DNA of 64,000 nucleotides from Uliginosibacterium sp. 31-16. Its GTDB lineage: Bacteria > Pseudomonadota > Gammaproteobacteria > Burkholderiales > Rhodocyclaceae. Numbering within the stretch: the stretch's first letter is position 1; each line of letters begins with the position of its first letter. Where the stretch lies: assembly GCF_030730865.1 (NCBI RefSeq), contig NZ_JAVALZ010000001.1:1054001-1118000 (forward strand), read 5' to 3'. Shown here one piece after another: positions 1 to 64,000 of this stretch. A program made the translations under genes and the position numbers. The notes beneath the pieces are model-generated. The model made no database searches and was not told where the DNA came from. It saw only the letters and a list, made by a program, of their open reading frames with translations.

Positions 1-119
1 CCCATTGCGACTGTCGCGAGCATGCAGAAAATCCTGCGTGGCGGGGGCGCGCTGGGTAAGATGGGCGGCGCTTCCCCTGTATGAAGCGCGTCTTTCATTT
101 CATCCCCGGTTTCCCCTCC

Positions 120-635
120 ATGAGCACCCGCGATTCCCGCCACCTGGCACAGACGCTCGCCACCGCCGCCGCGGCCTACCAGACCAGCGCCGTCATCCCG
201 CATTGCCCCAGTTGCGCCGCGCCCTGCTGCAAGCTCGACAAGCTCGTCCTCGAACTGGACTGGGCGCAGGTCAAGGGCCTGTGGCAGCTCGGCGAATCGC
301 GCAAGGAGTTCGACAAGCGCCTGGCAGCGGGCAAAGGCCCGATCGAGATCCGCCCGGCCAACGGCCTCTACTACGCCCACAGCAAACCCTGCCCGGCTTT
401 TGACGCAAGCTGCGGCTGCACGGTCTACACCACGCCGCTCAAACCCGTGGGCTGCAGTGATTTTCCGGTGTACGAAGACGGTGGCGAAATCACCGCCGAC
501 CTGCGCTGCGAGGCCGTGGATCTGGATGCACTGAAGGCCACGCTGAACAAGGCGCTAGGCCCGGATGCCCGCATCCGCCAGACTGCCGACCGGGATTTCC
601 CGTTTCTCGTCACGCTGTCGGTGAAGCGCTATTGA
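120..635 (+). CDS. YkgJ-type cysteine-cluster protein
   Basis: Protein of 171 residues with a cysteine pattern typical of the YkgJ/CxxCxxCC family, which is thought to bind Zn or Fe-S; the biochemical role is unknown. The N-terminal part has CPSCAAPCC near residues 28-36, and a second group (CPAF, CGC, then GCSDFP) lies near residues 90-120. I chose the ATG at 120 because the family homology starts shortly after it; an in-frame ATG at 81 would add 13 residues with no family resemblance. It stands alone, followed by a palindromic repeat. No promoter was recognised. Family call is good; function is open. Confidence 0.8.
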   Translation: MSTRDSRHLAQTLATAAAAYQTSAVIPHCPSCAAPCCKLDKLVLELDWAQVKGLWQLGESRKEFDKRLAAGKGPIEIRPANGLYYAHSKPCPAFDASCGCTVYTTPLKPVGCSDFPVYEDGGEITADLRCEAVDLDALKATLNKALGPDARIRQTADRDFPFLVTLSVKRY

Positions 636-647
636 TCCGGCCTGGCG

Positions 648-773
648 AAGTTTGAAGTCCGTTCGGCCCGAGTGCGCCCGCAGGGCGTGTATCGAGGGCG
701 GGGCCAAGCCTCGATACAGCCGGCGTTGCCGGCCACTCGGCACGAACGGTTTTGGGGGCACAAAGTTCAAACA
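648..773. repeat. Imperfect inverted-repeat element
   Basis: Nested inverted repeat between two genes. The inner hairpin has perfect 10-bp arms (TGTATCGAGG at 688-697, CCTCGATACA at 709-718). Outside it, CCGTTCGGCCCGAGTG is mirrored by CACTCGGCACGAACGG, and GTTTGAA-type ends close the structure. The CCGTTCG...GAG core resembles the element at 41957-42143, so this looks like one member of a dispersed palindromic family. No ORF inside. Confidence 0.65.
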
Positions 774-858
774 AAATCGGCCGGATCAATAGGTATCGGT
801 AAGAGTCCGCATGTGCAGTGCGCTCCCTGCCAAGACTGTTTCAAGCCAGAATCCCGCC

Positions 859-1788
859 ATGCCCATACCACCACGCAAAGTCATCATGTCGCTGAGCATC
901 CTGCTGGTCCTGACCCTGGTCGCCGCGGTCCTGTTCTTTCGCTCTGCGCCGCAGACGCCGGAACAGGCCGCGCAGCAAACGCAGGCACCCGGCATTCCGG
1001 CTGAATGGCCGCAGATTCAAGCCCTGCTTGAGCAGAACGCCCTGCCGGCCATCCACATCAAACTGCTCGACGAGAAACCGGTACGCGCCTATCAGTCAAA
1101 GTTTGGCGGTCAAGCCTGGTGGCCGGCAGGCAAACCATATCCGACCGGCAAGAATGGCCAGCCACTGGTGTTTCTGGCGCAGATCAATTTTTCAGAGCTG
1201 AACGGCCAGCTCGTCGACTACCCGGCCACGGGGCTGCTGCAATTCTTCATCGGCAGTGATGATCTGTATGGCATGGATTTCATCGACAAATCGCTCCCGC
1301 TCGAACGCTATCTCACGATGAAAAAGAACTTCGCCGTGATCTATCACCGCGAAGTTGATGCGTCCGCCCCCACCCGATCTGCTCCGCTCCTTGCGACAAG
1401 TGCGGATGATCTCCTGCCGCACCGGGGCGAAACTGCCATTACCCTCTCGCTGGGTCGCGATATCGCCAACCCTGCGGACTACCGCTTCAGGAAAATTCTG
1501 GCGCCATTGGGCGACCTGAGCGAAGCCGCCGACGAATACGCCTTCGAAACGCTCGGCCAGTCACCGAGCCACAAACTCGGCGGTTACGCCGCCTTCACCC
1601 AGGAAGACCCGCGTGGCTATGAAGGCAAGAGCGAAGAATGGCTGCTGCTATTCCAGATGGACACCGACTCCAACGAACGCTTCGAGATTATGTGGGGCGA
1701 CGTAGGCATCGCGAATTTCTTCATCCGCAGAGCAGATCTGAAGGCGCTCGATTTTGACAAGGTCTGGTACAACTGGGATTGCCACTGA
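859..1788 (+). CDS. DUF1963 (YwqG-like) membrane-anchored protein
   Basis: Protein of 309 residues. It begins with a hydrophobic segment (about residues 9-27), so it is probably an anchored periplasmic protein, followed by an Ala/Gln-rich linker. The rest matches the YwqG/DUF1963 family: FGGxAWWP, PLVFLAQINFSEL and GLLQFFIGSDDLYG in the first half and an EDPR-type segment with DSN and WGD later. No enzymatic activity is established for the family. I placed the start at ATG 859 rather than 811 because it puts a Lys/Arg-bearing N-terminus directly before the hydrophobic segment. It converges on the next gene without a clear terminator. Confidence 0.75.
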   Translation: MPIPPRKVIMSLSILLVLTLVAAVLFFRSAPQTPEQAAQQTQAPGIPAEWPQIQALLEQNALPAIHIKLLDEKPVRAYQSKFGGQAWWPAGKPYPTGKNGQPLVFLAQINFSELNGQLVDYPATGLLQFFIGSDDLYGMDFIDKSLPLERYLTMKKNFAVIYHREVDASAPTRSAPLLATSADDLLPHRGETAITLSLGRDIANPADYRFRKILAPLGDLSEAADEYAFETLGQSPSHKLGGYAAFTQEDPRGYEGKSEEWLLLFQMDTDSNERFEIMWGDVGIANFFIRRADLKALDFDKVWYNWDCH

Positions 1789-1872
1789 TCTCCCCCGGCA
1801 TTCGTGATCGCCTCCTTGCTCTGCGCGGGAGCGTGTGGCGGAGAGTTATCCGCGCGGGTCAAATGATCCGGT

Positions 1873-3222
1873 TCAGGCTTCGCCCTGCCTGAGCCAGGGA
1901 TAGAACTGGCGGTCGGCCTGCAGCATGTGATTGGCGACGACTTCGACAACCACGAAGCGTGCCAGGCGCAGGGCGTGGCCGGCTTCCGGAGTCTGCTCAA
2001 GGGCAGCACGCCTGGCCGCAACCTCGCCGAGCAGGCGTTGATGATCAGCCTGATGAGCCGCCAGGCCGGGCCAGGCAAGTGCGCCCAGCACCTGTTCCTC
2101 ACTCGTGAAATGGCTCGTGACGTCGGCCATGAGCCGGTCGACGGCGAAACGCAGCTGCTCCAGGGAGACGGCGGCGGGATCAGCCAGCAGGCTCTGCAGC
2201 TGATCGACGCTCTCGAAGAGCTGACGGTGCTGCGCATCGATGAGGCCATGTCCGGATTCGAAATGCCGGCGCCATAGCAGGCGCACCACGCGCAGTTCGG
2301 CATTGCCATCCACGTCGCGGACTTCCGGGTAATGAATCTCCGCGCGATTGCGTCCCAGGGCCTTGGCCCGATATAGCGCCTCGTCGGCCTTGGCCAGCGC
2401 CAGCTCTACGCTCTCTCGGCTCACCTGCCACTGCGCGGCGCCGATGCTGACGCTGATCTGCAGGCCGTCCACGAACAGCTCGCGAGCGATGGCACTGCGA
2501 ATCTTCTCGGCCGCTTCGGTGGCGTGTTCGATATCGGCATGTGGCATCAGAACGGTGAATTCGTCGCCGCCCCAACGCGTGAGAAGGTCCGAGTCGCGCG
2601 TGCAGCCCTTCACCGCCAGAGCCACCTGCTGCAGCACGCGGTCGCCGATTTCATGGCCGCAGCCATCGTTGATCGACTTGAAGTGATCCACGTCGAAAAT
2701 CAGCAGGCTGATAGGGTGGCCGTAGCGTTGCGCGCGCTCGCACTCGGTGGCGGCTACCTGCTCGAAGTGGCGGCGATTGCACAGCCCGGTCAGGGCGTCG
2801 GTCTCGCTCTGGCGACGCAGTTGCAGCTCCAGTTCATGGCGGGCGGTGATGTTGCTGGCCACCCATACCACGGCCTCCTCGCCTTCGATGGCAAAAGGCA
2901 AAGCCTGGACGCGGCCTTCAAACCAGATTGTCTGTTGCGGCCCCTCGCTGGTCAGGCCCTTCACGTCGTCCGACGCCAGACCATATTCGATTACGTGCAG
3001 CTTGCCGGACTGCAGCGCCTGCGCAATCTGGTCGAGGAACCAGCCAGCTTTCTCCGGCATCAGCACCTCGCTGATGGTCTGACCGACGAGAAAGCTGCCG
3101 TCGTGGTAGTAGCGTGTGTCCGCGCCGCCCAGCACCGCGACATAGCGGCCGCCCCGGGTCAGGACGAAGACCGGGTCAGGCAGGGCGGCGAAAATGGCGG
3201 TGAGCTGGGTCAGCGAAAACAT
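1873..3222 (-). CDS. PAS-GGDEF-hemerythrin diguanylate cyclase
   Basis: Protein of 449 residues predicted to make cyclic di-GMP from two GTP. An N-terminal PAS-like domain covers about residues 1-130. The GGDEF domain spans about 140-300 with an intact GGDEF active site and an RDSD product-inhibition I-site five residues before it. The C-terminal third is a bacteriohemerythrin fold with the usual ligand order: H and IDxQH, HFxxEE, HxxxH, then HMLQAD. Such a non-heme diiron site binds O2, so c-di-GMP output is probably tuned by oxygen or redox state. The start is uncertain: ATG 3222 has no good ribosome site and a TTG at 3267 is possible. Confidence 0.88.
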   Translation of the reverse strand: MFSLTQLTAIFAALPDPVFVLTRGGRYVAVLGGADTRYYHDGSFLVGQTISEVLMPEKAGWFLDQIAQALQSGKLHVIEYGLASDDVKGLTSEGPQQTIWFEGRVQALPFAIEGEEAVVWVASNITARHELELQLRRQSETDALTGLCNRRHFEQVAATECERAQRYGHPISLLIFDVDHFKSINDGCGHEIGDRVLQQVALAVKGCTRDSDLLTRWGGDEFTVLMPHADIEHATEAAEKIRSAIARELFVDGLQISVSIGAAQWQVSRESVELALAKADEALYRAKALGRNRAEIHYPEVRDVDGNAELRVVRLLWRRHFESGHGLIDAQHRQLFESVDQLQSLLADPAAVSLEQLRFAVDRLMADVTSHFTSEEQVLGALAWPGLAAHQADHQRLLGEVAARRAALEQTPEAGHALRLARFVVVEVVANHMLQADRQFYPWLRQGEA

Positions 3223-3336
3223 GGGGAGAAGATGCCAGGGCGGTCGGCTGCGCGACAGGAGCTTCAAGCATAACGGCCGGAAAGCCTTTTGCGTTGAGCA
3301 CCCGAAAGTCCGGCCCGCTCCTGCCGCCCCGTGGCC

Positions 3337-3879
3337 TCAATGCCCCGCAAAATCGACCAGCGTAAACAGCTTCAGGCCGGAGTCACGCAGCAGCTTCGAG
3401 CCACCCAGCTCTGGCAGGTCGACAATCGCCGCGCCTTCCACCACCGTGGCGCCGAGGCGCTCCAGCAGCTTCTTGCCGGCCATCATGGTGCCGCCGGTGG
3501 CGATCAGGTCGTCGATGAGCAGCACGCGATCGCCGCACTTGCAGGCGTCGGCATGCATCTCGACCGTGGCGCTGCCGTATTCCAGCTCGTATTCCTCGGC
3601 GATGGTGGTGTAGGGCAGCTTGCCCTTCTTGCGGATCGGCACGAAGCCGACGTTGAGCTCGTAGGCGACGATGGAGCCAATGATGAAGCCACGCGCATCC
3701 AGCCCGGCCACTACGTCGATCTTCTGGTGCATGTAGCGCAGCACGAAATGCTGGACCAGCACGCGCAGCGCGGCGGGGTCCTGCAGCAGCGGGGTGATGT
3801 CGCGGAACTGGACGCCGGGCTGGGGCCAGTCGGGCACGGTGCGGATGTGGTCGCGCAGGTCATTCGGGTCAAGCAGCAT
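3337..3879 (-). CDS. apt: Adenine phosphoribosyltransferase
   Basis: Cytoplasmic purine-salvage enzyme converting adenine plus PRPP to AMP. The 180-residue length is normal for Apt. The PRPP-binding motif [14 protein letters not shown] is intact in the second half, and the N-terminal [21 protein letters not shown] segment is characteristic of Apt rather than other phosphoribosyltransferases. ATG 3879 is preceded by a GAGGAAA ribosome site, and a TAGAAT -10-like hexamer lies upstream at 3904-3909. It is transcribed divergently from the UPF0114 gene. Confidence 0.95.
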
Positions 3880-4025
3880 GGTTTCCTCCTGAAATCGGGG
3901 GGGATTCTAGCCCGCCAGCCGGAAAGGAGGCCGCTGCTATACTTTGCCCTTGATCGGGCGCAGACCCGACGCCCCGTTCCAACCCGTTTGCACAGCCCGA
4001 CAAGGGCCCGAAAACAAGAGAGATC

Positions 4026-4592
4026 ATGAAAAAAGACGCATCGCACCACCTCGAAGCCTTCCTCTTCGGCAGCCGCTGGCTGCAGGCTCCGCTCTACCTC
4101 GGCCTCGTCTTCGCGCAAGGCGTGTATGTCTTCAAGTTCCTGCAGGAACTGATCCATCTCGTCGGCCATGCGGTGAGCTTCACCGAAGTCGACATCATGC
4201 TCATCGTGCTGGGCCTGATCGATGTGGTGATGGTCGCCAATCTGCTGCTGATGGTGATCGTGGGCGGTTATCAGACTTTCGTGTCCCGCCTCGATCTGGA
4301 CGGACATCCGGACCAGCCGGAATGGCTCTCACACGTGAATGCGGGTGTGCTCAAGATCAAGCTGGCCACTGCACTGATCGGGATTTCGTCGATCCATCTG
4401 CTCAAGACCTTCATCGAAGTAGGCAGCAAGATGGCGCAGGCGGCCGACCCCTTCGCGCTGACCCGGCTGGAGCATGGTGTGCTGTTCCAGATCGGAATTC
4501 ATCTGACCTTCGTGGTGTCCGCCCTGGTGATGGCCTATACCGACAAGGTGATGAACAGCACCCTGGTGTTGAGCAAGGATCTGGAACACTGA
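4026..4592 (+). CDS. UPF0114/YqhA-family (TIGR00645) membrane protein
   Basis: Inner-membrane protein of 188 residues with about four hydrophobic segments: near residues 18-38, 55-80, 107-130 and 155-175. The FLFGSRWLQAPLYLGL start and VDIMLIVLGLIDVVMVANLLLMV region are typical of the YqhA/UPF0114 family, whose function is unknown. The AGAGAG sequence just before ATG 4026 serves as ribosome site. A TATACT -10-like hexamer at 3938-3943 could start transcription. Fumarase follows after 38 nt on the same strand, so the two may be co-transcribed. Confidence 0.85.
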   Translation: MKKDASHHLEAFLFGSRWLQAPLYLGLVFAQGVYVFKFLQELIHLVGHAVSFTEVDIMLIVLGLIDVVMVANLLLMVIVGGYQTFVSRLDLDGHPDQPEWLSHVNAGVLKIKLATALIGISSIHLLKTFIEVGSKMAQAADPFALTRLEHGVLFQIGIHLTFVVSALVMAYTDKVMNSTLVLSKDLEH

Positions 4593-4630
4593 CCCGCATT
4601 CCCGCCCCGGACAAACAAGAGAGACCCCAC

Positions 4631-6148
4631 ATGGCCACCATCAAGCAAGCCGATCTGATCGACAGCGTCGCCGCCGCACTCCAGTACATCAGCTACTACC
4701 ACCCGGTTGATTACATCAAGGGCCTCGCCCGCGCCTACGAAATGGAGGCCAGCCCGGCCGCCAAGGATGCGATGGCGCAGATCCTGATCAACTCGCGCAT
4801 GTGCGCTGAGGGCCACCGTCCGATCTGTCAGGACACCGGCATTGTCTCGGTTTTCCTCAGGGTGGGCATGAACGTGCGCTGGGAAGGCTTCAGCGGTTCG
4901 CTCGAAGATGCGGTGAATGAAGGGGTGCGCCGCGCCTATCTGCATCCCGACAACGTGCTACGCGCCTCGGTGCTCGCAGACCCGGCCGGCAAGCGTGCCA
5001 ACACGAAAGACAACACCCCGGCGGTGATCAACATGAGCATCGTGCCGGGCGACAAGGTGGACGTGATCGTCGCCGCCAAGGGCGGTGGCTCGGAAGCGAA
5101 ATCCAAGTTCGCCATGCTGAATCCATCGGACTCCATCGTCGACTGGGTGCTCAAGACCGTGCCAACCATGGGCGCCGGCTGGTGCCCGCCCGGCATGCTC
5201 GGCATCGGCATTGGCGGCACCGCCGAGAAGGCGATGCTGCTGGCCAAGGAAGCGCTGATGGAGCCGATCGACATCCTCGACCTGATCGCCCGCGGCCCCA
5301 AGACCCGCGCCGAAGAGCTGCGCATCGAGCTGTATGAAAAGGTCAATGCGCTGGGCATCGGCGCCCAGGGCCTCGGCGGCCTGACCACCGTGCTGGATGT
5401 GAAGGTGCTGGACTACCCGACTCACGCCGCCAACCTGCCGGTGGCGATGATCCCCAACTGCGCGGCCACCCGTCACGCTCACTTCGAGCTGGATGGCAGC
5501 GGCCCGGTGTATCTGGATCCGCCTTCGCTCGAAGACTGGCCGAGCCTCACCTACGATGCCTCCAAGGGCAAGCGCGTGAATCTCGATACCGTGACGCGCG
5601 AAGAAGTCGCCTCGTGGAAACCGGGCGACGTGCTGCTCCTGAACGGCAAAATGCTCACCGGCCGCGATGCCGCGCACAAGCGCATGACCGACATGCTCAA
5701 CAAGGGTGAAAAACTGCCGGTGGATCTGGCCGGCAAGTTCATCTACTACGTCGGCCCGGTCGATCCGGTGCGTGATGAAGTCGTCGGTCCGGCCGGCCCC
5801 ACCACCGCCACGCGCATGGACAAGTTCACCGAACAGGTGCTGGCACAAACCGGCCTGCTCGGCATGATCGGCAAGGCCGAACGCGGCCCGGCCGGTCTGG
5901 ATGCCATCAAGAAACACCAGTCGGTGTATCTGATGGCCGTGGGCGGTGCTGCCTACCTCGTTTCCAAGGCAATCAAGGCGGCCAAGGTGGTCGGCTTTGC
6001 CGATCTGGGCATGGAAGCGATCTACGAATTCACCGTGCAGGACATGCCGGTGACCGTGGCCGTCGATTCCACCGGCATCTCGGTGCATGAAACCGGTCCG
6101 AAGGAATGGCAGGCGAAGATCGGCAAGATTCCGGTCAAGGTGGTCTGA
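4631..6148 (+). CDS. fumA: Class I (iron-sulfur) fumarate hydratase
   Basis: Single-chain class I fumarase of 505 residues, interconverting fumarate and malate in the TCA cycle with an oxygen-sensitive 4Fe-4S cluster. Candidate cluster cysteines sit in CAEGHRPICQDTG (about residues 58-70) and CAATRHAHF (about 277-285). GGGSEAKSKFAML and the C-terminal MAVGGAAYLVSKAI are family hallmarks, and alpha- and beta-type domains are fused as in FumA/FumB. ATG 4631 follows AAGAGAGACC. The frame is open upstream to 3944, but that part is a shadow of the preceding gene. A strong terminator follows at once. Confidence 0.93.
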   Translation: MATIKQADLIDSVAAALQYISYYHPVDYIKGLARAYEMEASPAAKDAMAQILINSRMCAEGHRPICQDTGIVSVFLRVGMNVRWEGFSGSLEDAVNEGVRRAYLHPDNVLRASVLADPAGKRANTKDNTPAVINMSIVPGDKVDVIVAAKGGGSEAKSKFAMLNPSDSIVDWVLKTVPTMGAGWCPPGMLGIGIGGTAEKAMLLAKEALMEPIDILDLIARGPKTRAEELRIELYEKVNALGIGAQGLGGLTTVLDVKVLDYPTHAANLPVAMIPNCAATRHAHFELDGSGPVYLDPPSLEDWPSLTYDASKGKRVNLDTVTREEVASWKPGDVLLLNGKMLTGRDAAHKRMTDMLNKGEKLPVDLAGKFIYYVGPVDPVRDEVVGPAGPTTATRMDKFTEQVLAQTGLLGMIGKAERGPAGLDAIKKHQSVYLMAVGGAAYLVSKAIKAAKVVGFADLGMEAIYEFTVQDMPVTVAVDSTGISVHETGPKEWQAKIGKIPVKVV

Positions 6149-6160
6149 GTGACGAATGTA

Positions 6161-6189
6161 AAAAGCCCGCTGCACAGCGGGCTTTTTGT
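6161..6189 (+). terminator. Rho-independent terminator after fumarase
   Basis: AAAAGCCCGC, a short CA-containing loop, GCGGGCTTTTTG: a GC stem flanked by A and T runs 12 nt after the fumarase stop codon. Confidence 0.9.
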
Positions 6190-6209
6190 TGCGATGGCAG
6201 AATGCCCGC

Positions 6210-6437
6210 ATGAAACGCTTTGAGTTCCGCCTGCACATTTCAGCCGAGCAATACCTGCCGTATTACCGGGGTCAGGTGACACAGGTCCTGATCCGTCTGG
6301 CGGAGGGGCAGACCGTGAGCTTTCCGGCGAATCTGCTGCGCCCCTTCGTGCAGGCCGATGGCATTCAGGGCGACTTCATCCTGAGCTGTGACGAACACAA
6401 CAAGGGCGCCAGCCTGCAGCGCAAAGCCTCGCGCTGA
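6210..6437 (+). CDS. DUF2835 small protein
   Basis: Protein of 75 residues starting MKRFEFRLHISAEQYLPYY, with GQVTQVLIRLAEGQTVSFPANLLRPFV and the final GIQGDFILSCDEHNK, which is the DUF2835 pattern and length. There is no signal peptide or membrane segment, so it is probably cytoplasmic; the function is unknown. It starts 21 nt after the terminator of the previous gene, so it needs its own promoter in that short gap or relies on readthrough. ATG 6210 was chosen over an upstream in-frame start because the family begins at MKRF. Confidence 0.8.
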   Translation: MKRFEFRLHISAEQYLPYYRGQVTQVLIRLAEGQTVSFPANLLRPFVQADGIQGDFILSCDEHNKGASLQRKASR

Positions 6438-6486
6438 AGCGAGGTTTCATTTTCCATCGGCCCGAACAGCCGCACCCGGCGGGCCT

Positions 6487-6570
6487 CTGCAGCATGCCTT
6501 GCTGCAGATCCAATATTGACAAGGGTTTCGAGGCATTCAGGCCGAAGAGGCTTGCTGCATGCGCCTCTTC
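6487..6570. repeat. REP-like double hairpin
   Basis: Two adjacent hairpins: CTGCAGCA/TGCTGCAG arms (6487-6494 and 6500-6507) and GAAGAGGC/GCCTCTTC arms (6544-6551 and 6563-6570). The arms and the nearby GCGGGCCT and CAGACA words recur in the intergenic elements at 25872, 27015, 35112, 37002 and 62809. Non-coding; it lies between two convergent genes. Confidence 0.55.
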
Positions 6571-6590
6571 AGACAAGCTGAACCGTGCGC

Positions 6591-6842
6591 TCAAGGTCGC
6601 AGACAGGCAGGGTCGGCGTCACAGGCCCGACTCTGTGCCAGCCGGGCCTGCTGGCGATCACGCTCCTGTTCGCGGCCGACCATGCAGCCTGCGGTATAGG
6701 CGGCGATCAACAGGCCAAGCAGCAACGCGATACCGCCCAGCCAGCTCCAGTTGCGCCACAGTTGGCCCGCGCGGGGCAGGCTCCGGGTGCGTTGCGCTTG
6801 CAACGGGAATCCGGGCTCATCCACCAATTGATTCGGGTTCAT
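6591..6842 (-). CDS. Small single-span membrane protein, unknown
   Basis: Protein of 83 residues with one clear membrane segment (about residues 32-54, WLGGIALLLGLLIAAYTAGCMVG) followed by a charged Arg/Gln/Glu tail with two cysteines. ATG 6842 has an excellent GGAGG ribosome site 7 nt upstream, which decides the start over the longer frame to 6905. It lies 84 nt downstream of the efflux operon on the same strand, so it could be its last gene. I do not recognise the family; an accessory membrane role for the pump is only a guess from position. Confidence 0.55.
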   Translation of the reverse strand: MNPNQLVDEPGFPLQAQRTRSLPRAGQLWRNWSWLGGIALLLGLLIAAYTAGCMVGREQERDRQQARLAQSRACDADPACLRP

Positions 6843-6926
6843 GGGTTTTCCTCCAAAAATTCTGTCGGGGCGGGTCGGGGCGAAACGAATCCGCTTTCCC
6901 GACAAGGGGCATGGATTACAGATTCT

Positions 6927-8486
6927 TCAATGCGAGGCCGAGGGATCCACCGCACGCGTGGCACGCGGAGCCAGCCAGATGCTGCAGGCCGCCGCGAAGA
7001 GGATCACGGCAATCAGCATGAACAGCTGGTTGGTGGCGAGCATCACGCTCTGGCCTTCGACCAGACGTTCAAGCGCGCCGAGGATGCCGGGGTCCTGCAG
7101 GGAACTGGCAGCCGAACCGAGCGGGTTGAGCTGGCTGGCGACGCCGGCCTGATTCACCGGATCGAGCGTGGCCACGATGTCCGCGCGGTTGAACTGGATA
7201 CGGTCTTCCCAGCTGGCGGTGGTCAGCGAAGTGGCGAAGGCGCCTGCCAGGGTGCGCAGGAAGTTCATCAGACCGGCGGCCGAAGCCGTTTCGCGCTCCT
7301 CCACGCTGCCCAGAATCTGACCGGTGAGCGGCACGAAGAAGAAGGGCATGCCGATACCCATCACCAGCAGCGGCAGGGCGACTTGCCAGTAGGTCATGTC
7401 GGTGGTGCCGAAAGCGCGCCACAAGGTGATCATGCCCAGCCAGGAGACACCGAAGAAGACCAGCGGACGCGAGTCGATCTTGCTCGAGAGCATCGCCGCG
7501 AAAGGCGCGCACAGCACGGCCAGCACACCACTCCAGGCCGTCGCCATGCCCGACCAGGTGGCGGTGTAGCCCATGTGTTGCTGCAGCCACAGCGGGGTCA
7601 GCACGTTGGCACCGAAGAAGGCGCCGAAAGCCAGCACCAGCGTGAGCACGCCGAAGGAATAGCCGCGGTGGCGGAACACGCGCAGGTCCACGATCGGATG
7701 GCGCTCATTGAGCTCCCAGATCAGGAAGGCGGCGAAGCCGACCGCAGCCACGATGGCAAGCGTCACGATGGTCGGTGAGGCAAACCAGTCGAGGTTCTTG
7801 CCTTCGTCGAGCATGATCTGCAGGGCGCCGACCCAGATCACCAGCAGTGCCAGGCCGATCTTGTCGATGGGTGCGATTTCGAGTGGAGTTTCATAGCGCT
7901 TGAGCAAGCCCCAGCCGAACCAGGCACAAAGCAGCGCAATCGGCACGTTGATGTAGAAGATCCAGGACCAGTGGCTCTGATCGCAGATCACCCCGCCCAC
8001 GATGGGGCCCAGGATCGGCGCAATCAGGGTGGTCATGGCCCAGATGGCCGTGGCTGCCGCGGCCTTGTCCTTCGGGAAAATGCGCAGCAAAAGCGTCTGC
8101 GACAGCGGCATCAGCGGGCCACCGGCCAGCCCCTGCAGCACGCGCCCAGCAATCAGCATGCCGAGCGAATTCGAGAAGCCGCAGAGCAGAGAGGCGAGGC
8201 CAAACAGGGCCATGGAAATCACGAACACGCGTACCGCACCGAAACGCCCGGCCAGCCAGCCGGTGAGCGGTACGGTGATGGCTTCGGCCACTGCGTAGGA
8301 GGTGATCACCCAGGTGCCCTGGCTGCTGGTAACGCCGAGACTGCCGGCGATGGTGGCGACCGACACGTTGGCGATGGTCATGTCCAGCACGGCGATGAAG
8401 TTCGCCAGTGCCAGCACCAGTGCGCCGACGATCAGCATGCCCCCGCGCAGGGGCTGCTCGCCGTTGGGGAGAAGAGCCTGATTCAT
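6927..8486 (-). CDS. emrB: DHA2-family MFS drug exporter (EmrB-type)
   Basis: Inner-membrane proton-driven exporter of 519 residues with about 14 hydrophobic segments. It opens with the DHA2 signature LDMTIANVSVATIAGSLG (about residues 29-46), then TWVITSYAVAEAITVPLTGWLAGRFG, and motif C-like sequences later. It would form a tripartite pump with the adjacent membrane-fusion and outer-membrane genes and expel hydrophobic toxicants. It is the third gene of the operon, 10 nt after emrA. The substrate cannot be read from sequence. Regulation is probably by the divergent TetR protein. Confidence 0.9.
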   Translation of the reverse strand: MNQALLPNGEQPLRGGMLIVGALVLALANFIAVLDMTIANVSVATIAGSLGVTSSQGTWVITSYAVAEAITVPLTGWLAGRFGAVRVFVISMALFGLASLLCGFSNSLGMLIAGRVLQGLAGGPLMPLSQTLLLRIFPKDKAAAATAIWAMTTLIAPILGPIVGGVICDQSHWSWIFYINVPIALLCAWFGWGLLKRYETPLEIAPIDKIGLALLVIWVGALQIMLDEGKNLDWFASPTIVTLAIVAAVGFAAFLIWELNERHPIVDLRVFRHRGYSFGVLTLVLAFGAFFGANVLTPLWLQQHMGYTATWSGMATAWSGVLAVLCAPFAAMLSSKIDSRPLVFFGVSWLGMITLWRAFGTTDMTYWQVALPLLVMGIGMPFFFVPLTGQILGSVEERETASAAGLMNFLRTLAGAFATSLTTASWEDRIQFNRADIVATLDPVNQAGVASQLNPLGSAASSLQDPGILGALERLVEGQSVMLATNQLFMLIAVILFAAACSIWLAPRATRAVDPSASH

Positions 8487-8496
8487 GGGACGGTGC

Positions 8497-9660
8497 TCAG
8501 TTGGTGCTGCTGCGAGTGTCGATGGTGGCGTGCATGGAGAGGCCGACCTGCAACGGGTGAGCGGCCAGATCGGTCGGGTCGAGCTGAATACGTACCGGCA
8601 GGCGTTGCACCACCTTGATCCAGTTGCCGCTGGCGTTCTGCGCCGGGATCGCGGCGAAGGCTGCGCCGGTGCCGCCGGAGAAGCCGGCCACGGTGCCGTG
8701 GTAAGTCACCTTGTCGCCGTAGATGTCGGCGCGCAGCTCGACCTTCTGGCCGACGCGCACGTCCTGCAGCTGGACTTCCTTGTAGTTCGCATCGACGTGC
8801 ATGCGCTCGACCGGCACCACCGAGAGGAGGCTGGCACCGGCCTGCACACGCTGGCCCACCTGCACCGCGCGGCGTGCCACCACGCCATCCACCGGCGCGC
8901 GCACCACGGTGCGCTGCAGGTCGACCAGAGCCTGATCGCGGCGGGCGCGAGCGAGAGCCACTTCGGGGTTGGTGTCGAGCGTGCTGTCGTCGATCAGCAC
9001 CGAATTCGCTTCACGCGAGCCGACGGCGGCGGCGCGGTTGGCGCGGGCCTGAGCGGCACCGGCCTTGGCAGCCGCCAGCGCCGCCTGAGCCGCATCAAAG
9101 CTGTTGCGGGCACGGCTCAGCTCTTCGCCGGAAACCGAGCCGGAGCCGGCCAGCGCTTCGCGGCGCTGCAGATCGATGCCGGCGCGTTCGAAATCGGATT
9201 CGGCCGAAGCGAGCTGGGCGGCAGCACGCTGTTCGTCGGCCGCCCGCGCCGCGATCTGAGCCGAGAGGCCGCTATCGGTGGCCTGGTAGCCGCGCACCTT
9301 GCGCACCGCGCGGCCATATTCGGCTTCGGCCTGAGCCAGCGCCAGGCGAGCATCGGTGTCGTCGATCACGATCAGCACATCACCGGCCTTCACGGCCTGG
9401 GTATCGCTGACCTTCACTTCGCGCACGGTGCCGCCGACGGCAGGCGTGACCTGAGCAATCTCGACGGCAGCATAGGCATTGTCGGTGCTGACGAAGTGCG
9501 AGGCGTAGAGGCCGTAGTAGAGGCTGTAGCCGACAGCGGCCAGTGCCACGACACTGCCGAGCGCGGTGAACAGGGTCTTGCGGCGCTGGCCGTTGCGGGT
9601 ATCAAGGGCGAGGTCTTCTTCGCTGACGGCGTGGATCTTGGCGGTGGAGGTCTGGGACAT
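8497..9660 (-). CDS. emrA: HlyD/EmrA-type membrane fusion protein
   Basis: Periplasmic adaptor of 387 residues. A membrane anchor lies near residues 32-50, preceded by the charged RNGQRRKT segment. The barrel-sandwich half-motif VKVSDTQAVKAGDVLIVIDD is followed by a long Ala/Gln/Arg-rich coiled-coil hairpin (about 108-215) and the second lipoyl half VRAPVDGVVARRAVQVGQRVQAG. It links the EmrB-like exporter to the outer-membrane channel. It lies 41 nt downstream of the NodT-like gene and 10 nt upstream of emrB. Confidence 0.92.
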   Translation of the reverse strand: MSQTSTAKIHAVSEEDLALDTRNGQRRKTLFTALGSVVALAAVGYSLYYGLYASHFVSTDNAYAAVEIAQVTPAVGGTVREVKVSDTQAVKAGDVLIVIDDTDARLALAQAEAEYGRAVRKVRGYQATDSGLSAQIAARAADEQRAAAQLASAESDFERAGIDLQRREALAGSGSVSGEELSRARNSFDAAQAALAAAKAGAAQARANRAAAVGSREANSVLIDDSTLDTNPEVALARARRDQALVDLQRTVVRAPVDGVVARRAVQVGQRVQAGASLLSVVPVERMHVDANYKEVQLQDVRVGQKVELRADIYGDKVTYHGTVAGFSGGTGAAFAAIPAQNASGNWIKVVQRLPVRIQLDPTDLAAHPLQVGLSMHATIDTRSSTN

Positions 9661-9701
9661 GATGGTTTTCCTTGAATTCGGGTCGGGGGAGAGGATCGGG
9701 T

Positions 9702-11153
9702 TCAGTTGTGCTGGTAGCCGCCGCCAAGGGCACGCACCAAGGCCACGTCGAGGCTGAAGGCGCGGGACTGCAGATCGGTCAGGCCGCGCAAATTGGTGAG
9801 CATCGCGTCTTCGGCTGTCAGTACATCGAGGTAGTTCGAGAGGCCGCCGTCATAGCGGTTGCGGGCGATCTGCCAGGCCTGTTTGGCAGCACCGAAGGCG
9901 GCTTCGCCACGCTCCAGACGCGGCGCCAGAGCGCGCTGGCTCACCGCCGCATCGGCAACTTCGCGCAGCGCCTGGGTCACGGTGCTGTCGTAGTTCGCCA
10001 CGGCTTCTTCGTAGTCGGCACGGCGGCTTCTGTACTGCGCTTGCAGGCGGCCGCTGTCGAAGATCGGCAGGGAGATCGCCGGACCGACCGAACCGATGTC
10101 CGAGCCAGACTTGAAGAGCTTGTCCAGCCCCAGGGACTGAACGCCGATGAAGGCGGAGAGATTCACGTTCGGATAGAACTCGGCCTTGGCCGAATCGATG
10201 CGCTTGGCCGCGGCTTCAGCGCGCAGACGGGCAGCAATCACATCCGGGCGACGCCCCAGCAATTCCAGCGCGAGCTGATCCGGCAGGCCCGGTGCGTTGT
10301 CGAGACGGATTGTCGGGCGGACGATGGCGAGGCCGCGATCCGGCCCGGCGCCAAGCAACGCGGCGAGGTAATTGCGCTGCAGGGCGATGCTCTCGTCAGC
10401 GGCCAGCAGGTCGCCTTCAGCCGCGGCCTGGCGCGCTTCGGCGCCACGCACGCTGCCCAGCGTTTCGAGACCGTTGGTGTGGCGTTCCTGGAACAGCTGG
10501 GCGGTCTTGCTGCGCACTTCCAGCGCGGCGGCGGCGGTGTCGCGGGCGGCGTGCAGGCGAGCCAGTTCGGCGTAGCCGCTGGCAATCGAGCTCGACAACA
10601 GCAAGGCGGCCTGAGCGGCATCCGCGGCGGCGGCTTCGCGCTCGGAGGTGGCAGCGGCCAGGGCGCTGCGGTTCTTGCCCCAGAAGTCCAGCTCCCAGCT
10701 GAAATCCAGACTGATCCGGCCATAGTCGTTCCAGCCCTGCGGCGACATGCTCTTGGGCGTGAGGTAGTTGTAACTCTGCTTGGCCTCGGACGCCGAGGCA
10801 TTCGCCGTGAGTTGTGGCCCGTTAGTGGCCTGGCGAGTCTGCACACCCGCATCGGCGCGCTGCAGACGGGCAGCAGCAACACGCAAGCTGGGGGCACCGG
10901 CGAGCGCGTCACCGATCAGACGATCAAGCTGGGCGTCGGCATAGCCATTCCACCAGCGTTCCTGTGGCCAAGCCTGGGAGGGACCGTTCAGACTTTGCTC
11001 TGCAGACCAGTCACTGGACGGCTTGAGCGCACTGAACGGGTCTGTTTGCGGGATCTGGGCACAGGCCGCGAGGCCCATCAGGCTGGCCAGCGCCAGCAGC
11101 GCGAGCGGGCGTGAAACGCGTGCTGCAGCGGGGGAGTTGGGGAGTGAGGGCAC
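9702..11153 (-). CDS. NodT/TolC-family outer membrane efflux lipoprotein
   Basis: Outer-membrane channel of 483 residues, first gene of the efflux operon. A signal peptide ends in a lipobox (LMGLAAC near residues 23-29), and the body contains the two long repeats of OEP families (FSWELDFWGKNRSALAAA; ISLPIFDSGRLQAQYRSRRADYEEAV). I set the start at GTG 11153 because AAGGAAG lies a few bases upstream. The longer frame to 11216 would translate through the palindromic operator and promoter, which is unlikely. Confidence 0.88.
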   Translation of the reverse strand: MPSLPNSPAAARVSRPLALLALASLMGLAACAQIPQTDPFSALKPSSDWSAEQSLNGPSQAWPQERWWNGYADAQLDRLIGDALAGAPSLRVAAARLQRADAGVQTRQATNGPQLTANASASEAKQSYNYLTPKSMSPQGWNDYGRISLDFSWELDFWGKNRSALAAATSEREAAAADAAQAALLLSSSIASGYAELARLHAARDTAAAALEVRSKTAQLFQERHTNGLETLGSVRGAEARQAAAEGDLLAADESIALQRNYLAALLGAGPDRGLAIVRPTIRLDNAPGLPDQLALELLGRRPDVIAARLRAEAAAKRIDSAKAEFYPNVNLSAFIGVQSLGLDKLFKSGSDIGSVGPAISLPIFDSGRLQAQYRSRRADYEEAVANYDSTVTQALREVADAAVSQRALAPRLERGEAAFGAAKQAWQIARNRYDGGLSNYLDVLTAEDAMLTNLRGLTDLQSRAFSLDVALVRALGGGYQHN

Positions 11154-11173
11154 GACGACTTCCTTATTAACTG

Positions 11174-11190
11174 TACTGTACGGTACAGTA
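11174..11190. promoter_or_regulatory. TetR-type operator for the efflux operon
   Basis: Perfect palindrome TACTGTAC-G-GTACAGTA. It lies between the efflux operon and the divergent tetR gene, abutting and overlapping the operon's -10 element. A partial copy, ACTGTACGG, recurs at 11222-11230. A position over the start site fits repression by the neighbouring TetR protein. Confidence 0.8.
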
Positions 11191-11216
11191 TTAAGTTGAC
11201 ACCCCCGGCTTGTCAA
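11188..11216 (-). promoter_or_regulatory. Efflux operon promoter
   Basis: On the minus strand TTGACA (11211-11216) is followed after 17 nt by TAATAC (11188-11193), a near-consensus sigma70 pair. The -10 and expected start site overlap the palindromic operator, so bound repressor should block it. Confidence 0.72.
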
Positions 11217-11253
11217 GCAAAACTGTACGGGTTAGTTCAGAAAAGGTTCAGCC

Positions 11254-11865
11254 ATGCGGATCAAGTGCGAAGCACGTCGCCAGAACATCGTGGAAGTCGC
11301 CGGCGAAGTCTTTCAGGAATTCGGTTTCGAAGCCGCCTCAATGTCCGAAATTGCAGCGCGGGTGGGCGGCTCCAAGGCCACGCTGTACAGCTACTTCAGC
11401 TCCAAGGAGGAGTTGTTCGTGGCCGTTGTGCGCCAGTTCGCCGAGGCACACATGCGCGAGATATTCGCCCTGCTCGATGCCGAAGCCGATCTGGCCGACA
11501 CGCTGCAGAACTTCGGTGAGCGCTTCCTGACCCGGATCAGCCAGCCAGACATGCTTTGCGCGCATCGCAACCTGTTCGCCGAGGCAGGCAAGAGCAGCGT
11601 GGGCAGCCTGTTTTACGAACGCGGGCCACTCGAAGGCCTGCAGGTGCTGGCCGAGTTCATGCAGCAGGCAATGACACTGGGCAAGCTGCGGCCTGAAGAC
11701 AAGATGATCGCGGCCCACCACTTCCTCGGCCTGCTCAAGGCAGAAAGCCTGGAACGCCTGCTTCTGGGCGTGCAGGACTCGATTGAGGCAACCTGCATCG
11801 CGCCAATGGTGGCGCGGGCGGTGGACGTTTTCCTGCGCGCTTACGCCATTCCGAGCCCTGCCTGA
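11254..11865 (+). CDS. TetR-family repressor of the efflux operon
   Basis: Regulator of 203 residues. The N-terminal helix-turn-helix is a good TetR match: NIVEVAGEVFQEFGFEAASMSEIAARVGGSKATLYSYF, residues about 9-47, then SSKEELF. The C-terminal ligand-binding half is variable, as expected. It is divergent from the NodT-emrA-emrB operon with the palindromic operator between them, the usual layout for a local, probably self-controlling, repressor relieved by a pump substrate. A TTGACA at 11196-11201 could be its -35, but the -10 is weak. A short hairpin follows the gene. Confidence 0.88.
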   Translation: MRIKCEARRQNIVEVAGEVFQEFGFEAASMSEIAARVGGSKATLYSYFSSKEELFVAVVRQFAEAHMREIFALLDAEADLADTLQNFGERFLTRISQPDMLCAHRNLFAEAGKSSVGSLFYERGPLEGLQVLAEFMQQAMTLGKLRPEDKMIAAHHFLGLLKAESLERLLLGVQDSIEATCIAPMVARAVDVFLRAYAIPSPA

Positions 11866-11878
11866 AGAGCCGCTCCGC

Positions 11879-11902
11879 GCCTGCCTCACAGAGCAGGCAG
11901 GC
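11879..11902. terminator. Possible hairpin terminator after tetR
   Basis: GCCTGCCT / AGGCAGGC arms (8 bp) with an 8-nt loop, 14 nt after the tetR stop. There is no T-run, so it may instead be a fragment of the REP-like repeats. Confidence 0.3.
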
Positions 11903-12026
11903 CGGAGAACAAGGCGGGATGAGGTTCTGCGGGCAGATGCCTGAATATGCGCATCCAGCCCGTGCATATAACCGCCGGCTTGGCGGACAATGGAGGCTGT
12001 TTCGCCATGTTGAACAGGGCTGCCAG

Positions 12027-13265
12027 ATGAACACAAAAGGTTTCACCACTTCCATCCTCCACAGCGACCGCGCCGGTGGCATCGAGCATGGCTCGCTGCA
12101 CAAGCCGGTGCATTTCTCCACCACCTTTGAGCACGCCAGTTCGGCCGACATTGCCGCGGTGTTCCAGGGCAAGCAGGCGGGCTACACCTACGCGCGCCAG
12201 ATCAATCCGACCGTGGTGGCGCTGGAGAAGAAGCTCAACCTGATGGAAGACGGGCTGGCCACCTGCTGTTTCGCCAGCGGCATGGCCGCCATCAGCGCCA
12301 CCTTCCTGTCCTTGCTGAAAGCCGGCGACCATCTGGTGTCCAGCGCCTTCCTGTTCGGCAACACCAACAGCGTGTTCCAGACCTTCCAGAACTTCGGCAT
12401 CGAGGTCACTTTCGTCGACGCCACCGACGCGGCGAACGTGGCTGCCGCGCTGCGTCCGAACACCCGCGCGGTGTTTGTCGAAACCATCGCCAACCCGTGT
12501 ACACAGGTGGCCGATCTGGCCGCCATCGGCACGCTGTGCGCCGCGCGCGGCCTGCTCTACGTGGTCGACAACACCCTGACCGGGCCGTGGAGTTTCCGCC
12601 CCAAGGCAGTTGGCGCCGGGCTGGTGATCAACTCGCTGTCCAAGCACATCGGTGGCCACGCCAACGCGCTGGGCGGCTCGGTCACCGAAGTCGGCAATTT
12701 CGACTGGAGCACGTTCCCGAACATCATCGAAGCCTACAAGACCGGCAACCCGCAGAACTGGGGCCTGGTGCAGATCCGCAAGAAAGGCCTGCGCGACCAG
12801 GGGGCCTGCCTCTCGCCGGAAGCCGCGCATCACATCAGCATCGGCTCCGAGACGCTGGTGCTGCGCCAGCGGGCCGTCTCCAGCAACGCCCAGCAGCTCG
12901 CCGAGTGGTTCGCCGCACGCCCCGAAATCAGCCGTGTTTACTTCCCCGGCCTGCCCGGCCACCCGCAGTACGAACGCACGCGGAGCCTGTTCCGCCATGC
13001 CGGTTCGCTGATGAGCATCGAGCTCAAGCCCGCGTACGACGTGTTCCGCTTCCTTGATGCACTGGAACTCACCATCCTCACCACCAACCTCGGCGACAAC
13101 CGCACCCTGGCGATCCCGGTGGCGCACACCATCTACGCCGAGATGGGCGCGGCCCGCCGCGCCGAGATGGGCATTGCTGACGGCACGGTGCGCCTGTCGA
13201 TTGGCATCGAGGACATCGAGGATCTGATCGCGGATTTCGCACAGGCGCTGGACAAGGCACGCTGA
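12027..13265 (+). CDS. Cys/Met-metabolism PLP enzyme (cystathionine gamma-synthase family)
   Basis: PLP-dependent enzyme of 412 residues in the cystathionine gamma-synthase / O-acetylhomoserine sulfhydrylase / gamma-lyase superfamily. YTYARQINPTVVALEKKL binds the cofactor phosphate from the neighbouring subunit. FASGMAAISA and VDNTL are standard, and SLSKHIGGHANALGG holds the Schiff-base lysine. It acts on homoserine- or cysteine-derived thiols, but synthase, sulfhydrylase or lyase activity cannot be told apart from sequence. ATG 12027 fits the family N-terminus. The 161 nt upstream carry no riboswitch I can recognise. Confidence 0.85.
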   Translation: MNTKGFTTSILHSDRAGGIEHGSLHKPVHFSTTFEHASSADIAAVFQGKQAGYTYARQINPTVVALEKKLNLMEDGLATCCFASGMAAISATFLSLLKAGDHLVSSAFLFGNTNSVFQTFQNFGIEVTFVDATDAANVAAALRPNTRAVFVETIANPCTQVADLAAIGTLCAARGLLYVVDNTLTGPWSFRPKAVGAGLVINSLSKHIGGHANALGGSVTEVGNFDWSTFPNIIEAYKTGNPQNWGLVQIRKKGLRDQGACLSPEAAHHISIGSETLVLRQRAVSSNAQQLAEWFAARPEISRVYFPGLPGHPQYERTRSLFRHAGSLMSIELKPAYDVFRFLDALELTILTTNLGDNRTLAIPVAHTIYAEMGAARRAEMGIADGTVRLSIGIEDIEDLIADFAQALDKAR

Positions 13266-13286
13266 GCGCAACCCGGCAACCACAAC

Positions 13287-13313
13287 AATCCCGCCCATGA
13301 GGCGGGATTTTCA
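13287..13313. terminator. Bidirectional terminator
   Basis: AATCCCGCC-CATGA-GGCGGGATTTTCATTT lies between the convergent PLP-enzyme and metal-repressor genes. The stem is 9 bp with a T-run on the plus side and A/T bases on the other. Confidence 0.8.
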
Positions 13314-13315
13314 TT

Positions 13316-13591
13316 TCAGCGCAGGTAAGAGCGCAGCGCCGTCAGCACTTCGGCCACGTCCTCCTCGCGCTCGGCCGGGCTTGCCTCCGGGTTACCCAGA
13401 TGCTCGCGGATGTGGCCTTCGAGCACCTGATTCATCAGCCCGGCCACCGCGCCACGCACGGCGGCGATCTGCTGCAGCACGGCCGCGCAGTCGCCCCCTT
13501 CGTCAAGAGTCGTCTCCAGCGAACGCAGCTGCCCCTGAATGCGGCGCACGCGGGTCAGCAGCGGTTTGCGATCGCGAATGGTGTGAGCCAT
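13316..13591 (-). CDS. dmeR: RcnR/CsoR-family metal-sensing repressor (DmeR-like)
   Basis: All-helical DUF156 regulator of 91 residues. The family signature is clear: RKPLLTRVRRIQGQLRSLETTL, then CAAVLQQIAAVRGAVAGLMNQVLEGHIREHL. His3, Cys35 and the two histidines near residues 60-64 correspond to the metal-binding positions of Co/Ni sensors of the RcnR branch. It is divergent from a CDF exporter, and the gap holds an RcnR-type operator. The expected behaviour is repression released by Co(II) or Ni(II). ATG 13591 is preceded by GGAG. Cu- or formaldehyde-sensing relatives exist, but the partner gene favours Co/Ni. Confidence 0.85.
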   Translation of the reverse strand: MAHTIRDRKPLLTRVRRIQGQLRSLETTLDEGGDCAAVLQQIAAVRGAVAGLMNQVLEGHIREHLGNPEASPAEREEDVAEVLTALRSYLR

Positions 13592-13615
13592 GGCTTGTCT
13601 CCGGCTTCATGTTTA

Positions 13616-13630
13616 TACTGGGGGGGAGTA
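13616..13630. promoter_or_regulatory. RcnR-type operator (TACT-G7-AGTA)
   Basis: TACT, seven G, AGTA: this equals the TACT-G6-N-AGTA recognition site known for E. coli RcnR with N = G. It lies between the divergent repressor and exporter genes and overlaps TATACT -10-like hexamers on both strands (13614-13619 plus, 13627-13632 minus). Confidence 0.85.
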
Positions 13631-13652
13631 TATACACCAGCACGAGTCAAGC

Positions 13653-14582
13653 ATGCAATCCACATTCGAACACCACTGCAGCGCCGCCGGCCGTTTCGAC
13701 GCAGGCAACCCGCTGGCTGAACACAAGACGCGCTGGGCGGTGATCCTCACTGCACTGATGATGGTCGCCGAAATCACCGGTGGCTGGCTGTTCAACTCGA
13801 TGGCCTTGCTGGCTGACGGCTGGCACATGAGTTCGCATGCCCTGGCGCTGGGCCTGTCACTGCTGGCGTATGCGCTGGCACGGCGCTTTGCGCAGGACGC
13901 ACGCTTCTCCTTCGGGGCATGGAAATTCGAGGTGCTGGGCGGCTACACCAGTGCGCTGTGCCTGATCGGCGTAGCCGGAGTGATGGCCTGGGAATCGGTG
14001 GCACGCCTGCTCGCGCCACAGGCCATCCACTACGATGAAGCCATCCTGGTTGCCATCATCGGCTTGCTGGTGAATCTGGCCTGTGCCTGGCTGCTGCGCG
14101 ACGAACACCATCACCACGATCACGGCCATGCACACGACCACGATCATTCGCATCAACACCACGACCTGAATCTGCGCGCCGCCTACCTGCATGTGCTGGC
14201 CGATGCGGCAACCTCCGTCGCCGCCATCGTGGCGCTGTTCGGCGGCAAGCTGTGGGGTGCGGCCTGGCTTGATCCGGTGATGGGGATTGCCGGCTCGCTG
14301 CTGGTAGGCAGCTGGGCCATCGGCCTGCTGCGCCAGACCGGCCGGGTGCTGCTGGACGCGGAAATGGACGCGCCGGTGGTCGCCGAAATCCGCGAAGTGA
14401 TCGCGGCCAGCCCAATCCCTGCGACGATCCGTGACCTGCACGTGTGGCGCATCGGCAAGGGTAGTTATGCCTGCGTGCTGAGTCTGGTCACAAACGAAGC
14501 CGCCAGCCCGGATTATTTCCGCACCCAGCTGCAGATCCACGAGGAACTGGTGCACATCACGGTTGAAGTGCAAGTGAGCTGA
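13653..14582 (+). CDS. dmeF: CDF-family Co/Ni exporter (DmeF-like)
   Basis: Inner-membrane cation diffusion facilitator of 309 residues. Six hydrophobic segments are seen. LLADGWHMSSHALALGLSLLAY carries the HxxxD-like metal site of TM2, and TM5 has HVLADAATSV. A histidine/aspartate-rich loop (HHHHDHGHAHDHDHSHQHH, about residues 151-169) separates the halves, as in DmeF. It exports divalent metal, probably cobalt and nickel, against protons. The start ATG 13653 lacks a strong ribosome site. A transporter gene follows 4 nt after its stop, so the two are likely one transcript. Confidence 0.9.
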   Translation: MQSTFEHHCSAAGRFDAGNPLAEHKTRWAVILTALMMVAEITGGWLFNSMALLADGWHMSSHALALGLSLLAYALARRFAQDARFSFGAWKFEVLGGYTSALCLIGVAGVMAWESVARLLAPQAIHYDEAILVAIIGLLVNLACAWLLRDEHHHHDHGHAHDHDHSHQHHDLNLRAAYLHVLADAATSVAAIVALFGGKLWGAAWLDPVMGIAGSLLVGSWAIGLLRQTGRVLLDAEMDAPVVAEIREVIAASPIPATIRDLHVWRIGKGSYACVLSLVTNEAASPDYFRTQLQIHEELVHITVEVQVS

Positions 14583-14586
14583 GGAG

Positions 14587-15573
14587 ATGTTTGCAACCCT
14601 GAAGCGTTATGGCCTTGATGGTTTCATCCTCGCCCTGCTGGCTGCCGTGGCGCTCGCCAGCCTGTGGCCGGATCTGCTGCGCAGCGGCGGGCTGATCCAT
14701 ATTGATGTGTTCACCACCTACGGGGTGGCCATCGTCTTCCTGCTCTACGGCCTGACCCTGTCGCCGGCGAAGATGCGTCAGGGCATCCTCAACTGGCGCC
14801 TGCACGTCGTGGTGCAGCTGGCGACTTTCCTGCTCTTCCCGCTGGTCGGCATCGCCTTTCACTGGCTGGGCGGCGCCCATCTTGATCCGGCGCTGGCGCT
14901 GGGCGTGTTCTACCTGTGCGCCCTGCCTTCAACGGTATCGTCCTCAGTCGCAATGACCTCGATTGCCCATGGCAACGTGCCCGGCGCGATCTTCAACGCC
15001 AGCCTGTCGAGCCTGATCGGCGTGTTCATCACGCCGCTGTGGGTGAATGCCTTCCTGCACACGCAAGGCGTCAATCTGCCGCTTGGACCGGTGATCCTCA
15101 AGATCGTACTGCTGGTGTTGCTGCCCATCGTGATCGGCCAGATCCTGCGCCCCTTCGTGTTGCGCTGGATCGAGGCGCACCTCACCGCCGCCAGGCTGCT
15201 CGACCGTGCCACCATCCTCGCCATCGTCGCCAATTCTTTCGCCGACTCGGTCGCCGAAGGCGTGTGGGCAGCGCACGGACTCAGCACTTTGCTACTGATC
15301 GCAGTTATCTCCGTGCTGCTGTTCTGGGTAATGTTCGCGCTGATGAGCGGGCTCGCCCGCGTGCTGGGTTTTTCGCGTGAAGATCGCATCACGGCGCTGT
15401 TCTGCGGCTCGAAGAAATCGCTGGCCAGCGGGGTGCCGATGGCACGCATCATGTTTGGTACGAATCCGGCACTGGGCCTGATCATCGCGCCGATCATGAT
15501 CTTTCACCTGCTGCAGCTGGTGATGGTCAGCGTGATTGCCCGACGCTTCGCGAAGAGCCACGCCACGCCTTGA
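14587..15573 (+). CDS. YfeH/SBF-like bile acid:sodium symporter family protein
   Basis: Inner-membrane protein of 328 residues with about ten hydrophobic segments. LWPDLLRSGGLIHIDVFTTYGVAIVFLLYGLTLSP and the CALPSTVSSSVAMTSIAHGN segment are typical of the YfeH/Rch1 branch of the bile-acid symporter superfamily. The GSKKSLASGVPMARIMFG segment is the second conserved crossover region. The natural substrate is unknown. It starts 4 nt after dmeF, so it may share the metal-responsive promoter; a link to metal stress is inference from position only. Confidence 0.82.
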   Translation: MFATLKRYGLDGFILALLAAVALASLWPDLLRSGGLIHIDVFTTYGVAIVFLLYGLTLSPAKMRQGILNWRLHVVVQLATFLLFPLVGIAFHWLGGAHLDPALALGVFYLCALPSTVSSSVAMTSIAHGNVPGAIFNASLSSLIGVFITPLWVNAFLHTQGVNLPLGPVILKIVLLVLLPIVIGQILRPFVLRWIEAHLTAARLLDRATILAIVANSFADSVAEGVWAAHGLSTLLLIAVISVLLFWVMFALMSGLARVLGFSREDRITALFCGSKKSLASGVPMARIMFGTNPALGLIIAPIMIFHLLQLVMVSVIARRFAKSHATP

Positions 15574-15615
15574 TCTGGCGGCAGACTGCCGGAAGAAGGC
15601 CGCCCGGCGCGGCTC

Positions 15616-16599
15616 TCAGCGCTGCCGCCGCAGGCGGCGCGGCCAACGTAACCAATGCCAGCCCAGACCGCGGCCGCTGGCCAGACGCACGATCAGGCGC
15701 AGACCGAACCAGCCGGCAATCGTCATGCCGATCACGAGCAGGCCATAGGACACCCGCCAGTCCAGCCCGGCCGTCCATGCGCTGAATTCGGACATGCCGC
15801 CGATGCTGGCCACCAGATTCAGCGGCAGGAAGATCACGCTGATCAAGGTCAGGTTCTTGAGCAGCGTATTGACGTTGTTGTTGATGATTGCGCCGCGCGC
15901 ATCCATCAGGCCGGACAGCACGCTGCTGTAAATGGCTGCCTGGCGGGCGCATTGCTGCATGTCGAGCACGATGTCGTGCAGCGCATCGGTCTGCACCGGA
16001 TTGAGCTCCAGCCGGTGGGTGGAGGCGCGCAGCTTGGTCAGCACGGCCACATTGGCCTCGATGCCATCGACGTAGTAGATCAGGGACTCGGACAGCGCCA
16101 GCATCTGCAGGTAGTAGCGATTTTCCATCGACACGCTGATCTTGCTGCCCAGCTCGGCATTGATCTGCTTGATGACTTTCAGGTGGCCCAAGTAGTGGTG
16201 CACGGTGTGCAGCAGCAGCTTGAGCAGCAGATCATTCAGGGTGTGCACGCCGCGAAAGTCGCGCTCGCCGAAATCCGGCTCGCTGTCGGCGGTGACCAGC
16301 ACCACCGTATAGGGGCGGATGAACATGCCCATCGACGACACGTCAAAACGCAGCTGCGCTCCGATGGAAACATTCTTCGGCCGTTTCCAGATGATGTTGG
16401 CCGCCCCATGTTCGCCAAACTCCAGCCGCGGGATTTCCTCCGGGTCGAGTGCCGCGTCCAGATCGTAATCATCCAGATTCAGCGCATAGCGCAGCTCTTC
16501 ACGTTCCTCACGGGTCGGCGCGGAGTACACGCGGATCGGCGCCGAATCGTCGTCGACGCGGTGAACTTCCCCCTGGCGGAAACCGTAGTTGATTTTCAA
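15616..16599 (-). CDS. CorA-like cation transporter, atypical GMN motif
   Basis: Protein of 327 residues with a soluble alpha/beta and helical N-terminal domain and two C-terminal membrane segments, the CorA layout. The first membrane segment (LTLISVIFLPLNLVASIGGMSEF) ends in GGMSEF where CorA channels have YGMN, as in some CorA/ZntB relatives; ion preference is therefore uncertain. I set the start at TTG 16599 because AGGAG sits 6 nt upstream. The ATG at 16641 has no ribosome site and lies in a small hairpin. It converges on the SBF-like gene. Confidence 0.8.
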   Translation of the reverse strand: MKINYGFRQGEVHRVDDDSAPIRVYSAPTREEREELRYALNLDDYDLDAALDPEEIPRLEFGEHGAANIIWKRPKNVSIGAQLRFDVSSMGMFIRPYTVVLVTADSEPDFGERDFRGVHTLNDLLLKLLLHTVHHYLGHLKVIKQINAELGSKISVSMENRYYLQMLALSESLIYYVDGIEANVAVLTKLRASTHRLELNPVQTDALHDIVLDMQQCARQAAIYSSVLSGLMDARGAIINNNVNTLLKNLTLISVIFLPLNLVASIGGMSEFSAWTAGLDWRVSYGLLVIGMTIAGWFGLRLIVRLASGRGLGWHWLRWPRRLRRQR

Positions 16600-16772
16600 G
16601 CCGTGCTCCTGCGCTTCTGGTCCTGCCAGAAAGGCAGGCATTGCCCGATTCTAGCGTGTTGCCGGGGCGGGTGCCGCCTGATTCGGCCCAACCTCCGGGC
16701 ATTTCCCATGGCCAGGCTTTGCGCATCCGGCATAATCACTTCCTTCTCATCCCGTTCAGGCAGGAGCCGGCA

Positions 16773-17519
16773 ATGAAAATGCATCTTTGGGGTCTGGTCC
16801 TCGTGTCCGCCATGCTGCTGGGTGGCTGTGGCTCGAAGGGAACACCGCAAGGCGCTGAAGGAGCTACTGCGCCAGCCGCCACCGAGCCGGCTCCCACGCC
16901 CAAGCCGGATGTCAGCTGCCGGCCGCTGAAAGCAAAAACCGAGGCCGCCAGACCGGCAACCCAGGGCAAACCTGCAACCACCAGCAAGCCTGCAGCAAAG
17001 CCAGCCGCCAGAACAGCCACGAAGCCTGCCAGCAAAGCCGGCAGCAAGCCTGCGGCGGAGACGGCAGCACCAGCCAGCACCGTCACCCCCAGCGGCCCGG
17101 TCAGCCCGAATGCCGATGGCAGCTGCCCGGCAGGCTACGAAGCGGTGCTTATCCAGCCTGCCCCGGCTCCTGCGGCCAAGGCTGCGCCGGAGCCTGCCGG
17201 CAAGGACACCGGCCCGCGCATGGTCAAGTCAAAAGACGGCAGTTTCGAAGGCGAAGTCTTCGGCCACCCCGCGCCGAGCAGCAAGCTGGCGAAAATCCAG
17301 ATCGGCATGACCCAAGGGGAAGTCGAGGCCGCCATCGGCCGCCCGAACGACTACCGCAGCTACGTCACCGGCAAAGCCTTCAACCCCTTCTACTTTGGCA
17401 GCGACGCGGCGCGCATCGAATGGATCTATCGCGGCTATGGCAGCGTGGCCTTCGATGCCGGTCGCTGGGGTGGTGGCGGGGTGGTGATGATGATCAACCA
17501 CGATCCGAAGATTCAGTAA
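16773..17519 (+). CDS. BamE-like-domain lipoprotein with Ala/Lys/Pro linker
   Basis: Predicted lipoprotein of 248 residues. The signal peptide ends in LLGGC (lipobox, about residue 18). A long low-complexity linker rich in Ala, Lys, Pro and Thr covers about residues 25-120. The C-terminal domain (IQIGMTQGEVEAAIGRP then FYFGSDAARIEWIYRG) resembles SmpA/OmlA/BamE folds and matches the small lipoprotein encoded at 54916. CAGGAG lies before ATG 16773. The linker could span periplasm or cell wall. The role is unknown; a true BamE role is not claimed. A run of 12 C follows the stop codon. Confidence 0.7.
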   Translation: MKMHLWGLVLVSAMLLGGCGSKGTPQGAEGATAPAATEPAPTPKPDVSCRPLKAKTEAARPATQGKPATTSKPAAKPAARTATKPASKAGSKPAAETAAPASTVTPSGPVSPNADGSCPAGYEAVLIQPAPAPAAKAAPEPAGKDTGPRMVKSKDGSFEGEVFGHPAPSSKLAKIQIGMTQGEVEAAIGRPNDYRSYVTGKAFNPFYFGSDAARIEWIYRGYGSVAFDAGRWGGGGVVMMINHDPKIQ

Positions 17520-17531
17520 CCCCCCCCCCCC
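17520..17531. repeat. Poly-C tract (C12)
   Basis: Twelve consecutive C immediately after the stop codon of the lipoprotein gene. Such a homopolymer is length-unstable and could also be a sequencing error; it does not affect the reading frame. Confidence 0.9.
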
Positions 17532-17585
17532 AGGATTTCTCGTCCGGCATTTCCCGCCTCCCCTCGCCGGGGGAGGCGTGTAAAT

Positions 17586-17683
17586 CCGGTTCACAATCGA
17601 GGCGAGACGCGAAGACAAGCCGCAGACAGTGCTGTAGCACGGCAAGGCGAAGTCGACAAAGTATCGGCTCGATTGCGGACCAG
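17586..17683. repeat. Imperfect inverted-repeat element
   Basis: The ends CCGGTTCACAATCGAG (17586-17601) and CTCGATTGCGGACCAG (17668-17683) are inverted copies matching at 13 of 16 positions. Inside is a small GTGCTGTAGCAC palindrome. Looks like a small palindromic intergenic element; no ORF. Confidence 0.5.
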
Positions 17684-17686
17684 ATC

Positions 17687-18484
17687 TCAGAAGCCGGCGG
17701 TAATGCCGGTAAACACCACCGTATCGGCGTGGCTGTTTGCGTTGCGCACCTTCTCGCGGTATTTCTGCAGCACCGCCAGTTGCAGGCCGAAATGGGCGTT
17801 GATGCGGGTCGTCAGATCGCCCTGCATGGCATAGCGCGTGCCGCCACCGACGGAATCCGGATACACGACCATGCGGTGAGTCACCCGGCTGGTGGGCGAG
17901 AGCTGATAACGGAACTCCGAGCCCAGCAGGGCTTCCACGCCGCGCGCATCGGACTCAGTTCGATAGCGTTCCCAGCTATAGGCCAGACCGCTGTAAACGT
18001 TCAGGGTCAGGTCCTCGGTGTTGTACCAGCGCACCCCGACCCCGCTGGAGAGGCTGCCGCGCAGGCTCAGGTCCTGCAGGCCGTCACGCTCGGCATTCAG
18101 GCCGGCAAAGCCGAACATCTGCTCGCTCAGGTTTCGCTCACCACGAAAATCGGCATCGGCGGTGTCGCCACTGCGCTCACCGTTCTCCGAACTGCGCACG
18201 GCAATCGCGTTGGCCAGCAGACGACTGTCACGCATCTCGCGTACCGCATCGAAGGACAGACTGCCTTCGGTGGAATTGCTGCTACCACGCCGGGCCGTCA
18301 GGCCCAGGCCGAGCGAGCCCTCCCACTTGCCGGAGCTTGTTTTCAGCTCGGGCGGCTGCGCCAGCTTCTTGAACAGGGGATCTGCCACCGCCTTGGGCAG
18401 CTCGGGCTGGTCCTGCGCCTGTGCCAGCGGCAGCCCGCCGACGAGGCTCAGAGCGGCGAGCACAGCGAAAATCTTGTCCTGCAT
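17687..18484 (-). CDS. DUF481 (YdiY-like) outer membrane beta-barrel protein
   Basis: Exported protein of 265 residues with a signal peptide ending LPLAQA near residue 24. The mature part has alternating polar/hydrophobic strands and motifs common to DUF481 proteins (WEGSLGLGLTARRGSSNSTE, SGVGVRWYNTEDLTLNVYSGLAYSWERY), and it ends in phenylalanine as outer-membrane barrels usually do. The function of the family is unknown. I chose ATG 18484 because AAGGTGG precedes it; a GTG at 18493 overlaps that ribosome site. Confidence 0.8.
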   Translation of the reverse strand: MQDKIFAVLAALSLVGGLPLAQAQDQPELPKAVADPLFKKLAQPPELKTSSGKWEGSLGLGLTARRGSSNSTEGSLSFDAVREMRDSRLLANAIAVRSSENGERSGDTADADFRGERNLSEQMFGFAGLNAERDGLQDLSLRGSLSSGVGVRWYNTEDLTLNVYSGLAYSWERYRTESDARGVEALLGSEFRYQLSPTSRVTHRMVVYPDSVGGGTRYAMQGDLTTRINAHFGLQLAVLQKYREKVRNANSHADTVVFTGITAGF

Positions 18485-18664
18485 TGAATCCACCTTGTCG
18501 TAATGATCATGGTCAGACGCATCGCGCCAGACTTGGGTTCCTCATGCCCGTAAACCGGCGTATGGCGGTCCTTTTCAGGCATATTGCCCGGACAGGCCCG
18601 CTGCGCTTGAGTCTGCAGCATGCCCTGCCGCAAAGGCAAGCCACAGGCGGCTGTCAGAGGCAAC

Positions 18665-18695
18665 AAAAAAGCCTGCCGGAACGGGCAGGCCTTTT
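18665..18695 (-). terminator. Terminator after topB
   Basis: Read on the minus strand, a GCCTGCC/GGCAGGC stem is followed by six T (A-run at 18665-18670), 20 nt downstream of the topB stop. It has T bases on the plus side too, so it may work in both directions. Confidence 0.82.
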
Positions 18696-18714
18696 CTCAC
18701 GGATACAGCCCGAC

Positions 18715-21324
18715 TCAGGCCGTCGCCTTCTTCGCCCGGGTGGTCTTCGCTGCTGCCGGTTTTTTCGCAGCCGGCTTCTTGGCAGCGCTGGCCTTGGCAG
18801 GCTTTTCCGCGGCGGGCGCCTTTTCTGCTGCAACCGTCTTCTTCTCGGCCGCTCCCGCCTTCGGTGCCTTGGGTGCGCGCGGCTCGAACTCGAAGCCGAC
18901 CTTACCGGCCTTGGCGTCCCAGGCCAGCATCGCGGAGAACTTGCGGTGCGTGCGCGAAGAGACGAAGTTGCGCAGCAACTCGGTCTTGCCGGTACTGAGC
19001 AGCTTCTGCATCTGCTCGGGCTCGATCGGCTGCTGCAGGATCACCTTGCCGGAACGGAAGTCGCAGCTCTTTTCAGGGCCGACGGCCTTCTCGCAAACGT
19101 AAGTAGTGCCGTGCTCGAACACGCCACCGCCGCACTTGAGACAGGCGCCCAGCGAGGTCTGTGCCGAAAAGTCCGGCGCCTCGGCGGCCTCGCCCTCGCG
19201 CGGCTGGCCGAAATCGAACTCGGGCAGCTTGTCGTCGTTGAGGCGAATCTCGGCGTTGAAGGCGCGGCCCATCTTGTTGCGGAAGCCCAGCAGCGGCCCG
19301 ACCTTGCCCACCGTCAGCAGGGTTTCGATCTCATGCGGTTCGAACTGACGGCCAGCCACGATCTTCCACAGCGAGTATTCGCAATCCGAGCACTGGAATT
19401 TCTTGTAGTTCTCGCGTATCAGGCCGCCACACTTGGGACACGGTGCCGTGAGAATGCCGAAATCACCGGGAATGGTGTCCGAGTCATAGGTCTTGGCGCG
19501 TTCGACGATCTCGCGCGTCATGGCCTCGATGTGGCTCATGAAAGCGGCGCGGGTGATTTCGCCTTTTTCGAGCTGGGCGAGCTTGTATTCCCATTCGCCG
19601 GTCAGTTCGGCAGAGGCCAGTTCCGAAATGCCGAGACCACGCAACAGCACGATCAGCGAGAAGGCCTTGGCCGTTGGGATCAGCTCGCGACCTTCGCGCA
19701 GCACGTAGGTTTCGGCGATCAGATTCTCGATGATCTGGGCACGCGTGGCCGGTGTGCCGAGACCGCGACCACCCATGGCGGCGCGCAACTCTTCGTCATC
19801 GACCAGCTTGCCCGCACCTTCCATGGCGGACAGCAACGTGGCTTCGTTGTAGCGTGCGGGCGGCTTGGTGACGCTGGCCTTGACGTGGATCTCTTCCGTC
19901 GTCGAGCCCTCGCCCGCCTGCACCGGCACCAGCGAACCCGTGGCCTCTTCGCCCTCGATCGCCGCTTCCTTGCCGTAGATGGTCAGCCAGCCCGGCGCTA
20001 CCAGCACCTTGCCTTCGGTCTTGAAGGCTTCGTTCTCGACACGCGTGATGCGCGTGGTCAGCTGGTATTCCGCAGCCGGGAAGAACACGGCAAGGAAACG
20101 CTTGGTGACCAGATCGTAGATCTTGTATTCGGCCTCGCTCAGACTCTTCGGCTCGGTGCCGGTCGGAATGATCGCGAAGTGATCGGAGATCTTGGCGTTG
20201 TTGAAGATGCGTTTGTTCGGCTTGACCCAGCCACGCTTGAGGATCTGCGTGGAGAAGGCCACGTAGGCGTCCGGCAGCGCGCCGAGGATGCCCGGCACGG
20301 TCGCCACGTAGTCTTCCGGCAGGCAGCGGGCGTCGGTCCGCGGATAGGTCAGGACCTTATGCTTTTCGTACAGGGCCTGTGCCAGTTGCAGGGTGGTACG
20401 CGCCGAAAAGCCGAAGCGGCCATTGGCCTCGCGCTGCAGCGAAGTCAGGTCAAAGAGCAGCGGCGAGAGCTGGGTGCTGGGCTTGGACTCTTCCTCGACC
20501 TTGCCCGGCTTGCCCGCGCATTTCGTGCGGATCGCATCCGCCCTGGCCTTGTCCCAGATGCGCGGCGCAGTGGCGTGCTCGTCGTCTTCCGGCTTCTTGA
20601 AATTCTCGTCGAACCAGCGGCCGCCATACTCACCGGCGGAAACGCCAAATGTGGCTTCAACTTCCCAGTAATCGCGCGATTTGAAGGCGCGGATGCGCTC
20701 TTCGCGTTCGACCATGATGGCCAAGGTCGGCGTCTGCACGCGGCCCACGGTAGTCAGGTGAAAGCCGCCGCTCTTGGAGTTGAAGGCGGTCATCGCGCGG
20801 GTGCCGTTGATGCCGATCAGCCAGTCGCTCTCGGCGCGGCACATTGCGGCTTCGCGCAGGCCGCTCATTTCGTTGGCGGTGCGCAGGTTCAGGAAGCCGT
20901 CACGGATCGACTGCGCGGTCATGCTCTGCAGCCACAGGCGCTGGATCGGCTTGGCCGTGCCGGCATGCTGGGCCACGTAGGTAAAGATCAGTTCGCCTTC
21001 ACGTCCCGCGTCACAGGCGTTGATCAGGCCGGTCACATCCTTGCGCTTGATCAGCTTGGTCAAGAGGCGCAGGCGCTCGGCGCTTTTCTCGATCGGGTTC
21101 AGCGCGAAGTGCGGCGGAATCATCGGCAGATGGGTGAAGCTCCACTTGCCACGCTTGACCTCGAACTCCTCCGGTACCGCGAGTTCCAGCAGATGGCCGA
21201 CAGCCGAGGACAACACGAAGTCATCGCTCTCGAAGTAATCGCCCTGGCGGGTGAAGCCGCCCAGCGCCCGGGCAATATCCTGAGCAACGGAGGGTTTTTC
21301 GGCGATGATGAGCTGTTTGGTCAT
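18715..21324 (-). CDS. topB: DNA topoisomerase III with basic C-terminal tail
   Basis: Type IA topoisomerase of 869 residues that decatenates DNA and passes single strands. The Toprim start KQLIIAEKPSVAQDIARALGG is followed by INACDAGREGELIF. The catalytic tyrosine lies in TYPRTD, near residue 327. Two C-terminal zinc-ribbon-like cysteine clusters follow (CPKCGG...CSDC, then CLKCGG...CEK). The last 60 residues or so are an Ala/Lys-rich, H1-like tail, likely to add DNA affinity. It is the last gene of the LysM-dprA-smg-topB run. The antisense strand has a very long open frame that is a composition artefact. Confidence 0.95.
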   Translation of the reverse strand: MTKQLIIAEKPSVAQDIARALGGFTRQGDYFESDDFVLSSAVGHLLELAVPEEFEVKRGKWSFTHLPMIPPHFALNPIEKSAERLRLLTKLIKRKDVTGLINACDAGREGELIFTYVAQHAGTAKPIQRLWLQSMTAQSIRDGFLNLRTANEMSGLREAAMCRAESDWLIGINGTRAMTAFNSKSGGFHLTTVGRVQTPTLAIMVEREERIRAFKSRDYWEVEATFGVSAGEYGGRWFDENFKKPEDDEHATAPRIWDKARADAIRTKCAGKPGKVEEESKPSTQLSPLLFDLTSLQREANGRFGFSARTTLQLAQALYEKHKVLTYPRTDARCLPEDYVATVPGILGALPDAYVAFSTQILKRGWVKPNKRIFNNAKISDHFAIIPTGTEPKSLSEAEYKIYDLVTKRFLAVFFPAAEYQLTTRITRVENEAFKTEGKVLVAPGWLTIYGKEAAIEGEEATGSLVPVQAGEGSTTEEIHVKASVTKPPARYNEATLLSAMEGAGKLVDDEELRAAMGGRGLGTPATRAQIIENLIAETYVLREGRELIPTAKAFSLIVLLRGLGISELASAELTGEWEYKLAQLEKGEITRAAFMSHIEAMTREIVERAKTYDSDTIPGDFGILTAPCPKCGGLIRENYKKFQCSDCEYSLWKIVAGRQFEPHEIETLLTVGKVGPLLGFRNKMGRAFNAEIRLNDDKLPEFDFGQPREGEAAEAPDFSAQTSLGACLKCGGGVFEHGTTYVCEKAVGPEKSCDFRSGKVILQQPIEPEQMQKLLSTGKTELLRNFVSSRTHRKFSAMLAWDAKAGKVGFEFEPRAPKAPKAGAAEKKTVAAEKAPAAEKPAKASAAKKPAAKKPAAAKTTRAKKATA

Positions 21325-21469
21325 TGGCTTGAGGTCAGGGACAAAATAAATCGCGGCTGGTCAGCCGCGATGAAACTGCTGTGGATAATAGAAGCGCCAA
21401 GCCTGCCGGCGCAAGCTTTGGCGCCCAATGGGGCTGACGGGCAAGGCTTTTATCCCTGAGCGACATCCC

Positions 21470-21958
21470 TTAATGAACAGTTACGGCTTCCTGCCAGGTG
21501 TCTTCGGCCTCCGGCACTTCGTCCGTCAGCAGCTCGTCGAGAATCAGCGCATCCACGCTGGCACGCTCCTGCCACAGCACCATCAGCACGATCACCTTGA
21601 ACTGCGACAGGGTCACTTCGGTATCCGGCAAGGCCAGGGCACGCTCGATGATCAGCTCGCGCCGGCGCAAGTCGATCACGCCCGCCGCTTCCAGAAACGC
21701 CAGAAAGCCGCGTGCGGCCACATCCAGACGGGCAAATTCAAAATCAGTGAACACCCGGATGGAGCCCACGCCGGCCGGCAATTGCGGCGCCGGCTGACCT
21801 GCCGCCAGACGCAAGCCACCCAGCCATTCGATGGCTTCCTGAATGTCTGCTTCTTCAAAGCCCACGGCAGCCAGCTTGCGCGCCAGTTGCTCAGGCTCGT
21901 CGGGGCAGGCATCGGCGTATCCGTAGGTTTCAAACAGATAAACCAGTATGTCGATCAT
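21470..21958 (-). CDS. smg: Smg family protein (DUF494)
   Basis: Protein of 162 residues starting MIDILVYLFETYGY and continuing LARKLAAVGFEEADIQEAIEWLGGL, the Smg/DUF494 signature. It sits between dprA and topB as in many beta- and gammaproteobacteria. The molecular function is not established; proximity to dprA is the main clue. It starts 33 nt downstream of the dprA stop, so the two are probably one transcript. Confidence 0.9.
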   Translation of the reverse strand: MIDILVYLFETYGYADACPDEPEQLARKLAAVGFEEADIQEAIEWLGGLRLAAGQPAPQLPAGVGSIRVFTDFEFARLDVAARGFLAFLEAAGVIDLRRRELIIERALALPDTEVTLSQFKVIVLMVLWQERASVDALILDELLTDEVPEAEDTWQEAVTVH

Positions 21959-21991
21959 GGCTGTCCCGTATGGCGGCCCCGCAGGCGCCGC

Positions 21992-23089
21992 TCAGTTGAT
22001 ACGTTGGAACCGGCCACCCGGCAGGCGTGCAACGCGCCCGTCGAGTTCCAGCACGGTCAGGATGGCGAAGAGCGCATCCGGCGTCAAGCCTGCGCGCGCA
22101 ACAAGTGTGTCCGGATCAACCGGGTCGAAGCCCATGTGCAGCAGGAATGCGGTGCTTTCATCGTCTGCCTGAAGAGCCGCTTGCGGCGCGGCTTTCCCGG
22201 CAGCGTGGCTGGAAAGGCCCGTCCAGCGCAGCTCTTCAAGCACGTCCTGAGCACTTTCGACAAGCTTGGCGCCCTGCTTGATAAGCATGTGGCAGCCCTT
22301 GGCCTGGGGCGAATGAATCGAGCCCGGGATCGCGAACACCTCCCGGCCCTGCTCGGCCGCCATGCGGGCCGTGATCAGCGAACCACTGCCAACCGCAGCT
22401 TCGACCACCAGCACCCCGCGCGCAAGGCCTGAAATGATCCGGTTACGGCGCGGAAAGTTATAGGCAGCCGGCGGCGTGCCAAGCGGGAATTCGGACAGGA
22501 TCACGCCACGCTCGGCGATCTCGCGTGCCAGTTTGTCGTTACGCGCCGGGTAGATGCGGTCCGCCCCGGTGCCGACCACCGCGACGGTGCTGCCCTGCCC
22601 CTTGAGTGCCCCACGATGAGCCGCGGCATCCACACCCAGCGCCAGCCCGCTGACGATGGTCAGGCCGGCTTCAGACAGGGTGCGGGCAAACGCTTCGGCG
22701 TTCTCCGCGCCTTGTGGCGTAGCACTGCGCGCGCCCACCACCGCCAGCGCCGGAGAATTGAGCAGTTCCACGCAGCCTTTTGCGTAGAGCAGCGTGGGGG
22801 GATCGGGAATCTGCAGCAGTGCCTGCGGGTAGGCCGCATCGGCCAAGGTCAGGAGATGATTGCCGGGCTCCCGGGCCCAGGCCAGCGCCGCCTCGATCTG
22901 CGCGGCGTTGTCGTGCGTCTGGAGGGTTTTTGCGAGGCGCTCGCCGATGACCTGCGCCAAAGCAAACTGCCCGGCGGCAAAAATCCGCGCGGGCAGTCCG
23001 AAGGCAGCCAGCAGCTCGCGCTGCCGCTCCGGGCCAACGCCTGGCACAAGGCACAGGCGCAGCCAGTAATGAAGGTCAGGCGCGCTCAA
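21992..23089 (-). CDS. dprA: DNA-processing protein DprA
   Basis: Protein of 365 residues that protects incoming single-stranded DNA and loads RecA during transformation. The SAM-like N-terminal segment (LVPGVGPERQRELLAAFG) is followed by the Rossmann-like core: VVGARSATPQGAENA, SGLALGVDAAAHRGAL, VVGTGADRIYPARN and SEFPLGTPPAAYNFPRRNRIISGLARGVLVVEA. A winged-helix C-terminus ends ELDGRVARLPGGRFQRI. The start is TTG 23089, directly abutting the stop of the LysM gene, which suggests translational coupling. Confidence 0.93.
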   Translation of the reverse strand: MSAPDLHYWLRLCLVPGVGPERQRELLAAFGLPARIFAAGQFALAQVIGERLAKTLQTHDNAAQIEAALAWAREPGNHLLTLADAAYPQALLQIPDPPTLLYAKGCVELLNSPALAVVGARSATPQGAENAEAFARTLSEAGLTIVSGLALGVDAAAHRGALKGQGSTVAVVGTGADRIYPARNDKLAREIAERGVILSEFPLGTPPAAYNFPRRNRIISGLARGVLVVEAAVGSGSLITARMAAEQGREVFAIPGSIHSPQAKGCHMLIKQGAKLVESAQDVLEELRWTGLSSHAAGKAAPQAALQADDESTAFLLHMGFDPVDPDTLVARAGLTPDALFAILTVLELDGRVARLPGGRFQRIN

Positions 23090-24148
23090 TCAGGGGTTGG
23101 CAACCTTGTCGCCGATCCTGACCGGGCCGGAAGCATCCATGACCAGGCCGTAAGCCACGCGGTTGAAGACCCGGAAGACATACAGCAGGCCGGTACGCGT
23201 ATCCGGCTTGTTGATCACCTCGGCCTTGCCGTCGCCGCGATAGATCTCGGTGCCGTTGTTGCGGCTGATCGCCAGCACGTGGCCGGGCTCCAGACCCATG
23301 TTCTTGCCGGCGCTGACTGCAATCACCGAATTCTTGCCGCCGAATTCCACACCACCGTAGATCGAGGCCACCGCGGCGGTCACGCCGGACATCGGCGCAT
23401 GCGGCGGGATCGCCAGCAGTTCGGACTTGCCAGCGGGCAGCATGCGGTCGGACGGAACGATCTCGTGCTTGGACGAAAGCACGCGCATTTCGGCCGCCTT
23501 GTTGTCCTTGGCCGGCACCGACACACGTGCCGTTGCCACATACTGGGCTTCGTAACCCAGGATGTTCTTCGGATTGACGGGGTCCTTGAGCGCCTTGGCG
23601 CGGCGATACACGTGCCAGGTGTCGGTTTCTTCGGTCAGGTTCTTGCCGTAGATCACATCGCCCATGCCGGCAATCACGCGTTCCTGATCGATCGCCACCA
23701 CCGTCGGTTCAAGCGGCGAATCTTCGGTTTCGGAAACCAGTGGTTCGGTCAGGAAGGGACGGATTGCATCCAGCGGAATGCTGGCAATCGGCGACACCAC
23801 ATCCTTGGAATAAATCTGCGGCGAAAGCTTTTCGACGCCATTCACCCCGACCTGGCGCCCCATGGACAGGGTGCCGCTGTTGCGGTCGAGCACCACAACC
23901 TGACCAGGATAGATCAGGTGCGGATTGCGGATCTCGTCCTGGTTCATCTTCCACACTTCCGGCCAGCGCCAGGGTGTTTTCAGGAAGATGCCGGAAATAC
24001 CCCACAGGGTATCGCCCTTTTTGACGACATAACTGTCCGGGGCATTGTCAGCCAGTTGCACCTTGTCGGCCGCATCGGCGGCAAAAACGGTTGTTGCCAT
24101 GACGGCCAGAGACAAACCGAGAACTGTCCTGCTGAAAGCTTTGATCAT
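23090..24148 (-). CDS. Periplasmic LysM-domain protein
   Basis: Exported protein of 352 residues. The signal peptide ends VFAADA near residue 25. The LysM domain (about 38-95; YVVKKGDTLWGISGIFLKTPWRWPEVWKMN ... IYPGQVVVL) binds peptidoglycan. The remainder, with repeated blocks such as KVVSPIASIPLDAIRPFL and LEPGHVLAISRN, is conserved in proteins found next to dprA in betaproteobacteria, with no known activity. It is the first gene of the LysM-dprA-smg-topB run and is divergent from def. Confidence 0.88.
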   Translation of the reverse strand: MIKAFSRTVLGLSLAVMATTVFAADAADKVQLADNAPDSYVVKKGDTLWGISGIFLKTPWRWPEVWKMNQDEIRNPHLIYPGQVVVLDRNSGTLSMGRQVGVNGVEKLSPQIYSKDVVSPIASIPLDAIRPFLTEPLVSETEDSPLEPTVVAIDQERVIAGMGDVIYGKNLTEETDTWHVYRRAKALKDPVNPKNILGYEAQYVATARVSVPAKDNKAAEMRVLSSKHEIVPSDRMLPAGKSELLAIPPHAPMSGVTAAVASIYGGVEFGGKNSVIAVSAGKNMGLEPGHVLAISRNNGTEIYRGDGKAEVINKPDTRTGLLYVFRVFNRVAYGLVMDASGPVRIGDKVANP

Positions 24149-24284
24149 TGCGAACCCCGTCGGTGGTTGATCGCGACCCGGTTACATCCAGCGCAAAGCG
24201 CTAAACTCCGTAGCCTGGCGGCAAGCCGATCTGCAGCACGCCCGATACCTTTGAGGATGGCCGGTAGCTGCAGATATTCAAGTT

Positions 24285-24312
24285 TTGCGTTAGATTCTGC
24301 CCGTAGCATACT
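24285..24312 (+). promoter_or_regulatory. Possible promoter of def-fmt
   Basis: TTGCGT (24285-24290), 16 nt, CATACT (24307-24312), about 24 nt before the def start codon. Plausible sigma70 match, not strong. Confidence 0.35.
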
Positions 24313-24335
24313 CATACATCAAGGTTTTCTGACAA

Positions 24336-24839
24336 ATGGCGCTGTTGCCTATCCTCCATTACCCCGATCCCAGACTGCATACCCGCGCCACGCCGGTAGC
24401 GGTTGTGGACGACCGCATCCGCCAGCTGGTGAGCGACATGGCCGAAACCATGTACGCCGCGCCGGGCGTCGGGCTGGCCGCCAGCCAGGTCGATGTGCAT
24501 GAGCGCGTGATCGTCATCGACGTATCCGAAGACAAGAGCGGGCTGCTGGCCCTGATCAACCCGGAAATCATCGAGCGCGACGGCGAACAGACCTGCGAAG
24601 AGGGCTGCCTGTCGGTGCCCGGCATCTATGACACGGTAACCCGCGCCGAACACATCAAGGTGCGTGCCCTCAACGAAAAGGGCGAAACCATCGAATTCGA
24701 GGCCACGGAGCTGCTGGCCGTCTGCGTACAGCACGAAATCGATCACCTCGACGGCAAGGTCTTCGTTGAATACCTCTCGCAACTCAAGCAGAACCGCATC
24801 AAGGCCAAGCTCGCCAAACGGGCAAGGATTACTGCGTAA
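24336..24839 (+). CDS. def: Peptide deformylase
   Basis: Metalloenzyme of 167 residues that removes the formyl group from the N-terminal methionine of new proteins. All three family motifs are intact: GVGLAASQ (about residues 45-52), EEGCLSVP with the metal-binding cysteine (about 88-95), and HEIDHLDG with two metal-binding histidines and the catalytic glutamate (about 133-140). It is divergent from the LysM gene and followed 86 nt later by fmt, which makes the formyl-Met-tRNA whose product it processes. Confidence 0.97.
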
Positions 24840-24925
24840 CCGGTCGCTGGAAGTAGAAAAGGGGACGGCGGAGATCCACTCTCCGCGCCCTTTTCCCACA
24901 CCTGGCGCCTCATCCCCGACTCCCC

Positions 24926-25858
24926 ATGAAAATCGCCTTCGCCGGAACTCCGGAATTCGCTGCCGTCGCCCTGCGCGCCATCCTTGACGCAGGCTTCGAG
25001 GTGCCGCTGGTCCTCACCCAGCCGGATCGCCCGGCCGGGCGCGGCATGCAGTTGCAGCCCTCGGCGGTCAAAGCAGTCGCGCTGGCACACGGCATCGCCG
25101 TCGATCAGCCCGAGCGCCTGCGCACGCCCGAGCAGCAGGCCGCGCTCACCGCCTGTGCGCCGGATGTGCTGGTGGTCGCCGCCTACGGCCTGATCCTGCC
25201 GCAGGCGGTACTGGATCTGCCGCGCCTGGGTTGCCTGAACATCCACGGTTCGCTCCTGCCGCGCTGGCGTGGCGCGGCGCCGATCCACCGCGCCATCGAG
25301 GCCGGTGACACGGAAACCGGCATCACCATCATGCAGATGGAAGCCGGGCTGGACACCGGACCGATGCTGCTCAAACGTGCCATCCCGATCCTGCCGACCG
25401 ACACCACCGGCGGCCTGCATGACCAGCTCGCCGCGCTGGGTGGCGAGATGATCGTCGAGGCCCTGCGCGCGCTGGAGCAAGGCCCGCTGCCGGCGACTGT
25501 CCAGCCCGAAGAAGGCGTGACCTACGCCCACAAGATCGACAAGGCCGAGAGCCAGTTCGATTTCCGCCAGCCTGCCGAGGTGCTCGCCCGCAAGCTGCGC
25601 GCCTTCGATCCCTTCCCGGGCGGCGCGGCGAACATTGCAGGCACCACGCTCAAGTTGTGGGCCGGTGACGCCATCAGTGCCGCCGGTGAGCCGGGTACAG
25701 TGCTGGCGGCGGATGCAGGCGGCGTGGTGGTGGCCTGCGGCGAAGAGGCGCTACGCCTCACCGTGCTGCAGAAGCCCGGCAGCAAACGCCTGCCAGCCGG
25801 CGACTTCCTGCGCGGCTTTGCCCTGGCAGCTGGTGCCCGCTTCGATCTGCCGGGCTGA
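24926..25858 (+). CDS. fmt: Methionyl-tRNA formyltransferase
   Basis: Enzyme of 310 residues that formylates initiator Met-tRNA using 10-formyltetrahydrofolate. It opens with [19 protein letters not shown] and contains [20 protein letters not shown] (about residues 104-124), the catalytic Asn-His region, and the linker [17 protein letters not shown] before the C-terminal tRNA-binding barrel. Length and motif order are normal. It is downstream of def in the usual def-fmt pair. A REP-like element follows. Confidence 0.97.
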
Positions 25859-25871
25859 CATCTGCCCGGCA

Positions 25872-25973
25872 AGCCGCATGGGGCGGGCCTCTTCAGGCAT
25901 GCCTCTGGCACAGCAAGGCGGGGCGCGGCTTGCCTGCATGGCTGGCTGAAGAAGTCCGTCGGATGCAGCGCTG
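25872..25973. repeat. REP-like element A (upstream of htpX)
   Basis: Shares the 19-nt block AGCCGCATGGGGCGGGCCT (25872-25890) and CTGAAGAAGTCCG (25946-25958) with element B at 27015. The two blocks are separated by about the same distance in both copies, so they are homologous elements lying on either side of htpX. Confidence 0.75.
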
Positions 25974-26058
25974 CGGACAGGATTGAATCTTTTCGCCCGA
26001 GCCCCATCTAAGCCCTGCGTGCATCTGCACGGATAACAAGGAAAGGCAGGCTTCCCCA

Positions 26059-26901
26059 ATGTTCAACTGGCTCAAGACTTCGATCCTGATGGCAGGCATC
26101 GTGGCCTTGTTCGGCGTCGTCGGAATGATGATCGGCGGCGAACGCGGCATGATCCTCGCCCTGCTCTTCGGCGGCGCGATGAATGTGTTCTCGTACTGGT
26201 TTTCCGACAAGATGGTCCTGCGCATGTACAACGCGCAGGAAGTCGACGCGGCCAGTTCGCCCTATCTGTACAACATGGTGAAGCAACTGGCGCAACGTGC
26301 CCAGCTGCCGATGCCGCGTGTCTACATCATCGACGAAGCGCAACCCAACGCCTTCGCCACCGGGCGCAACCCGGAGCATGCTGCGGTGGCCGCCACCAGC
26401 GGCATCCTGCAGATGCTCACCGAGCGCGAACTGCGCGGCGTGATGGCGCACGAGCTGGCCCACGTGAAGCACCGCGACATCCTGATCTCGACGATCTCGG
26501 CGACCATGGCCGGCGCGATTTCGGCTCTGGCCAACTTCGCGATGTTCTTCGGCGGACGTGACGAGAACGGCCGTCCGGCCAACCCGATCGCAACGATTGC
26601 CGTGGCCCTGCTCGCCCCGCTGGCCGCCAGCCTGATCCAGATGGCGATTTCGCGCGCCCGCGAATACGAAGCCGACGCTGGCGGCGCGGCGTTCTGCGGC
26701 GACCCGGATGCCCTGGCCGACGCGCTGCAGAAGATCGACTACTACGCGCGCGGCATTCCGATGCCGGTGGCGGACGATCACCCGGCCACCGCACAGATGA
26801 TGATCATGAATCCGCTCTCGGGCGGTGGTCTGGCCGGGCTGTTCTCAACCCACCCGCCGACCGAGGAACGCATCCGCCGGCTGCGCGCGATGACGCGCTG
26901 A
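26059..26901 (+). CDS. htpX: Membrane zinc protease HtpX
   Basis: Inner-membrane M48 metalloprotease of 280 residues that degrades damaged membrane proteins. Two N-terminal membrane segments (about residues 4-24 and 30-50) precede the catalytic site HELAHVKH (HExxH, about 131-138). Two more hydrophobic segments follow, then the zinc-binding glutamate in [16 protein letters not shown]. The C-terminal [15 protein letters not shown] is characteristic. It is flanked on both sides by copies of a REP-like element and ends in a strong terminator. Confidence 0.96.
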
Positions 26902-26940
26902 GCGCCGATCCGGCCCGAACCGCAGTTTGATGACACGACG

Positions 26941-26968
26941 AAGCCCGGCCAATGCCGGGCTTCTTTTT
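26941..26968 (+). terminator. Terminator after htpX
   Basis: AAGCCCGGC-CAAT-GCCGGGCTTCTTTTT: a strong stem with a T-run, 40 nt after the htpX stop. Confidence 0.9.
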
Positions 26969-27014
26969 GTCCGTTCAGCCGCGCATGCACACGGGAAAAT
27001 CCACTCTGCCGGAA

Positions 27015-27124
27015 AGCCGCATGGGGCGGGCCTTTCCAGACATGCCACGTCAGGATCAAGGCAGATCGCGCCTCGTCGGGACGACCTGCTGAAGAAGTCC
27101 GCCAGAAGCGGCTTTGCAGACAGG
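27015..27124. repeat. REP-like element B (downstream of htpX)
   Basis: Carries the 19-nt block shared with element A (27015-27033), the CTGAAGAAGTCCG block (27089-27101) and GCGGCTTTGCAGACAGG (27108-27124), the last being identical to a block in element C at 35187-35203. It links the copies into one family. Confidence 0.75.
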
Positions 27125-27138
27125 CGTCCGGGGAAAAG

Positions 27139-28188
27139 CTAGCTCGCCCAGGCTCGGATCTTCTCCGCGATGCGGTACAGCGGCAGCACCTCGCGCACGC
27201 CTCCGCGCTTGACGGCCGCCCTGGGCATGCCGAAGACCACGCAGGTTTCCTCGGACTCGGCCACCGTCATCGCTCCGGCATCGAACATCTCTTTCATGCC
27301 CAGTGCGCCGTCGTCGCCCATGCCGGTCATCAGCACCCCGATGGCATTGCGCCCGGCGGCCCGGGCGACGGAGCCAAACAGGCAGTCCACCGACGGCTTG
27401 TGGCGGTTGATCACCGGCCCGTCGATGACCTCGACGGTATAGCCCGTGCCATTCTTCTGCAGGCGCATCTGCTTGCCGGCCTCGGCCACCAGCGCGAGGC
27501 CACGCTCCACTCGCTGCCCGTTCTGCGCTTCGCGCAGTTCGAGGCGCACATCATGATTGAGGCGGTCAGCGAATTTTTTCGAGAACCCGATCGGCATGTG
27601 CTGCACGATCACGATGCCCGGCAGATCCGGCGGCAAGGCTGTCAGCACGGTTTCGAGCGCCTGCGTGCCCCCGGTGGAGGCGCCCAGCGCGATGATGCGG
27701 CCGTCACTGACACCCGCCGGGCGAATCATCTTGACCACCGGCGGCGCTGCCGGACGCAGCGCCTGGCTGGCAATCTGGTGCAGACGTGCCAGATTGGTCT
27801 GCGCCGCAGCACGCACGGCCGCCACAATGCTGTCGCTCTCGTCCTCGAAGAAATTCGCCACGCCGGCACGCGGCTTGGTGATCAGGCTGAGGGCTCCGGC
27901 CGCCAGCGCGTCGACCCCGGCCTGCGCGCCGTCGCCCACCAGCGTGGAGCAGATCACCACCGGCGTGGGGCGCTCGGCCATGATCTTCCTGAGGAAGGTG
28001 ATGCCATCCATACGCGGCATCTGGATGTCCAGCACGATGACATCCGGCCATTCCTTTGCCATCCGCTCCATGGCGTGAATCGGGTCTATCGCCGTATCCA
28101 GCACCCGAATGCCCGGCTGCTGCTCCAGGATCTGTTTTGCGGCCTCCCGCACCAGGGCGGAATCATCGACGATCAGGACCTTGATCAT
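27139..28188 (-). CDS. cheB: CheB-type protein-glutamate methylesterase
   Basis: Protein of 349 residues. The N-terminal receiver domain (MIKVLIVDDSALVREAAKQIL; phosphoacceptor Asp in VLDIQMPRMDG, near residue 55) controls a C-terminal methylesterase domain with the serine in ALGASTGGTQAL, the histidine in VIVQHMPIGFSKKFADRLN and a late GDDGALG aspartate region. CheB demethylates or deamidates chemoreceptors. It starts 25 nt after the CheA-like gene. No receptor, CheR or CheW gene lies nearby. ATG 28188 is chosen because the receiver fold begins there. Confidence 0.93.
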   Translation of the reverse strand: MIKVLIVDDSALVREAAKQILEQQPGIRVLDTAIDPIHAMERMAKEWPDVIVLDIQMPRMDGITFLRKIMAERPTPVVICSTLVGDGAQAGVDALAAGALSLITKPRAGVANFFEDESDSIVAAVRAAAQTNLARLHQIASQALRPAAPPVVKMIRPAGVSDGRIIALGASTGGTQALETVLTALPPDLPGIVIVQHMPIGFSKKFADRLNHDVRLELREAQNGQRVERGLALVAEAGKQMRLQKNGTGYTVEVIDGPVINRHKPSVDCLFGSVARAAGRNAIGVLMTGMGDDGALGMKEMFDAGAMTVAESEETCVVFGMPRAAVKRGGVREVLPLYRIAEKIRAWAS

Positions 28189-28213
28189 GGCGTCTCCATC
28201 GGGGTGAATCAGC

Positions 28214-29983
28214 TCAGACGACGGGCTGCGTGCCGGCGGACGCCTGCAGCTGCGCACGGCCTCCCGGAAAGACGGCAGGCAGACGGATTTCAAAACGGCA
28301 GCCCAGCCCCGGCGCACTGCTGACGGCCAGCGTCCCGCCCAGCGCCTGGACGGCATCCCGCACGACATCAAGGCCGACCCCGCGTCCGGAAAAGTGCGTG
28401 GGCGTTCCGACGGTGGAGAAGCCCGGCTCGAACAGCAGCGGGTAGAGCGCATGCGCCTCCGGCCGCAGCGTGTCACTCAGCAAGCCTTGTGCGACAGCGA
28501 CTGCGCGCACGCGCTCGCAATCGATGCCAGCACCATCATCACTCACTGCAAACACCAGCCAGTCGCCCGTTTCGCCAAAGTCCTCGCGTGCCTCCACGCT
28601 GAGCGTGCCATGTGCCGGCTTGCCGACCCGCTGGCGCTGATCGGGCAACTCCAGACCATGATCAATGGCGTTGCGCAGCAGATGCATCAATGCGTCGCCC
28701 AGCAGATCAACCACCGTCCGGTCCAGCAGGATTTCACCGCCACTCAGGCGCAGATCGGCGTGCTTGCCAAGCTCCTGCGCCGTGTCACGTACCACCCGGT
28801 GCAGGCGTCGGGAGAGTTCGCCAAAACGGCTGCAGCGCAAGCTGTCGGCACACTTCCGGGCCTTTGTCATTTCGTTCTGCAGGCTCGCCAGCTCACCGCC
28901 GGAAACCGGCGCATCACGCCGGCACAGCCCCTCGATCGTGCGCTGCAGCACCCCCATGCTGGCGATCAACCCGTCCAGCTGTTCCGTCGAAACGCGCAGC
29001 TGCTGGCTCACGCGCACCTGCTCGCGCTTGATTTCATCCTGGCGCTGCAGCACTGCGGTGACGACTTCCGGCGGCACGAAGCCTTCATCCACCAGAATGC
29101 TGCCCAGCGGTTTGCGCTCGCCACTTTCGCTGCGCTGCGTGCGCAGCCCGCTGTCGAGCTCCGCCGGCGTCAGCGCGCCGACGCGCATGAGCATTTCACC
29201 CGCGTGCAGGTCATCATCCGGCAGCGCCTGAATCCGCCCCAGATAGCCTTTGACCCGGGTGGCGGGCGGCGTGAGCTGCAGATCGCAGCGGTCGCGCACG
29301 AAGGAAAAAACGTCTTCGATGGCCTGCTTGTCAGCCATCGTATCGAGCAGCACGACAAACTGCAGATAGCACAACTCGGGGTTGTAGACGGGCGGCTCGG
29401 GCAGATCGTCAATGCAGGTGTGCAGGCTGAAAATGCGTCCCAGCGAAGTCAGATGGCGCAGGAAATACACCGGGTCCATGCCCTCCCGCAGAACCTCCGG
29501 AGCAAAACGCAACTGCAGACGCCAGCACTCTTCGGCACAAGCGGCCCCGGCTCTTGCAGGCGCAAGCCCGGGTGCCGGCAAGGCGTGCAGCTCTTCACCT
29601 TCCAGATAAGGCACCAGCAAGCCGATCAGGCGTGCCCGGTCAGCGTCGGCAAACGCCGGGCTGTCTTCTGCCTCCATCCCGGCCAGACCGATCAGGAAGC
29701 GCAGATGATCGCAACACGCCAACAGCACCGTGATCAACCCGGCATCCGCCTGCAATGCGCCATCGCGCAGGCGTGCCAGCACGCTTTCGGCCACGTGCGC
29801 AAACCACTCCACTTCGCCGTGCTGCATCACCGTCGCGTTACCCTTGATGGTATGGGCGGCACGAAACACCGCATCAAGCGCGCTACGCCCCTGCGGCTCG
29901 CGCTCCAGCGCCAGCAGCTGGCTCTCCAGCTCATCGAGCCGGACACTGCAGTCGGCGACAAAAAGAGCGATGGCTTCATCCAT
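28214..29983 (-). CDS. CheA-like histidine kinase lacking a CheW domain
   Basis: Protein of 589 residues. The N-terminal Hpt domain has the phosphoacceptor His44 in AAHTIKGNA. A CheA-type middle region follows (about 155-245; WRLQLRFAPEVLREGMDP). An MshEN-like stretch comes next (about 265-310; LGSILVDEGFVPPEVVTAVLQRQ), then dimerisation helices. The kinase ATPase domain is complete: LLRNAIDHGLE, DDGAGID, GRGVGLD. The protein stops about 35 residues after that, so the C-terminal CheW-like P5 domain that couples CheA to receptors is absent. It is probably co-transcribed with STAS and CheB genes; the likely phosphate acceptor is the CheB receiver. Confidence 0.88.
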   Translation of the reverse strand: MDEAIALFVADCSVRLDELESQLLALEREPQGRSALDAVFRAAHTIKGNATVMQHGEVEWFAHVAESVLARLRDGALQADAGLITVLLACCDHLRFLIGLAGMEAEDSPAFADADRARLIGLLVPYLEGEELHALPAPGLAPARAGAACAEECWRLQLRFAPEVLREGMDPVYFLRHLTSLGRIFSLHTCIDDLPEPPVYNPELCYLQFVVLLDTMADKQAIEDVFSFVRDRCDLQLTPPATRVKGYLGRIQALPDDDLHAGEMLMRVGALTPAELDSGLRTQRSESGERKPLGSILVDEGFVPPEVVTAVLQRQDEIKREQVRVSQQLRVSTEQLDGLIASMGVLQRTIEGLCRRDAPVSGGELASLQNEMTKARKCADSLRCSRFGELSRRLHRVVRDTAQELGKHADLRLSGGEILLDRTVVDLLGDALMHLLRNAIDHGLELPDQRQRVGKPAHGTLSVEAREDFGETGDWLVFAVSDDGAGIDCERVRAVAVAQGLLSDTLRPEAHALYPLLFEPGFSTVGTPTHFSGRGVGLDVVRDAVQALGGTLAVSSAPGLGCRFEIRLPAVFPGGRAQLQASAGTQPVV

Positions 29984-30003
29984 GCCTGCGTCTCCTGGCG
30001 GAG

Positions 30004-30297
30004 TCAGACCGGCAGCAACGGCGCATGCGCCTGCAGCAGGCCATCAAGCTGGTAAAAGCTCACCATCTCACTGACCACCGCACTGGGATTGGCAAACTCC
30101 AGCTGCGTCAGCGCACTGTTTGCCTCGCGCCTCACCGTCAGCAGGAGCTGGATGCCTGCCGTGTCGATATGGCTGACGGCGGAAAGGTCCAGATTCAGCC
30201 GCTCGCCACTGCGCGCAGCTTCGATCAGGCGGGGGGCGAGTGTGCGCACGTGATGCACAGTCAATTCCTCGGGAACAATCATCGGCTGGACCAGCAT
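30004..30297 (-). CDS. STAS-domain protein
   Basis: Protein of 97 residues covering a single STAS domain, the fold of anti-sigma-factor antagonists. The loop that in SpoIIAA-type proteins reads DSSG is DTAG here (residues 45-48), so the usual phospho-serine is replaced and only a threonine could be modified. Similar small STAS genes head some chemosensory operons. It is first of a three-gene unit with the CheA-like and CheB genes, 20 nt upstream of the kinase. Partner unknown. Confidence 0.82.
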   Translation of the reverse strand: MLVQPMIVPEELTVHHVRTLAPRLIEAARSGERLNLDLSAVSHIDTAGIQLLLTVRREANSALTQLEFANPSAVVSEMVSFYQLDGLLQAHAPLLPV

Positions 30298-30447
30298 GTT
30301 TTCCTCATCTTGGCAGGGTTTACTGCCCGCTGGTCGTGCGCACGGAGCGGGCGGATCGTGTTCTTATTACGGCTCATGTGCGCCGGACTTTCGAGCCCGC
30401 GACCGCCGATTTCCCTTGTGGACAGACTTGTCCAGTGCTACCGGATC

Positions 30448-31326
30448 ATGACCAGAGAATTTGCCGAACAACCGTCAGACGGCTTCGTCGAGCACCTCGC
30501 CCCGGCACTCGAACTGCGCTGCAGCGGCCGTCTGCTGGCCGGCGGGCACAGCGATTTCCAGAACTGGGAAGTGTGGGACACCGCCGCCTTCGGCCGCCTC
30601 TACCGGCTGGACGGGCGCAGCATGGCCAGCGAACGTGACAGCTTCCTGTGCCACGAACCGCTGGTGCACATCGCCGGGCTGGCTCACCCCGAGCCCCGCC
30701 ATGCGCTGATCCTCGGTGGCGGCGACGGTGCTTCAGCCGCCGAACTGCTCAAGCACCCCCGCATGCAAGAGATCGTGATCGCCGAACTCGACCCGGCAGT
30801 CGTGCAACTCACCCGCGAATTCCTGCCCGACCTGCACGACGGCGCGCTGGATAGCCCGCAAGTCACGCTTAACTTCGGCGATGCAGCAGCCTACGTGCGC
30901 AGCTGGCAGCCAGAAGAAGGCTCATTTGACCTGATCGTCTTCGATCTGACCGATCCGGACACAGCTGCTGCCCCGCTTTTCAGCGTCGACTTCTTCCGCG
31001 CCTGCAAACGCCTGCTCAACAAGCAGGGCGCGCTCAGCCTGCATCTGGGCTCGCCGCTGTGGCAGCGTGAGCAGGTAGAGGCCCTGCTGGGCCACCTGCG
31101 CGAAGTGTTCGCGCTGGTCACCCCATGCTTCCCGACGATCCCGCTGTATGGCGGGCTGTGGAGCATGGCGGTCGCTTCCGATGCGCTCGACCCGACCGCC
31201 CTGCCCGGCAGTACACTCGCCCCCCGCATCGAAGGCCTGCTCGGCAATCTGCGCCTGATCGACGCCAGCCAGTATCATGCGCTGCTCGCCTGCCCGCCGT
31301 GGCTGGAACAGTTCGAAGGCTTCTGA
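30448..31326 (+). CDS. speE: Polyamine aminopropyltransferase (spermidine synthase)
   Basis: Cytoplasmic enzyme of 292 residues that transfers an aminopropyl group from decarboxylated SAM to putrescine. Motifs include GGGDGASAAELLKHP (about residues 91-105, nucleoside binding), IAELDPAVV, and FDLIVFDLTDPD with the catalytic aspartates. SERDSFLCHEPLVH matches the substrate-side loop. ATG 30448 was chosen because homology begins soon after it; the frame is open much further upstream over the divergent STAS gene. hemW follows 6 nt after the stop, so the two form an operon. Confidence 0.9.
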   Translation: MTREFAEQPSDGFVEHLAPALELRCSGRLLAGGHSDFQNWEVWDTAAFGRLYRLDGRSMASERDSFLCHEPLVHIAGLAHPEPRHALILGGGDGASAAELLKHPRMQEIVIAELDPAVVQLTREFLPDLHDGALDSPQVTLNFGDAAAYVRSWQPEEGSFDLIVFDLTDPDTAAAPLFSVDFFRACKRLLNKQGALSLHLGSPLWQREQVEALLGHLREVFALVTPCFPTIPLYGGLWSMAVASDALDPTALPGSTLAPRIEGLLGNLRLIDASQYHALLACPPWLEQFEGF

Positions 31327-31332
31327 AGCGCT

Positions 31333-32538
31333 ATGCCCCGCACCATCCCCATCATCCCGCGCGCCGCTGCGCTCAAGACCCACGCGCCGGCGCTGACGGC
31401 TCCGCCGCCGCTGTCGCTGTACATCCACTTCCCGTGGTGCGTGCGGAAGTGCCCGTATTGCGATTTCAATTCGCACAACATCAAGGACGCCGGCATCCCC
31501 GAGGCGGCCTATATCGACACCCTGATCGCCGATCTGGAGGCCAGCCTGCCGCGCGTATGGGGGCGGCGCGTGCATAGCATCTTCATCGGTGGCGGCACGC
31601 CCAGCCTGATGTCGCCGGAAGGGCTGGATCGCCTGCTGACGGCCGTGCGCAGCCTGCTGCCGCTGGAGCCGGGCTGCGAGATCACGCTGGAAGCCAACCC
31701 GGGCACGGTCGAGGCGGGGCGTTTTGCGGCCTTTCACGCCGCCGGGGTCACGCGTGTGAGCGTGGGCATCCAGAGTTTCAATGAGGCCCACCTGAAGGCG
31801 CTCGGACGCATTCACGACCGCGGCGAGGCCATCCGTGCCCTGGAAGCCGCCGCAACCTATTTCACGACCTGGAACGCCGACCTGATGTACGCCCTGCCGG
31901 GGCAAACACTGGCCGAAGCCGAGGCTGATCTGGCTCAGGTGCTGGAATTTGCGCCACCGCATCTGTCCTGCTACCACCTCACCCTGGAGCCAAACACCCT
32001 GTTCCACCGCGATCCGCCGCCGCTGCCGGACGACGATCTGTCCGCCGACATGCAGGAGATGATCGAGGCGCGCCTGGCTGCAGCGGGCTACAGCCACTAT
32101 GAAACCTCGGCCTTCGCGCGCCAGGGGCACAAATGCCTTCACAACCTGAACTACTGGCGCTTCGGTGATTACCTTGGCATCGGCGCGGGCGCGCACGGCA
32201 AGCTCTCGGATCACCTCGGCGTGCATCGCCAGATGCGCCACAAGCACCCGAACACCTATCTGGAGCAGGGCGCGCGCGGCGATTTCATCCAGGAACAGCA
32301 CACCGTGGAAGCCCACGAACTGCCCTTCGAGTTCATGATGAACGCCCTGCGCCTGACCGAAGGCGTGCCGCGCACGCTGTTTCAGGAACGCACCGGCCTG
32401 CCGCTGGAAGTGATCGAAGAAAAACTGCTCGCCGCCCGCCAGCGCGGCCTGCTACAGATTACGGAGACGGCATTGGGCCCCAGCGAGCAGGGCCGGCGCT
32501 TTCTGAACGATTTGCTGGAGCACTTCCTGGCGAACTGA
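31333..32538 (+). CDS. hemW: Radical SAM heme chaperone HemW
   Basis: Protein of 401 residues in the HemN-like family. The 4Fe-4S/SAM motif is IHFPWCVRKCPYCDF (CxxxCxxC, about residues 36-43), followed by FIGGGTPSLMSPEGLDRLL and RVSVGIQSFNEAHLKALGR. The short N-terminal part and overall length fit HemW, which delivers heme to apoproteins, rather than coproporphyrinogen dehydrogenase HemN. It lies 6 nt downstream of speE. A TTG/GTG alternative start is not needed; ATG 31333 works. Confidence 0.92.
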   Translation: MPRTIPIIPRAAALKTHAPALTAPPPLSLYIHFPWCVRKCPYCDFNSHNIKDAGIPEAAYIDTLIADLEASLPRVWGRRVHSIFIGGGTPSLMSPEGLDRLLTAVRSLLPLEPGCEITLEANPGTVEAGRFAAFHAAGVTRVSVGIQSFNEAHLKALGRIHDRGEAIRALEAAATYFTTWNADLMYALPGQTLAEAEADLAQVLEFAPPHLSCYHLTLEPNTLFHRDPPPLPDDDLSADMQEMIEARLAAAGYSHYETSAFARQGHKCLHNLNYWRFGDYLGIGAGAHGKLSDHLGVHRQMRHKHPNTYLEQGARGDFIQEQHTVEAHELPFEFMMNALRLTEGVPRTLFQERTGLPLEVIEEKLLAARQRGLLQITETALGPSEQGRRFLNDLLEHFLAN

Positions 32539-32609
32539 AAGGCAGCCCGTGGAACAACTGGCCGACCCTGCTGTCGCATCTGGACATGCCATTCAGGGAG
32601 GCCTCTTTC

Positions 32610-33494
32610 ATGACCCCTTTGCACAGCCTGCTCGTTGCCACCGATTTTTCCGCGCCTGCCCGCCTCGCCGCACAGCGTGCGGCGCACATTGCCCGCGACA
32701 CCGGGGCACGCCTCGAACTGCTGCATGTCATCGAAACCCGTGGCCTGCCACAGTTGCGGGAATTATTCGGTGAAGCCAGCGAGGCACTTTCCAGCCGCCT
32801 GGAAAGCGGCTTCCGCAGCGAACTGGATGAACTCGCCACCAGTATTGGCGAGCCGGTGGGCATCAGTGCCGGCCAGCATTTGCGCAGTGGCAAGGTGCTC
32901 GATGAAATCTGCAGCGTGGCCGACGCCATGGACACCAGCCTGCTGGTGCTTGGCGCTCACGGAGCCGGCTTCATCCGCCAGTTCCTGCTCGGCACCACCG
33001 CCGAACGCCTGTTGCGGCGAGCCCTGCGCCCCCTGCTGGTGGTGCGCCGTCCCTGCACGCAAGCCTATCAGCGCGTTCTGGTTGGCGTGGATTTCTCCGC
33101 CGGCTCGAGGCAGGCCATCCATTCAGCCTGTGCGCTGGCCCCGACAGCGCAGATCACCCTGTTTCACGCCTTTGAGATCCCCTTTGAAAGCAAGCTTCGG
33201 TTTGCCGAAGTGGAAGAGTCCGTGCTCGACCAGTACCGCAGCCGTGCACGCCAGAAAGCCACTCACGAGCTCAATCAGATCGCCGGGGATGCAGGCCTGA
33301 GCACCCATGATCACTACACCCTGATCGCCCACGGCACCCCGGCGGCGCATCTGCTCAAGGCGGCGCAGGATCTGGATGCCGACCTGATCGTCGTATGCAA
33401 GCACGGGGTCTCGATGGGCGACGAACTTCTCCTGGGCAGCGTGACCCGGCAGGTGCTCGCCGAAGCCAGCTGTGACGTGCTGGTCGTGCGCTAG
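32610..33494 (+). CDS. Tandem universal stress protein (UspA)
   Basis: Protein of 294 residues with two UspA domains. Domain 1 (about 1-145) runs LLVATDFSAPARLAAQRAA ... LLVLGAHGAGFIRQFLLGTTAERLLRRALRPLLVVR. Domain 2 (about 152-294) runs VLVGVDFSAGSRQAIHSAC ... LIVVCKHGVSMGDELLLGSVTRQVLAEASCDVLVVR. The GxxxG-9/10-G pattern for ATP binding is present, so it is probably of the nucleotide-binding type. ATG 32610 is set by GGGAGG 7 nt upstream. Likely a stress protein; no specific partner. Confidence 0.9.
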   Translation: MTPLHSLLVATDFSAPARLAAQRAAHIARDTGARLELLHVIETRGLPQLRELFGEASEALSSRLESGFRSELDELATSIGEPVGISAGQHLRSGKVLDEICSVADAMDTSLLVLGAHGAGFIRQFLLGTTAERLLRRALRPLLVVRRPCTQAYQRVLVGVDFSAGSRQAIHSACALAPTAQITLFHAFEIPFESKLRFAEVEESVLDQYRSRARQKATHELNQIAGDAGLSTHDHYTLIAHGTPAAHLLKAAQDLDADLIVVCKHGVSMGDELLLGSVTRQVLAEASCDVLVVR

Positions 33495-33535
33495 CGCCGG
33501 AGCGCATCAGGATGTCTGGATGTCGACTTGTCGGG

Positions 33536-33579
33536 GCGGGCATTGGCCGCGAGAATGCAGGCTCGCGGCCAATGCCCGC
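33536..33579. repeat. Perfect 18-bp inverted repeat (hairpin)
   Basis: GCGGGCATTGGCCGCGAG (33536-33553) and its exact reverse complement (33562-33579) around an 8-nt loop, between the UspA and GNAT genes. Very stable stem, no T-run; it may end uspA transcription or block RNA decay, and it sits 17 nt before the next start codon. Confidence 0.9.
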
Positions 33580-33596
33580 TCAGCCAGACCCACACC

Positions 33597-34091
33597 ATGA
33601 CCGATACGCCTGACGACAGCCTGCACGAAGCCTCCACCCGCGATTACCGCCCGACCGATGCGCCGGCGCTGGCAGCGGTGTACCGCGCGGCCATCCTTGA
33701 AACCGGCGCTTCCGCCTACACCGCCGAGCAGTGCGCGGCCTGGGCCGCCACAGCGGACGATGCCGCCGCCTGGGCACAGCGCCTGCAGGACAACTGGGTA
33801 CGGGTCGCCGAAGACGAGACCGGTGAGATCCTCGGTTTTGGCGGCATCCTGATGCCGGGCACGATTGATCTGCTCTTCGTGGCGCCTGAGGCCAACCGGC
33901 AGGGCGTGGGCAGCCTGATCCTCGACGATCTGCTGGAACTAGCCGCCGCCATGGGCGCGAAGCAGGTGCGCGCCATCGCCAGCAATCTGTCGAAACCCTT
34001 CTTCGAGAAGCACGGTTTCAAGCTGGTGGAGAGCGGCGAGCACGAACGCTGCGGTCAGAGCCTCGCGTGTCACTTGCTGGTGAAGGGCTGA
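33597..34091 (+). CDS. GNAT-family N-acetyltransferase
   Basis: Protein of 164 residues with the GNAT acetyl-CoA core: the N-terminal YRPTDAPALAAVYRAAI helix region, IDLLFVAPEANRQGVGSLILDDLLELA (motif A, about residues 92-118, R/Q-xx-G-x-G/S loop), and ASNLSKPFFEKHGFKLVE (motif B). The substrate cannot be predicted; YafP-like small-molecule or peptide acetylation is typical. ATG 33597 is preceded by a large hairpin, so its translation or transcription may be controlled there. Confidence 0.85.
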   Translation: MTDTPDDSLHEASTRDYRPTDAPALAAVYRAAILETGASAYTAEQCAAWAATADDAAAWAQRLQDNWVRVAEDETGEILGFGGILMPGTIDLLFVAPEANRQGVGSLILDDLLELAAAMGAKQVRAIASNLSKPFFEKHGFKLVESGEHERCGQSLACHLLVKG

Positions 34092-34118
34092 CGGGCGCGT
34101 GCCTTGCCGGAGTCCTGT

Positions 34119-35057
34119 TTGTCTGCCCTGCCCCGCCTGAATCTGCCTGTCGCCTCACGCAGCCTGTGTCTCGGTCGCTGGGCCGTGCCGGCCTGGTGGT
34201 ACTGGGTCGTGTGCGCTGATCTGGTTTTGCTGCTGCCTGCCATCTTCGCCATGCAGGAGCGCCTGCCCAGCTGGCTGGCGTGGCTGGGGCAGTTCGAGCC
34301 GGGGCTGGTCTGGGCCTTCGCCGCCACCGGCATTTTCGGCCTCAGTCTGGTTCTGCTCCTCCACCTGCGCCGCAATCCGGACGCGGCGACCCGCATCTTT
34401 GGCGACCGCATCGAACTCGATGATGGCAAGGGTGAAGTACGCGTGCTGCACTGGCGCAGGATCGAGGCGCGGGCCGACGATCAAACCGGCGATATCCGGA
34501 TCAGGACGGTGGGCTCGGGTGACGGCTCTTACGATGCCATTCACCTCATGCTGCGTCAGGCCAACGGCCGGGTGGAAGAGGAGCAGCTGATGTGCAGTCT
34601 GCATCCGCTCGGCCGCCCCGCCCCGAGCTTTGCCAATCAGTACGCCTTGCGCCGCGCCTTCGTGCTGGCCCTGCAGCTGGCGCGACCGGAGCTGCGCATT
34701 GCCGACGAGGTGTGGACGCTGTGCGAGGTGCATCCCGCCAGCCTGCGTCGCGACTGGCGCCCGAAGTGGTTTTTCCGCAGCAGCATGGGCGCCATGCTCA
34801 TGGCAGTCTGCGCACTCATCATGAGCTTTGATCTACGCCAGCACCCGTATCTGGCCATCGCGGCCATCGTCGGCCTGATGCTGGGGTGGGCCATCGTGCA
34901 TGCCCTGCTCGCCAACCGGCTCTTCGCCCAGGCTGACGACGCCAGCGTCAGCGCACGCCGGCTGGCGGCGCTGGCGCAGCTGGCCGGACGCGAAGGCCTG
35001 CCCTGGCCGCCGCACAAAACCGGAAAGTCCGCCGCACCGACAGGCGCCCGCGGATAA
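34119..35057 (+). CDS. Uncharacterised membrane protein
   Basis: Protein of about 312 residues. It has two N-terminal membrane segments (about 27-48 and 62-84), a soluble middle domain of about 130 residues, and two further membrane segments near 226-270, then a charged tail. The middle reads like a PH-like, strand-rich domain (IFGDRIELDDGKGEVRVLHWRRIEAR), but this is only an impression. I do not recognise the family. The start is uncertain: TTG 34119 has GGAG 6 nt upstream; TTG 34104 is the longest option; there is no early ATG. Confidence 0.65.
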   Translation: MSALPRLNLPVASRSLCLGRWAVPAWWYWVVCADLVLLLPAIFAMQERLPSWLAWLGQFEPGLVWAFAATGIFGLSLVLLLHLRRNPDAATRIFGDRIELDDGKGEVRVLHWRRIEARADDQTGDIRIRTVGSGDGSYDAIHLMLRQANGRVEEEQLMCSLHPLGRPAPSFANQYALRRAFVLALQLARPELRIADEVWTLCEVHPASLRRDWRPKWFFRSSMGAMLMAVCALIMSFDLRQHPYLAIAAIVGLMLGWAIVHALLANRLFAQADDASVSARRLAALAQLAGREGLPWPPHKTGKSAAPTGARG

Positions 35058-35111
35058 TCGCTGTGCCGCACCCCGGCAGAGCACTCGCCGCAGACCCGCT
35101 CCCAGCCTAGC

Positions 35112-35203
35112 TTTTCAGGCAGGCAGGCGCCTGATCCGCAGCCATCGCGGGTCTTCAGACGGCATGCCTGCAGAGCATTGCTGCACGCGGCTTTGCAGAC
35201 AGG
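35112..35203. repeat. REP-like element C
   Basis: Carries GCGGCTTTGCAGACAGG (35187-35203), identical to element B, plus GGCATGCCTGCAG and mirrored GCAGGC/GCCTGC words that form hairpins. Intergenic, before the Kef-type gene. Confidence 0.65.
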
Positions 35204-35285
35204 GGAACCACAAGGGCTTCCTGTCGGTCGTACCACGGCTGCTTTGGCATAATGCTTCAGCCCCCTGCCCTCCGGAATCCCTGTC

Positions 35286-36980
35286 ATGCCTCACGAAATC
35301 AACCTGATCACCACGATTGCCGCGGCGCTGGGCCTGGCCATGATTTTTGGCTACTTCGCCACGCGCCTGCGCATGCCGCCGTTGGTGGGTTACCTGCTCG
35401 CCGGGGTAGTGATCGGGCCGGCTACGCCGGGCTTCGTGGCCGACATGGGGCTGGCTTCCCAACTGGCGGAAATCGGTGTGATGCTGCTGATGTTCGGCGT
35501 CGGCCTGCATTTCTCGCTGGCCGATCTGCTGGCGGTGCGGCGCATCGCCGTGCCCGGCGCGGTGGTGCAGATCGCCGCCGCCACGGCGCTGGGCTTTGTG
35601 ACGGCACATTTCTGGGGCTGGAGCCCGGGCGAAGCGCTAGTGTTCGGCCTGTCACTCTCCTGCGCAAGCACGGTGGTGCTGCTGCGCGCGCTGGAAGACC
35701 GCGGCGTGCTGGATTCGGTGAACGGGCGCATCGCGGTGGGCTGGCTGATCGTGGAAGACCTGGCGATGGTGCTGGTGCTGGTGCTGCTGCCGCCGCTGGC
35801 CGGCTTGCTCGGCGGGCAGGCGCAGGTCAGCGCGCTGGGCGGCGCCTGGGGCACGCTGGCGTGGACCCTGTTCAAGGTCAGTGCCTTCATCGCCCTGATG
35901 TTGCTGGCCGGGCGCCGGGTGTTTCCGGCGCTGCTCGGCAGGGTTGCCAAGACCGGCTCGCGCGAGCTGTTCAGCCTGTGCGTGATCGCCAGCGCGGTCG
36001 GAGTGGCCTTCGGTGCGGCCAAGCTGTTCGACGTGTCGTTCGCGCTGGGGGCATTTTTCGCCGGGATGATGATGCGCGAATCGGAATTCGCCCATCGCGC
36101 CGCCGACGAATCCCTGCCGCTGCGCGACGCGTTCTCGGTGCTGTTCTTCGTTTCCATCGGCATGCTGCTGGACCCGGCCATCCTGCTGCGCGAACCGCTG
36201 CATGTACTCGGCGTGGTGGCGATCATCATGCTCGGCAAGACGCTGGCCGCCTTCGTGCTGGTGCTGCTGTTCCGCTACCCGCTGAATTCGGCGCTGATCG
36301 TGGCCGCCAGCCTGGCGCAGATCGGCGAGTTCTCCTTCATCCTGATCGGCCTGGGGGCGCAGCTCGGCCTGTTTCCGCAGCAGGGAGCGAGTCTGGTGCT
36401 GGCCGGGGCGTTCATCTCGATTGCGCTCAATCCGCTCATGTTCGCCGCCATCGAACCCCTGCGGCGCTGGGCGCTGGCCCGCTCGGAGCTGGCCCGCAAG
36501 CTGGAGGCCCGCACCGATCCGCTGGCCGAACTGCCGCAGAGCGTGGATCAGCAGCACCTGAGCGGTCAGGTGGTGCTGGCCGGCTATGGCGCAGTGGGGC
36601 AGCGCATTGCCCGGGCTTTCGATGCGGCACAGATCCGCTACGTGGTGGCGGATGACCAGCGCGAGCAGGTGGAAGCCCTGCGCGCCCGCGGCGTGCCCGC
36701 CGTGTGCGGCGATCCGGCCGACCCGATGGTCCTGGTGCAGGCTCACATCGCCCGCGCCGGCATGCTGCTGGTGGCCTCGCCGGATTGCTTCGAGGTGCGC
36801 AGCATGATCGAGACGGCGCGCAGCCTGAATCCGGCCATCGAGATCGTGGTGCACACCCTGACCGACAGCGCCGCGACGGCACTGCCGAAAGAGCCCGGCA
36901 TCCACGTCTTCGTCAGCGAGGACGAGCTGGCCCGGGCCATGGTCGCGCACGTGGTGGCACGCACGGCCGGGGCGCACTGA
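35286..36980 (+). CDS. Kef-type K+/H+ antiporter with RCK domain (YbaL-like)
   Basis: Inner-membrane protein of 564 residues. About 12 membrane segments form a CPA2 Na+/H+-exchanger domain (residues about 1-385; GYLLAGVVIGP, LMFGVGLHFSLADLLAV, FFAGMMMRESEFAHRAADESLPLRDAFSVLFFVSIGMLLDP). A cytoplasmic TrkA-N/RCK domain follows (about 415-535; GQVVLAGYGAVGQRIARAF ... YVVADDQREQ). The length and lack of a large TrkA-C part are closer to YbaL than to KefB/KefC. Expected role: nucleotide-gated K+ efflux and pH protection. A CATAAT -10-like box is upstream. Confidence 0.9.
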   Translation: MPHEINLITTIAAALGLAMIFGYFATRLRMPPLVGYLLAGVVIGPATPGFVADMGLASQLAEIGVMLLMFGVGLHFSLADLLAVRRIAVPGAVVQIAAATALGFVTAHFWGWSPGEALVFGLSLSCASTVVLLRALEDRGVLDSVNGRIAVGWLIVEDLAMVLVLVLLPPLAGLLGGQAQVSALGGAWGTLAWTLFKVSAFIALMLLAGRRVFPALLGRVAKTGSRELFSLCVIASAVGVAFGAAKLFDVSFALGAFFAGMMMRESEFAHRAADESLPLRDAFSVLFFVSIGMLLDPAILLREPLHVLGVVAIIMLGKTLAAFVLVLLFRYPLNSALIVAASLAQIGEFSFILIGLGAQLGLFPQQGASLVLAGAFISIALNPLMFAAIEPLRRWALARSELARKLEARTDPLAELPQSVDQQHLSGQVVLAGYGAVGQRIARAFDAAQIRYVVADDQREQVEALRARGVPAVCGDPADPMVLVQAHIARAGMLLVASPDCFEVRSMIETARSLNPAIEIVVHTLTDSAATALPKEPGIHVFVSEDELARAMVAHVVARTAGAH

Positions 36981-37001
36981 ACCCAGGAAACACCCCCGAA
37001 A

Positions 37002-37108
37002 GCTGCTTGCAGCCTTGTTCTTCAGGCAGGCAGTCGGGAGAAGCGCGCCCGCCAAGGCTGACGCGGCATGCTGCCTGCAAAGGGCCGCGCAAAGCGGCTC
37101 TGCAGGCC
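37002..37108. repeat. REP-like element D
   Basis: Mirrored GCAGGCAG and CTGCCTGC words, AGCCTT/AAGGCT and a GCGGCTCTGCAGG block similar to GCGGCTTTGCAGACAGG of elements B and C. Lies between the convergent Kef-type and alginate lyase genes. Confidence 0.5.
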
Positions 37109-37112
37109 GGCA

Positions 37113-37931
37113 CTAGTTCAGATCGATCTGCCGGATCAGCACCTCGGCGTACGCCTCCGGTGCATCGTAGCGGGCCTCCGCCCAGCCTTTCTTCGCGCAG
37201 ACGACATTGGGCAGGCCATCGCTGCCCAGCTTGCTGCAGGCCTGGATATAGACCCCGGCCTTGAAGTAACAGGCGCCCGCGATACCGGCCGGGGCCAGAT
37301 GCGCTGCAAGCTGTTTCTCCGCCCCGCTGACGAGGTTGCGGTAAGCCACGCGCACCGTGCCGTGGTCCGCCGCGATGGTCACGCGCATCGGCTGGCCGAG
37401 GGTGTAAGCCGCATCCAGCACTTCGCGCTGCGCCGCGTCGTTCCACAGCAATTCGATGCGGCCGCTGTCAGTGCGGCCATTGGCGTCTGCCGGGCCGGAG
37501 TACTTGAGCATCAGGTTGTCGCTCCTGGCGTCGTGGATCTGGCCGAGAGTCACCTCCGGCTTGGCCGTGGTGGTCGCCAGCAAAGTCTGTTCAAGGCTCA
37601 GGCTGCGCGTGTCCTGCAGGCAATCCCAAGCCGCGGGGCGGCCTGCCGCGGTCATTTCGCGCAGTTCGCTGCGGGCGTAGGCGGTGCTGCCGCTGGTGCG
37701 CGCCCCACCGGCATGGGCACGGAAAATCAGGCCCTCGGGCGTGGCGTGGAACCAGGGCGGATTGGCATAGCCCCGCAGGTTGGCGACCTCATCGGCCTTG
37801 CCATCACCATTGGCGTCGACCGGCAGGCTCAGCTTCCAGCGGCTCAGCCCGCTGGCGCTCAGCGGAGCATTCTGGGCAAACACCGGAGCGGCACACCCCA
37901 GCAGCAGGATGCCCAGCCCGCAACGCCTCAC
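37113..37931 (-). CDS. PL7-type alginate lyase, exported
   Basis: Secreted protein of 272 residues with a signal peptide ending APVFAQ near residue 20. The three PL7 alginate lyase motifs occur in order: RSELREM (about 89-95), QIH (about 130-132) and YFKAGVYIQ (about 223-231). These supply the catalytic Arg, His and Tyr for beta-elimination of alginate. A short SLPVDANGDGKADEV segment near the start is also typical. The isoleucine in QIH suggests preference for guluronate-containing blocks in this family. GTG 37931 overlaps the stop of the upstream gene. No alginate biosynthesis genes are nearby. Confidence 0.85.
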   Translation of the reverse strand: MRRCGLGILLLGCAAPVFAQNAPLSASGLSRWKLSLPVDANGDGKADEVANLRGYANPPWFHATPEGLIFRAHAGGARTSGSTAYARSELREMTAAGRPAAWDCLQDTRSLSLEQTLLATTTAKPEVTLGQIHDARSDNLMLKYSGPADANGRTDSGRIELLWNDAAQREVLDAAYTLGQPMRVTIAADHGTVRVAYRNLVSGAEKQLAAHLAPAGIAGACYFKAGVYIQACSKLGSDGLPNVVCAKKGWAEARYDAPEAYAEVLIRQIDLN

Positions 37932-38323
37932 TTGCGGCGCGTCCAGTAATCGGTCTGCTTGCCTTCTTTGCTGGTGTAGTCGTCACGGATCCTGTCCGCC
38001 TCGACCAGGCTCAGGCGGCTGTGCGTGCGCCACTGGGTGGAGGGCATCAGGAAGGTGGCGGAAAGCACCTTGCCATTCCATTTCAGCTCACTGATCTCGA
38101 ACCATTCATCGCCCTGCGCATCGCGGCCGTACAGGCAGATTTCCCGGCCCTTGCCGACGATCGAGTAACGCACATTCCACTCTGCGATCTGCCAGTTGCC
38201 GATGAAGCGGTTGTCGAATTTCTTCTGCGGCACGAAGCAGGCCGGCGGCGGGGCGGCCATGCTCACGCCCGCTTGCAGCCCCAGCAAGGCGATGAGGAGC
38301 CCCCGTGTCATCTCGCGAATCAT
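37928..38323 (-). CDS. Small exported protein, unknown
   Basis: Protein of 131 residues with a cleavable signal peptide (about 1-23, ending GVSMAA). The mature domain is strand-rich (RFIGNWQIAEWNVRYSIVGKGREICLYGRDAQGDEWFEISELKWNGKVLSATFLMPSTQWRTHSRLSL, given here as a trend only) and resembles small lipocalin-like or DUF-type periplasmic domains. Two Cys (mature residues near 29 and 63) could form a disulfide. I do not recognise the family. It overlaps the alginate lyase start by 4 nt, so the two are probably translated together. Confidence 0.65.
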   Translation of the reverse strand: MIREMTRGLLIALLGLQAGVSMAAPPPACFVPQKKFDNRFIGNWQIAEWNVRYSIVGKGREICLYGRDAQGDEWFEISELKWNGKVLSATFLMPSTQWRTHSRLSLVEADRIRDDYTSKEGKQTDYWTRRK

Positions 38324-38370
38324 GCATTCCCCTCGGTTGAAACAGGATCAACACCCTGGACGCAGCGATA

Positions 38371-38718
38371 TTACCGCGGAACCCCGTCACCCTGCGCGGC
38401 GCAGAACAGCGCCAGCCACACGGTACGCGGTGCCGTAAAGGCCACGCGGTGGCGGTAGCCGGCCGGGATCAGCAGTGCGTCGCCCACACCCAGTTCAACG
38501 CGCGTGCCGTCGCCGTACTCCAGCGCCGCTGCGCCGGTCAGCAGCAGCACCCACTCGTCCTCGGCCTGATCAAACCAGAAGCCCGGCGGGCTGACCTGCC
38601 CGTCCGACACGATGCGCTCCAGGCGCACGCCGGGCCGCTCCAGCAAGGTCTGGAAGTGTTCCGTGGCGGACTTCTCTGGCAGGGGGTGCTGCAGATTGAC
38701 GATGGATGCGGGTTTCAT
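38371..38718 (-). CDS. Cupin-domain protein
   Basis: Small cytoplasmic cupin of 115 residues. The first cupin motif-like segment includes PPGFWFDQAEDEWVLLLTGAALEYGDG; the second is LGVGDALLIPAGYRHRVAFTAP with the histidine of the barrel. The metal-site His/Glu set looks incomplete in the first motif, so it may bind without catalysis. ATG 38718 starts close to the usual family N-terminus; an upstream start at 38739 adds 7 residues. Function cannot be assigned. Confidence 0.75.
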   Translation of the reverse strand: MKPASIVNLQHPLPEKSATEHFQTLLERPGVRLERIVSDGQVSPPGFWFDQAEDEWVLLLTGAAALEYGDGTRVELGVGDALLIPAGYRHRVAFTAPRTVWLALFCAAQGDGVPR

Positions 38719-38764
38719 CGCAGGATGGCTGGAAAACAAGGCTGGATGCGGGTTTCAGGCATGC

Positions 38765-39613
38765 TCAGTCGCAGCCGCCGATAGCCTGACAACCTGCGTA
38801 AACCTCTGCGGAGACTTCGCGCAGCGTGCATTGCCGCGTGCGGATGTTGCACGTCACTTCGTACTCGGCATCGACCTTGCGCACCCAGTCACCCACCTCG
38901 CAATGGTGTTCCTGGCCATCGTCGATACTCTCCTCGCGGTGCGTGGCAAAACGCATGAGCTGTGGTCCCCCGGCTACCGGCTCGTCCGCGCGGATCGTTC
39001 CTCCGGGCAGTTGGGCACTGAAAACCGTATGCCCGGCCATCCGGTCGTAGACCGACAGTTCTCCGGTCGGCACCGCGCCAAGACAGGAGTCTTTCTGCGG
39101 CAGCGAAAGCAGCAGGTTCGGATCCGTGAACGCATACACCGGCCCCGGCAGATCGGCGCGCACACGCAGGCTGGCCTTGTCGAGGAACACGCTGCGATGG
39201 CTGTCCACGCCACCATCGATCCCGGCATGCGCGGTGTGCGTTTCCTCCACGCGCGTGATCTGCAGCACGTGGTACGGCCCTGCCGCCTCCAGCTTCAACG
39301 TTACATGCCCCTCGACCGGATCAGTGAAATCGGCGCCATCCGCCACCTGCGGCGGATGCAGCGCATCCTGGCGCGCCTGAAAGGCCGCAATGAGTTCCGT
39401 CAGCCGCGCCTCATCCACCGGCTGTGGCAGATCAGCCAGCGCGGCAATGAAGCCATCCACCTCGTTCAGCGCCTCGGGCGGAAGCTCCGCCAGCCCGGCA
39501 ATAGGCGCAGCCGCCTCGGGCGGCCACACACGATCGCGCATCAGCCAGACTCCCGCCGCCGCCCACAGGGCCAGCACGACAACCACAAACAACCCACGTT
39601 TTGGCACGTTCAC
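38765..39613 (-). CDS. Uncharacterised membrane-anchored protein
   Basis: Protein of 282 residues with one N-terminal membrane segment (about residues 6-23) and the rest probably periplasmic. Four cysteines lie in the last third (CEVGDW, CNIRTRQC, GCQAIGGC) and could form disulfides. No family is recognised. GTG 39613 overlaps the stop of the preceding membrane-protein gene (39610), which decides the start over 39637 and suggests translational coupling. Confidence 0.65.
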   Translation of the reverse strand: MNVPKRGLFVVVVLALWAAAGVWLMRDRVWPPEAAAPIAGLAELPPEALNEVDGFIAALADLPQPVDEARLTELIAAFQARQDALHPPQVADGADFTDPVEGHVTLKLEAAGPYHVLQITRVEETHTAHAGIDGGVDSHRSVFLDKASLRVRADLPGPVYAFTDPNLLLSLPQKDSCLGAVPTGELSVYDRMAGHTVFSAQLPGGTIRADEPVAGGPQLMRFATHREESIDDGQEHHCEVGDWVRKVDAEYEVTCNIRTRQCTLREVSAEVYAGCQAIGGCD

Positions 39614-40146
39614 CAGCGCATCCCCGCCATGGCACACATCGCCGTTGCATAGAACATCAAGATACCGAAGCCCAGCGCAAGGGGCAGACTGCTCAGACTG
39701 CCGAACAGCCAGTTGCGACGAAAACCCGCCTGCTGCCGCTCAGCCCGGCGCAGCGCCGGCAGCGGCAGGACAGCCGCCACCAGAGGCAGCAGCAGCACCG
39801 CCCACATCAGCCAGTCCGGCGCCCGGCAGGAAGCCAGCAATGCCGCCACACCGATCAGCGTCAGCACCCCCAGCAGCTGCAGAAGGATGAAGCGCAGGCG
39901 CGGCCAGGGGCACTTCAGACTCAGCCACAGCACGTACAGCGGCCAGGTGATCGCCCCGGCCATCAGCACCAGATTGTGCTGCGCCAGCTGCGTACCGCTG
40001 AAAAAGTCGTACCAGATCGGCGGCAGAATCAGCACCAGCAGGAAAATGCCAAGATGCTTCGCCACCCGAGAGGCAAGCCGGAACCCGCTTCTGGCTTTGC
40101 TTTCCGGCACAGCAGGCTGGAGATCGTTGCTGGGCGTGGTGTTCAT
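39610..40146 (-). CDS. Uncharacterised multispan membrane protein
   Basis: Protein of 178 residues with a polar N-terminus of about 30 residues followed by about five hydrophobic segments (near 31-46, 57-76, 86-105, 111-131 and 152-172). There are no recognisable catalytic motifs. Its stop overlaps the GTG start of the next gene by 4 nt, so the two products probably act together at the membrane. I do not recognise either family; the pair could be an accessory envelope system. Confidence 0.6.
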   Translation of the reverse strand: MNTTPSNDLQPAVPESKARSGFRLASRVAKHLGIFLLVLILPPIWYDFFSGTQLAQHNLVLMAGAITWPLYVLWLSLKCPWPRLRFILLQLLGVLTLIGVAALLASCRAPDWLMWAVLLLPLVAAVLPLPALRRAERQQAGFRRNWLFGSLSSLPLALGFGILMFYATAMCAMAGMRW

Positions 40147-40167
40147 CGTGTCGTGTCTGAAGAACGT

Positions 40168-40368
40168 TTATGGAAGCGGCTTGGCGGGCGGCACTGAATC
40201 AGCCTCCTCACGCTGCCAGTCCATCCAGTCCTCGCCGAACCACTCCACCGGATGCGCCGTGCGCTCCGAACCATTCCCACAGTACATCGCATCCACAGCG
40301 CAATACTTGTCGCAGCCCCAGCAGATGCGCTCGGGATGCTTGGGGTGGAGGGGGAATTTCTTGGCCAT
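40168..40368 (-). CDS. DUF3079 small protein
   Basis: Protein of 66 residues matching the DUF3079 pattern: KKFPLHPKHPERICWGCDKYC (shown in part), then CGNGSERTAHP and EWFGEDW. Three cysteines (CWGCDKYC is the first group) and a later Cys suggest zinc or iron-sulfur binding. The family is common in beta- and gammaproteobacteria and has no known function. It lies 21 nt upstream of the membrane-protein pair on the same strand, so it may lead that operon. Confidence 0.85.
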   Translation of the reverse strand: MAKKFPLHPKHPERICWGCDKYCAVDAMYCGNGSERTAHPVEWFGEDWMDWQREEADSVPPAKPLP

Positions 40369-40493
40369 GGCGTGTGGAATCCAGCTTTGCTTCGTCAGCC
40401 ATCATACCGGGCCAGGCGACTGGCCGGACCCCGGCGGATTGTTCTGCTGCCATAATCAGGGGGAAGGAATCGCGCCCACACAGAGCCTGAAAA

Positions 40494-41576
40494 CTATTGC
40501 ACCAGCGCCTCGGTCTTGAGATACGTGTCCAGAACCTCGATCGGCTTGCCTTGCTGCATCTTGCGGGCGAGTTCTTGCGCAGCTTCGATCTGGCGATGAT
40601 CCATTGATTCAAGCAACCTTCTTCTGCTTATGCTCGCGGTTGCTTTTGCCTTCAAGATGATCCAGTCCGCATTGGGCACTTCAATTTCAGCAGCAAGACT
40701 AAAAAGGGCAAAGGCTACTATGCTGGAAGCCTGAACACCCAAGCCATTCTTGTAAAGTAAACCGAGGTTGTACTGTGCTGAGGTATGTCCCTGATCGGCC
40801 GCAAGGCGGTACCAGCGTACGACCTCGCCCTTGTCCTGCGTCACTCCCATTCCGTTTGCGTACATCAGTGCAAGGTTATATTGAGCATCAGCTTTACCTT
40901 GCTCGGCTGCTAGTCGGTACCAGTGCCCAGCTTCCTTGTAATTCTGTGTCACGCCCAAACCTTCTGCATACATTACGCCAAGCCCATACTGGGCCTCAGC
41001 CTGACCCTGTTTAGCTGCCAAGCGAAACCACCGCTCAGCCTCCCCGAAGTCCTGCTTCACGCCGATGCCTCTGGCGTACATGGCCCCTAACTGAGTTTGT
41101 CCCAACGCATATCCCTGATCGGCGGATAGCTGATACAGGCGAACCGCTTCAGCGTTGTCCTGCAGCCCCACCCTCCCCTGTTCATAAAATAAGCCAAGGT
41201 TGTACTGTGCTTCGGGCTTCCCATTTTCGGAGGCCAGACGGAACCAGCGTACAGCCTCTTCATCACTCTGAATCACTCCATCGCCAGTTGCATATCTCTC
41301 GCCAAGAACGTTCTGAGCACCAGCGTGTCCCTGCATTGCGGCCTCTCGGTACCAGCGAACAGCCTCCTTAGCGTTTTTTTCCGTACCCTGGCCGTTAGCG
41401 TACATTGCCCCAAGGAGCACTTGCGAAAGCACATGCCCCTTCTTAGCCAACTGTTGAAATTCCGGTAAGGCAACTTTGAAATCCTTTCTATCGTAGGCAG
41501 CAACTCCTTCAGCTAAACCGGCCCAAGCACTTCCCGCCAGCGCCACCAGCAACACCCCAAGCATCCAGTTCTTCAT
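40494..41576 (-). CDS. Sel1-repeat protein, exported
   Basis: Protein of 360 residues with a signal peptide ending GSAWA near residue 19 and seven Sel1-like repeats of 36 residues (about 47-300; each AQYNLGLMYANGxGVxQDxxEAVRWYRLAAEQG-like). Such solenoids bind partner proteins in the periplasm. It is noticeably more AT-rich than its neighbours, especially in the repeat linkers, which may point to later acquisition. ATG 41576 is set by the signal peptide; the frame stays open upstream over the GIY-YIG gene. Partner unknown. Confidence 0.85.
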   Translation of the reverse strand: MKNWMLGVLLVALAGSAWAGLAEGVAAYDRKDFKVALPEFQQLAKKGHVLSQVLLGAMYANGQGTEKNAKEAVRWYREAAMQGHAGAQNVLGERYATGDGVIQSDEEAVRWFRLASENGKPEAQYNLGLFYEQGRVGLQDNAEAVRLYQLSADQGYALGQTQLGAMYARGIGVKQDFGEAERWFRLAAKQGQAEAQYGLGVMYAEGLGVTQNYKEAGHWYRLAAEQGKADAQYNLALMYANGMGVTQDKGEVVRWYRLAADQGHTSAQYNLGLLYKNGLGVQASSIVAFALFSLAAEIEVPNADWIILKAKATASISRRRLLESMDHRQIEAAQELARKMQQGKPIEVLDTYLKTEALVQ

Positions 41577-41647
41577 GGTTTTCTTTGCCCTTGTGCTTGA
41601 TCCAGATTCCGGAAATTCTGTCGCCCCTGCATGCAGGCCACGGTGAG

Positions 41648-41938
41648 TTATCGCTGGTGGCTGTGTTTGCCGCGCCCAAGACGATTCACATCCGCCCAGT
41701 CGCCACGCATCATCGCTTCCTTCTTGGCGCGGCTCCAGCCTTTGATCCGCTGCTCGGCCACCAGCGCTTCTTCTCGGGTTGTGCATTCCTGTGACCAAGC
41801 CAGTTCAACAGGCAGGCGCTGGGCGGTATAACCGTCACAAGCGCCAATATGATGCTGGCCGAGGCGGTGTTCGAGATTGTCAGTATGGCCAGTGTAGTAG
41901 CTGCCGTCGGCGCATTTCAGGATATAGACCGAGAACAT
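41648..41938 (-). CDS. GIY-YIG nuclease-domain protein
   Basis: Protein of 96 residues consisting of one GIY-YIG domain of the YhbQ/UPF0213 type: VYILKCADGSYYTGHTDNLEHRLGQH, then ELAWSQECTTREEALVAEQRIKGWSRAKKEAMM. The first Tyr, the Gly-His and the arginine/glutamate positions are present, so it may be an active nuclease. ATG 41938 has a near-perfect GAGGAGGG ribosome site. It follows a cluster of palindromic repeats and precedes the Sel1 gene. Confidence 0.88.
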   Translation of the reverse strand: MFSVYILKCADGSYYTGHTDNLEHRLGQHHIGACDGYTAQRLPVELAWSQECTTREEALVAEQRIKGWSRAKKEAMMRGDWADVNRLGRGKHSHQR

Positions 41939-41956
41939 TTGCCCTCCTCTCATCGG

Positions 41957-42143
41957 CCCTTCGACTTCGCTTTGTGCAGCCTGTTCTGAGCCTGCCGAAG
42001 GGCTCAGGGCGAACGGGTTTTGAAGCATCGCTCCCTCAAACACCGTTCGTGCTGAGCGTCAGGAGCGAAGCGACTGGAGTCGAAGCACCGCTTCAGGGGC
42101 ACGCAACCCTTCGACTTCGCTTTGCTACGCTCAGGGCGAACGG
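41957..42143. repeat. Palindromic CCGTTCG/CTTCGAC repeat cluster
   Basis: Two direct copies of CCTTCGACTTCGCTTTG followed by CTCAGGGCGAACGG (about 41958-42022 and 42108-42143) flank an inverted unit CCGTTCGTGCTGAGCG ... GTCGAAG. This is a common type of bacterial intergenic palindrome whose core matches the element at 648-773. It lies between parB and the GIY-YIG gene, with no ORF. Confidence 0.8.
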
Positions 42144-42190
42144 GGTGTTGTTGGGCGATTCATTCAAAACGATAACAACACGGCCTTTGC

Positions 42191-43045
42191 TCAAGCCCGC
42201 AGCTTGGCTATCAACCCATCCAGCTGATCCAGGCTGGCGAACTCGATGGTGAGGCTGCCGGCGCCCTTCTTGTTGGCCTTGATCGCCACCACGGCGCCGA
42301 GCTTGTCGGCCAGCTCTTCTTCGAGACGGGCAACGTCGCGATCCGGCGCAGGCTTGGCCTTGAGGCTGCCTTCTTTCGGCTTGGTCTGGGCGTTTACCAG
42401 CTTCTCGGTCTCACGCACCGACAGGCGCTTGGCGACGACTTCATTGGCGGCAAGGATCTGCTCGGCGGGCTGCAGGGCGAGCAAGCTGCGGGCGTGGCCC
42501 ATTTCGATGTCACCGGCCATCAGCAGCTCCTGCACGGGTTTGGGCAGGTGCAGCAGGCGCAGCAGGTTGCTGGTGGCAGGGCGCGAGCGGCCGACGGCGT
42601 CGGCGGCCTGTTGATGGGTCATGCCGAATTCGTCGATCAGGCGCTGGATGCCGGTGGCTTCTTCGAGCGGGTTGAGGTCTTCGCGCTGGATGTTTTCGAT
42701 CAGCGACATGGCCAGCGCGGCTTCATCCGGAATCTCGCGGATGATCACCGGCACTTCGGTCAGCTCGGCGATCTGCGCGGCGCGCCAGCGGCGCTCACCG
42801 GCGATGATTTCGTGGCGACCACCGGCGATGGGACGCACGGTGATCGGCTGCATCAGACCCTGGGCGCGAATCGAGGCGGCCAGTTCTTCGAGGCTGCCGG
42901 CGTCCATGCGGGTGCGCGGCTGGTACTTGCCGGGCTGCAGGTCTTCGACGCGCAAGGTGGTGAGGTTGCCAGTGTCGGAGGGCAGTGCGTCACTGCCGAG
43001 CAGGGCTTCGAGGCCACGACCGAGGCCTTTCATCTTGGGTTTCAT
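42191..43045 (-). CDS. parB: Chromosome-partitioning protein ParB
   Basis: DNA-binding CTPase of 284 residues that loads onto parS and spreads along DNA. The N-terminal ParB/Srx domain has GRHEIIAGERRWRAAQ (GERRxRA box, about residues 77-92) and the SLIENIQREDLNPLEEA box. A helix-turn-helix follows (MTHQQAADAVGRSRPATSNLLRLL, shown in part) and a C-terminal dimer domain ends the protein. It lies 13 nt after parA. Two parS sites are found 3.4-4.2 kb away in the same region. Confidence 0.97.
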   Translation of the reverse strand: MKPKMKGLGRGLEALLGSDALPSDTGNLTTLRVEDLQPGKYQPRTRMDAGSLEELAASIRAQGLMQPITVRPIAGGRHEIIAGERRWRAAQIAELTEVPVIIREIPDEAALAMSLIENIQREDLNPLEEATGIQRLIDEFGMTHQQAADAVGRSRPATSNLLRLLHLPKPVQELLMAGDIEMGHARSLLALQPAEQILAANEVVAKRLSVRETEKLVNAQTKPKEGSLKAKPAPDRDVARLEEELADKLGAVVAIKANKKGAGSLTIEFASLDQLDGLIAKLRA

Positions 43046-43058
43046 GGCGATTTTCCGG

Positions 43059-43829
43059 TCAGATGGTCTTGATCCGCTCGATCATCTCGGCGGCGAATTG
43101 CAGATAGGCTTGCGAGCCCTTGGCGAGCTTGTCGAAGACCACGCCAGGCAAGCCGTGGCTGGGCGCTTCGGCCAGACGCACGTTACGCGGAATGATGGCC
43201 TTGAAGACCTTGTCGCCAAAGTGCGCCTCAAGCTGGGCAGAGACCTGCTGGCTGAGCGTGCTGCGCGGGTCGAACATCACGCGCAGCAGGCCGATGATCT
43301 TCAGATCGCGGTTGAGCTTGGCGTGCACCTGCTTGATGGTGTTCACGAGGTCGGAGAGGCCTTCCAGCGCGTAGTACTCGCACTGCATCGGGATGATCAC
43401 ACCGTGAGCGCCACACAGGCCGTTCAGGGTGAGCATCGACAGGCTGGGCGGGCAATCGACGAGAATGAAGTCGTAGTCGCCATCCACGGCGGCCAGAGCA
43501 TCCTTGAGGCGCTTCTCGCGGTTGTCGATCTGCACCAGGTCGATCTCGGCGCCGGCCAGTTCGCGATTGGCGGCGAGCACGTCGTAGCCCCCTGCTTCGG
43601 AGCGGGCGCGGGCTTCCGCCACGCCGATCTGGCCGATCAGCACCTGATACACCGTCGCCGGCACAGCGCGCTTGTCGACGCCGGAACCCATGGTGGCGTT
43701 GCCCTGCGGGTCGAGGTCGACCAGCAGCACGCGCTGGCCATGGGTGGCCAGTGCTGCAGCAAGATTGACGGTAGTGGTGGTCTTGCCTACGCCACCCTTC
43801 TGGTTTGCAACGGCAAAGATGCGGGCCAT
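43059..43829 (-). CDS. parA: Chromosome-partitioning ATPase ParA
   Basis: Deviant-Walker ATPase of 256 residues that moves ParB-parS complexes. The start FAVANQKGGVGKTTTTVNLAAAL has the signature KGGVGKTT loop. The second motif (VLLVDLDPQGNATMGSGV) and the third (DFILVDCPPSLSMLTLNGL) are complete. This length and lack of an N-terminal DNA-binding domain is the chromosomal Soj type. It lies 3 nt after rsmG and is followed by parB in the usual mnmG-rsmG-parA-parB operon. Confidence 0.97.
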   Translation of the reverse strand: MARIFAVANQKGGVGKTTTTVNLAAALATHGQRVLLVDLDPQGNATMGSGVDKRAVPATVYQVLIGQIGVAEARARSEAGGYDVLAANRELAGAEIDLVQIDNREKRLKDALAAVDGDYDFILVDCPPSLSMLTLNGLCGAHGVIIPMQCEYYALEGLSDLVNTIKQVHAKLNRDLKIIGLLRVMFDPRSTLSQQVSAQLEAHFGDKVFKAIIPRNVRLAEAPSHGLPGVVFDKLAKGSQAYLQFAAEMIERIKTI

Positions 43830-43832
43830 GGG

Positions 43833-44459
43833 TCAGTTCCGGGTAATGAACAGGAGATGTCGTTCGGCATCGACGCCGGGTACTTCGAGGCGGCGTGATT
43901 CGCGCAGCCTGAAACCGGCAGGCAGCGCGTCGAGTTCGTCTTGAGGATACACGCCCTTCATGGCGATCCATTGACCGTCCGGGGCCACGAGATGCGCGGT
44001 GAGCGTGATGAAATCAGCAAGGCTGGCAAACGCCCGCGAACTCACTGCCGGATACAGCTCGGCAGGTTTGAGGTTCTCGACGCGGGTGTTGTGTACCGAG
44101 AGATTGGCGAGCCTGAGCTCGGCCTTGGCCTGCAGCAGGAAACTGGCCTTCTTGCCAACGGTTTCGACCAGCGCCACTTCGCAGTCCGGCCGGCAGATCG
44201 CCAGCGGGATGCCGGGCAGGCCACCGCCGGCGCCAATATCGGCAACGCGGGTGATGTCTGCCACATGCGGCAGGATGGCGAGCGAGTCAAGCAGATGCAG
44301 GTCGATCATCGATGCCTCATCGCGGATTGCGGTGAGGTTGTAGACCTTGTTCCACTTCATGAGCAGCGCCGCATAGGCAAGCAGGCACTGCTGCGTGCGT
44401 TCATCCAGATCGAGACCCAGTGCGGTGATGCCGTCGGCGAGACGCTGTGCAGTGTTCAC
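43833..44459 (-). CDS. rsmG: 16S rRNA (guanine527-N7)-methyltransferase RsmG
   Basis: SAM-dependent enzyme of 208 residues that methylates G527 of 16S rRNA. The [23 protein letters not shown] segment and the SAM-binding [17 protein letters not shown] (about residues 70-86) are diagnostic of RsmG/GidB. A KxxFL and SRAFASL region follows. Its ATG overlaps the mnmG stop by 4 nt, so the two are coupled, and parA follows immediately. Confidence 0.96.
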
Positions 44460-46372
44460 GCCTCATCTCCCTGACTGATCCGACCGGCTTTGGCCAGCAG
44501 TTCACGCTTTTTGAGATGCACCATCAGCAAGCCAATCGCAGCAGGGGTAATGCCTTGAATGCGTGAGGCCTGACCCAGTGTTTCGGGTTTGTGCTGTTTG
44601 AGTTTTTGCTGCACTTCCTTGGACAAGCCACTGACCTGACTGAAATCCAGATCAGCCGGCAAGACCGTATTTTCCTGCGTGGACTGGCGCTGCACATCGT
44701 CCTGCTGACGTTCGATATAGCCCTGATATTTTGCAGAAATTTCAATCTGCTCAATGACTTGCGGGTCTGTCTCGGGGTCCTGCGGAGCAATCGACAGCCC
44801 CATCAAGGCGGCATAGCTCATACCGGGACGCCGCAGCAGGTCAAAGAAACGATGCTCGCGCTCCAGCTCCTGGCCGAAAACGGCCAGCGCTTCACCTTCT
44901 GCAAGCTTGTGCGGCAAAGCCCAGGTGGCGCGCAGGCGGGCGCTTTCATGTTCAATAGCCTCGCGTTTGGTACAGAAGGCCGCCCAGCGCTGCTCGTCAA
45001 CCAGCCCAAGCGCCCGCCCCTGCTCGGTGAGACGCAGATCGGCATTGTCTTCACGCAGGCTGAGACGGTATTCCGCGCGCGAGGTGAACATGCGATAGGG
45101 CTCGGCGACCCCGCGCGTGATCAGATCATCAGCCATTACGCCAATGTAGCTTTCGCTGCGCGCCGGGCACCAGGCCGGTTTGCCCTGCACCTGCAATGCG
45201 GCATTCACTCCCGCCAGCAGACCTTGTGCAGCAGCTTCTTCATAGCCGGTCGTACCATTGATCTGGCCCGCAAAGAACAGCCCGCCAATACTCTTGGTTT
45301 CAAAACTGCTCTTGAGATTGCGCGGGTCGAAGTAATCGTATTCGATGGCGTAACCGGGACGCAGGATGTGGGCGTTTTCCAGACCTTCGATGCTGCGGAC
45401 AACAGCGAGCTGGACGTCGAAAGGCAGTGAGGTGGAGATCCCGTTCGGATAGATCTCGTGCGTCGTCAGCCCTTCCGGCTCAAGGAAGATGTTGTGACTG
45501 TCCTTGTCTGCAAACCGGTGAATCTTGTCCTCGATGGAGGGGCAGTAACGCGGACCGACACCTTCGATCACACCCGTGTACATCGGCGAGCGGTCGAGAT
45601 TGGCCAGAATGATCTCGTGGGTGCGCGGATTGGTGCGCGTCACCCAGCACGGCATCTGCCGCGGATGCTGGGCAGCATTGCCAAGAAAGGAGAACACCGG
45701 ACGCGGGGTATCGCTGTGCTGCTCCTGCATCACCGCGTAATTGATGGTCTTGCCATCCAGACGTGGCGGCGTACCGGTTTTCAGGCGTCCGACCGGCAGG
45801 CTCAACTCGCGCAAACGATGCGACAGCGTAATCGCAGGAGGATCGCCGGCACGCCCGCCGGAATAATTCTGCAGCCCTACGTGGATCAGACCGTTCAGGA
45901 AAGTCCCCGCAGTCAATACAACGGTCGGCGCTTCAAAGCGCAAACCGATCTGGGTTAACACGCCGGTGACACGCTCACCCTCGACGGTGATGTCATCCAC
46001 AGCCTGCTGAAACAGGGTCAGATTAGGCTGGTTCTCGAGACGTCGACGAATCGCGGCTTTATACAGAATGCGGTCAGCCTGGGCGCGGGTAGCGCGCACC
46101 GCCGGGCCTTTTGACGCATTCAGGGTGCGAAACTGGATACCACCTTCATCGGTGGCCGCGGCCATCGCGCCACCAAGCGCATCCACTTCCCTGACCAGAT
46201 GCCCCTTGCCAATCCCGCCAATCGACGGATTGCAGCTCATCTGGCCCAAAGTTTCGATGTTGTGACTCAGCAGCAAGGTCTTGCATCCTGCTCGTGCTGC
46301 GGCCAGTGCAGCCTCGGTACCGGCATGGCCACCGCCAACAACAATCACATCGAAGCGTTCGGGATGCAGCAT
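44456..46372 (-). CDS. mnmG: tRNA uridine-5-carboxymethylaminomethyl enzyme MnmG
   Basis: FAD-binding partner of MnmE, 638 residues, in modification of wobble uridine in tRNA. The FAD motif [22 protein letters not shown] opens the protein, and [17 protein letters not shown] and [18 protein letters not shown] are family hallmarks. [19 protein letters not shown] and the C-terminal helical domain ([27 protein letters not shown]) match GidA. A perfect parS palindrome lies 118 nt upstream of its start. Complex partner mnmE is at 47641. Confidence 0.98.
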
Positions 46373-46489
46373 CTGGAGTCAAAGAACACAAAAGGGCTCG
46401 CAATGATACGCCCGGGAGGTCTTGCGAGCCAGTGGATAGGTCTGTGGAAAAACTGTGAACTGCGCTGTATAAATCAGGAAATCCGGGAG

Positions 46490-46505
46490 TGTTCCACGTG
46501 GAACA
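46490..46505. other. parS: parS site 1
   Basis: TGTTCCACGTGGAACA, a perfect 16-bp palindrome differing from the consensus TGTTTCACGTGAAACA by one symmetric pair. It sits between mnmG and the TauE-like gene, near the origin, where ParB sites are expected. Confidence 0.9.
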
Positions 46506-46509
46506 AATC

Positions 46510-47268
46510 TCAATGCGAGAACATATCCCAGCAAAGCTTGATGATCAGCATGGATACCACCGTCAACAGCAGCCAGCGAATAAAACCATTGCCGTGTCGC
46601 AGCGCAAGACGCGAGCCAAGTTGCGCACCCAATACGTTCGCACAGGCCATCGCCAAACCGAGCTGCCAGAGCACGCCTTCGTGAGAAAGAAAAAATGCAA
46701 GCGCGGCAAGATTGGTCGCCAGGTTGACCAGCTTGGCGCTCGCTGAGGCATGCAACATGTCCATGCCAAAAATCCGCACGAATCCAAAAATCAGAAAGCT
46801 GCCCGTGCCTGGTCCGAAGAATCCATCATAAAAACCAAGTCCGAAACCAAGCATCGCGGCCAGCATGCGAGGCTTCCGAAGATCAGCCCTGTCAGTCATG
46901 CTGCGTCCGAACTCCGGTTTGAACCAGGTGTAGATCCCAACAATCAGCAACAACCCGAGAACCATTGGCTTGAGTGCTACCGATGGAATAAACGACACCA
47001 CCGCGGCACCACTTGCAGCTCCGAATAGGGCCGCTCCGCTTGCCGGGAGCGCAAGACGATACGGAATTTTGACTTTTCGCGAGTATTGCCATGCGGCACT
47101 GGCTGTGCCAGCAATACTGGAAAGCTTGTTGGTGCCAAACAGCATCGGGATCGACACACCAGGGAAGACGGCCAGCAACAGGGGAAGCTGCACCAGTCCG
47201 CCACCACCTACAACAGCGTCAATCAGACCCGCCAGAAAAGCTCCGGAAAGAAGAAGAAGCCATTCCAC
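46510..47268 (-). CDS. TSUP/TauE-SafE family membrane transporter
   Basis: Inner-membrane protein of 252 residues with about eight hydrophobic segments. The twin family signatures are present: AGLIDAVVGGGGLVQLPLLL near residues 14-33 and GFYDGFFGPGTGSFLIFGFV near 138-157. Such proteins move sulfite, sulfonates or other small anions, and the substrate is not readable here. It lies between the two parS sites in the mnmE-mnmG run, an unusual place for such a gene. It starts 31 nt after the small gene at 47300. Confidence 0.9.
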   Translation of the reverse strand: MEWLLLLSGAFLAGLIDAVVGGGGLVQLPLLLAVFPGVSIPMLFGTNKLSSIAGTASAAWQYSRKVKIPYRLALPASGAALFGAASGAAVVSFIPSVALKPMVLGLLLIVGIYTWFKPEFGRSMTDRADLRKPRMLAAMLGFGLGFYDGFFGPGTGSFLIFGFVRIFGMDMLHASASAKLVNLATNLAALAFFLSHEGVLWQLGLAMACANVLGAQLGSRLALRHGNGFIRWLLLTVVSMLIIKLCWDMFSH

Positions 47269-47278
47269 AGCTAATCAA

Positions 47279-47294
47279 TGTTCCACGTGAAACA
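47279..47294. other. parS: parS site 2
   Basis: TGTTCCACGTGAAACA, one base from the perfect TGTTTCACGTGAAACA and fitting the TGTTNCACGTGAAACA form. It lies 789 bp from parS site 1, in the gap between two genes. Confidence 0.92.
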
Positions 47295-47299
47295 CACCA

Positions 47300-47632
47300 T
47301 CATTGATGCCCTGCTTCCTTCTCAGCCCACAAGGCTTTGGCCAAAGCCTTCCAGATTTCCGAGCCGTGAATATGATCGCCGAGCTCTGCGCCCTCCTCCA
47401 TCGTCCGGAGCATCAGTGCAGTGAGGCCGAACAACTTCTGCTTGGCACGCCCTTCAATATCTTCGGGCGCCAGATGAATCAGCGAATCAGTCCCATGGTA
47501 GGCCAGCGCTTCGCGCGCAATGGCACGCATTTCTGCCTCATCGTTCCAGTCAACGCCCAAAGCCACCAGCATTCGTGCCACCTCCGTGGAGATAAGCAGG
47601 GCGTCGCCTTTGTGGTCTTCAAGTTCAGACAT
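47300..47632 (-). CDS. Small acidic protein, unknown
   Basis: Helical-looking protein of 110 residues without membrane segments or signal peptide, rich in Glu, Ala and Leu, with the central LTALMLRTMEEGAELGDHIHGSEIWKALAKAL. I do not recognise the family. ATG 47632 has a strong AGGAGGAG ribosome site that overlaps the mnmE stop (47641), so it is a true gene and translated with mnmE. It lies upstream of a parS site and the TSUP gene. Confidence 0.75.
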   Translation of the reverse strand: MSELEDHKGDALLISTEVARMLVALGVDWNDEAEMRAIAREALAYHGTDSLIHLAPEDIEGRAKQKLFGLTALMLRTMEEGAELGDHIHGSEIWKALAKALWAEKEAGHQ

Positions 47633-47640
47633 TGCTCCTC

Positions 47641-48999
47641 CTACTTGCCAATGCAGAAACGGGAGAAGATAACCCCCAACAAATCATCGGCACCAAATTC
47701 GCCCGTAATCGTATTCACCGCTTCTTGTGCCAGACGCAACTCTTCAGCCATAAGATCCAGCTGATCGATACTTTTCAATGCCAAGGCCACGTGTTCATCC
47801 GCATCGCGCAAGGCCTCCAGATGACGTTCACGAGCGAGAAAAACATCTTCATCGTGAGACTCCCAGCCGGCAATTTCCAGCAAGGCCTTGCGCAACAGAT
47901 CAACCCCGGCTCCACTTTGAGCTGACAACCAGAGCCCGATGCCACCTTCCAGTTGTTCGCGGCGGGGCTTTTCATCACTCAGATCAATCTTGTTGAAAAC
48001 CCAGATAACCGGAACGCCAACCGGCAGGCGGGCGTCGATCGCATGATCGGCGTCGACAACGCCAAGCGCTGCATCAACCATTCTTACGACAACGTCGGCT
48101 TTCTGGATTTCCATCCAGGTCCGTTCAATTCCGATCTTCTCAACCCGGTCCTGGGTATCGCGCAAACCCGCAGTATCAATGATGTGCAAAGGAATGCCTT
48201 CGATCTGAATGGCCTCTCTGAGTACATCCCGAGTTGTTCCGGCAACCTCGGTCACGATGGCACGATCTTCACCGGAAAGCTGATTGAGCAGGCTTGATTT
48301 ACCTACATTGGGCTGACCTGCGAGTACCACCTGCAAGCCTCGCCGTAACAGACTACCCTGCTTCGCGCGCTGCAGGATGGATTGAAGATCAGACTGAAGT
48401 GTCTGCAAACGAGGAATAGCACGCGCAGCCTGCAGGAAATCGATCTCTTCTTCCGGAAAATCCAGCGTGGCTTCCACCAGCATGCGCAGATCAACCAGAC
48501 GATCCCGCCAGGCATGAATCTGCTCAGAGAACCGACCTGACAGAGAGCGCAAGGCAGAACGCGCAGCGGCCGTTGTAGACGCATCGATCAGGTCAGCGAC
48601 GCCCTCCGCTTGTGCCAGATCGAGTCGTTCATTGAGAAAGGCCCGTCGGGTAAATTCTCCGGGCTCTGCCAGTCTGGCGCCAAGCTCAAGGCAGCGAGCC
48701 AGCAACATCTGCATGACTACCGGACCACCATGCCCTTGGAGTTCGATGACGTCCTCGCCGGTATAGGAATGCGGCGCAGGAAAATACAACAACAAACCCT
48801 GATCAATGGGCTGCTGATGTTCATCCAGAAAATTTGCCAGTACGGCGATGCGGGGTTTGGGGGAACGTCCGGTGATGGTCTGAGCGAAACCTGTGAGGTT
48901 CGGGCCGGACACCCGAACCACACCAATACCACCGCGACCTGGAGCGGTCGCGATGGCGGCAATCACATCACTTTGCTGGTTTGGCCTCACCACGTTCAA
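47641..48999 (-). CDS. mnmE: tRNA modification GTPase MnmE
   Basis: GTPase of about 452 residues that works with MnmG on tRNA wobble uridines. The N-terminal tetrahydrofolate-binding domain has [20 protein letters not shown]. The G domain, inserted in a helical domain, has [20 protein letters not shown] and NKID motifs, and the protein ends in the catalytic CIGK. The start is uncertain: TTG 48999, GTG 48993 and GTG 48990 are all in frame, and all overlap the end of yidC. No ATG is available near the family N-terminus. Confidence 0.95.
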
Positions 49000-50701
49000 T
49001 CATCCGCGTAACGTACCACTGCTGCGCGATCGACAGCACGTTGTTCAGCACCCAGTACAGCACCAGACCCGAAGGGAACCACAGGAACATGAAAGTGAAC
49101 ATGATCGGCATGAGCATCATCACTTTGGCCTGAACCGGATCCGGCGGCGTCGGGTTAAGCTTGGTCTGGACCAGCATGGTTATACCCATGATGATCGGCA
49201 GGACAAAATAGGGATCCTTCACTGAAAGGTCGGTAATCCACATTTCCCAGGGAGCCTGACGCATTTCAACCACGCCCAACAATACCCAGTACAGCGCGAT
49301 GAAAACCGGCATCTGGATGAGAATCGGCAGGCAACCACCCATGGGATTGACCTTTTCGGTCTTGTACATCTCCATCATGGCCTGATTGAGCTTCATCTTG
49401 TCGTCTTTGTAACGATCCTGAAGTGCCTTCATGCGCGGCATCAGCGTCTTCATCTTGGCCATCGACTTGTAGCTGGCGGCCGACAGAGGGAAGAACGCAG
49501 CCTTGATCAGCAAGGTCACGATGATGATGGCCCAACCCCAATTACCAACAAATCCGTAAATGGTAGACAACAGCCAGAACAGCGGAACAGCAATGATCGT
49601 TACCCAACCGTAATCAACAACGAGATTGAACCCCGGAGCGATTTTTTCAAGTTTGCGCTGTTCTTGGGGCCCGACATACAGAGGCACATCGACGCTTGTC
49701 TTCTGACCAGCCGCCACAGCCACCGGCAACATCACGCCTGCATCGAAGAAATCGTTGGGAATCTTGCGTGTAAAGAAATCACGCTTGACACCATTCTTTG
49801 GCAACCATGCGCTGACAAAGTAATGCTGCACCATGGCAATCCAGCCATCTTCTGCACTGTTCACATACTTGGCTTCATTCTTGGCAATCTTGTCGAAATC
49901 GATTTTCTGGAATTTTTTCTCTTCCGTGTAAACCGCCGGACCGGTAAAGGAACTTACCCCGCCAAAGAAACCTGCACTATGCTCGGTTGGTTTGTTGTCA
50001 CGAACAAACTTGAAATATGCCGTTGTGTTCAACGCACTGGTGTTCGCATTCTGGATTTCGTAACTCACATCGATGAGGTAAGAATCACGATGGAAGGTCA
50101 GAACCTTGGTTACGGTTACGCCATTCACAGCCGGGGCATTCATGCGAACCTGCAGGTCGTTCTGACCTTCTGCAAGTGAATATTCGCCTGCCTTCAGGTC
50201 AAACACCGTATCCTGATCCGGCAATCCACCAGTCAACCCACTTTTTGCTACATAGAAATGGTCGCCCTGCTCCTGCAGCACGACAAAATTCTTGCGATTG
50301 TCCTGTGCCTGCGCAGCTTGGCCAAAAACTGTTTTCAGCAGGTTCATCCAGCTGCGGCCATCTTCACTTGTCTTGTGCTGGGTAAGTTCGACACGGATGA
50401 TGTCCCCGCCTTTGGCAGACACCGTAGCGATCATCTTGTCGGTCTTGATAACGGCTTTCGCAGCTGCTGCGTATACCGAACCGGGATTGCCTGTAGCCGC
50501 TTCCGGAAGCCCATTGCTTGCTGGCGCGGATGCTCCGGAGCTTACTGGCGCTGGAGCGTTGCCAATCTGGGTGCCAACTGCAGACTGGGCAGCAACAGGA
50601 GCTTGTTTCGGCGCATTGTAGGCCGTCCACTTTTCCCACAGCATGATTACCGAAAAGGCAAAAATGACCATGAGGAGAAGGCGCTTGAAATCCATCTGCA
50701 T
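48968..50701 (-). CDS. yidC: Membrane protein insertase YidC
   Basis: Inner-membrane insertase of 577 residues for proteins with or without Sec. It has an N-terminal membrane anchor (about 5-22), a large periplasmic domain (about 60-365) and the conserved five-helix core (about 365-560), including [31 protein letters not shown] (shown in part) and the [20 protein letters not shown] helix. The tail is short and basic. It lies downstream of yidD in the rpmH-rnpA-yidD-yidC-mnmE run and overlaps the mnmE start. Confidence 0.97.
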
Positions 50702-50749
50702 GATTAGGGCTCGGATGAAGAAGAGGGTTGAAAGCGAGGAGTGAAAACC

Positions 50750-50959
50750 TCAGGGTACCGGGTCATGACCACCGTCGCACCAAGGGTGACAACGCAGAAC
50801 ACGCCAAACGGCAAGTCTAAGGCCTTTCAGCAAGCCGTGCTTGTGCAAGGCTTCGATTGCGTAAGCAGAACAGCTCGGATAATAGCGGCAACGATTGCCA
50901 AGCCACGGACTGATGGCGTAGCGATAACCCTGCAGCAACCAGACAAACAGGGTTTTCAT
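50750..50959 (-). CDS. yidD: Membrane protein insertion efficiency factor YidD
   Basis: Small membrane-associated protein of 69 residues between rnpA and yidC. The core YRYAISPWLGNRCRYYPSCSAYAIEALHKHG and WRVLRCHPWCDGGHDPVP carry the conserved arginine/cysteine pattern of YidD (long motif shown in part for identification). Its ATG overlaps the rnpA stop by 4 nt. It assists YidC and is one of the standard members of this operon. Confidence 0.95.
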   Translation of the reverse strand: MKTLFVWLLQGYRYAISPWLGNRCRYYPSCSAYAIEALHKHGLLKGLRLAVWRVLRCHPWCDGGHDPVP

Positions 50960-51312
50960 CGCGGCAACCGGCGCAGGACATGCTGCATGTCAGTTCGCAG
51001 ATCCGCACGCGTCGCCGCGGCTACTGGCGCATGTACGCGCAGGATCAGGTCATGACAAGCCAAGGTTGAACGGACATGTCGAAACATCTCGCGTGCCATG
51101 CGCTTGATGAAATTGCGCTGAACAGCCCGTTTTGCAAGCTTTTTGGCAACAACTACTCCGAGACGAGCCGTGACACCACCAGAAGGGCAGTAATGAAGGA
51201 TGAAGAAACGTCCTCTTACTGCCTTCCTGAAAGCAAAAACGGATGAATACTCATCCGTTTTGCGCAAGCGATATGCAGGTCGAAATGACCGCGAGTTGTC
51301 AGGCGAATCCAT
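50956..51312 (-). CDS. rnpA: Ribonuclease P protein component
   Basis: Basic protein of 118 residues that assists the RNA of RNase P in tRNA 5' processing. The pattern FRPAYRLRKTDEYSSVF (shown in part) followed by RLGVVVAKKLAKRAVQRNFIKRMARE is diagnostic. The usual RNRIKR stretch reads RNFIKR here. ATG 51312 was chosen because the family begins near it; a longer frame to 51561 is antisense to nothing useful and crosses rpmH. Coupled with yidD. Confidence 0.93.
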   Translation of the reverse strand: MDSPDNSRSFRPAYRLRKTDEYSSVFAFRKAVRGRFFILHYCPSGGVTARLGVVVAKKLAKRAVQRNFIKRMAREMFRHVRSTLACHDLILRVHAPVAAATRADLRTDMQHVLRRLPR

Positions 51313-51359
51313 GATTCCCGGCGCACGGAGCACCGACAAAGAACCCGCTGCAGCCGCGT

Positions 51360-51494
51360 TCAGACGGCCAGGCGATGGCGGCCTTTGGCACGGCGCGCGT
51401 TGATCACCTTGCGGCCACCTTTGGTAGCCATGCGAACCAGAAAACCGTGGGTGCGCTTGCGACGAACCACAGAAGGTTGATACGTGCGTTTCAT
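51360..51494 (-). CDS. rpmH: Ribosomal protein L34
   Basis: Very basic protein of 44 residues, start [18 protein letters not shown] and end AKGRHRLAV, the standard L34 sequence and length. It is the first gene of the leftward rpmH-rnpA-yidD-yidC operon next to dnaA. ATG 51494 is preceded by a GGAAAGATC ribosome site. Confidence 0.97.
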
Positions 51495-51591
51495 GATCTT
51501 TCCCTAAATCTTGACAGTCCAGCGAACTCGCGATTAGATATTTTATCTGCCTGTCTGTCAAGATAAACCTGCATTCCTTCCTTTTTCAGCC

Positions 51592-51600
51592 TGTGGATAA
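51592..51600 (-). promoter_or_regulatory. DnaA box upstream of dnaA
   Basis: TGTGGATAA, the exact reverse complement of the DnaA box TTATCCACA, in the rpmH-dnaA gap. It may allow DnaA to control its own promoter or form part of the origin. Confidence 0.8.
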
Positions 51601-51759
51601 ATGTGTCCTGAAAAGGTAGAATCAAGGCCGTTGTCAGATTCCTCTCAGGCAAGACAAAAAGAGGAGCGACACCAAATTCCCCATATACACCATCCGCAGG
51701 CGCTCTCGTCGAGAAGCTGGCGGCGGTGTCTTGTTAACCCCGCACCGGCAGCATTGTCG

Positions 51760-53187
51760 ATGCCGCAACAGCGATTAGCCAAAAACGTGAGTCACGCCTT
51801 CTGGACTGCCTGTCTGGCCCGACTGGAAAGTGAACTGCCTGCACAGCAGTTCAATACCTGGATCCGTGCGCTTGAAGTAGCTGAAGCGGGTAGTAACGAA
51901 GGAGTGAAACTATTTGCTCCGAACCGTTTTGTCCTGCAATGGGTGCGTGAGCGCTATCAACGCCGACTGGAACAACTTGCCGAAGAGTTCTTTGGAACGG
52001 TGACCCCACTGAGTCTTGAACTCGGGAGTCCTTCCAAAAAGCCGACCACAGCTTCTGCTGCACGTCCTGTTGTACAAACTGCACCACAACAGGTATCCAC
52101 CAGTTCTTCGGCACCAATCGAAGCTCCTGCTGTGATTACCAGCAGCAATTCCAGCTACGAAAAGACGCGGCTTAATCCGTCCTTTACCTTCGATACTCTG
52201 GTCACCGGGCGCGCCAATGATCTGGCGCGCGCGGCAGCTATCTCTGTAGCAAACAATCCTGGTTCTTCCTACAACCCCCTGTTTGTTTACGGCGGCGTCG
52301 GTCTGGGTAAAACCCACTTGATCCACGCCATCGGCAACGAGGTATTGCGTCACAATCCGAAAGCGGTGGTGCGTTACGTACACGTTGAAGACTACTTTGC
52401 CGATGTACTGCGTGCCTACCAGCAGAAGAGCTTTGATCAGTTCCAGCGTTACTACCGTTCACTGGACTTGCTGCTGATTGACGATATCCAGTTCCTTGGT
52501 GTCGGTAACAAGGAGCGCACCCGTGACGAATTCTTCCATGCTTTCAATGCGCTAACCGAAGCCAAAAAACAGATTGTCATCACCTGTGATACCTATCCAA
52601 AAGATATCCAGGGCCTTGAAGATCGTCTGATCTCCCGTTTCGACTGGGGTTTGACCGTTCAGATCGAACCACCTGAACTAGAAATGCGTATTGCCATTCT
52701 GAAGAAGAAGGCTGAATTTGACGGAGTTCCGCTCCCTGACGACGTTGCTTTTCTGATCGCCAAAAATCTGCGGTCCAACGTACGTGAACTTGAGGGAGCC
52801 CTCAAGAAGGTTGTGGCCTATGCTCGCTTCCACGGCCGCGAAATCAGCCTTGAGGTTGCCCGTGATGCGTTGCGTGACCTGCTCGCAGCGCATAACCGCC
52901 AGATTACCTTCGAGCTGATTCAGAAGACCGTAGCCGACTTCTACAAAATCAAGCTGGCTGAGCTGCTATCAAAGAAACGTACGCGCAACATTGCACGTCC
53001 AAGACAGGTTGCTATGTATCTGTCCAAGGAACTCACGCCAGCTTCGCTACCAGCGATTGGTGATGCCTTTGGCGGCCGTGACCATACAACCGTACTGCAT
53101 GCGTGCCGGACAATTGCGGAAATGCGCTTGTCCGATCAGCAACTCAACCATGACCTGCATGTGTTGACCCAGACACTCAGAGGATAA
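51760..53187 (+). CDS. dnaA: Chromosomal replication initiator DnaA
   Basis: AAA+ initiator of about 475 residues. Domain I has [26 protein letters not shown] Gln/Ser/Ala-rich linker follows. The AAA+ core has Walker [12 protein letters not shown] (about residues 175-185) and Walker [11 protein letters not shown] (about 235-244). The C-terminal DnaA signature [20 protein letters not shown] lies at about 430-448. The start is uncertain: ATG 51760 has no good ribosome site, GTG 51787 gives a shorter domain I, and ATG 51601 is too far upstream. It marks the rightward arm from the origin. Confidence 0.97.
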
Positions 53188-53203
53188 AAACGTCGAAAAA
53201 GCC

Positions 53204-53459
53204 TGTGGACAACCCTGGGGAACAGCACTTGAGCAAATGTGCGCAAGTCTGCTCAAGTGGATCATCAGGAAAACTGTCCCCAATTGCTCACATTGTTATC
53301 AGGTTGGTTTCCAACAGCTTGATCAACATGGTTAAGTTCATGTTTTTAAAAACAAATAAAGACTTATCCACAGAAACTGGCCTGATGTATTATTAGTATT
53401 AGTTATATATAGAAGTACTTGTTAACAACAAAGAAGGGAAGCCTGTTGGTGCTTTGCCA
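53204..53459 (+). repeat. Origin module copy 1
   Basis: First copy of a direct repeat with a 390-nt offset. Blocks that match copy 2 include TGTGGACAA, CAATTGCTCA, GATCAACATGGTTAAGT, TTATCCACAGAAA, CCTGATGTAT and GTTAACAAC. The position of the dnaN start codon reads AAG here, and the ribosome site is absent. Confidence 0.8.
53364..53372 (+). promoter_or_regulatory. Perfect DnaA box
   Basis: TTATCCACA, exact consensus, inside copy 1 of the duplicated origin module and just before an AT-rich stretch. Confidence 0.88.
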
Positions 53460-53593
53460 GACAAAAAATCTGTCTGCCCGTAGGAACCTCCTGACAGAGA
53501 TTGCGATGCAACAGGAACAAATTTCGGGCATGGTAGCAATTGCACTCAAGACTGCCTGAGCAAGCCGTAATGTGCGGAGACCGAAGCACCGAA

Positions 53594-53602
53594 TGTGGAT
53601 AA
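53594..53602 (-). promoter_or_regulatory. Perfect DnaA box
   Basis: TGTGGATAA, exact reverse complement of TTATCCACA, the first box of copy 2 of the duplicated module. Confidence 0.85.
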
Positions 53603-53849
53603 GTAACCGGCAATCCTGAGTGTGAAATGTGAACAAACAGTGTTTACGGCAAAGGTCAGGAAGTTCTCCCCAATTGCCCACAGCGCTGTCCCTCCCCTTA
53701 TAAACAGGGTGATCAACAGGGTTAAGTATTTGAATTAATGGATGTATTTCTGGTTATCAACAGAAAACAGCCTGATATATTAATAATAGGAGGTTTATAT
53801 AAATGCTTCTGTTAACAACTAGCCGTGATGCCTTGTTGGGCCCTCTGCA
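53594..53849 (+). repeat. Origin module copy 2 (runs into dnaN)
   Basis: Second copy of the 390-nt-offset repeat, ending inside the first codons of dnaN. Matching blocks include TGTGGATAA, CAATTGCCCA, GATCAACAGGGTTAAGT, TTATCAACAGAAA, CCTGATATAT and GTTAACAAC. Confidence 0.8.
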
Positions 53850-54909
53850 GTCTGTTTCCGGGATTGTCGAGAAACGTCACACACTGCCGATCCTGTCCAA
53901 TGTGCTGATCGAAAAGCATGGTGATGCGCTGACCCTGCTGGCAACTGATATCGAGATCCAGATCACCACACATCAGATCTCGCAAGGAAGTGGCAGTGAA
54001 GACGCATCAATCACGGTGGCTGCCCGCAAGCTGCAGGACATTCTGCGTGCTTTGCCTGATGGAGAAGTCAGCCTGGTCCTTGATGACAAGCGTCTGACTC
54101 TGAAAGCTGGCAAAAGCCGTTATGCCCTGCAAACCCTGCCTGCGGCGGATTACCCACGCATGCAACTGAATACCGGTGAGAGTCTGACTGTACGTCTGTC
54201 ACAGAAGGATTTCCGTCGTCAGCTGGCTCAGGTGGCTTATGCCATGGCAGCTCAGGACATCCGCTATTACCTCAACGGTTTGCTGATGCAGGTTCAGGGT
54301 AACGAGTTGCGCATGGTTGCAACAGACGGCCATCGTCTTGCTCTGTCATCCAATACGCTGGAACAGGAATACGCCAAGACCGAAGTCATCCTGCCCCGCA
54401 AGACCGTACTGGAACTGACCCGTCAGCTGGCAGATACAGAGGATCCGGTCGAAATCGTCATTACCGGTAATCAGGCCTGCTTCCGTTTTGGCCCGATCGA
54501 GCTGATCACCAAACTCATCGATGGCAAGTTTCCCGACTACGAACGCGTCATTCCTCAAGGCAACCCGAAGCTGGTCACGGCACACCGAACCAGTCTTCTG
54601 TCGGCGCTTCAGAGGGCGGCAATTCTCACCAATGAAAAATTCCGTGGTCTGCGTGTAGTGCTTGAATCAGGCATCCTGAAGATCATCAGCTCCAACTCCG
54701 AGCAGGAAGAAGCTCAGGAAGAACTGGAAGTGAATTACGCAGGTGACGATCTGGAACTCGGATTCAACGTCACATACCTGCTTGATGTACTCAACAACGT
54801 AGTCACGGATACCGTTGAAATCCATCTCAACGAACCCATGTCTTCGGCTTTGTTCACCTTGCCTGGCAATGAACAATTCAAGGCAGTTGTGATGCCGATG
54901 CGGATCTGA
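53803..54909 (+). CDS. dnaN: DNA polymerase III sliding clamp (beta subunit)
   Basis: Ring-forming clamp of 368 residues that holds DNA polymerase III on DNA. The start MLLLTTSRDALLGPLQSVSGIVEKRHTLPILSNVL (shown in part) and KFPDYERVIPQ near residue 243 and the terminal YVVMPMRI-like end (VVMPMRI) are typical. Three clamp domains fit the length. ATG 53803 has AGGAGG 9 nt upstream. It is immediately downstream of the origin region and followed by a lipoprotein gene instead of recF. Confidence 0.97.
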   Translation: MLLLTTSRDALLGPLQSVSGIVEKRHTLPILSNVLIEKHGDALTLLATDIEIQITTHQISQGSGSEDASITVAARKLQDILRALPDGEVSLVLDDKRLTLKAGKSRYALQTLPAADYPRMQLNTGESLTVRLSQKDFRRQLAQVAYAMAAQDIRYYLNGLLMQVQGNELRMVATDGHRLALSSNTLEQEYAKTEVILPRKTVLELTRQLADTEDPVEIVITGNQACFRFGPIELITKLIDGKFPDYERVIPQGNPKLVTAHRTSLLSALQRAAILTNEKFRGLRVVLESGILKIISSNSEQEEAQEELEVNYAGDDLELGFNVTYLLDVLNNVVTDTVEIHLNEPMSSALFTLPGNEQFKAVVMPMRI

Positions 54910-54915
54910 AGCTGG

Positions 54916-55302
54916 ATGAAACGCTTTCTGCAAATTATCCTCACTGCCAGCAGCATGTTTCTGCTGGCAGCCTGCAGCCATCAGGTGTTGCACAAAGATG
55001 CTCCGGTTTCCGTGCAAAATGTCATCGGCAAAGACGGGATTCATGGTCAGATCGTCGGAAATCTTCCGACGGGTGCCAATTTCTCCCGTTTGCAGATCGG
55101 CATGAGCCGCAGCGAGGTTGAGGCACTTGTTGGACGCCCTACCGAGCTGGATGCACAAGCAACAGGTACTGCGTGGGTTCCCTACTACTTTGGCTCTGAT
55201 ACCTGGAGTACCGAAAGTTACTACCGGGGGCGGGGGCGTCTTGTCTTCAATGCAGACAGTCGTCTCGTACTTATCGATGTCAGTGAGAATGCCTGCAAAT
55301 AG
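54916..55302 (+). CDS. Small BamE-like lipoprotein
   Basis: Predicted lipoprotein of 128 residues between dnaN and gyrB. The signal peptide ends in LLAAC (about residue 20). The mature domain has FSRLQIGMSRSEVEALVGRP and YYFGSDTWSTESYYRGRGRLVF, which align with the C-terminal domain of the lipoprotein at 16773. Fold is BamE/OmlA-like, probably outer-membrane anchored, function unknown. It starts 6 nt after dnaN, so it is co-transcribed with replication genes. It occupies the place of recF in many genomes. Confidence 0.82.
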   Translation: MKRFLQIILTASSMFLLAACSHQVLHKDAPVSVQNVIGKDGIHGQIVGNLPTGANFSRLQIGMSRSEVEALVGRPTELDAQATGTAWVPYYFGSDTWSTESYYRGRGRLVFNADSRLVLIDVSENACK

Positions 55303-55336
55303 GTGTTTTCCAGGTAGTACTGGCCAATCCGCATAA

Positions 55337-57847
<2,511 letters not shown>

Positions 57848-58052
57848 TGTTGTCTGGCTTTTCGTTTTGTGGTGTTTCTACGCCTTGCGGCGCAGGTTGC
57901 CCGACGAAGTTGCTGCAGTCAGTCCAGCGGAAGCCCGGCAATGAAGTGGTGTTGAAAAGGCTTCTCAACAAGCGGTAAGGCTTCAACGCGAAGCGGCCTT
58001 TCGCAGCAGATCATCCCGATCCACTGCCTTACCTACCGGAGCAAGCACGAGC

Positions 58053-58520
58053 ATGACGGACTCCATTGACGACAACGACCGCAAGATACTCGACCTGTTG
58101 CGCCAGAATGGTCGCCTCACCAATCAGGAGCTGGCTGACCTGATCGGGCTTTCTGCCTCGCAATGTTCACGCAAGCGCATTGCGTTGGAGCAGGCCGGGC
58201 TGATTCTCGGCTATCACGCCCAGCTCTCGCCAGAGGCAGACGGTACGCCCGTGATGGGGGTGGTGGAAGTGCGCCTGCTGAACCACACCGCAGAGTCGAC
58301 CGAGCTGTTTCATGCCTTCGTGCGCCAGGCCGATTCGATCCGTGATGTATTCAAGCTGACCGGGGATTACGACTACCTGCTCAAGGTGGCGGTGGCTGAT
58401 CTGGCGGAACTGAGCCGCTTGATCCAGCAACTGGCCGGGCTGCGCAACAGCGTGAGCCACTTGCGGACTTCGGTGGTGCTGGAGCGCCTCAAGGAGTCCG
58501 GTGTAGTGATTGACCCATAG
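58053..58520 (+). CDS. Lrp/AsnC-family transcriptional regulator
   Basis: Protein of 155 residues with an N-terminal helix-turn-helix (DRKILDLLRQNGRLTNQELADLIGLSASQCSRKRIALEQAGLI, residues about 9-51; shown for identification) and a C-terminal RAM ligand domain (FHAFVRQADSIRDVFKLTGDYDYLLKVAVADL). Lrp-type octamers bind AT-rich palindromes and sense amino acids. It is upstream of yitT and tyrB. A long palindrome lies over the yitT promoter 50 nt after its stop, so it may control that operon. Confidence 0.92.
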   Translation: MTDSIDDNDRKILDLLRQNGRLTNQELADLIGLSASQCSRKRIALEQAGLILGYHAQLSPEADGTPVMGVVEVRLLNHTAESTELFHAFVRQADSIRDVFKLTGDYDYLLKVAVADLAELSRLIQQLAGLRNSVSHLRTSVVLERLKESGVVIDP

Positions 58521-58569
58521 GCCCGCTGAAGCACGCTTTAATCATTTGTTTTGTTTTTGTGCGTGAGTT

Positions 58570-58594
58570 GTGCGTTTTTATCTTAAAATCGCAC
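58570..58594. promoter_or_regulatory. Palindrome over yitT promoter, possible Lrp-type operator
   Basis: 25-bp near-palindrome: GTGCG-T-TTTTA on the left and TAAAA-T-CGCAC on the right, 10 of 12 arm positions matching. It includes the TAAAAT -10-like hexamer (58584-58589) and ends 21 nt before the yitT start. Confidence 0.55.
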
Positions 58595-58615
58595 GATTAG
58601 ATCTTATTTCTTCTC

Positions 58616-59230
58616 ATGACTGACGCAACACTTTCTGAACGTGCGCCACATACCGCGCTTGAAGACATTCTCGCGCTGCTGCTTGGCACTCTTGTCGTTT
58701 CTTTCGGCGCCAGCCTGCTCAAACAAGCCGGTGCACTCACCGGTGGCATGGCCGGGCTGGCTTTCCTGATCCATTACGCAACCGGCGTGAAGTTCGGCGC
58801 AGCCTTCTTCCTGCTCAATGTGCCTTTCTACTGGCTGGCATTTCGCCGCATGGGCAAGGCCTTCGTGCTCAAGACTTTCTGTGCGATCGCGCTGGTCTCG
58901 GTGTTCACCGAACTGCACCCGCATTTCATCGACATCTCGCATCTCAACCCCTTCTACGCTGCAATCTTTGCCAATGCAGTGATGGGCCTGGGCTTCATCG
59001 TGCTGTTCCGTCACAAGGCCAGCCTGGGTGGTGTGAACATTCTTGCGCTTTATCTGCAGGATCGTTACAACATCCGTGCCGGCAAAGTGATGATGGGTGT
59101 GGATGTGTGTATCGTTCTGGCTTCGATTTTCCTCGTCAGCCTGCCCTTGCTGACGGCTTCGATTTGCGGGGCGGTGATCCTGAACCTGATCATTGCCATG
59201 AATCACCGCCCCAATCGCTATCTGGCCTGA
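58616..59230 (+). CDS. YitT-family membrane protein
   Basis: Inner-membrane protein of 204 residues with about five hydrophobic segments and the YitT pattern [35 protein letters not shown] (shown in part) plus [23 protein letters not shown] near residue 128-150. The family is thought to be transporters with unknown substrate. It lies between lrp and tyrB and may be linked to amino-acid use. ATG 58616 follows a weak purine stretch. Confidence 0.85.
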
Positions 59231-59262
59231 CAATTCCGCACAACTTCCCGGACTTCTTACCC

Positions 59263-60459
59263 ATGTTCCAGCACATCGATGCCTACGCCGGTGACCCCAT
59301 CCTGTCGCTGATGGAAACCTTCAAGACTGATCCGCGCGCCGACAAGGTCAATCTCTCCATCGGCCTGTACTACGACGCGAAAGGGGTGATTCCCCAGCTG
59401 GATGCGGTGCAGCAGGCTTATGGTCGTATTGAAGGCCGGCGTGCCATGCCCAGCCTGTATCTGCCGATGGAAGGCATGAAACCCTACCGCGAAGCGATTC
59501 AGGGCCTGCTTTTCGGTGCCGATAGCGCTGCCGTGGCGACGGGGCGGGTAGCCACCATCCAGACCCTGGGCGGCTCGGGCGCGCTTAAGGTGGGGGCGGA
59601 TTTTCTCAAGCGCTACTTCCCGAAATCGGAAGTCTGGGTGTCGGACCCGACCTGGGATAACCACGTCGCAATCTTTGAAGGCGCCGGTTTCAAGGTCCAC
59701 ACCTATCCCTACTTCGATTCGCAGACACTTGGCGTGGCGTTCGACGCGATGCTTGCCGCGTTTGCAGCATTGCCGGCGCAGAGCATCGTGCTGCTGCACC
59801 CCTGCTGCCACAACCCCACCGGCTCGGACCTGAGTCCCGCACAGTGGGACCGCGTGATCGAAGTGCTGCGTGCCCGCGAGCTGATTCCCTTCCTCGACAT
59901 CGCCTATCAAGGCTTCGGTGCCGGCATGGAAGAGGATGCCTACGCGATCCGTGCGCTCGCAGCGGCAGGCCTGCCCTTTCTGGTGGCGAATTCCTTCTCC
60001 AAGATCTTCTCGTTGTATGGCGAGCGCGTTGGCGGCCTGTCGGTGGTGTGTGAGAGTAACGAAGCTGCGGGCCGCGTACTGGGCCAGCTCAAGGCCACTG
60101 TGCGCCGCAACTACTCCAGCCCGCCGATGCTGGGGGCTGAGCTGGTCGCTGCCGTGCTTGGTGATGCCGAACTCAAGGCGACCTGGCTGGCTGAGGTGGA
60201 GAGCATGCGCACGCGTATCCTGGCCATGCGTGAAACCCTGCGTGATGCGCTCAACAGCAGCCTGCCGGGACGCAATTTCGACTATCTCGTCGAGCAGCGC
60301 GGGATGTTCAGTTACACCGGTCTTTCCGCCACACAGGTGGATCGTCTGCGCGAGGAGTCAGGCATTTACCTGATCCGCAGCGGGCGCATCTGCGTGGCGG
60401 GTCTCAACGATGGCAACGTCGGCCGGGTGGCCGACGCTTTTGCGAAGCTCATGGCCTGA
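59263..60459 (+). CDS. tyrB: Aromatic/aspartate aminotransferase
   Basis: PLP aminotransferase of 398 residues, class I AspAT/TyrAT subgroup. It has the N-terminal [26 protein letters not shown] (shown in part), [24 protein letters not shown] and the Schiff-base lysine in [18 protein letters not shown] (about residues 248-265). Expected substrates are tyrosine, phenylalanine or aspartate with 2-oxoglutarate. It lies 32 nt after yitT. A hairpin follows between this gene and the convergent corA. Confidence 0.92.
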
Positions 60460-60520
60460 GCTCATCAAGCCGGTGGCGCAGCGCGTGCGGTGATCGCGCG
60501 CCACTTCTATCCTGTCGTGA

Positions 60521-60558
60521 TCGCAGCCTGCAACGCAAGATTCACGCGCAGGCTGTGA
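60521..60558. terminator. Hairpin between convergent tyrB and corA
   Basis: TCGCAGCCTGC (60521-60531) and GCAGGCTGTGA (60548-60558): 11-bp arms with one mismatch, 16-nt loop, no T-run. Plausible shared terminator, weak. Confidence 0.45.
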
Positions 60559-60564
60559 TTCGCG

Positions 60565-61899
60565 TCAGCGCAGCCAGCCCTTCTTGTTGAAGTACCAGAA
60601 CGGGACCAGGATCGAAAACAGCATCAGCCCCAATGAGAAGGGGTAGCCGTGACCCCACTCCAGCTCGGGCATGAACTTGAAATTCATGCCATAGATGCTG
60701 GCGATCAGGGTCGGCGGCAGCATGGCAACGCTGGCCACCGAGAAGATCTTGATGATCTTGTTCTGGTTGATGTTGATGAAGCCGACGGTGGCATCCATCA
60801 GAAAGTTGATCTTGTCGAAGAGAAAGGCAGTGTGGCCGTCCAGTGACTCGATGTCGCGCAGGATCTGGCGGGCATCTTCCTGCTGATCCTTGGACAGGAA
60901 CTTGCCCCGGATCAGGAAGGACAGCGCCCGGCGCGTATCCATCACATTGCGGCGGATGCGTCCGTTCAGATCTTCTTCGGCGGCAATCGCGGCCAGCACC
61001 TTGGCGGCTTCCGTATCGGTCATCTCGGTGCTGAGCACCTGCTTGCCGACGGCTTCGAGCGAGGCGTACACGTCTTCGAGCGTGTCGGCGGAGTATTCGA
61101 CGTCGGCGGCGTACAGATCGAGGAGCACGTCCTTGCCGTCGCTCACATAGCCGGGCTGGATGCGTGCGCGCAGGCGCTGCAGGCGGAACACCGGCAGTTC
61201 TTCGTTGCGGATCGAGAACAGGATGCCCTGGTGCAGCACGAAGGCCACGGCTACGTTGCGTGACTCGTCGGCCTTGTCGAGCAGGAAGTCGGAGTGCAGG
61301 TGGATCTGCTCGCTTTCGTCCTCGATGTAGAAGCGCGCGGATTCCTCAAGGTCGGTGAGATCTTCCGGATCGGGCAGCGAGAGGCCGAAAACCTGTTTGA
61401 CCCAGTTCAGCTCTTCCTTGTCCGGCGCGATCAGGTCGACCCAGATCGGCTTGGCCGCGGCCAGCTGGCTGCGCGTTTCGATGTGGATCTGGCGCAAGCG
61501 TCCGTTGTGCAGCTCGAAGGCATTGAGCATCAGCGGCTTGCGCTCGGGCTGTTCGGGTTCGCTGGTGAGGGTGTCGCGGAATTCGTCGGAAGAGAGTTCT
61601 TCGAGGATGTCCTCGCCACGCACCGCCTTGACCAGCTCCCACACCACCACGCTTTCGTTGTGCGGCAGGGCTTCGAGGATACGGGCGATTTCGGCGGCTT
61701 CGAGGGTGTCGAGCTTCTTCTGCAGTTCGACCAGATTCTGCCGGTGCACCAGGCCATCGACCAGATCGTGGCGCGGCATATCCTGGCGTCTGACCAGATC
61801 CTCGACCAGACGATGACGGCCGAGCAGCGCCTGCACCTCCTGCAGGTGTTGCTCGAAAGCCTCGTCATTGGCGGGCTGGATGTCTTCGTTCTCTGACAT
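60565..61899 (-). CDS. corA: CorA-family magnesium transporter with MgtE_N-like N-terminus
   Basis: Inner-membrane protein of 444 residues. The N-terminal part (about 20-110) has helical repeats like the MgtE_N superhelical domain (LVEDLVRRQDMPRHDLVDGLVHRQNLVELQKKL; IARILEALPHNESVVVWELVKAVRGEDILEELSSDEF, quoted for identification only). The CorA domain follows, ending in two membrane helices with IYGMNF at the pore entrance. Expected role is Mg2+ (or Co2+/Ni2+) uptake. The extra domain may add Mg-sensing. It is convergent with tyrB. Confidence 0.9.
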   Translation of the reverse strand: MSENEDIQPANDEAFEQHLQEVQALLGRHRLVEDLVRRQDMPRHDLVDGLVHRQNLVELQKKLDTLEAAEIARILEALPHNESVVVWELVKAVRGEDILEELSSDEFRDTLTSEPEQPERKPLMLNAFELHNGRLRQIHIETRSQLAAAKPIWVDLIAPDKEELNWVKQVFGLSLPDPEDLTDLEESARFYIEDESEQIHLHSDFLLDKADESRNVAVAFVLHQGILFSIRNEELPVFRLQRLRARIQPGYVSDGKDVLLDLYAADVEYSADTLEDVYASLEAVGKQVLSTEMTDTEAAKVLAAIAAEEDLNGRIRRNVMDTRRALSFLIRGKFLSKDQQEDARQILRDIESLDGHTAFLFDKINFLMDATVGFININQNKIIKIFSVASVAMLPPTLIASIYGMNFKFMPELEWGHGYPFSLGLMLFSILVPFWYFNKKGWLR

Positions 61900-62076
61900 G
61901 ACGGGGCCTCGGTCGGAAAGCCGGAATTCTACTTGCTAATGGTGGGTAGGCGTACCGTTGTCTGCACGTTTTTGTGCGCTGCAGGGGCCATGCGGGCAGG
62001 ATGGGCGGTGCGCTGTGGTGCGCGCGAATCGGTGAAAATGGCGGCGGGGTAGTCAGGCACCGGAGAGGCAGCAGGC

Positions 62077-62790
62077 ATGGCAAATTATCAGACGAGCGAC
62101 AAGGCGTTCCAGCCGAAACCCGACAAGGGGTCGGGCGAGTGGTGTTCGGTGCCGACTACGCTGGAAGCACGTGCCTACAAACAGGCCATCCAGCTGGCGT
62201 TGCGCGTCGATGAGGTTGAGTTGCGTGTCGGGCGCGAGGCTGTGGCCCACATGCGCCACTATCTGGACAACACCGGCACCGATCTGCAACTTGATCTGGC
62301 CGAGCTGATGCAGCGTTCCAGTTCGGTGCGCAAGTTCTACGCTGCCGAGCTGGCGCAGGCGCAGGCTTTCTGCGAAACCCTGGCGCCGGGCCGGCATACG
62401 CTCAATTCAACGGCTCCGCAGGCGGGCTATTTTCTCGACATGGCGACCGAGCGTGGCCTGCAGTACGGGATCGGCGGCTACTCCTGCTGGGGGCAGGGCA
62501 CGGTCGAAATCGTCACGACCCGCCAGAATCTGCGTCGCCACAGTCTGGATTTCGAGTTTCATTTCTTTGACCGCTACAACTGGGATAGCGGCAAGAAATT
62601 CAAGATCAGCAACTGGGTCGAGGTCGAAGACGAATTCATGCAGCAATTTCACCAGCAATGTCTGGCGAAAGAATTCGACATCAAAGGCATGACCCGCAAC
62701 CGGGTCGTCTGGGAGGCGGCACAGCGTGCAGCACCGGCCCCCGCTACCGCCAGACCGCCGAGCAGGAATCCCTTCGATGCGCTGAAGTAG
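62077..62790 (+). CDS. Uncharacterised soluble protein
   Basis: Protein of 237 residues without signal peptide or membrane segments. The last 90 residues have a conserved-looking pattern: YGIGGYSCWGQGTVEIV, FEFHFFDRYNWDSGKKFKI and EFMQQFHQQCLAKEFDIKG. I have a faint memory of similar FxDRYNW...GLAKEF motifs at the end of polymorphic-toxin-type proteins; this is unverified. The N-terminal half is helical. It stands alone after the corA promoter region with GGAGAGG before ATG 62077. Function is open. Confidence 0.7.
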   Translation: MANYQTSDKAFQPKPDKGSGEWCSVPTTLEARAYKQAIQLALRVDEVELRVGREAVAHMRHYLDNTGTDLQLDLAELMQRSSSVRKFYAAELAQAQAFCETLAPGRHTLNSTAPQAGYFLDMATERGLQYGIGGYSCWGQGTVEIVTTRQNLRRHSLDFEFHFFDRYNWDSGKKFKISNWVEVEDEFMQQFHQQCLAKEFDIKGMTRNRVVWEAAQRAAPAPATARPPSRNPFDALK

Positions 62791-62808
62791 TGTGCTGGAG
62801 ACCCGCTT

Positions 62809-62895
62809 GCAGCAAGGATCTTTGGCATGGCATGCCTGAAACCCTTGCTGCGTATTGCTGAGCGACAATGCATGCTGAAGACCAAGCCCGCATGC
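62809..62895. repeat. REP-like element E
   Basis: GCAGCAAGG (62809-62817) and CCTTGCTGC (62843-62851) form a hairpin around GGCATGGCATGCCTGAA; a second hairpin-like part with GCATGCGGCTCTCAGG follows. Shares the GCATGCCTGAA word with other elements in this window. Confidence 0.55.
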
Positions 62896-62900
62896 GGCTC

Positions 62901-63593
62901 TCAGGGCACCTCTGAATATTGCATGCGGCTCTGTACCCGCGCGGCGTGAGCGGCCAAACGGGGCGAAAAGCTTTTCTCGTACTTGCGCGGGTTGGGCAGC
63001 ATAACCGCCAGGCGTGCCGCCTGCGCCGGCGCGAGCTGGCCCGCGCCGATGCCGTAATAGCGCCGTGCAGCGGCCTCGGCGCCGAAGATGCCGTTGCCCC
63101 ACTCCACCGAGTTCAGATACACCTCGAGGATGCGCCGCTTGTCCCACAGGCTTTCGATCATCAGCGTGATGATGGCCTCCTCCGCCTTGCGGACATAGCT
63201 GCGCGAAGGACTGAGGAACAGGTTCTTGGCCAGTTGCTGGCTGATCGTCGAGCCGCCGGCTACGGCCTTGCCTTTTTTCTGGTTCTTTTCCATGGCTTTC
63301 TGGATGCCGTCCCAGTCGAAGCCGTCGTGATCGACGAAACTGTCGTCTTCAGCCGCCACCACGGCGCGCTTCAGGTGCACCGAGATCCTGGCGTACGGCT
63401 GCCACTGGCGTTTGAGCTGTGCGTCCGGATTCTTCTGGCGCAGTTCGCCCAGCCGGATCTGCATGAAACTGGTTTCGCCAGGGTCGAACCATTTCCACCA
63501 CAGCACCCAGCCCAGCAGCCACAGGTGCCAGGCGAGGATGAACAGCAGCAGGGCGACAAGGATGCGGCGTGACCAGAGGGCCAGCGTCTTCAT
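62901..63593 (-). CDS. mtgA: Monofunctional peptidoglycan glycosyltransferase
   Basis: Inner-membrane-anchored enzyme of 230 residues that polymerises lipid II into glycan strands. A membrane helix (about 10-31) is followed by the GT51 catalytic domain: AVVAAEDDSFVDHDGFDWDG with the catalytic glutamate, GGSTISQQLAKNLFLS, RKAEEAIITLMIESLWDKRRILEVYLN and EWGNGIFGAEAAARRYYG. No transpeptidase domain follows, so it is MtgA and not a bifunctional PBP. ATG 63593 is chosen because the anchor begins there. Confidence 0.95.
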   Translation of the reverse strand: MKTLALWSRRILVALLLFILAWHLWLLGWVLWWKWFDPGETSFMQIRLGELRQKNPDAQLKRQWQPYARISVHLKRAVVAAEDDSFVDHDGFDWDGIQKAMEKNQKKGKAVAGGSTISQQLAKNLFLSPSRSYVRKAEEAIITLMIESLWDKRRILEVYLNSVEWGNGIFGAEAAARRYYGIGAGQLAPAQAARLAVMLPNPRKYEKSFSPRLAAHAARVQSRMQYSEVP

Positions 63594-63805
63594 GATGTGC
63601 AGGGGTCGGAAAGTCTGGCGCGCAGCTTCGCAGAGCCCGACCCGCAGGGCAAGAGGCACGACCTGTTGCGTGTGCGCAGCAAGGGGGACCCAGATCAACA
63701 ACTTCGCGCCAACTCCCTGTATCCTTGCGGGTTTCCCCTAGTAAGCCAGGCGTCCCTGCTTTGGCCTCGATAACGTTTTGTCGGGCTTTGCCGCCCTTGC
63801 CGACC

Positions 63806-64000
63806 ATGACTCAAGCGATCAAATCCATCGATTTCAAGAATGACTGGCCCAAGCTGGGCTTGCCGCCGCACGTCATTGAAGTGCTGAGCGCCGCGCCTGC
63901 CATCTACGTGGCCGAGCACCGTGAAGACCTGCTCAACTGGGCGCTGAACCGCGTACCGGGCGAGACCGACTGGCGTCACGGCAACCGCGAGGACAAGGGC
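63806..64000 (+). CDS. Unrecognised protein, cut by window end
   Basis: Open frame of 65 codons from ATG 63806 that runs off the window without a stop codon. The visible part (MTQAIKSIDFKNDWPKLGL and VIEVLSAAPAIYVAEHREDLLNWAL) is soluble-looking, with no signal peptide. I do not recognise the family from this fragment. It is divergent from mtgA with about 210 nt between the two starts. Confidence 0.6.
   Translation, partial: MTQAIKSIDFKNDWPKLGLPPHVIEVLSAAPAIYVAEHREDLLNWALNRVPGETDWRHGNREDKG

Follow-up and report, generated by a model that had tools for sequence, protein, structure and literature searches.

Bipartite origins of replication are known from B. subtilis and H. pylori: their two halves are separated by the dnaA gene and, as far as the accessible text of the reports goes, the DNA unwinding element (DUE) is found in one half only (PMC8235120, PMC5043019). 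The BUS of Pelliciari et al. 2021 is searched for, in the part of that paper available to us, as a DnaA-box followed after up to 16 nucleotides by at least three 3'-NAN-5' trios, and in more than 99% of genomes the search program left a single candidate for each origin (PMC8287927). In the available text on the putative double origins in DoriC, the examples involve an additional dnaA gene, the duplication of a large segment of the chromosome, or a second site close to parB or hemE (PMC4403523).

The locus described here, in a stretch of 64 kb that was analysed as a whole (the window), resembles each of these systems and is identical to none. It has two DnaA-box clusters per origin region like the B. 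subtilis and H. pylori type, as far as this is described in the accessible text, but its two copies are homologous, both lie within the one gap between dnaA and dnaN instead of being separated by dnaA, and there is a predicted unwinding element in each rather than in one half. Each copy has a box, a 14-nt spacer and at least three triplets, as in the available description of the BUS, but the origin holds two such candidates, both in direct orientation. The DoriC double origins likewise have several origin-like regions on one chromosome, but the examples in the part of the paper at hand are not tandem doublings of a module. Most similar are the single-module oriCs of relatives, with the same location between dnaA and dnaN and the same order of reverse box, forward box and unwinding element beside dnaN; however, the window has the whole module twice, and only the second copy is tied to dnaN. 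Among the best-ranked papers of a literature search, few of them from subscription journals, none reports that the oriC module is doubled in tandem in this group. We class the locus as a bipartite origin of a new variety, in which two homologous modules, each of them complete, follow one another in tandem.

The dnaA-dnaN gap as the probable chromosome origin

The gap (53188-53802) is flanked by dnaA (51601..53187, forward strand; the longest ORF, with the Pfam domains Bac_DnaA, Bac_DnaA_C and DnaA_N, the true start being probably further inside this ORF) and by dnaN, the gene of the sliding clamp (53803..54909, forward strand; an ORF with DNA_pol3_beta domains), which has the Shine-Dalgarno sequence AGGAGG at 53788-53793. 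Gapped self-alignment delimits two forward-strand copies, copy 1 (53204..53449) and copy 2 (53594..53839, extending into dnaN), with a spacer (53450..53593) between them. A reverse DnaA box stands at the beginning of each copy, and a forward box follows 160 nt further on. In copy 1 the reverse box (53204..53212) is TTGTCCACA, with one mismatch, and the forward box (53364..53372) a perfect TTATCCACA; in copy 2 the reverse box (53594..53602) is the perfect TTATCCACA, the forward box (53754..53762) is TTATCAACA, with one mismatch, and a weaker reverse-strand box, TTGTTCACA, is present at 53628..53636. The forward box of copy 1 is followed after 14 nt by seven in-register NTN triplets on the plus strand (53387..53407), corresponding to 3'-NAN-5' DnaA-trios on the opposite strand; after the same spacer, copy 2 has four (53777..53788), its run being cut off by the dnaN Shine-Dalgarno sequence. 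The predicted unwinding elements are the 40-mer sites with the lowest stability in the 64 kb: the least stable in copy 1 (53385..53425) and the second least stable 390 nt further in copy 2 (53775..53815), where it overlaps the dnaN start (nearest-neighbour profile of 40-mers). Both units thus have the boxes and the AT-rich block that the original prediction described, and the block is unstable.

Of the ten sites in the window within one mismatch of TTATCCACA, four lie in the 0.6-kb gap. The locus is also found at the switch in GC skew: sampled skew is negative in all 12 stretches across 1 Mb to its left and positive in seven of the eight across 0.5 Mb to its right; the eighth, with -0.013, is the one closest to the locus, and the position of the switch is resolved only to tens of kb. 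Within the window the cumulative skew reaches its minimum in the interval 56001-60000, a few kb beyond the right end of the gap. The triplets of both copies obey the BUS rule, and a strict triplet run is found in 15 of 21 modules from the group, window included; L032_c2, L034_c1, L034_c2, L009_c2, L039_c2 and L037 lack three triplets in a strict run, and the DnaA-trio rules are loose. Judged by these features, the dnaA-dnaN gap is very probably where a Uliginosibacterium-like betaproteobacterium has its chromosome origin.

Two further observations concern the flanks. A perfect TTATCCACA box is present on the minus strand just upstream of the dnaA ORF (51592-51600), with a possible role in DnaA autoregulation. 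The interval between dnaN and gyrB, which in many bacteria holds recF, codes for a BamE-domain protein (PF04355, 54916-55302).

A tandem duplication that reached into dnaN

The repeated words on which the original prediction was based are present at their positions, 390 nt apart. In an ungapped self-comparison, the best segment at this offset (53277-53429, 153 nt) has a net score of +47, while the runner-up offset scores 11 and the maximum of 30 mononucleotide shuffles is 14. The best gapped alignment, 53204-53449 versus 53594-53839, has 157 identical positions in 253 columns, 14 of them gap columns (62% identity). In a close variant of this comparison the score is 108, compared with 43 for the best of 1000 dinucleotide shuffles, and chance similarity is rejected. 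The prediction that about one single-base indel separates the copies holds for the inner 153 nt, but several are needed in the 5' part. A model built from the 21 module copies, the two of the window included, has two strong matches in the 64 kb, which are the two copies (E 6e-33 and 2e-31); the third-best match has an E of 0.012. The predicted division of the strong boxes, TTATCCACA in copy 1 and TGTGGATAA in copy 2, is correct for this genome but peculiar to it: in five of nine two-copy relatives the forward box is a perfect TTATCCACA in copy 1 and copy 2 alike.

Every origin has recurring DnaA boxes, and convergence without any duplication could make two sets of such boxes and promoters resemble each other. 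We regard this as scarcely credible, given that the similarity keeps a single register for some 250 nt, non-box sequence included, that copy 1 contains a relic of the dnaN start, and that four of four long dnaA-dnaN gaps of other genomes, used as controls, lack self-similarity and do not beat shuffles. On the alignments, the two-unit origin is a real tandem duplication. Other types of element were also considered as the cause of the repeat and rejected: Rfam gave no hit at the gathering threshold in 51300-55000, there is one promoter-like match versus 1.3 expected, and no terminator versus 0.6 expected. Helical phasing was examined by hand; repeat periods vary from 285 to 643 nt.

The relic (53413..53429, forward strand) indicates the extent of the duplicated unit. 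Copy 2 includes the Shine-Dalgarno sequence and the first codons of dnaN, and copy 1 ends with the matching TTGTTAACAAC but has lost the Shine-Dalgarno sequence and the ATG; the relic aligns with 53803-53819 as well as with copy 1 of relatives. The duplicated unit therefore reached into dnaN. In L031, the nearest relative of the window in both DnaA+DnaN trees, the repeat also includes the 3' end of dnaA, a trace of which was seen in the spacer of this genome alone (0 of 200 shuffles reach the score). A dnaN trace in the spacer of the window is weak (5 of 200 shuffles reach the score), and in the spacers of the other eight genomes neither a dnaA nor a dnaN trace was found at the 5% level of the shuffle test.

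In columns 81-120 both copies of L031 match copy 1 of the window (informative sites 13:0 and 13:1), and at the 3' end they match copy 2 (10:2 and 12:1); the remaining blocks are mixed (totals for copy 1 versus copy 2 of 37:28 and 41:36); the 3' match of the second L031 copy is expected anyway, as this copy carries dnaN. We read this pattern as a probable collapse to a single hybrid module followed by re-doubling, with gene conversion as the alternative. A different arrangement is seen in L033 (2983-4001; genome G003), with a gap of 1035 nt, copy-1-like ends on both modules, a spacer of 397 nt and about 130 nt of other DNA between the second module and dnaN.

Distribution and number of duplications

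A search of 297 genomes of the family with the module model, whose training copies come from this same group, found a match in 260 and two matches in 61 (hand tally; 20 of the 37 genomes without match are named in the results). In 33 of the 61, both matches are on the same strand and within 700 nt. Another 20 have matches on opposite strands within 25 kb (in G129 across the numbering start, so that the distance is inexact); these second modules include L173 (G292) and L174 (G098), and the one of G292, downstream of mnmE, outscores the module beside dnaN. In the remaining eight the matches are on the same strand 1.1-1.4 kb apart (three), 7 kb apart (one) or across the numbering start (one), or else 241 kb apart (one) or on different contigs (two).

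Both copies are present in seven of the eight genomes of the window's own genus group (g1, Uliginosibacterium and relatives, among them L032, U. aquaticum; L036, U. gangwonense; and L034 and L035, Ca. Dactylopiibacterium). The other groups are likewise computed genome groups, with organism names taken from named loci only; L002-L007 are the same records as L031-L036 and were counted once, and L041 and L039 are G199 and G137, respectively. Among the genomes listed, a close tandem pair is found in 7/7 of g8 (the Niveibacterium group), 11/11 of g48, 1/6 of g61, 3/9 of g56, 2/11 of g74 and 1/9 of g30; most of those listed for the last four groups are without one. Among the groups other than g1 and g8 there are 19 close pairs, and self-alignment of 18 of them (all but G204) gave scores above all 300 shuffles in 17; the exception is the same-strand pair of G205 (g51), also within 700 nt, for which 37 of 300 shuffles reach the score. 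Single-copy origins, which the original prediction suggested looking for in relatives, were found: G007 and two g25 genomes have one module, indicating that two modules are dispensable in the wider group.

In a tree of DnaA and DnaN, one clade comprises g48, g61, g56 and Azoarcus types, with a short dnaA-dnaN gap of 41-115 nt. Its sister clade contains, with one module, G007 and g25, and, with two, Niveibacterium (in situ) and the remaining genomes of the window's genus group. In 14 genomes of g48, g61 and g56 (G179, G225, G259, G244, G286, G111, G298, G272, G067, G054, G226, G206, G273 and G149; loci L161-L170, L237-L239 and L245) the tandem pair adjoins earP, the gene of the EF-P rhamnosyltransferase, at a distance of 36-41 kb from dnaN where both are on the same contig (G272, G225, G226). 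The pair beside earP is apparently a relocated and also doubled origin; the sampled GC skew of G272 is noisy and does not separate it from dnaN, which lies at a distance of 36 kb. One match each was obtained for Azoarcus indigens, Parazoarcus communis and the genome of L040.

In-situ doubling probably arose more than once, as suggested by three lines of evidence: the doublings of g74 and g30 (three genomes of two other genera) are placed elsewhere in the tree, G129, the sister of G235, has a gap of 209 nt, and copy 1 of L172 has an apparent relic of its own dnaN start. For Uliginosibacterium and Niveibacterium, the module tree does not distinguish independent duplications (AU p 0.34-0.64) from one ancestral event. 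A separate recent duplication in each genome is rejected by the AU test (p = 0.0002-0.006). A strict split between copies 1 and 2 is rejected as well when all 21 rows are used (p 3e-6), which is caused by homogenised pairs in L031, L033 and L034: after dropping L031_c1, L034_c1, L033_c1 and L033_c2 it is no longer rejected (p 0.51, or 0.15 when the columns of the dnaN start are omitted as well).

What the two copies retain and what they may do

Alignments of copy 1 between genomes are about as good as those of copy 2, and the spacer between the two copies is not conserved between species (pairwise Z -1.3 to 2.5, 45 genome pairs). All ten two-copy genomes have a predicted stability minimum in each copy; copy 1 has the less stable region in nine, by small margins of 0.1-2.2 kcal/mol, and its triplet run is the longer one in seven of the ten pairs and the shorter one in none. 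This combination of conservation, low stability and longer triplet run makes copy 1 look like a working module. It fits less well with the suggestion of a spare module in the original prediction, while its other suggestion, two unwinding sites, agrees with the boxes and the predicted unstable AT-rich block of each unit.

Copy 1 of the window has no dnaN Shine-Dalgarno sequence and no ATG, the two copies are only 62% identical and single-copy relatives exist (G007, g25), all of which could mean that copy 1 is a non-functional, decaying remnant of the duplication. Such a remnant would hardly have kept its forward box and its low stability, nor would it align between species like copy 2 next to a spacer that does not; homogenisation in some lineages could partly mimic this conservation, but separate recent duplications are rejected (see above). 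We reject plain decay on the cross-species alignment and consider a functionless copy 1 very unlikely.

In six of the eight single-copy origins profiled (the exceptions are L018 and L016), the stability minimum begins 24-28 nt upstream of the start codon of dnaN and thus overlaps the ribosome-binding region of dnaN. We favour, with some reserve, an origin with two complete predicted unwinding modules, of which the extra one has been freed from this overlap. An ancestor duplicated the whole module in tandem, with DnaA boxes, the spacer of about 14 nt, the trio-like, AT-rich predicted unwinding element and the first dnaN codons, and both modules have been retained since. In single-copy relatives, the unwinding element would conflict with the ribosome-binding site and start of dnaN, and the duplication would have relieved this conflict. 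Copy 1, having no gene start, could have become a dedicated module for unwinding and helicase loading; copy 2 would have kept DnaA binding and dnaN expression and might open too. DnaA oligomers on both copies probably cooperate, which may make the start of replication more dependable or better timed. Recombination between the repeats would collapse the array and re-doubling would follow, which would account for both the single-copy relatives and the near-identical pairs. The doubling itself and the conservation of the copies are well supported by the alignments, and the division of labour between them is what we infer; the doubling is probably useful to the host, since most close relatives have kept both copies.

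It is rather unlikely, but deserves consideration, that only one copy opens and the other is an accessory DnaA-binding site that serves titration, looping or regulation of dnaN or dnaA. The origins of H. pylori and B. subtilis offer a precedent in their non-unwinding half, the DUE being in one half only in the accessible text of the papers (PMC8235120, PMC5043019), and each copy of the window has one perfect box and one with a mismatch at aligned positions. A pure binding site would not need an unwinding element, however, and the predicted minimum is kept in both copies of all ten genomes, with strict triplet runs in most modules.

An origin with two predicted unwinding modules remains our preferred reading. 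Its widest form is tentative, and we hold it as a possibility rather than an expectation: dual-module origins may be a distinct and repeatedly evolved class in the Rhodocyclaceae, in which both modules open jointly, for example to load one helicase each for bidirectional replication, in which doubling was selected for freeing the unwinding element from the dnaN start, and in which collapse and re-doubling keep some arrays young.

The bipartite bacterial origins described in the available text of the cited papers have a single unwinding site. With one-module and two-module species in one family, the second module being in situ or beside earP, the Rhodocyclaceae provide a natural experiment. It makes testable whether one bacterial origin can have two unwinding sites and how two helicases are loaded, as well as whether origins are limited in their evolution where the unwinding element overlaps the start of dnaN.
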